Below are positions 1-24,854 of a stretch of 24,854 nt of DNA, piece after piece. The translations under genes and the position numbers were made by a program. A model generated the notes under the pieces. That model had not been told where the DNA came from. It saw only the letters and a program-made list of their open reading frames with translations, and searched no databases. Source of the DNA: a virus. Where the stretch lies: IMG/VR virus record IMGVR_UViG_3300008050_000297, positions 1 through 24,854 of that record; one strand, written 5' to 3'. The first letter of the stretch is position 1, and each line of letters begins with the position of its first letter.

Positions 1-2
1 CC

Positions 3-113
3 GATGGAGTAATACCCATTTATGTCGGTGAGATTTTTGTGGACACTACGGCTGGTGATGCTTATCAGGCGGTAGGTTTAACCAGTGCCGATTGGAAACA
101 GTCAACGCCTTAA
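3..113 (+). CDS. C-terminal end of a probable tail fibre protein (5' partial)
   Basis: Frame 3 is open from the window edge to TAA at 111-113 and encodes the last 36 residues of a protein. The segment contains IPIYVGEIFVDTT followed by AVGLTSADWKQ. A pattern of this kind (GE-hydrophobic-D, then G-hydrophobic, then a DWK near the end) is familiar to me from the C-termini of phage tail fibre and host-recognition proteins. The next gene is also an adhesin, so two receptor-binding proteins probably sit side by side. The start and most of the protein lie outside the window, so the product name is an inference from this short tail and from context. Confidence 0.5.
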   Translation, partial: DGVIPIYVGEIFVDTTAGDAYQAVGLTSADWKQSTP

Positions 114-155
114 CAGAAGCATGAACAGCAATATAATGAACGGGAATATAGCTTA

Positions 156-1760
156 ATGGCGAAGGTAACACTCACAGATGTAGAGAGGGGATATGGTGCA
201 GAAGCAACCATCAATGCTAACAATGATATCATTGAGGCTGGTTTTGTAAACTCTATAGCAAGGGACGGCGAATCCCCTAATGAGATGAATGCTAATTTTG
301 ATATGAATGGTAAACGTATTCTAAACTTACCACCTGCTGTAGCAAACCAAGAACCCATTACATTGGAACAGGCTAATGTAATAAACGGAGTGGACAACCC
401 CCTCACTACAGAGACTGTTGCTGCTGTGTTAGATAGCGCAACTATTATTGATCTTGTAGGAAATGCGATATACCCACGAACTCAGGCAGAGGAAGATGCG
501 AACATTGCGGCGTATGTGAGTGGTAATACGATTGGGGATATTGTTAATCCTCATCTTGAGCCGGGTAATGTATTGCGCTACGGTAACAATACGGCTCCGG
601 GTACTACGGATATGTACTTGGCGATTCAGGCTGCGTTAGACCAGTGCGCTGAAACTGGCGGGGCTGAAGTTGTGCTACCAAACACCACTTTAGCCTTTGG
701 AACAACGCTAGAGTTTTATAGCGGCACGACAATTAAAGGGCAGAGTAGACAAAAAACCATCTTGGATTATACGGGTTCTGGTGTTGCCATAACCTCTGCT
801 ACCCCCGGTGTTAGGACTTACAACATATATCTACGGGACTTTTGGTTGCGTGATTCTGGCACAGGCACAGTTGGCCTAGATTTAGATAGCGCATCAATTT
901 GCCATGTCACCAACGTCCTTGTAAGTGCCTTTGACACAGGAATAAAGGTCTATAGTGCAACCAATGGTTATTCTGTATATGACCGATTCTATGATGTGAC
1001 TGTGTCGGGTTGTGTGACGGGTTGGCTAATAGGAGGCTCTGGCTCAAATGCAACAACACTGATTGCTTGTCGCGCAAACGCATGCACAAGCAAGGGGATT
1101 CATATACTGGACTCAAACGAAGTTCATGTATTGGATTGCCAGATTGAGTCAAACACCACAGATGGCGTTTATATAGATGACGGTGGAGTGTATGGGTTTA
1201 CCGTGAACTGTGTCATTTCTAATTGCAGGTTCGAGAACACTGGCATCACAGGGGACGCAATTTCAATCAATAGTTCTGATTGTGTCCACACTACACTAAT
1301 TAACAATAAGTTTTATACAACGGATGATACTGTATCTGACAGCGGAGACAGAACGCACATAATAAATACGGGGTCAGAGTTTAATGCCACAGTTGGCGAC
1401 AGGCGATACACCACGATTGGTGGGGCTACTGATGTAGGGTTTTTGTTTCAGCGAGATTCTAATGGTGGCGCAGGTGAAAACCCCGCGTTTAAGATTGATG
1501 AGACAGTTACATCTACTGGCGACCCTGTAACTCTGCAAGTGAACAGTGCAAGGTCGGGTGATGAAACAGTCAGCCGCGTGATTGATCTTCAGCTACTTGG
1601 AGCGCAGACATTCGGGGTTACTCCGTCAGGCCGCATCTGCACTAACCAAGATACAGCAAACACCAACACACCTTCAGGCGCGACTGTGCATCAACTGCCC
1701 ATTTACAACGAGGCAGGAACGCTGCTTGGCTACATACCTGTATACGAGAGCGCGTGGTAA
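156..1760 (+). CDS. Tail fibre / tailspike with parallel beta-helix (pectate-lyase-like) domain
   Basis: This 534-residue protein would sit on the tail and bind, possibly cleave, a surface polysaccharide. Residues 1 to about 75 look like a virion-anchoring N-terminus of many phage fibres: N-rich, SIARDGESPNEMNANFDMNG, then ILNLPPAV. After a linker, residues about 145-170 (DMYLAIQAALDQCAETGG, then EVVLP) match the entry of the pectate-lyase-3/right-handed beta-helix fold. About 200 residues of short repeated strands rich in N, G, V and I (for example HVLDCQIESNT and VISNCRFENTG) follow. The extreme C-terminus, LLGYIPVYESAW, resembles conserved end peptides of fibre proteins. Catalytic residues cannot be assigned by eye, so depolymerase activity is only possible. 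The start at 156 has GGGA about 10 bases upstream. Confidence 0.8.
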   Translation: MAKVTLTDVERGYGAEATINANNDIIEAGFVNSIARDGESPNEMNANFDMNGKRILNLPPAVANQEPITLEQANVINGVDNPLTTETVAAVLDSATIIDLVGNAIYPRTQAEEDANIAAYVSGNTIGDIVNPHLEPGNVLRYGNNTAPGTTDMYLAIQAALDQCAETGGAEVVLPNTTLAFGTTLEFYSGTTIKGQSRQKTILDYTGSGVAITSATPGVRTYNIYLRDFWLRDSGTGTVGLDLDSASICHVTNVLVSAFDTGIKVYSATNGYSVYDRFYDVTVSGCVTGWLIGGSGSNATTLIACRANACTSKGIHILDSNEVHVLDCQIESNTTDGVYIDDGGVYGFTVNCVISNCRFENTGITGDAISINSSDCVHTTLINNKFYTTDDTVSDSGDRTHIINTGSEFNATVGDRRYTTIGGATDVGFLFQRDSNGGAGENPAFKIDETVTSTGDPVTLQVNSARSGDETVSRVIDLQLLGAQTFGVTPSGRICTNQDTANTNTPSGATVHQLPIYNEAGTLLGYIPVYESAW

Positions 1761-1789
1761 TGGCGCAATCTATAAAGGCATATAATTAA

Positions 1790-3340
1790 ATGAGGGCGAC
1801 TGTCACTAAATATGACCAAATGCGAACGGCAGCAGAGGGTAGCTTACTACAGTTCATAAGACTAGTGGCTCCCCAGCGGGTGTTGGGAACAATACATGAG
1901 GATGTAATAAACTGGTGGACTAGAGATGGAGCAAAGAGTCACCAGTTACTACTTCTTCCACGAGATCACCAGAAGAGTGTTCTCGTAGCGTTTAGGGTAG
2001 CTTGGGAGATTACCAAGAACCCAGCAGTTACAGTTATGTATCTGTCAAGTACGGCGGGACTTGCGGAGAAGCAACTTAAGTTCATTAAGAATATACTGGA
2101 CAGTAAGATTTATAGGCGGTACTGGCCGGAGATGCTTAACCCTAAAGAGGGTCTTAGAGAAAAGTGGGCAACAGATTCTATTATAGTAGACCACCCTATT
2201 CGCAAGCGTGAAGCTCCGGGTGATCCTACTGTATTCACAGGTGGTCTCACAACCTCATTGACAGGTTTCCACTGTGACATTGCCGTTCTGGATGACATTG
2301 TTGTTCAGGAGAACGCTTACGTTAAAGACGGTAGGGATAAGGTCAAAAGCCAGTATTCGCTTTTAGCTTCAATCGAAACGACTGGAGCAAGGGAGTTTGT
2401 AGTAGGAACACGCTACCACCCCAAGGATTTGTATGGTGAGATGTTGGACATGCAAGCCGAAGAATATGATGAGTTCGGTAACATCTGTAGGCAGGATGCT
2501 ATTTATGAACTGATGCAGAGAGAAGTAGAAGATGCAGGTGATGGGTCAGGTGAATACCTGTGGCCTCGCCAGCAACGGAAAGACGGCAAGTGGTTTGGGT
2601 TTAACCAGACCATTATGGCTACAAAGAGAGCACAGTACTTGGACAAGTCTCAGTATCGTGCACAGTATTATAACAATCCGAATGACCCAGATATGGAAGC
2701 AATCCCACGGGACACCTTCCAGTACTACGAGAGAACCAAGCTAGAGAAGCGTGGTCAGGTGTGGTACTACGGGAGCAAGGAACTTAGGGTATTCGCTGCG
2801 ATAGATTTTGCATTCTCTCTTAAGCGTGGGGCGGATTACACTGCCCTTGTTACCATAGGGGTAGACTCGGAAGGATTGTACTACGTCTTAGCGATTGAAC
2901 GATTTAAGAGCAATCGCATTAGTGATTATTATAAGAAGATATTTGATGCGCACACCCATTGGGGTTTTAGGAAGATTAGGGCAGAGGTCTCCGTGGCACA
3001 AGATGCCATCGTGGAAGAACTCTCCTTACGTATACGTGAAAATGGATTGTCATTGGCAGTTGACAGGTTCCGGCCAACACGCTCACACGGCACGAAAGAG
3101 GAACGGCTTGAAGCAATACTCAAGCCTAGATATGAGAACTTGTCCATCCTACACTACAGGGGTGGACTCTGCCAAGAGTTAGAAGATGAGTTGGTACAGG
3201 AGCGACCCGCACACGATGATATAAAGGATGCACTAGCTAGTGCTATTGATGTGGCAGTCATACCACGCAACAGAAGAGACAGCAGTAAGGTCGTGCAGCT
3301 TACGTCACATAGTAAGTTTGGCGGCGTGAATTTTAGGTAA
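1790..3340 (+). CDS. terL: Terminase large subunit (packaging ATPase and nuclease)
   Basis: The motor that pumps DNA into the prohead and cuts the concatemer. The 516 residues show both domains. A variant Walker A, LLPRDHQKS (about 55-63), is followed by a Walker B, IAVLDDIV (about 164-171), and a coupling motif, GTRYHPKDLYG (about 206-216), as in T7-type terminases. The RNase H-like nuclease half begins at AAIDFAFS (D339), continues with ADYTAL (D349) and ends with DDIKDALASAID (D476, D477, D480). Its length is slightly below that of T7 gp19 (586). ATG at 1790 has AAAGG 11 bases upstream. It follows the tailspike by 29 bases and precedes the portal by 7, the usual motor-portal pairing. No small terminase subunit is recognisable next to it. 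Confidence 0.93.
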   Translation: MRATVTKYDQMRTAAEGSLLQFIRLVAPQRVLGTIHEDVINWWTRDGAKSHQLLLLPRDHQKSVLVAFRVAWEITKNPAVTVMYLSSTAGLAEKQLKFIKNILDSKIYRRYWPEMLNPKEGLREKWATDSIIVDHPIRKREAPGDPTVFTGGLTTSLTGFHCDIAVLDDIVVQENAYVKDGRDKVKSQYSLLASIETTGAREFVVGTRYHPKDLYGEMLDMQAEEYDEFGNICRQDAIYELMQREVEDAGDGSGEYLWPRQQRKDGKWFGFNQTIMATKRAQYLDKSQYRAQYYNNPNDPDMEAIPRDTFQYYERTKLEKRGQVWYYGSKELRVFAAIDFAFSLKRGADYTALVTIGVDSEGLYYVLAIERFKSNRISDYYKKIFDAHTHWGFRKIRAEVSVAQDAIVEELSLRIRENGLSLAVDRFRPTRSHGTKEERLEAILKPRYENLSILHYRGGLCQELEDELVQERPAHDDIKDALASAIDVAVIPRNRRDSSKVVQLTSHSKFGGVNFR

Positions 3341-3347
3341 CTATCAG

Positions 3348-5147
3348 ATGGTACAAGAAACAATAACAGTAGACTATGATTATATAGTTGGGCCAGATAC
3401 CCTAGCAGGTGTCATAGCTAATGAGTGGAGTAAGTATAAAGATACTCGCAGACCCAAAGAGACTGAGTGGCTCGAAGTTCGTAACTATTTATTTGCCACT
3501 GACACTAGCACTACTACTAACAACCAATCAGGGATGAAGAACTCTACCACCCGTCCTAAGCTTACACAGATTAGAGACAACCTGCACGCCAACTACATGG
3601 CAGCACTATTTCCACACGAGGACTTCTTTGAGTGGCAAGGAGGGGGTCTGGAAGATAGCACTGCGGATAAAGCGCAGTACATAACAGCTTATGTGAAGAC
3701 TAAGATAGACCAGTCAGACTTCATGGAAGTTATGTCGCAATGTGTATATGACTGGATTGATTACGGCAATGTAATTGGTGAGGTGGTGTACGAAAATTCT
3801 CTAGTTGAGACTGACGACCCACTACACACTATTAAGTACATCGGCCCACGGCTGAACAGGATTAGCCCTCACGACATAGTCTTCAATGGTTATGCTAAGT
3901 CATTTCATAAGACACCACATATTGTCCGAAATGTTTTAAGCACAGGTCAATTGAAGAAGATGAAGCAGGATCGACCAGAAGATGCTGGTTGGATTGATGA
4001 GGCTTTTGATAGAGCTTTTGATGTGCGTAACAAGCTACACTCTTCTGCTGACACATTCACTGACCCTATGAGAAAATCTGGGGTACGTATAGATGGGTTC
4101 GGAGATATGTTTGACTACTACAATTCTGGTAGTGTTGAAGTCCTAGAGTTCATTGGAGACATCTATGATATAGCTAATGATGAACTACTAGAAGACCATA
4201 AGATTATTGTGGTTGATAGAGCCTTTGTTGTGTACAAAGCCCCTATTGATTCGTGGCTTGGCAGGTCTAACCGTGAGCACGTAGGGTGGCGGCTACGCCC
4301 AGATAACCTCTGGGCTATGGGGCCACTAGACAACTTGGTTGGTATGCAGTATCGTATTGACCATCTTGAGAACCTAAAGGCTGATGTGTTTGACCAGATA
4401 GCACACCCTATTCGTATTGAATATGGTAATGTGGAGGATTGGACATATGGCCCCGGAGCATCTGCACATTGTGATGTGGATGCCCGTATAGAGTTTCAAA
4501 GTCCTGACTCACAAGCACTCAACGCAGACTTTGAGATTAACCGTCTTGAGGAAGAGATGGAACAGATGGCTGGTGCTCCTCGCCAAGCAATGGGGATACG
4601 TACCCCCGGCGAGAAGACTAAGTTCGAGGTACAGACATTGGAGAACAATGCAGGTCGAGCATTCCAGCATAAGATAAACTACTTTGAACGTGTGTGGCTT
4701 GAGCCTATACTTAATCAGTTTGTAGCGGCAGCTAGGAAGAACCTAGACCACCCTGACCAAGCTCGTATAGTTGACGCAGACTTTGGTGTAGTAGACTTCA
4801 AGACTATAACTAAAGACGATCTACAGGCTACAGGGAAGCTTGTGCCTAAAGGGGCAAGGCACTTTGCACGACAGGCTCAACTATTCCAGAATCTAGTGGG
4901 ATGGACAAACTCCGCTATGTACCATGATGAGGGCGTTAAGGTACATGTCTCTGGTATAGAGTTAGCTAAGATAACACAGGAGCTATTGGAACTTGATAAA
5001 ATCAGTGGACTAGTAGAGCCTAACATACGTATTATTGAACAGGCTGAGTCTCAGCAAGTACTAGGTATAGCAGAACAGGCTGTGGCGGAGTCGGCTAGCA
5101 CTAACGTACCGGAGATGATGCAAGAAGAGGCCTTAGAAAATGAGTAA
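3348..5147 (+). CDS. Portal protein (head-tail connector)
   Basis: A 599-residue protein that would form the dodecameric ring at one capsid vertex, binding terminase during packaging and the tail adaptor afterwards. The N-terminal third has RPKLTQIRDNLHANYMAALF and HEDFFEWQG, a signature I know from podovirus head-tail connecting proteins. The middle has PDNLWAMGPLDNLVGMQYR and the helical IDHLENLKADVFD. The region GAPRQAMGIRTPGEKT, followed by KFEVQTLENNAGRAFQHKI, is the conserved clip/stem stretch of this family. T7 gp8 is about 536 residues, so the size fits. The gene sits directly behind terL, and its last 8 bases overlap the next ORF, suggesting translational coupling. Confidence 0.92.
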   Translation: MVQETITVDYDYIVGPDTLAGVIANEWSKYKDTRRPKETEWLEVRNYLFATDTSTTTNNQSGMKNSTTRPKLTQIRDNLHANYMAALFPHEDFFEWQGGGLEDSTADKAQYITAYVKTKIDQSDFMEVMSQCVYDWIDYGNVIGEVVYENSLVETDDPLHTIKYIGPRLNRISPHDIVFNGYAKSFHKTPHIVRNVLSTGQLKKMKQDRPEDAGWIDEAFDRAFDVRNKLHSSADTFTDPMRKSGVRIDGFGDMFDYYNSGSVEVLEFIGDIYDIANDELLEDHKIIVVDRAFVVYKAPIDSWLGRSNREHVGWRLRPDNLWAMGPLDNLVGMQYRIDHLENLKADVFDQIAHPIRIEYGNVEDWTYGPGASAHCDVDARIEFQSPDSQALNADFEINRLEEEMEQMAGAPRQAMGIRTPGEKTKFEVQTLENNAGRAFQHKINYFERVWLEPILNQFVAAARKNLDHPDQARIVDADFGVVDFKTITKDDLQATGKLVPKGARHFARQAQLFQNLVGWTNSAMYHDEGVKVHVSGIELAKITQELLELDKISGLVEPNIRIIEQAESQQVLGIAEQAVAESASTNVPEMMQEEALENE

Positions 5148-5454
5148 GTATTCAGAATTTGTAGACTTTGATAGTGGATTAGATATCCCTGCTCCCACTA
5201 AAGGGGTGGTTGATTCTAGTTTAACGGCCTTAAGAACTGACATAGACGAGCCAGACATGGCTAAGTTCAAGGAGTACCTTAGACTTAATGACAGGTTTGC
5301 TAAGTTGATACAACTGCGAATCCGCCAACAGTATAAAAGTATACAAGACGTACAATTCGATTTCACAAAACCGAATATGGAGCAGTCTCTTATATTCCAT
5401 GAGGGATATAAGAAAGCACTGCGTGATATTCACAAGCTAATACCTAGACAATAG
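5140..5454 (+). CDS. Small conserved-looking protein between portal and scaffold, function unknown
   Basis: This 104-residue protein is not one I can name. It is polar and mostly helical in appearance: an acidic, flexible N-terminus (to about residue 35) is followed by a basic helical part, KFKEYLRLNDRFAKLIQLRI, and it ends FHEGYKKALRDIHKLIPRQ. No cysteine pair, membrane segment or signal peptide is seen. ATG at 5140 lies inside the portal gene (8-base overlap), and its own TAG overlaps the Shine-Dalgarno of the scaffold gene, so it is embedded in the head operon and probably made with it. A head-assembly accessory or a misplaced small DNA-binding packaging subunit are both conceivable from position, but nothing in the sequence decides between them. 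Confidence 0.8.
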   Translation: MSKYSEFVDFDSGLDIPAPTKGVVDSSLTALRTDIDEPDMAKFKEYLRLNDRFAKLIQLRIRQQYKSIQDVQFDFTKPNMEQSLIFHEGYKKALRDIHKLIPRQ

Positions 5455-5464
5455 GAGATATACA

Positions 5465-6211
5465 ATGACTGAAGACCTAGTAGGGGATGCGACCAGCGCA
5501 CCTGCCAGTGATACACCCAATGCACCCGCATTGGAAACTCTAGTTGGAGATGGCAAGAAGTACGCCACAGTAGAAATTCTAGCTGAATCCAGACTCAAAG
5601 CAGACGAACATATTAACAGTATCGAAACTGAGAACGCTAATATGAAAGAGAAACTTGCTAGTCTGGAAGCTGGTGCTGCTGAAGCTGCGACACTCAGTTC
5701 AGTACTTGATGCGATCAACAACAAAACCACGGGGCAAGAGACGGATAACCAAAACGTGTCAAACCCGGAGGACATAACTCGTCTAATTGACGAGCGATTA
5801 AACAATAACCGTGCTAATGAGGTTTCGGACAACAATCGTGCTAGTGTAAATCAAAGCCTTGCGGCCTTCTTCAACGGAGACGCAGCCAAAGCTAAGGAAC
5901 ACCTGCTCGAAAAAGTGAAAACAAACCAACTAACGATGGAATCCTTTAAGACCCTATCGGAACAAAGTCCAGCGGCAGCACTTAATCTTTTAGGTATTAA
6001 CCATAAATCGTCCGTAGGGACGGGAAGTCCGGGTTCTTACTCAACTGTAAATAATGAAGCTGTTATTACAAAACGAACTGGCACACGAGATAACGCTTAT
6101 TACGCCCAACTCCGAAAGGATATGGGAATACATAAGTTCTTTGGTGACAGCAAGTTAGTACAACAGGAAATCAAAGATGCAGCAGAGCAAGGCACGGCCT
6201 TCTATACATAA
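5465..6211 (+). CDS. Capsid scaffolding protein
   Basis: A 248-residue, acidic, highly soluble protein just before the major capsid gene, the standard place for the scaffold that shapes the prohead and is then lost. The N-terminus is a low-complexity A/T/P/S/D stretch. Residues about 40-80 (KADEHINSIETENANMKEKL and on) form an obvious coiled coil, and the C-terminal part ends with a basic and helical segment (YYAQLRKDMGIHKFFGDSKL), the type of region that contacts capsid subunits in T7 gp9-like scaffolds. AGGAG at 5453-5457 lies about 7 bases before ATG. Family assignment rests on composition, coiled coil and gene order rather than on a sharp motif. Confidence 0.82.
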   Translation: MTEDLVGDATSAPASDTPNAPALETLVGDGKKYATVEILAESRLKADEHINSIETENANMKEKLASLEAGAAEAATLSSVLDAINNKTTGQETDNQNVSNPEDITRLIDERLNNNRANEVSDNNRASVNQSLAAFFNGDAAKAKEHLLEKVKTNQLTMESFKTLSEQSPAAALNLLGINHKSSVGTGSPGSYSTVNNEAVITKRTGTRDNAYYAQLRKDMGIHKFFGDSKLVQQEIKDAAEQGTAFYT

Positions 6212-6226
6212 CTATAGGAATAGTAT

Positions 6227-7243
6227 ATGAGTATTACAACCGCCGTAACAGGCACTCATCTTACCCGTAGTGCGTTGTGGTCTACCCAGCTTAAAGAAAT
6301 CCTCCGTGATGAACTCACTGGTCAGGGCTATGTCAGATGGATGACAGAGTTCCCAGACGGTGATGCATTTAATATCCCCTCTATTGGTGATTCAACGGTT
6401 CGTGACTACGTAGAAAATACGCCCGTCACATATGATTCTCTTGACACTGGTAACTACCAATTCACTCTTAGTGAGTATGAGTCTTCTGCTACATACATAA
6501 CCAAGAAAGCCCGTCAGGACGCATTCTATGCGGCTCAGCTAGAAGCAAGTTTCGTACCGAAACAAGCTCGTGCTATGATGGAATCTCTTGAAACTAAAAT
6601 CTTTGGCATAGCCGATGTACACTCACCTAGTGGTGGGCATCAGCAGACTGCCAATGACCTCAACGTAATCAATGGTGCAAATCATCGTTGGGCTGGTTCT
6701 GGCTCTGTCACTGCAAACAACGGCGATATGGCTGTTAATGACTTTGCTAAAGCTCTCTACTCACTGAAGAAAGCTAATGTTCCAGATAGCAACTTGATTG
6801 CTATTGTTGACCCTTCCGTTGAATACATGATTAACATACTGACTGACCTGTCTTCTATGGCTAACCCTTCACCTCGTTGGGATGGCATTGTAGAATCTGG
6901 TATTGGTTCTGGTATGCGATTTATCAAGAACATCTTTGGTTTTGATATCTATGTATCCAACTATCTTTCAACCACATCTACTGATGAGTCTGATGAACTT
7001 GAGCAGACTGGTGCAACGATTACAGACAACAGCACAGTAGGATATGTTAATAACATCTTCTTCTCTGCCGCTAGTCCTGACATCCTGCCATTCGTAGGTG
7101 CATGGCGACAGATGCCTGAAGTTGACTCGGAATACAACAAAGACTTCCAGCGTGAGGAGTATCTTACTACTTCACGTTATGGTCTTGACCTGTATCGCCC
7201 TGAAAACTTGGTAACTGTCATCACTAACCCTGCTACAGAATAA
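6227..7243 (+). CDS. Major capsid protein
   Basis: A 338-residue protein expected to build the icosahedral shell with an HK97-type fold (T7 gp10A is about 345). Features that fit are the N-terminal LTRSALWSTQLKEILRDEL, a beta-rich extended region with FNIPSIGDSTVRDYVENTPV, YITKKARQDAFYAAQLEASF followed by a spine-like helix (KQARAMMESLETKIFGIAD), then the NLIAIVDPSVEYMINILTDL and IFGFDIYVSNYL blocks and the closing RYGLDLYRPENLVTVIT. An acidic Ser/Thr/Asp insertion (about residues 247-265) may be a surface loop. AGGA lies 6 bases before ATG, and an excellent AAGGAG follows the stop for the next gene. No slippery sequence for a T7-style 10A/10B frameshift is seen near the 3' end. Confidence 0.92.
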   Translation: MSITTAVTGTHLTRSALWSTQLKEILRDELTGQGYVRWMTEFPDGDAFNIPSIGDSTVRDYVENTPVTYDSLDTGNYQFTLSEYESSATYITKKARQDAFYAAQLEASFVPKQARAMMESLETKIFGIADVHSPSGGHQQTANDLNVINGANHRWAGSGSVTANNGDMAVNDFAKALYSLKKANVPDSNLIAIVDPSVEYMINILTDLSSMANPSPRWDGIVESGIGSGMRFIKNIFGFDIYVSNYLSTTSTDESDELEQTGATITDNSTVGYVNNIFFSAASPDILPFVGAWRQMPEVDSEYNKDFQREEYLTTSRYGLDLYRPENLVTVITNPATE

Positions 7244-7253
7244 GGAGACTATC

Positions 7254-7805
7254 ATGCCTAGAAATGACACATGGACTAATGATGATGGCCTTATTGTTGG
7301 TTACGGGACACACTCTGCTGACAACGAGATCATGGCTGTCATAGCGTCTGAGGGCAACCGTAAGGTTGTTAGCGCTCGCATTGACCTCACTGCCTTGGAA
7401 GATACGGACGGCATCACCGCTGCTAGTATCTCCCCTCATTCAGTGATAATCCCGCAAGGCTCTTACATAACTCGCGCAACAGTAGTTGCAACAGAGACTG
7501 TAGATAGTGCGGGGGATGCTTTTACACTCGATATTGGAACCTATGATTCGGACACCTCGTCCATCACAGCTGATGATGCTGATGGTATTGATGCAGATAT
7601 CGCACAAGCAGAATTAGCCGTAGGTTTAGCTGTTGATTGTAATGGTGATCTAGTTGGTGGAACAGCAACTGTTGGAGACGGAAGTGACTCTGATGTTGTT
7701 GTTGTGCTTGGTTTTGATGCCGCTGCTGCTACGGCAGGAGAGGTTTTACTGACCGTTGAGTACATCACACCTAGTACTGGTGTAGAGACTATTCTCACAC
7801 CATAA
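7254..7805 (+). CDS. Small acidic virion-type protein after the capsid gene (possible head decoration)
   Basis: A 183-residue protein I do not recognise by family. It is rich in D, A, V and T, has almost no lysine and a strong beta-strand pattern, without signal peptide or membrane helix. The middle has HSVIIPQGSYITRATVVATE, DAFTLDIGTYDSD and an Asp/Ala-rich run, and the end has GEVLLTVEYITPS, which reads like a jelly-roll or Ig-like sandwich. A strong AAGGAG precedes ATG, and it is the last gene before a very stable hairpin, so it may be expressed at capsid level. Position and composition suggest a capsid decoration or stabilising protein; this is inference only. Confidence 0.75.
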   Translation: MPRNDTWTNDDGLIVGYGTHSADNEIMAVIASEGNRKVVSARIDLTALEDTDGITAASISPHSVIIPQGSYITRATVVATETVDSAGDAFTLDIGTYDSDTSSITADDADGIDADIAQAELAVGLAVDCNGDLVGGTATVGDGSDSDVVVVLGFDAAAATAGEVLLTVEYITPSTGVETILTP

Positions 7806-7820
7806 GATATAAAGGAGAAG

Positions 7821-7842
7821 CCTCCTCCCTTCGGGGAGGGGG
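7821..7842 (+). terminator. Very stable UUCG tetraloop hairpin in the late operon (partial terminator or RNA-processing/stability element)
   Basis: The arms CCTCCTCCC (7821-7829) and GGGAGGGGG (7834-7842) pair over 9 bp (one G-U) around the loop TTCG. This is the classic hyper-stable cUUCGg loop. No U-run follows (GTCTAACCTT), so a complete rho-independent terminator is doubtful. It lies between the acidic protein after the capsid gene and the 245-residue protein, where a partial terminator, an RNase-blocking 3' end or a pausing site would keep capsid mRNA more abundant than downstream tail mRNA. Confidence 0.65.
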
Positions 7843-7864
7843 TCTAACCTTAAAGAGATAAAGA

Positions 7865-8602
7865 ATGAGCAGAGTAGATGATTGTTATAATAGCTTAGCA
7901 ACACAAGGCTACACAGGTAGTCGTGCTGATATGCTACGTCAGTTTGAAGCAGAGTATGACCTATTCGGCAATGATTCTTGGGTAGAAGCCCTTACTGATA
8001 GTGGCTACACAGGAGCATTGCCAGATATGTTAGTGAATTTCTGGGCAGACGGTGGAGAATTTGGTGGAGTGTTTACACAACAACTAGATGATACAGATGA
8101 TGATGGGCATGACACTGATGGGACATGGAGCAGTGATGGAACACTCCAACTTGATATTCTTGGGTTCCACTCCTATATAGGTACAGCGGAAATAGTGACA
8201 GCATTTTCTTTTAGTTCAGGAGGTGCAGTGCCACAAGGATCAACTATTGATTCTGCTATTTTGACTATTGACCTCCTTTTTGAATATGGCTCTCCAGATT
8301 TTGATATGGGATGTGAGGCCACTGACGTAGCTGAACAACCAGATTCAGGCAATCTACCTACTGATTGGTCAATTACTTCGGACCGTACCACCATAACCAC
8401 CACACCCGGCGCAGGACTTCAGACTATAGATATAACAACAGCAGTGCAAGAAATTGTGAGCAGGCCGTTGTGGGATGAAGGCCGCATCAACGTGATGTCA
8501 CAGAATAACGCAGGGTCATCTGGTACTGATTGTTGGTCTGTTGCTGATAAAAGTCGCGCAGGTGGAACTTCAGCAAAGCTTGTTGTAACGTGGTCACGCT
8601 AG
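7865..8602 (+). CDS. Modular virion/surface-type protein with GYTG repeats and a DNRLRE-like beta domain
   Basis: A 245-residue protein of uncertain role. Residues about 5-70 hold two copies of a short helical unit, CYNSLATQGYTGSRADMLRQF and VEALTDSGYTGALPDMLVNF. Similar GYTG-x-x-x-DM units recur in phage structural proteins. From about 75 on the protein is a beta sandwich that resembles the DNRLRE/CBM96-like fold: IGTAEIVTAFSF, then the typical STIDSAILTIDL, then DITTAVQEIVSRPLWDEG with the W and INVMSQNN, and a final AKLVVTWS strand. Such domains occur in secreted and adhesive proteins. Context between capsid and tail genes suggests a head or tail fibre. The frame stays open after its TAG for 18 further codons (see findings). 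Confidence 0.72.
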   Translation: MSRVDDCYNSLATQGYTGSRADMLRQFEAEYDLFGNDSWVEALTDSGYTGALPDMLVNFWADGGEFGGVFTQQLDDTDDDGHDTDGTWSSDGTLQLDILGFHSYIGTAEIVTAFSFSSGGAVPQGSTIDSAILTIDLLFEYGSPDFDMGCEATDVAEQPDSGNLPTDWSITSDRTTITTTPGAGLQTIDITTAVQEIVSRPLWDEGRINVMSQNNAGSSGTDCWSVADKSRAGGTSAKLVVTWSR

Positions 8603-8696
8603 CACCATTGGGTAGCTACCGCTTTGACTCAAACTGAAATAGATATATTGGAATCCTAAATGGATGCGCTGATAGTGGCAATGTAAAGGACAAATA

Positions 8697-9521
8697 ATGA
8701 GCTTAACAGTACTAAAAGTAGTGCAGGACATGCTATCTGACATGGATAGTGATAGTGTCAACAGCATAGGAGACACACAGGAAGCCTATCAGGTTGCAAC
8801 TGCGCTAGAAAGAGTGTATAATCAGAGTATAAGTGATTATGACTTTATGCATATACAAACTGGATATCAACTACAAGGGCTAGCAGATACGAGCATCCCT
8901 ACACAGATGAAATGTCCACACAATACACAGACCATACTAGAAGTTAGATATGATATACGGGCGAACGGAGCTACTGCCCCATCTTTAACACGTATACCTT
9001 ACGTACCTCCTAGTGAGTTCTTTGATATAACGGCTAACCTAGATACAACAGAAACTAATGTAGTAGCTGTGACTTTACCGGGAGGTACAGTAGTTGGCAT
9101 ACGAAACGATAGAGCACCTAAGTACTGGACTACCTTTGACCAAGAGACCCTTATCTTTGATGCCTATGACTCAGAAGTAGACACTACCATGATGGCAAGT
9201 AAGTCATGGGTGTTTGGTGCAGTGAGTAACAGCCTAGTCTTAGCAGACACCACTGTCATCAGTGTTCCAAAGGAGCTAGAAGACTTTATACTTACGCAGA
9301 CAGCAGAGCTTTGCTTTGGTCTGTGGAAGGGCAGTACCCCCGGAATCGTAATTGAAAGAGCACGCAAGTCTAGGCTCAGACTGAAACGATTGAAGGACAG
9401 ACAGAGAAGCCAAGGTGACACTGGCCCAGACTATGGGCGCAAGGGGCCAAAGCCAAGCAAACGAGGAGCCGAAGGTGTTGACTCCAAGACAAGCAGACCA
9501 TTGCCTGATTATATAACATAG
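8697..9521 (+). CDS. Tail tubular protein A-like head-tail adaptor
   Basis: A 274-residue protein placed where T7-type phages have gp11, the dodecameric adaptor that docks the tail on the portal. The opening VVQDMLSDMDSDSVNSIGDT, then EAYQVATALERVYNQSISDYDF, is the helix-rich start typical of this family. The centre is beta-rich (IRANGATAPSLTRIPYVPPS, SEFFDI) and the second helical block is ISVPKELEDFILTQTAELCF. The C-terminal 55 residues are strongly basic and probably flexible (RARKSRLRLKRLKDRQRSQ and a G/P/K tail), making it longer than T7 gp11 (196). AAAGGA sits 6 bases before ATG. The start follows a 94-base gap after the preceding TAG. Confidence 0.82.
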   Translation: MSLTVLKVVQDMLSDMDSDSVNSIGDTQEAYQVATALERVYNQSISDYDFMHIQTGYQLQGLADTSIPTQMKCPHNTQTILEVRYDIRANGATAPSLTRIPYVPPSEFFDITANLDTTETNVVAVTLPGGTVVGIRNDRAPKYWTTFDQETLIFDAYDSEVDTTMMASKSWVFGAVSNSLVLADTTVISVPKELEDFILTQTAELCFGLWKGSTPGIVIERARKSRLRLKRLKDRQRSQGDTGPDYGRKGPKPSKRGAEGVDSKTSRPLPDYIT

Positions 9522-9534
9522 GAGTTGAATCAGT

Positions 9535-9921
9535 ATGACCATTATTGATAGTGCAGAAGCGATAGCAGCACAGCAAGACCCGCAAGGAAAAGTGTGGAAG
9601 GTAGTGCCACATCCACCAACGAATCTATACCACTTCGTTATAGTCAAAGAAGATGGTGAGTTACGCAGACCACAGAGTATACCTACCTCACTTTCTGGAT
9701 TATTCACCAATATAAATAGAGCCACAGCAGCACTCAACGCACATTTACAAGCTGTGTGGAAACACTCAGATGCAAAAGCAGCTAAAGCAGAGCTACGAGC
9801 CAAGAACACTCAGATACAAGAAGAGCGTGAGAAACTTGCGAAAGATGCAGCAAAGATAGAGGCTGTAACTTCCAAGGTTGAAGGCTCAAAGAAGAAACCA
9901 AAGGAAACTAAAGCAGCCTAA
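9535..9921 (+). CDS. Small protein with C-terminal coiled coil between the two tail genes, function unknown
   Basis: A 128-residue protein without a family I can name. The first half looks folded (VWKVVPHPPTNLYHFVIVKE, then LSGLFTNINRATAALNAHL). The second half, from about residue 80, is a charged helix (AELRAKNTQIQEEREKLAKD) running into a Lys-rich tail that ends KETKAA. AGGAG precedes ATG by 10 bases, and TAATG links its stop to the tubular B gene start, so the two are almost certainly co-translated. A tail chaperone or minor structural role fits the position, but the sequence alone gives no proof. Confidence 0.78.
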   Translation: MTIIDSAEAIAAQQDPQGKVWKVVPHPPTNLYHFVIVKEDGELRRPQSIPTSLSGLFTNINRATAALNAHLQAVWKHSDAKAAKAELRAKNTQIQEEREKLAKDAAKIEAVTSKVEGSKKKPKETKAA

Positions 9922-12467
9922 TGTCAACTAGAGTGCCAGCAGATAAGACCTACTTCACCTTTAACAAGGGACTATTCACAGAAGCCTCTGAGTTGACGTA
10001 TCCTGATGAGGTCTCCTTGGATGAGGAGAACTATGAGTTGCTGGTCGATGGCTCACGTAGGCGTAGGCGAGGGCTTAACAAAGAAATTACTGGAGTAGAA
10101 CACACACTCACAGATGCAGTGGCAAGCACTGACCAAGTAACGACCTACAAGTGGCGCAATGTAGCCCGTAATCCTGCTATAATATTCCTAGTTGTACAGG
10201 TGGGATATAGTCTACATCTATACAGAGATGGGGATGTAGTCAGTGCAGGCAAGGTTGCCGAGATTATAGACTTAGGTGGGTACTCAACTACAGGAAGCTC
10301 CGATGGGGTCAGTGACCACAAGATGAGCATTACATCAGGTAGAGGACACTTGTTTGTGAGTGGCAAGCATCTACCACCCATATACATACAATATGATGAA
10401 GCCACTGCTTCCTTCACTCCTACTATAATTGAGCTACAAGTTCGTGAGTTTGAGGATGTAGTTGATGGTATAGCAATGGATGCCACTCCCGGTGACACTG
10501 AAATACCTAATTCTCATAGATGGAACCTAACCAATAGAGGTTGGACATTTGATACAGATGCAGCTAAGGCAGTTTCGGGGACTTATGTAGGAACCGCCAA
10601 TGACTACATGAACGACCAAGGACATTGGCCTTCCAAGAACCAACTGCCTAGTTATGGCTTTGAGACAATAGACCATTCAGCCGGAGACCAGACAGAAACA
10701 AGAGGGTGGTTTGATCTAGGAGCAGTAGACAAGAAGTGGAACTCATCTAAGTTAGCATCTCAAATCTTTGGGTTAGCGAGTGCTCCTAAAGGCTCTTTAA
10801 TAGTAAACCCCTTTGACACTACACAGGCTATAGCACCTAACAGCGGTATAACTATACCAATAGAAACGTGGGAAGTAGACCCAGCACAGGACAAGACAGC
10901 CACACCTTGGATAGTTAAGGTGACTACGTCTGCTCCACACGGCTTCACAACGGGAGCAACGAATAGTGAATTTTGCCACATAACAGGCAACCTACATAAG
11001 TATAAGTTTTCTGGCAAACCCAGTGGGTCTTATAGTGGGTATGTAACAGAGAGCCTAGGCTCAGACAACGAAAACCCTGAGCGTGGTAGCGGCACATGGA
11101 TTTCACTTGAAGTTCAGAATGGCCCACTAGGAGCAGGGCTAGAGCCTATCACTACCACTGAGTTTTGGATAGAAGACCCCAAACTATATTATACCCAATA
11201 TTGGCATAGTTGGAATAATCAGTACATCACATTAGGTAGCGTCCACACTAAGATTGAAGAGAATGATGCTGGTGTAGTGACTGATATAAGACCCTCTACC
11301 ATAGAGTTCTATGCAGGTCGTATGTTCTATTCAGGTGTTAATACGGATAGATGGGCAGACGGTATATTCTTTTCTAAAGTTGCCACAAACGCCACCGACT
11401 ATGGGCACTGCTTACAAGCAGCAGACCCTACCCATCCTCTGCTTAATTCACTAGTAGCAGACGATGGTGGGTACATACAGATACCCGGAGTGGGAGAGAT
11501 AACTGCGCTGCAAACATTTGAGAATAGCCTACTGGTCTTTGGTAACACAGGGGTGTGGGAGATTAGAGGCTCAAACTACTTTGCTGCTGATGATATTATA
11601 GTGCGTAAGATATCGGATGTGGAGGGAATTAGCTCTGCGGGTGTAGTTCTCACAGATGACTCAGTTTTGTTCACCTCCTACAGAGGTATATACAGCATAC
11701 AGATAGACCCCCGCTCTGGGCAGTTGGTTGTAACAAGTTTAACTGAGAGCAGTATACAATCCTACTGGAACTCTCTGTCCACTTCTCAAATGGCAGCGGC
11801 TGAGGTTATACATGACGAGGTTAAGAAGCGCATTCTAGTTCTGTATAGTACAAATTCAGTGCCCAATCAATTTGATACAATCCTAATCATAGACTTGCGA
11901 CTAGGAGCCTTCTATAAATATACATTTACAACGGACAGTGACTCCTACATACTAGGGGCTATGTCTACTGACTCTTCTACACAAATGGATGAGTATAGGA
12001 AGATCAAGTTCTTTGTGTTGGAGGATTCCACAACTTTATCTGTGGCAGACTTTGGGCAAGAAAGGGTGTGGGCAGATTGGAGTGGAGAGGAGAAGATACC
12101 CTACGTTATCACTGGGTATGATAACCTAGGAGATTTCCAGAGAGTGAGACATGCTCCTATAATACACACATACCTCAAGAACACTGAGGTGACACCGGGA
12201 GATAGCTCCACTCTAATGCAAGCCCACTGGAACTGGACTAGTGACACTATGGCAGGTAAGTGGAGTCCAGTTCAACAGATATTCAGACTATCACGAATGT
12301 TTATACCTACAACTGAAACAGACTTAGGGGCGTATCCAGTTATACATGCACGGTCTAAGATTAGAGGTAATGGCAAAGCCCTAAGTATGAAGTTCTATGG
12401 TGAGGAAGGGAAGGACTCTCACATCTTAGGTTGGGCAATACATTACCAAGGCAATTCGGAGGTCTGA
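9921..12467 (+). CDS. Tail tubular protein B-like (tail nozzle)
   Basis: An 848-residue protein corresponding in place and size to T7 gp12 (about 794), which forms the hexameric nozzle and holds the fibres. The N-terminus, TYFTFNKGLFTEASELTYPD, and the nearby NYELLVDGSRRRRRGLNKE, are the hallmark start of this family. Further conserved blocks are PSTIEFYAGRMFYSG, EITALQTFENSLLVFGNTGV and SVLFTSYRGIYSIQ, which are beta-propeller-like strands. Later comes KKRILVLYSTNS with IIDLRLGAFYKY. The gene shares one base with the preceding stop (TAATG), and its own stop overlaps the next ATG. It is the most confidently placed tail gene here. Confidence 0.88.
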   Translation: MSTRVPADKTYFTFNKGLFTEASELTYPDEVSLDEENYELLVDGSRRRRRGLNKEITGVEHTLTDAVASTDQVTTYKWRNVARNPAIIFLVVQVGYSLHLYRDGDVVSAGKVAEIIDLGGYSTTGSSDGVSDHKMSITSGRGHLFVSGKHLPPIYIQYDEATASFTPTIIELQVREFEDVVDGIAMDATPGDTEIPNSHRWNLTNRGWTFDTDAAKAVSGTYVGTANDYMNDQGHWPSKNQLPSYGFETIDHSAGDQTETRGWFDLGAVDKKWNSSKLASQIFGLASAPKGSLIVNPFDTTQAIAPNSGITIPIETWEVDPAQDKTATPWIVKVTTSAPHGFTTGATNSEFCHITGNLHKYKFSGKPSGSYSGYVTESLGSDNENPERGSGTWISLEVQNGPLGAGLEPITTTEFWIEDPKLYYTQYWHSWNNQYITLGSVHTKIEENDAGVVTDIRPSTIEFYAGRMFYSGVNTDRWADGIFFSKVATNATDYGHCLQAADPTHPLLNSLVADDGGYIQIPGVGEITALQTFENSLLVFGNTGVWEIRGSNYFAADDIIVRKISDVEGISSAGVVLTDDSVLFTSYRGIYSIQIDPRSGQLVVTSLTESSIQSYWNSLSTSQMAAAEVIHDEVKKRILVLYSTNSVPNQFDTILIIDLRLGAFYKYTFTTDSDSYILGAMSTDSSTQMDEYRKIKFFVLEDSTTLSVADFGQERVWADWSGEEKIPYVITGYDNLGDFQRVRHAPIIHTYLKNTEVTPGDSSTLMQAHWNWTSDTMAGKWSPVQQIFRLSRMFIPTTETDLGAYPVIHARSKIRGNGKALSMKFYGEEGKDSHILGWAIHYQGNSEV

Positions 12468-13141
12468 TGGGCATTACAGGCAGAACAGCAGCTAAAAAAG
12501 CTAGGCGTATAGCAACGTATCTCAAGAAGGTTGATGACTATCAACGGCAAGCGGCAGCCCTAAGGCAAGCACGGGCAGCATATTCAGGTGTAAACGCTGC
12601 CACACACACTATCACAGGGTTGGGCACAGAGTCTAGTGGACAGCAAGGTGTACTTGCATCTATTAATACACAGGCCGGATACAATCTAACTATGGCTAGG
12701 CATACAGGACAACAGTATGACAAGATGCTTAGCCATCAGCGTAGAGCTAAGAAAGCTGCTAGTAAGTTCGGCCTAGCTGTGAAGGCAGTCGCAGTAGCGG
12801 CTGCTGTGTGGACGGCTGGTACATCGTTGGCAGCAGCTAATGTAGCAGCTGGTGCAGGAGCTGGTGCAGCAGCTGGTGCAGGAGCTGGTGCAGCAGCTAG
12901 TGCAGGAGCTGGTGCAGCTTTAACTACGGGGCAGCAATTGAGTCTGTTTGCTAGTTCTTTTTCTGATACTTTTGCTATTGCTAATACGGTAGGGGGGGTT
13001 GCTACAGGAGCTATGTCAGGGCAAGTTGGAGACGAAAACATAGCCACACAGGGATACGCTGCTGGCTATAGACCTTACAGGGATTATATACAAGGCTCAA
13101 ACTTATTAGATCAACATGTTAGAAACAGAAACAGCGTATAG
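12467..13141 (+). CDS. Small internal virion protein (T7 gp14-like candidate) with Gly/Ala hydrophobic repeat
   Basis: A 224-residue protein that probably rides in the capsid core and is ejected to form part of an envelope channel, by analogy with T7 gp14 (196). An in-frame ATG exists at 12431, but ATG at 12467 is preferred: GGAGG at 12458-12462 precedes it and it overlaps the tubular B stop by one base. Residues about 1-50 are basic and helical (AAKKARRIATYLKKVDDYQR). From about residue 102 a hydrophobic run (GLAVKAVAVAAAVWTAGT) merges into an Ala/Gly block with a DNA repeat and a further hydrophobic stretch (SLFASSFSDTFAIANTVGGV). The tail is short and polar. Function is inferred from order and membrane-like sequence. 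Confidence 0.75.
   Translation: MGITGRTAAKKARRIATYLKKVDDYQRQAAALRQARAAYSGVNAATHTITGLGTESSGQQGVLASINTQAGYNLTMARHTGQQYDKMLSHQRRAKKAASKFGLAVKAVAVAAAVWTAGTSLAAANVAAGAGAGAAAGAGAGAAASAGAGAALTTGQQLSLFASSFSDTFAIANTVGGVATGAMSGQVGDENIATQGYAAGYRPYRDYIQGSNLLDQHVRNRNSV
12842..12913 (+). repeat. Three tandem 24-bp units coding Gly/Ala octapeptides
   Basis: Three head-to-tail, nearly identical 24-base units lie in frame inside the small internal virion protein. They encode VAAGAGAG, AAAGAGAG and AAASAGAG, and the units differ only at the first codon (GTA versus GCA) and by one GGT-to-AGT change. The block extends the hydrophobic segment of the protein, so copy number would set its length. Confidence 0.85.
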
Positions 13142-16100
13142 GTCACTAATGCAAGAACAAATAAAATTAGTACGAGAAGAGCCACAGGTTCAGGACACCA
13201 TCCGTCCTAATGAACGCACAGCCACTAGTTTTGCTATGGCAGTATCTAGTGCCTTGGGAATGCCTGAACAAGAGGGGCAGATACGAGACCTGTACATGGC
13301 AACAGGGTCTCAAGGTAAGTGGGAACAGGCTAAACACCTGTACAACCAGCTAAGCAACGAAACTGCTAGGCAACAGGTTGTTAAGAATGTAATAACCAAG
13401 GCTCAGATTATGGGACTAGACCCCGCTGCTACGCTACAGGGTGGTGAAGTCCTCAAAGAGGAGGCCGCAGTAGCTAGGCACAACTTAGAGCTAACTAAAG
13501 CGTCCCCTGAAGCCTCAGCCTATGTCCATTCTCTCTTGACAACCCCAAGGGAACCTGCCATAGATGACGAAGACCAAGAACAACGGGAAAAGTGGCCTAA
13601 AGAAGCGCACTTGGAACGTCACTATGCTGAAGCAGAGGAACGAGAAGCAGAAATACAGGCTATTCTAGCAGAGAAAGCTAGTGATGGCTTTGCGGCAGGG
13701 TCATGGATGGAGGCGGGGGCAGGTATGCTTGGCTACTTTACCCCTATTGAGACAGCATTGGCTAATGAAGTTTACTTTAGGATGAGAGACCTCTTTGAGA
13801 ACTACCATCCTGCCCTGACGGGTCAAATAACCTCTACTATGGAAGAGTACTATGGTATGCTACCCCCAGCAGAACAGCGGGTGTTTGAGGAACGGTTGAT
13901 ACAGACCATCCAAGACTCCCCCACAGGGTTCTTTGACTTCATTAACCAAGGTCTCTTCGATCAGATTGTTAACCCAGAGAGTAGGCTAGGTGCTACAGAG
14001 GAGAATGAATTCAATCATATCCTATCAAACGTAGGTAGCGTCTTTGACATTTTTATGCTTGGTGGTTTTTTTAAGTTTATTAAGGCGGGGTTGCGAAGTT
14101 CCGCTACTCCCGCAGCTAAAATCACTTTACAGGTAGACAAAGAGACTGCAACGAACCAGTTGGCTGAGATTGTAGCTGACCCTACCTCTCCTATTGCTAC
14201 AGGGTGGGGAGTGTCTCGTGAACAAGTGGTCCGTACACAACTACCCGGCTATGGTAAGATGGATGATATCATAGAGGACGTACCAGAGGAGTTGCTAGAG
14301 GAGGCAGAACGTATTGCCATCTTAAGGGAGCAAACAGGAGAGCTGCTAGACCGCACCCGTGGTGCAGCTCTAACTCCAGTTGACCGTATAAACGCTGTGG
14401 AACGAGAAGCTAGGCAGATAGAACAGGCGCAAGGTGGTAAACTCCGTGTTGGCATGTCTCGCATTACTATGCATGAAGGTGGACATGGTGTACGATACAC
14501 CGCTGTGTTAGGTAAGAATGAGAAGTATGGCTTTAGGTCTGAAAGAACTGCCTTTGAAGAGGCCGAAGACCTGATAGCACAGGGCTTTAGGGTTCGGATT
14601 AAGATATCAGACAACAAACAACTACACGGCTACCTCACAGGAGAGGAAGCTATGGAGGATTTAGCCCTAATACGACAAGCTAACTCAGGTAGGAAGTCAC
14701 AACGTGGTAACTTCTACGTTGAGTATGACTTTGACTACAAGTTCAGAGCCACGGACAAGGGTCTCTTCGGAGATAACCCCGTTACGTCCCCTGAGTTCCT
14801 TGGTCGTAGTGCTAGAACCTTACAAACACCATCAGCACAGTTCTCTCGTGAGGTGTATGAGCCTTTCCTATTTAACCAGAATGCAGAGCAAGCCCTCACA
14901 TCCAAACTAGATAGTATTGTAGCTCCCATTTTCCGTATGAGCAATAGCTCTAGGCGCACGATTGATGACATGTACTCCTATACGGAAGACTTTGCCCGTA
15001 AGAATGGCCGAGCACCTACCCAAAGTGACTATACCCGTTCATTCCCAGATGCAGGGCCAGATGAGTTTAAGGGTATATTCCTTGCACGTAAGTATTACGA
15101 CACAATCTATGACATACAGAACGAAAGGTTATATAGAGACTGGAATGGGCGCGGGTTTGTCACAATACGAGACAAGACAGGCTCAACAGCCTATCATGGC
15201 AAACCTCTTAACAATGCAGAGTTGGGACAGAAGTACGAAGGTGGATTACTTAGCGTCTTAGAGCCTTCAACAGGCAAGATTCTACGTTTAAGCCGGAAAG
15301 AAGTGGACGAGTTGTATACAAGTAGAGGTTCAATCCTAGAGACTGAGCTGCCTATTACAGTAGACAAGAACACACGGTCAACTCTAGTCCTTAGTGACCC
15401 CAATCAGAAAGCTTGGGAGTTAACACCTTTAAGTCAGTATCCTCTTAAGTACATCGAGGGGTACTTTCCCCGTGTGTACCAAGATAAGTACTTTATCCGC
15501 AAGGTTATGCCTAATGCCATAGTGAACGGTGCAGTTAAACAGCACACACAGGTGGTATCAGTGGCAGGTACTAGGGAAGAGGCTGAGAAGTTTGCACGTA
15601 GGATGAAAGAGCAGGATAGTGCTAACGATTATGTCATAGCTGACCAGAACATGACAGTTAAAGACCGGGTAGCGGCTGATCTAGAGCAGCTACAGGTAGA
15701 GGGAAGGTTGTTCTTTGATGAACGGCAGCAGAAACAGCTATATAATGTGCAGCGTAACAAGGCCGATATAGTCTCTCCCACCAATATGATGCAAAGAACC
15801 TCTCGTATGGTGGCTAGACAGGTGTCTATGGAGGACTTGGTAAAGGAATACAAGACAGGGTGGGATGCAATGTATGGGGACATGGTTCCCGGCATTGACC
15901 GTACCCGTAGCTCCGGTGTTCGTGGTGCTCTCAACAACATTATAGAGAGTGGCACTAAGGAAGAGAAGGCGCGAGCTGTTAAAGCTCACCAGATGTGGGA
16001 TTACATCTCGTTGATGGAAGGTAACATAGCAGGTAGTTCCCAATGGTTCCGACAACGGGCAGTTGTCTCAGCAGAGTGGCTGCACGAGAAGCTTAGCAAG

Positions 16101-17996
16101 GTTCCCGGTGTGTCAAGAGTAACTACTTGGGGCAACCGTAACGCATCTAAGATCAGTCCCATTGAGAACATGAAACACCTAGCCTTTATTGACTTCATTG
16201 TCACTAGACCTTTTAGGCAGCTACTCTTACAGGGTGCTCAACACTTCTTCTTAGGCGCGTTAGACCCTCTATACATGGGCAAGTGGCAAACGGACTCATT
16301 CCTCCTATTACAGGGACAGAAGAAACAGGCAGCATATCTCGCTGGTGGTCGAAAGGTGTCCAAGAAAATGGCACAACGTAATGCTAAGCTGATGGGTGTT
16401 ACCCCTGAAGAGTATGCAATCATGCTTAAGGAGCTTGACTTGGCTGGGAACGTGCAGTCAGTGAATGTACACTCCTTGGCTGGAGATACAGTAGCCCTAC
16501 GTACCACACCAGAGTCTGTGATGGGTGATGTTGTTCAAAAAGTGGGGCGTACCCTTACGGGTGCTCCTGTACGTGCGGGGCTACAGAAGTATGGCTTCGA
16601 CTTAGGTGAGCAGTACAACATAACGGCCTCTTGGTTGATGGCTAAGCGTAGATACATGAAAGAGAACAACATCGAGTCTATAGCTGCTATGACAAAGGAC
16701 GATTGGAGGGCTGTTGCTGTCAAGGGCAGTGACTATGGCATGGCTATGAACCGCGCTAACTCAGCTTCCTTCCAGTACGGCGTTTTTAGCCTACCAACAC
16801 AGTTCTTACAATTTACACACAAGACATTCTTAACGATGTTACGTGGGGGTGTGCCTGTGCCCTTTGCAGACAAAATTCCCGGCATTAAGAATATAGATAA
16901 GGCTATGTCTTCTGCGGGTAACAAGGGTTTCACTAGAGAAGAGGCACGTAAGATTCTAGTAGGACAGGCAGTTCTATTCGGTGGCGCAGGCTTTGGGTTT
17001 AAACCAGAGGTTGAACGGCTCCTGTTAGAGGCTGGCTTTGACCAGTATATAGGCACAGAGGGCGTTGACTTGATAGCAGGTGGCTTGTTAGACTATGCAG
17101 TAGACACAGCCCTACAGAGAGCCTTAGATGACCCAGACTTAGACCTTATGGTAGGTGAGTTCCTTGCTCCGGGTGCTAATATCCTTAATACGATGCGACA
17201 CTTCGTTGAGATGGGAACTGAACTGCCCGTAAGTGAGGCATTCTTTGGAGCCTTTGGCGCAACAGCCACTAGGTTCGGTGAGTCCTTTAAGATGGGCAGA
17301 TTTATCATAAACAATGACCCTGATATGCCAATGCTAGACAAGGTTGGGATATCTATGGACTACATAGCACGAGGTGGTCTATCAGGTTACAACGACTTTG
17401 TCAAGGCACGGTATGCATACAACTCAGGTAAGTGGTTAAGCTCAGATGGCAGAGATTCTGACCTAGAGGCTAAGACTGCTGAGGTGTGGGCTAGGGGCTT
17501 GTTAGGACTACGATCAGAGCACCAGAATACGTCATGGCGACTGTGGGAATCCGCTAAAGATCGTGATACAATGATTAAGGACACTGCTAGGGAGTACGCC
17601 AACCAAACCAACACCTATATTAAGGAGTGGGTAGATGGCAACGACACCCTTGAGGGAATGCGTAACAAGATACTAGGTGCTAAGACTATGCTACAGGTAG
17701 CTTTAGACCCTGAAGATTACACACAGGCTATGGAGGAGTACAATCGTATCCAAGGCTCATATGAAGATCAACGTAGGTCTGCTTCTTACATGATAGCCAA
17801 AGGTATGTCAGAGGGCAAGACTACAGAAGAGTATCTCTTTGACCTAGTTAAGCAGATGCCCGGTACAGATCAAGACCGACAAGCTTTAGAGGTCTTGCTT
17901 AGAGAGCAGATTAGGGACGTAGACTTTGCAAGTGAAGAAACACAAGAATCCTTACAACGACAGATAGATATAATAGAGAGAGCAAGAAATAAATGA
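13116..17996 (+). CDS. Very large internal virion / DNA ejection protein (1626 residues)
   Basis: The largest gene in the window, placed where T7-type phages carry the big ejection proteins (T7 gp16 is 1318). The N-terminal half is charged and helical. A hydrophobic segment, VGSVFDIFMLGGFFKFIKAG, lies at about 307-326, with others near 1226-1250 (FLQFTHKTFLTMLRGGVPVP) and 1269-1290 (ILVGQAVLFGGAGFGF), possible envelope-contact helices. LKYIEGYFPRVYQDKYFI (about 776-793) resembles linkers seen in large phage polyvalent proteins. I see no transglycosylase motif. An HEGGH occurs at 453-457 (see findings). ATG at 13116 overlaps the preceding gene by 26 bases without a good ribosome site; ATG at 13149 follows a weak TAGG by 6 bases and is an equally likely start. 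The stop overlaps the next ATG (ATGA). Confidence 0.8.
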   Translation: MLETETAYRSLMQEQIKLVREEPQVQDTIRPNERTATSFAMAVSSALGMPEQEGQIRDLYMATGSQGKWEQAKHLYNQLSNETARQQVVKNVITKAQIMGLDPAATLQGGEVLKEEAAVARHNLELTKASPEASAYVHSLLTTPREPAIDDEDQEQREKWPKEAHLERHYAEAEEREAEIQAILAEKASDGFAAGSWMEAGAGMLGYFTPIETALANEVYFRMRDLFENYHPALTGQITSTMEEYYGMLPPAEQRVFEERLIQTIQDSPTGFFDFINQGLFDQIVNPESRLGATEENEFNHILSNVGSVFDIFMLGGFFKFIKAGLRSSATPAAKITLQVDKETATNQLAEIVADPTSPIATGWGVSREQVVRTQLPGYGKMDDIIEDVPEELLEEAERIAILREQTGELLDRTRGAALTPVDRINAVEREARQIEQAQGGKLRVGMSRITMHEGGHGVRYTAVLGKNEKYGFRSERTAFEEAEDLIAQGFRVRIKISDNKQLHGYLTGEEAMEDLALIRQANSGRKSQRGNFYVEYDFDYKFRATDKGLFGDNPVTSPEFLGRSARTLQTPSAQFSREVYEPFLFNQNAEQALTSKLDSIVAPIFRMSNSSRRTIDDMYSYTEDFARKNGRAPTQSDYTRSFPDAGPDEFKGIFLARKYYDTIYDIQNERLYRDWNGRGFVTIRDKTGSTAYHGKPLNNAELGQKYEGGLLSVLEPSTGKILRLSRKEVDELYTSRGSILETELPITVDKNTRSTLVLSDPNQKAWELTPLSQYPLKYIEGYFPRVYQDKYFIRKVMPNAIVNGAVKQHTQVVSVAGTREEAEKFARRMKEQDSANDYVIADQNMTVKDRVAADLEQLQVEGRLFFDERQQKQLYNVQRNKADIVSPTNMMQRTSRMVARQVSMEDLVKEYKTGWDAMYGDMVPGIDRTRSSGVRGALNNIIESGTKEEKARAVKAHQMWDYISLMEGNIAGSSQWFRQRAVVSAEWLHEKLSKVPGVSRVTTWGNRNASKISPIENMKHLAFIDFIVTRPFRQLLLQGAQHFFLGALDPLYMGKWQTDSFLLLQGQKKQAAYLAGGRKVSKKMAQRNAKLMGVTPEEYAIMLKELDLAGNVQSVNVHSLAGDTVALRTTPESVMGDVVQKVGRTLTGAPVRAGLQKYGFDLGEQYNITASWLMAKRRYMKENNIESIAAMTKDDWRAVAVKGSDYGMAMNRANSASFQYGVFSLPTQFLQFTHKTFLTMLRGGVPVPFADKIPGIKNIDKAMSSAGNKGFTREEARKILVGQAVLFGGAGFGFKPEVERLLLEAGFDQYIGTEGVDLIAGGLLDYAVDTALQRALDDPDLDLMVGEFLAPGANILNTMRHFVEMGTELPVSEAFFGAFGATATRFGESFKMGRFIINNDPDMPMLDKVGISMDYIARGGLSGYNDFVKARYAYNSGKWLSSDGRDSDLEAKTAEVWARGLLGLRSEHQNTSWRLWESAKDRDTMIKDTAREYANQTNTYIKEWVDGNDTLEGMRNKILGAKTMLQVALDPEDYTQAMEEYNRIQGSYEDQRRSASYMIAKGMSEGKTTEEYLFDLVKQMPGTDQDRQALEVLLREQIRDVDFASEETQESLQRQIDIIERARNK

Positions 17997-20146
17997 GTGT
18001 CAAGAACCCAGAATTAACAGAGCCTAAAGTACAACGGGCTGATGACCTTATAGCAGATGCCTCCATTGATATTATGGCTATTGACAGTGCGTTGAATCTA
18101 GTAGGCGCTGCTGCGGAGGGAGTAGATAAATATGTAGACAGGAAGGTGGCGAAGGATACCCTAAGTGAACTACAAGAGCAAGCAGCTACTAGTTTAGACG
18201 AAATTTTAACTGAGAAGGAAAAGGGAGAACGTAGTGGCATGGACGCTTCGGGTGTGCGAGGTCTACAGAAGGCCGCTACGCAAGCTATCAGTACAGGTAA
18301 GCGTGGCATTGGCTATGAGGTTAAGATTAACACCATCTTAAATGAACAGATTAGGAGGTATCCCGGTAGATCAGATATAATCTTAGGTGTGGGTAGGGGG
18401 TTTATGTCTACTGATAGTGTAGCTTTAGCTATAACACAGTATGAGGCTACTCAGGCAGAAGAAACGGCTTCCGCACAGAGAAGAATTGATAGGATGCTTA
18501 AAATAGGAACAGCTTTAGGAGTGTCAACCAAGAAGTGGGATGAAGGAGACTTTGATGGTTACTACGAAGATCAACTAGCGGCACAGGCTAATGTACAAAA
18601 TTCTAAAGATCATAGACAGAAGGCAGAGGTGCTGTCTGCTGAGGGCGCATACAATGCAGAAATCTTTAATAGGGACTTTAAGAAAGTACTACCTGATGAG
18701 ATGCAATTACTCAAGCCAGCTCTAGATGCATACATGTTAGAGACCTTTGGGGTATCCACTGATGACCTCCACCAAATAGCTACGTCTGGTAAAGTTGATA
18801 TGGACGAGGTTAAGTTGGGTGTGGAGAACTGGTACTATGCAATGTACCGACCGCAGGAGGTAAATGTTTGGGAAAAAGCGGCAGGTTATTCCCTACCCCC
18901 CGGCACAGTAGACACCGCCTTTGCTCCAATGGATCAGCACTTTGAACGGATAAACAAACAGCTAGGAGCAACTGAGAGTGCTGAACGCAGTGACTCACTT
19001 TACAGGCTAGCTGCCAACTCCGCTGTGTTCAGCATTCCGGGTGGCCCTGAGGCTGATGGCTTTCTAAAGGTTACTCAACGGATGGGAGACTCGGCATGGT
19101 CTCAAGCTCTATCTAATATTCCCAAGGACGTTCTGCTAGAGGGGGCACTCGCGTATTTCGGTGGGTTGACCAAGGGTGGCGTACCAAACCCACCTCCGCC
19201 TGATGGGGCTTCAGGTTCAGAGACCCCAGCTCCGCCTACAATAACTAAGGCAACGGAGGTGGACTTCGATAAAGCAGCCGCAGAGCTAGGCATGACAAAA
19301 CAACAGCAAGAAGCTTTTGCTATTGGCTTAGCAGATGCCTTCAGGATCGAGATGAACTCACCAGACTATCGCCCAGAGGAAACAGCGGCTGCTGTCGTCC
19401 GGTACGTGGATGCATGGTCTAAGAACTATAAACGTAAGGCTAATCTGGGTGAGATAGAGTCTTACAAGGTGAGTGATGCATTACTTGGCATACTGGCTGA
19501 CGAAAAGTATCTTGAAGTCAAGACAATCTTTGAAGAGACTGTACTGAAGGAGATAGGGTTAAATCTTAATGACGTTATAAGCTTAGAAGCCAAGTACTGG
19601 ACAGATGTAGCTACCTCTACATGGATAGAGGAGAGCCTCAATCGTAGGGCAGAGGCAGGACTATTGAACCGAAACCGAATACAGGGTGGCTTCTTTGGTC
19701 TTAAGGATGTTAAGCGTGTTGACATACGAAACCCCTCAGAGCCTCTTAGGGTGCACGGACCAGCATCTGTCGCTGGTCCAAATGATGTGATGAACATGTA
19801 TGAACCACAGAGTGGCAAGCTAGTCAGTAGACAGATGTTTGATAACCCTGAGGCCTATATAGAATACAGCAGGCTTGTTGAACTACAAGTCAATGAGAAT
19901 GGTATGCTTAGGTGGCAACCTGTACAACCACAGATTGTGGGATTAACTGAGTTCGCTAAAGATGAACAGTTCATGTTAGAGGATATCTCCAAAGAGTTGA
20001 ATGAAATTGGTGGCAAACGTATGGATAATTGGGTGAAAGCCAAGGCTCACCAAGACGGTATTCCGTACGCCATTGCAGCAGAGGAAATTCGGTATGGTGT
20101 TGTCGGTAGGCTTGACTACCGCAGAGATGCAGGATTAGGACGGTAA
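17993..20146 (+). CDS. Internal virion / ejection protein (717 residues)
   Basis: A long, soluble, mostly helical protein comparable in length to T7 gp15 (747), sitting between two other ejection-type genes and coupled to both: ATGA at its start and one shared base (TAATG) at its end. The N-terminus (SIDIMAIDSALNLVGAAAEG, then YVDRKVAKDTLSELQEQAAT) is helical and amphipathic. The middle has repeated long helices (YEATQAEETASAQRRIDRML). A Pro-rich linker, GVPNPPPPDGASGSETPAPP (about 397-416), separates it from a second helical half. No catalytic motif or membrane helix is evident. The role as a core or ejection protein is inferred from order, length and composition. Confidence 0.72.
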   Translation: MSVKNPELTEPKVQRADDLIADASIDIMAIDSALNLVGAAAEGVDKYVDRKVAKDTLSELQEQAATSLDEILTEKEKGERSGMDASGVRGLQKAATQAISTGKRGIGYEVKINTILNEQIRRYPGRSDIILGVGRGFMSTDSVALAITQYEATQAEETASAQRRIDRMLKIGTALGVSTKKWDEGDFDGYYEDQLAAQANVQNSKDHRQKAEVLSAEGAYNAEIFNRDFKKVLPDEMQLLKPALDAYMLETFGVSTDDLHQIATSGKVDMDEVKLGVENWYYAMYRPQEVNVWEKAAGYSLPPGTVDTAFAPMDQHFERINKQLGATESAERSDSLYRLAANSAVFSIPGGPEADGFLKVTQRMGDSAWSQALSNIPKDVLLEGALAYFGGLTKGGVPNPPPPDGASGSETPAPPTITKATEVDFDKAAAELGMTKQQQEAFAIGLADAFRIEMNSPDYRPEETAAAVVRYVDAWSKNYKRKANLGEIESYKVSDALLGILADEKYLEVKTIFEETVLKEIGLNLNDVISLEAKYWTDVATSTWIEESLNRRAEAGLLNRNRIQGGFFGLKDVKRVDIRNPSEPLRVHGPASVAGPNDVMNMYEPQSGKLVSRQMFDNPEAYIEYSRLVELQVNENGMLRWQPVQPQIVGLTEFAKDEQFMLEDISKELNEIGGKRMDNWVKAKAHQDGIPYAIAAEEIRYGVVGRLDYRRDAGLGR

Positions 20147-22464
20147 TGTCACTAGTATCAAAGGTCATAGCTAAACAGGCAGACGAGATTAAGCCCCGTA
20201 AAGTAGCTGTGCGGAATGGCAGGACCACGGAGAAAGCAGATAATATCCTAGCTAGCTCCTCCTATAGTTTGTACACTTCCAGTGCACAGAAGAACTACCT
20301 TGCTAGGACTACCCCTGATGCCAATGGCTTTAGTTTCCAGATGGGTAGTGTGATAGACCCCAATAGCCTTAATCTAGGTGACATAAGGAATGTGCCTGAT
20401 GTAGAAAACCGGGTAAGACGGGAGATGAATAGCATAAAGGGCGGCTATCATGGGGAGATACAGTCTTTAACTGGCAAGGTTGGAGAAGATGGACGATTTG
20501 CCTTTGATGAGTTAACTGAGCGACAGCGTGTACATGTACAAGCACAGATACTACTTGGCAACAAGCGTATGCCCGTAGGTCTGGGGATGACGGATGGCAC
20601 TAGGTTTAATCCAGACAGTGTAGTGCCCCGTAGTTACATGAACAATGGAAGAGTGGAGTATCTAGAGAGTACCGCAAACAACGCCTCTGTGCTATCCTCG
20701 GACCTCCGTAAAGGGGAGTTTGACCTCCCTTCCTTATATGACACCCCCTATAGGGATGATGAGGTTGGCAGCGTAGTAGACATGATGCTCAGTGATGAGG
20801 TTATGGCATCTCACATGACTGAGAGTATGCACAATCCTGCTATGGCAGGGCGTATAGTGGAGGATGGGCAAGACCTATCCATAACACAGTCATGGAGAAA
20901 CCTACAAGCAGAGGGATATACGCCATCGAAGAAGGACTTAGCAGATGTTAGAGGACAGAAGAAGCTATCACTAGGTGTTGATGACGCTGTGTGGGATGAG
21001 GTTGGTGGAGCTAGGGCTGAATCCTTCAGAGGTAACAAGGATAACCTAGTCACACGTAGGCACTATGGTGCTACGGATGAGTACGCCGATATGCCTATGA
21101 TTGCGTATCGGACTGATGTATCACCAGTGCTTAAGGATGGGAAGACCGTAGCAGAAGCTAACCCCTTAGAGATGGGTGATAGTTACGGAGATGGGGCAGT
21201 CTTCAGGTTCTTCACAGGTAAGGACGCACCCATACCAGACAAATCAGAGGGCATACTTAAGATGTCTGAGAGGTATGGTGACAAGCAGAAGCTAGCTGAC
21301 ACCTTACAGAACTTCCTGATAGACAACGTGGAGTCCATAGACGAGCTAACTGCGGCAACAGGGGAGCTAGTAGACCTTAGTAAGTCGAAGCTCACCAAGG
21401 GACAGCAGAGCAAGCTAGTGAAGGTGTTAGAGAAGGAGTTTCCTGACGTACCCAGACCCATACAAGGGGCTGTAGCACGGCAGTTTGTTAGCGGTATCAA
21501 CAAAAACATATCTCGTACTACTACAGCCAGAGTACTCACACCTAAGAAACCTTTAATGGTTTATGATGAGTTTGGCTTTGAACCCGAGGCTGTGATAGAA
21601 CAGCTACTTGGTAGGGAAGAGTTTGTTAATCAGCGTGGTAGGTTAGAGGAGTTAAGTTCGGCTCTTAAAGCTACCTCCACAGAAGCTGACCCCTTGTATA
21701 GACAGAATGTAGACGAAGTCTGGGACATGATAGAAGATGCCGGGTATGACCCTATACTAATGCATGTTAACACCGCTGAGCCTAGCAATGGGCTTAGGCA
21801 GGGTGGTGCTATGTCCTACGTTATACGTGGTGGCAGAGCAGACGATGTATCTACTAAGGTATTCAGGACTCAGGAAGAATCCAGTGCCAAGCTTAGAGAT
21901 GGTACTTGGACTAGAGCTATGGTAGGCGTAGGCACAGCAGCAGGTGGTGCATCTTTAGTGCCGGAAGAAGCTAAAGCAGAGAAGCCTAAAGTCTTTAGAG
22001 GCAAGGCAGCTATCAAACGAATTGAGAAGGATGAAGGAACTCTTAATGCGATAGAACGTAGAGTAGCAGTAGAGGAAGGGTATGTAGAAGGTGAGTACCT
22101 AGACAGCGAGGGAATTGTAACGTCTGGTGCTGGACAGACCGGAGAGTTTCGAGGGATGCCATTTAAAGAAGTCGTAGAGATTCATAAGGATAGAGTACGC
22201 AAGGCTATCCCCTCCTATGACAACCTACCTGAGTATCTTAAAGAAGAGTTTGTACAGTCTATGTACCGAGGAGACATAAGACTAAGCCCCACAGCAGTTG
22301 GGCTGTTCAACGAGAGAGAGTATGAGGCAGCAGCTATTGAATTTTTAAACCATGAAGAGTATAGGACAACAGACGAAACGGGCATACGTAAGCGGATCAA
22401 ATCCGTATCAGATGCTATGAGAAAGTATGGCAAGGAAGTCAATAAGGACAATAATAATGAGTAA
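20146..22464 (+). CDS. Ejection-type protein with C-terminal GH24 (T4-type) muramidase domain
   Basis: A 772-residue modular protein. Residues 1-290 are of unknown fold. About 300-575 resembles the ART-like part of large polyvalent phage proteins: RRHYGATDEY, GAVFRFF, KKPLMVYDEFGF, then EDAGYDPILMHVN and SYVIRGG. A short Gly/Ala stretch near 592-606 (VGVGTAAGGASLVP) leads into a lysozyme domain, about 620-765. There EEGYVEGEYLDSEGIVTSGA places E644, D653 and T659 at exactly the 9 and 6 residue steps of T4 lysozyme E11, D20 and T26; the rest (AVGLFNEREYEAAAIEFLNH, then RKRIKSVSDAMRKYG) follows the family. It should cleave peptidoglycan during DNA entry. It ends beside the lysis genes, so a role in release is also possible. 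Confidence 0.85.
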   Translation: MSLVSKVIAKQADEIKPRKVAVRNGRTTEKADNILASSSYSLYTSSAQKNYLARTTPDANGFSFQMGSVIDPNSLNLGDIRNVPDVENRVRREMNSIKGGYHGEIQSLTGKVGEDGRFAFDELTERQRVHVQAQILLGNKRMPVGLGMTDGTRFNPDSVVPRSYMNNGRVEYLESTANNASVLSSDLRKGEFDLPSLYDTPYRDDEVGSVVDMMLSDEVMASHMTESMHNPAMAGRIVEDGQDLSITQSWRNLQAEGYTPSKKDLADVRGQKKLSLGVDDAVWDEVGGARAESFRGNKDNLVTRRHYGATDEYADMPMIAYRTDVSPVLKDGKTVAEANPLEMGDSYGDGAVFRFFTGKDAPIPDKSEGILKMSERYGDKQKLADTLQNFLIDNVESIDELTAATGELVDLSKSKLTKGQQSKLVKVLEKEFPDVPRPIQGAVARQFVSGINKNISRTTTARVLTPKKPLMVYDEFGFEPEAVIEQLLGREEFVNQRGRLEELSSALKATSTEADPLYRQNVDEVWDMIEDAGYDPILMHVNTAEPSNGLRQGGAMSYVIRGGRADDVSTKVFRTQEESSAKLRDGTWTRAMVGVGTAAGGASLVPEEAKAEKPKVFRGKAAIKRIEKDEGTLNAIERRVAVEEGYVEGEYLDSEGIVTSGAGQTGEFRGMPFKEVVEIHKDRVRKAIPSYDNLPEYLKEEFVQSMYRGDIRLSPTAVGLFNEREYEAAAIEFLNHEEYRTTDETGIRKRIKSVSDAMRKYGKEVNKDNNNE

Positions 22465-22720
22465 GCCTGTGACCAGAGATGATCTATACCTTGAGATTAA
22501 GTCCGTTAGGCAGGATATTGAAGAACTAAAGGCACAGAATCTTAAGGAACATAAGGAAACTAACAAGCTGGTAGCAGAGAATAAGTCTGATATAGAGGAC
22601 ATATTGAAGTGGATAGCTAAGTCTAAGGGGTTTCTAGGTGGGATAACGCTCATGCTAGGGGCTTTCTGGGCAATCTTAGTGTTCTTAAAAAGTGCGATCC
22701 TAAAACTTATGGAACTGTAG
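22457..22720 (+). CDS. Coiled-coil plus C-terminal membrane helix protein, XhlA/holin-accessory type
   Basis: The preferred start is ATG at 22457 (87 residues), with AAGGA 8 bases upstream; an in-frame ATG at 22427 lies deeper inside the preceding gene and lacks this. The N-terminal 55 residues form a charged coiled coil (YLEIKSVRQDIEELKAQNLK, then LVAENKSDIEDILKWIAKS), and residues about 62-83 form one membrane helix (GGITLMLGAFWAILVFLKSA) with a short tail. This layout is that of XhlA-type proteins (coiled coil then single TM) found beside holins. It is first in the lysis cassette and overlaps the muramidase gene by 8 bases. A holin, or a regulator of one, is likely; which is not decidable by eye. 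Confidence 0.72.
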   Translation: MSKPVTRDDLYLEIKSVRQDIEELKAQNLKEHKETNKLVAENKSDIEDILKWIAKSKGFLGGITLMLGAFWAILVFLKSAILKLMEL

Positions 22721-22722
22721 GC

Positions 22723-22848
22723 ATGGCAATAGAAAGACGTAATATATGGGTAGCTCTAGGGCTTGCTATAGTCTTAGGTAGCCTGATTATCACAGGATAT
22801 CTAGAAGGAAATGCAATACTGGTTGTAGTGGGGATACTAGGTGGGTAA
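22723..22848 (+). CDS. 41-residue protein with two hydrophobic segments, holin candidate
   Basis: A very short gene easily missed by length-limited gene finders. ATG at 22723 lies two bases after the previous stop, and its last 8 bases overlap the GTG start of the i-spanin gene. After a basic N-terminus (MAIERRN), residues about 8-27 are hydrophobic (IWVALGLAIVLGSLIITGYL). A short polar turn (EGN) is followed by AILVVVGILGG, giving a helical hairpin or a single helix plus an amphipathic end. The basic N-terminus and location inside a lysis cassette fit a small holin or pinholin-type protein. A ribosome site is not obvious, so translation probably depends on coupling to the gene before it. Confidence 0.6.
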   Translation: MAIERRNIWVALGLAIVLGSLIITGYLEGNAILVVVGILGG

Positions 22849-23143
22849 AATAACCACATGGTGGGAATCCACTGATGCCTCCTATACTATGCTGAGTATT
22901 ATAATTGTACTACTAACAATACTGTGGTTTAATTCTACTAAACAGGCTAGTATAGCAGAGGAGAAGGCGGAAGCCGCTGTTGTGGTGATACACGAGAACA
23001 ATGAGTCTGCTCTTAAGTGGACTGAGAGACTACGTAGAGATGATAATGCCCTACTTAGATTTGACTACCGACTAGAGGAATACCCAAATGATGCGGAATG
23101 TCTTGATAAGCCTTATCCTGCTGACTACCCTAATGGGTTGTGA
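22841..23143 (+). CDS. i-spanin (Rz-like), GTG start
   Basis: A 100-residue protein for the inner-membrane half of the spanin complex that fuses the two membranes in the last step of lysis. It starts with GTG at 22841, with GGGGA (22830-22834) 6 bases upstream. Residues about 14-30 are the N-terminal membrane anchor (SYTMLSIIIVLLTILWF), followed by a periplasmic helix (ASIAEEKAEAAVVVIHENNE) and a charged end with one cysteine (DAECLDKPYP). Its 3' 56 bases encode the start of the o-spanin in another frame, the overlapped Rz/Rz1 arrangement. Membrane topology and this overlap make the call good although sequence identity to lambda Rz is not visible. Confidence 0.82.
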   Translation: MGKITTWWESTDASYTMLSIIIVLLTILWFNSTKQASIAEEKAEAAVVVIHENNESALKWTERLRRDDNALLRFDYRLEEYPNDAECLDKPYPADYPNGL

Positions 23144-23333
23144 TGCCCTAACTAGAACTGAATACGATTACTACCCCATACCAGCTATCTTGTTGCAGGA
23201 ATGTGATCTACCCCCTAAGCCTAACACTCCCCGTGAAGCAACACGCAGTGAGGCACACGCCCGTGTGTGTGTAGAGCAGGGCAATGCAGCTAAGAGTGAG
23301 ATTAAAGATAAGATAGCGGGAGGTGTATGGTGA
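23088..23333 (+). CDS. o-spanin lipoprotein (Rz1-like)
   Basis: An 81-residue lipoprotein expected on the outer membrane, paired with the i-spanin. The signal peptide runs from MMRNVLISLILLTT to the lipobox LMGC, making C18 the lipidated residue and leaving 64 residues. The mature part is Pro-rich (YPIPAILLQECDLPPKPNTP) with further cysteines, a pattern common to Rz1-type proteins, and ends in a charged helix. GAGGAA at 23075-23080 precedes ATG by 7 bases (a second ATG follows directly). It begins inside the i-spanin gene, and its stop overlaps the next gene by 7 bases. Asp follows the lipidated cysteine, which is unusual for outer-membrane sorting (see findings). Confidence 0.85.
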   Translation: MMRNVLISLILLTTLMGCDALTRTEYDYYPIPAILLQECDLPPKPNTPREATRSEAHARVCVEQGNAAKSEIKDKIAGGVW

Positions 23334-23605
23334 GTTTACAACCTGTGATAGTTACGTGGATGGACGCTTGGGGTGAAGATGTCCAGCGTGAGACTGAAAA
23401 CCTTGAACACCACCCAGTAGAGACAGTGAGTGTAGGGTTTCTAGTTAGGGAAGACGAGGTCGGTGCAAGTATCGCAATGGACACCTACACCGACACACTG
23501 TCAGAGGTGAGGAACACCGCTTTCATACCAAGGGGTATGATACGAAAGATTACTTACTTACACCAACCAAGGCAGGAGCCACAGGCTTACGATGACAAAG
23601 AGTAG
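23327..23605 (+). CDS. Small late protein of unknown function (92 residues)
   Basis: ATG at 23327 follows GGGAGG (23318-23323) and lies inside the o-spanin stop region, so it is translated with the lysis genes. The protein begins VIVTWMDAWGEDVQRETENL, continues TVSVGFLVREDEVGASIAMD and then FIPRGMIRKITYL. Short phage proteins with this TW-DAW / SVG-hydrophobic-VRED / IP-GMI-KI plan are ones I associate with many podoviruses and siphoviruses, without known function. It is soluble, beta-rich and ends with a charged tail. It is the last gene of the rightward late operon. Confidence 0.78.
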   Translation: MVSLQPVIVTWMDAWGEDVQRETENLEHHPVETVSVGFLVREDEVGASIAMDTYTDTLSEVRNTAFIPRGMIRKITYLHQPRQEPQAYDDKE

Positions 23606-23610
23606 GACAC

Positions 23611-23639
23611 TTGCTAAGAAGGTCAAGCCTATGTAGCAA
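23611..23639. terminator. Weak hairpin between convergent operons, possible bidirectional terminator
   Basis: TTGCTA (23611-23616) pairs with TAGCAA (23634-23639), and an inner AGG/CCT (23620-23622 with 23628-23630) can add three pairs after a small internal loop. It lies in the 55-base gap between the last rightward gene and the end of the leftward cluster. No clean U-run follows on either strand, so termination strength is uncertain. Confidence 0.3.
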
Positions 23640-23660
23640 AGCACATTCTGTATTAAATCT

Positions 23661-24050
23661 TCAGTCTTCTTTCGCATAGGTATCCATCCATTCAAGTTCT
23701 AACTCTAGACAGTGAATAGCTTTTCGTATGTCTTGTCTTTTGTTATCCTTATCTCTTGTGATATACTTAAGACAGTTGCCCTCCATATAAGATAAGCCAT
23801 TAGCAGTGGCATACTCCCCCGGTTCAATGGCTAAGGTCTTGTAGTGGTCACCACCTACTTGTCGGTCTGAGGCTTTAGTGTCATCTTCAGTTAGGAAGTC
23901 ATCTTCAGTTAAACCATTAACTCTCTCCTCTCCTGTGTACTGTAGTTGATGTATATACCCACTGTGTGGAGGGGTGTGTCCTTTGCTACATTGACACAAT
24001 GTACCCCTTTCTATTTCTTTGCTGCAATACGAACAGATAGCTGCACTCAT
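23661..24050 (-). CDS. DUF3310-domain protein with N-terminal zinc-binding cysteines
   Basis: A 129-residue protein. The N-terminus has a cysteine cluster (CSYC at 7-10, then CQC at 19-21) suited to a zinc knuckle. The C-terminal 70 residues match DUF3310: DRQVGGDHYKTLAIEPGEYA, then MEGNCLKYITRDKDNKRQDI and RKAIHCLELELEWM, with the conserved GN-x-x-KY-x-x-R core. The domain occurs in many phages and also at the end of T7 gp1.7, a nucleotide kinase, so a link to nucleotide metabolism is plausible but unproven. ATGA joins it to the upstream zinc-ribbon gene, with GAGGAA 5 bases before ATG. An 18-base direct repeat lies between the domains. Confidence 0.85.
   Translation of the reverse strand: MSAAICSYCSKEIERGTLCQCSKGHTPPHSGYIHQLQYTGEERVNGLTEDDFLTEDDTKASDRQVGGDHYKTLAIEPGEYATANGLSYMEGNCLKYITRDKDNKRQDIRKAIHCLELELEWMDTYAKED
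23880..23911 (-). repeat. 18-bp-period tandem duplication in the DUF3310 gene linker
   Basis: The 14-base string GTCATCTTCAGTTA on the plus strand occurs at 23880-23893 and again at 23898-23911, with a period of 18 bases. In the protein it gives LTEDDF followed by LTEDDT, an acidic doubled linker between the zinc-binding N-terminus and the DUF3310 domain. Being in frame, it only lengthens the linker. Confidence 0.75.
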
Positions 24051-24229
24051 AAATATTCCTCATAGGGAGTCTTGCCCATGTTAAAGTTAGGAGCAGGGTG
24101 TTGTTTAGTGAGAGCACTAGACTTACAGTCCGGGTTTCTGCAACACGTTGGCTCCTCTCCTACTTCTAGCCAGAACTCTTGTACAGAGTGACAGTTGTTG
24201 CATTTATAGTCGTACACTTTAATCCCCAT
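24047..24229 (-). CDS. Zinc-ribbon microprotein (FmdB/regulatory-like type)
   Basis: A 60-residue protein. ATG at 24229 is preferred over upstream in-frame codons because AGAGG lies 9 bases before it and the coding match starts there (GIKVYDYKCNNCHSVQEFWL). CNNC near the start and a CC-x-x-x-DC group (EEPTCCRNPDCKS) form a two-knuckle zinc ribbon similar to short FmdB-like proteins that open with a hydrophobic-Y-x-C-x-x-C motif. The C-terminus is NFNMGKTPYEEYL. It overlaps the gene before it by 11 bases and the gene after it by 4, so all are read as one coupled unit. Function is unknown; DNA, RNA or protein binding are options. Confidence 0.75.
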   Translation of the reverse strand: MGIKVYDYKCNNCHSVQEFWLEVGEEPTCCRNPDCKSSALTKQHPAPNFNMGKTPYEEYL

Positions 24230-24389
24230 TATCATCTGCCTCTTCAAGCTCATCCAACTTTGCTGCCACACCTAGTATACCTGCCGCTACACGCTGCCAA
24301 GTCATACCATCAGGTGGTCTAGCTCCATTGCTCACATCATTGAAAAATCCCTCATATAGGGCTATCTTTGAATCTCGTGTGTCTTTCAT
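24219..24389 (-). CDS. 56-residue acidic helical protein, function unknown
   Basis: A very short ORF read from ATG at 24389 to TAA at 24219-24221. It begins MKDTRDSKIALYEGFFNDVS, continues with GARPPDGMTWQRVAAGILG, and ends in an acidic helix (VAAKLDELEEADDNGD). No cysteine, signal or membrane helix is present, so it is the only member of the leftward cluster without a zinc-binding look. The start shares ATGA with the stop of the previous gene and its 3' end overlaps the next gene by 11 bases, which strongly supports it being real despite its size. I recognise no family. Confidence 0.68.
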   Translation of the reverse strand: MKDTRDSKIALYEGFFNDVSNGARPPDGMTWQRVAAGILGVAAKLDELEEADDNGD

Positions 24390-24580
24390 TTTGTCTTACA
24401 CCTATAACATACATGAAACCCCACCTTCTTGAAGCGAAGTAAGGTGGTAAATGTCTTACCACACTTGCTACAATTCTTTAATAATTTTAAGTTACGTAAG
24501 TTCATACCATTCTCCTCTACTATAGCAGCAGACTGAACGCCGCCCCCACATGACCAGATTTGTGTTGGTTTGTCAGTCAT
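24386..24580 (-). CDS. Zinc-ribbon microprotein in frame with an N-terminal PP-loop (PAPS reductase-like) remnant
   Basis: The 64-codon frame starts at ATG 24580, sharing ATGA with the upstream stop. Its first residues, MTDKPTQIWSCGGGVQSAA, look like the PP-loop start of phage phosphoadenosine-phosphosulfate-reductase-family proteins (GGG-x-QS), but nothing else of that roughly 200-plus residue family follows. After residue 26 (Met, ATG at 24505) comes a different, basic sequence with CSKCGKTF and CYRCKTK, a compact zinc ribbon of 39 residues. GAGGAG six bases before ATG 24505 is a much better ribosome site than that of the long form, so the 39-residue product is probably the main one. The long form looks like a deletion scar. 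Confidence 0.65.
   Translation of the reverse strand: MTDKPTQIWSCGGGVQSAAIVEENGMNLRNLKLLKNCSKCGKTFTTLLRFKKVGFHVCYRCKTK
24505..24517 (-). promoter_or_regulatory. Strong internal Shine-Dalgarno and start codon for the 39-residue zinc ribbon
   Basis: On the minus strand GAGGAG (24517-24512) is followed by AATGGT and ATG (24507-24505 region), an ideal six-base spacing. It lies inside the longer 64-codon frame, directly after the PP-loop remnant, and marks the original start of the zinc-ribbon gene. Confidence 0.7.
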
Positions 24581-24837
24581 TCTTCAGCCTTCCATGCCTC
24601 TCTACATCCGTCTGCGCACGCTTGAGCAGGCCATTCCGCCGTGTACTCACTCCCGCAAATAAGGCATCGCCATATCCCGTCACCAATATGTTCAGGGGAT
24701 TCCAGCAACTTCGCGCACTCCCTTTCATAACTGGCAAGCGCAGTAGTCGCCAGTTCTGACGCAATCTCCTCCAGCGCGTTACGCATCAAGAAAACACCAG
24801 TTGATTCCATATGATCTGGTAAATAACGCTTACTCAT
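24577..24837 (-). CDS. 86-residue protein with C-terminal zinc-binding cysteines, function unknown
   Basis: The first gene of the leftward cluster inside the window. ATG at 24837 follows AGGGGAA by 3 to 4 bases. Residues 1-45 are helical (MRNALEEIASELATTALASY, then ERECAKLLESPEHIG), and the C-terminal part, GDGIWRCLICGSEYTAEW, then CADGCREAWKAEE, provides a C-x2-C and a C-x3-C pair typical of a zinc finger. The ATGA at 24577-24580 couples it to the PP-loop/zinc-ribbon frame. The region is visibly richer in G and C than its neighbours (35 of 60 bases at 24601-24660), which hints at separate origin. No family is recognised. The promoter lies beyond the window edge. Confidence 0.72.
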   Translation of the reverse strand: MSKRYLPDHMESTGVFLMRNALEEIASELATTALASYERECAKLLESPEHIGDGIWRCLICGSEYTAEWPAQACADGCREAWKAEE

Positions 24838-24854
24838 ATATTCCCCTGCCCTGC

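Follow-up and report, generated by a model that had tools for sequence, protein, structure and literature searches.

A divergent GH24-type muramidase domain predicted at the C-terminus of a putative podovirus ejection protein

Why does a marine-type podovirus carry a predicted lysozyme at the end of a large protein encoded beside its ejection genes, and at what stage of infection would this enzyme act? We address this question for a 772-aa protein of IMG/VR virus record IMGVR_UViG_3300008050_000297. The window, which is the stretch of DNA that we analyzed, is the whole of this record (24,854 bases; a 24.9-kb fragment). A nucleotide search of 50,697 phage records returned no relative of it. Its gene order is of the podovirus type, with roles assigned by similarity and position: tail spike, terminase, portal, scaffold, capsid, and tail tube A and B, followed by proteins of 236, 1626, 717, and 772 aa, two small membrane proteins, an i-spanin, and an o-spanin. 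The tail-tube proteins and the 1626-aa protein are related to Zobellviridae counterparts. Judged by this similarity, the upstream genes are a Zobellviridae-type tail tube and large internal virion protein (IVP).

The window features given below with coordinates lie on the plus strand. The 236-aa protein (12431..13141) is a putative gp14-like small ejection protein, as suggested by its position and a match to phrog_8168 (E 4e-6; function unknown). The 1626-aa protein (13116..17996) is a large IVP in the IVP-D/gp16 slot. Its tblastn matches span 58 phage records (E down to 6e-27), belonging to Zobellviridae in every record whose taxonomy was opened, and blastp detects similarity to the counterparts in Zobellviridae phage VPMCC5 (OL676770) and in L046. 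A 717-aa orphan ORF (17993..20146) is placed in the last-ejection-protein (IVP-C/gp15) slot by its position; no search returned a sequence relative, and the IVP-C profile also gave no match. On the other side of the 772-aa gene, two small membrane-protein ORFs (22427-22848) lie directly 5' of the spanin genes, and one of them may be a holin. The first is a holin-like ORF of 97 aa (22427..22720) with a coiled coil and, from hydropathy, one C-terminal hydrophobic (TM) segment; it had no confident family match. The second (22723..22848) encodes 41 aa with a single TM segment and is a possible holin or antiholin from its sequence and hydropathy; a search with its first 40 residues gave no family match. 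The i-spanin (Rz-like) candidate (22841..23143) has an N-terminal TM segment, overlaps the o-spanin gene, and matches phrog_12072 at E 0.03. The o-spanin (Rz1; 23088..23333) has the lipobox LMGC and matches the Rz-like spanin family phrog_456 (E 2e-7).

The 772-aa protein is encoded by one ORF (20146..22464), with an orphan N-terminal region (residues 1 to ~610) and a GH24-like (T4-lysozyme-type) domain at residues ~616-760 (21991..22425). The initial annotation had proposed just such an in-frame C-terminal fusion, with the E-(9)-D-(6)-T spacing of T4 lysozyme at E644, D653, and T659, and both are present in the translation (22075..22122; codons 22075-22077, 22102-22104, and 22120-22122). It had placed the domain at 22021-22440 (residues 626-765). 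The domain is found there, but the N-terminal edge was about 10 residues short, as the conserved domain starts near residue 616 (~21991). Among 86 family sequences, E and D are invariant (86/86 each) and T is kept in 80, with A replacing it in the other six; the GxGQTG and YRG positions are near-invariant. Conservation also extends across the entire ~150-residue domain, and on these grounds together the motif is not due to chance.

The assignment to GH24 was first proposed from the motif, and a direct profile match of the whole protein did not bear it out: neither PF00959 (Pfam) nor NCBIfam recognized a family in it. Profile and profile-profile comparisons did. Residues 617-758 align to positions 3-149 of phrog_37474 (E 7e-35), a PHROGs family of unknown function, and tblastn with the domain matched 42 phage records. 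Scanning IMG/VR with a seven-member alignment gave 285 relatives, of which 80 were kept. The profile of the 42-member family had lysozyme 2anv as its best PDB match (E 9e-6), with many T4 lysozymes also matched. When this family was compared by hhalign with true GH24 endolysins, both lobes aligned, and the E, D, and T positions coincided (96.9%, E 1e-10). Furthermore, two relatives pass the curated PF00959 cut-off themselves: L015 and, in Vibrio phage 1.026.O (L002), the virion RNA polymerase. No match to the domain profile was detected in GTDB genome contigs, and scanning IMG/VR with the complete 772-aa protein returned no relative.

The predicted fold points the same way. An AlphaFold2 model of the domain was confident (pLDDT 96.8), and the 50 matches listed in a Foldseek search of the PDB were T4 lysozyme or T4-lysozyme fusions (probability 1.00, TM ~0.5-0.56). 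The TM score to T4 lysozyme itself was moderate (~0.55). In the model, E644 ends the helix 635-644, D653 follows the strand 646-652, and T659 lies in the strand 658-661, positions (helix end, after strand 1, in strand 2) that presumably match those of T4 lysozyme. The domain thus shares its fold, catalytic spacing, and C-terminal lobe pattern with T4 lysozyme (e/gp5) and GH24 endolysins (PF00959, e.g., PA11 gp33). However, identity to these enzymes is ~15-20%, the window copy falls below Pfam detection, and it is fused to a large orphan. We conclude that the C-terminal ~150 residues form a predicted, divergent GH24-type muramidase domain with an intact E/D/T set, whose similarity to GH24 is remote.

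Relatives of this domain are attached to ejection-type proteins in several groups of phages. A close parallel in gene position is a 782-aa protein of VPMCC5, the last large protein of its ejection module, which ends in the same domain (~42% identical); the L046 protein at this gene position does so too. In VPMCC5, the domain gene also follows a homologous ~1500-aa IVP, and the tail-tube proteins are homologous. Unlike in the window, the VPMCC5 carrier is of IVP-C type and related to that of L046, whereas the window carrier has no detectable similarity and an additional 717-aa gene lies in between. Among T7-like phages, the domain (44-47% identical) is found in Alteromonas phage H4/4 (gp39/gp40) and in the IMG/VR record L011, at the N-terminus of gp16-like proteins rather than at a C-terminus, and is followed there by an SNase-like domain. 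In L011, it begins a 1967-aa protein with a T7-gp16-like remainder. The transglycosylase part is replaced, since phrog_342 aligns only from its position 176 on. According to PMC5658483, H4/4 makes the domain both as the free endolysin gp39 and on the gp16-like gp40, through a −1 frameshift at A-AAA-AAG.

We observed this slippery heptamer in H4/4 (L001) at 12360-12366, just 5' of the gp39 stop, where it would allow both the free endolysin and the gp16-like fusion; in L011, the two parts are fused in frame. The SNase-like domain (PF00565) of H4/4 gp40 (L001 12366-12725) and L011 (8430-8789) scores 24.0 and 21.2 bits, respectively, against a cut-off of 21. It separates the muramidase from the gp16-like core and is a candidate ejected nuclease.

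Other relatives place the domain differently. In L027 and L028, it forms the C-terminus of a gp15-like protein (phrog_3883 in L027), and the gp16-like neighbor lacks it. In L061 and L064, it is a separate ORF directly 3' of a gp16-like ORF. Note that the arrangement in L027 (174-3251 and 3255-8906) is the opposite of that in H4/4 and L011, so that the module crosses a gene boundary. Among the N4-like Pontosvirinae (e.g., Vibrio phage 1.026.O), the same domain (~42% identical, and above the PF00959 cut-off) is the N-terminal part of a virion RNA polymerase of ~3,366 aa. The N4-like phage that we examined encodes a separate M15-type endolysin, and its fused copy is therefore probably not its lysis enzyme. 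Many further relatives are small stand-alone proteins, and many adjoin a ~420-aa ORF that is terminase-like in several. A quick tree of the domain needed 11 architecture changes, an exact number that long branches make unsure; the starred branches alone force at least five for the C-terminal fusion. The domain family has repeatedly become part of proteins that are ejected together with the DNA.

Lysozyme domains that move between internal virion proteins are an already published theme, of which the window is a further example. IVPs are said, in 2016 work on phage RIO-1 by Hardies et al., to be variable hosts of tail lysozyme domains. A 2022 review describes how the peptidoglycan-hydrolase domain of gp16 can swap to gp15 homologues, based on the lysozyme activity of the gp15-type gp35 of K1E/K1-5 (PMC8954989), and lysozyme domains occur on N4-type virion RNA polymerases and other injected proteins (Iyer et al. 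2017, PMC5512222). T7 gp16 and K1E/K1-5 gp35 likewise join a peptidoglycan hydrolase to an internal virion protein, the arrangement proposed for the window protein. Unlike the GH24-like, C-terminal domain of the window, the T7 enzyme is an N-terminal lytic transglycosylase. This contrast with T7, drawn in the initial annotation, holds for the window, with no SLT domain found, but not for L011 and H4/4, where the domain takes the transglycosylase position at the gp16 N-terminus. What we add is modest: the particular pairing, with a 610-residue orphan carrier at an endolysin position, and a survey of where the domain is placed on either side of the gp15/gp16 boundary.

The carrier is less easily placed. 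Residues 1-610 had no relative in a tblastn search of 50,697 phage records at E<=10, in phmmer comparisons with 24 other carrier and ejection-module proteins, or in a profile comparison with the IVP-C family. They thus match no IVP, whereas fusion to an IVP is recognizable in L011, L027, the VPMCC5-type proteins, and L002. A single-sequence structure model of residues 231-611 was uninformative (pLDDT 39) and was discarded. We also suspected, by eye only, an ADP-ribosyltransferase-like pattern at residues ~470-600; nothing supports it, and we do not claim it. When the protein was first described as ejection-type, the C-terminal muramidase fusion was correct, but the ejection role of the carrier is a less certain, weaker link that we infer for a region without relatives in an endolysin slot.

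Because ejection proteins of other phages carry relatives of the domain, our analysis leans toward delivery of the 772-aa protein with the virion. In the mechanism that we infer, for catalysis, packaging, and timing alike, the protein would be packaged together with the ejection proteins or accompany them on release. At infection, the lysozyme at its C-terminal end would make a local opening in the peptidoglycan, allowing the trans-envelope conduit and the DNA to pass. The muramidase would then do the job of the T7 gp16 lytic transglycosylase, a substitution suggested by the lack of a detectable domain of that kind in the 1626-aa protein. It may also serve host lysis, because its gene lies in the endolysin slot and we saw no second lysin in the record.

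That slot is also the main reason to consider that the domain is a lysis endolysin only, its gene joined to an upstream orphan ORF, acting late and reaching the periplasm via a holin. In the Zobellviridae phages PA11 and CVT22, a free PF00959 endolysin is encoded by the first or second gene after the last IVP. The 772-aa gene occupies the slot of PA11 gp33 and CVT22 gp17, and immediately 3' of it come the holin-like, i-spanin, and o-spanin genes, with no separate lysin between. SLT (PF01464), amidase_2, M15_3, and M15_4 had no match in the window record or in the complete VPMCC5 genome. The muramidase profile found a single copy in each, which in VPMCC5 is likewise fused. However, endolysins acting on Gram-negative hosts do not usually carry a 610-aa fusion at the N-terminus, and the 772-aa protein is a single ORF rather than a free, separately translated enzyme. 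No convincing internal start would supply one: the ATG at 21919 is preceded by only a 3-base SD-like match and the GTG at 21958 by none. Moreover, members of the ejection protein set carry relatives of the domain, and one of the phages concerned encodes its endolysin separately. An endolysin of this virus could also lie elsewhere in its genome, as the record is a 24.9-kb fragment. We consider a purely lytic role unlikely, although it is the strongest competitor of virion delivery.

Dual use, in which the virion would carry the fused muramidase for entry and the same protein would later lyse the host, has a precedent of sorts in the H4/4 gene that supplies both products by −1 frameshifting, and it would suit the one fused muramidase copy of the complete VPMCC5 genome. 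Against it, no internal-start signal was found in the window gene, and a second lysin could belong to another family: GH108 and GH19 searches were uninformative, as their controls gave no match. We rate dual use as quite improbable, below the endolysin-only role. Equally doubtful is its fullest form, in which the fused muramidase would be the only peptidoglycan hydrolase of the phage, borne on a previously unknown ejected carrier and cutting the wall at both entry and lysis; if true, one protein would replace both a gp16-type transglycosylase and a free endolysin. Finally, the domain might be an inactive lysozyme fold retained for binding or for a structural role, as the six relatives with A for T and the remote GH24 similarity might suggest, but this is very improbable given the invariant E and D, the intact T of the window protein, and the near-invariant GxGQTG and YRG positions.

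The placements of the domain have wider significance. In T7-like, N4-like, and Zobellviridae-like phages, one lysozyme module is attached to several ejection-type proteins that are unrelated to each other, at one end or the other, and it even crosses the boundary between two adjacent ejection genes. Such varied placement helps explain why the peptidoglycan-cutting step is difficult to detect with Pfam in genomes of this kind. In the window, the merging of an endolysin gene with an ejection module can also be put to the test.

Two further observations concern relatives of the domain. Stand-alone versions of ~260 aa in Zobellviridae (L004 8517-9299, L005 3826-4608, and L006 9469-10242) have a hydrophobic, signal-anchor-like start, and their catalytic T is replaced by A. 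The 1470-aa carrier in L047 (4053-8459) matches phrog_7348 'endolysin' with 1167 bits over residues 18-1074 and ends in a GH24-like domain, and may thus hold two lytic domains.
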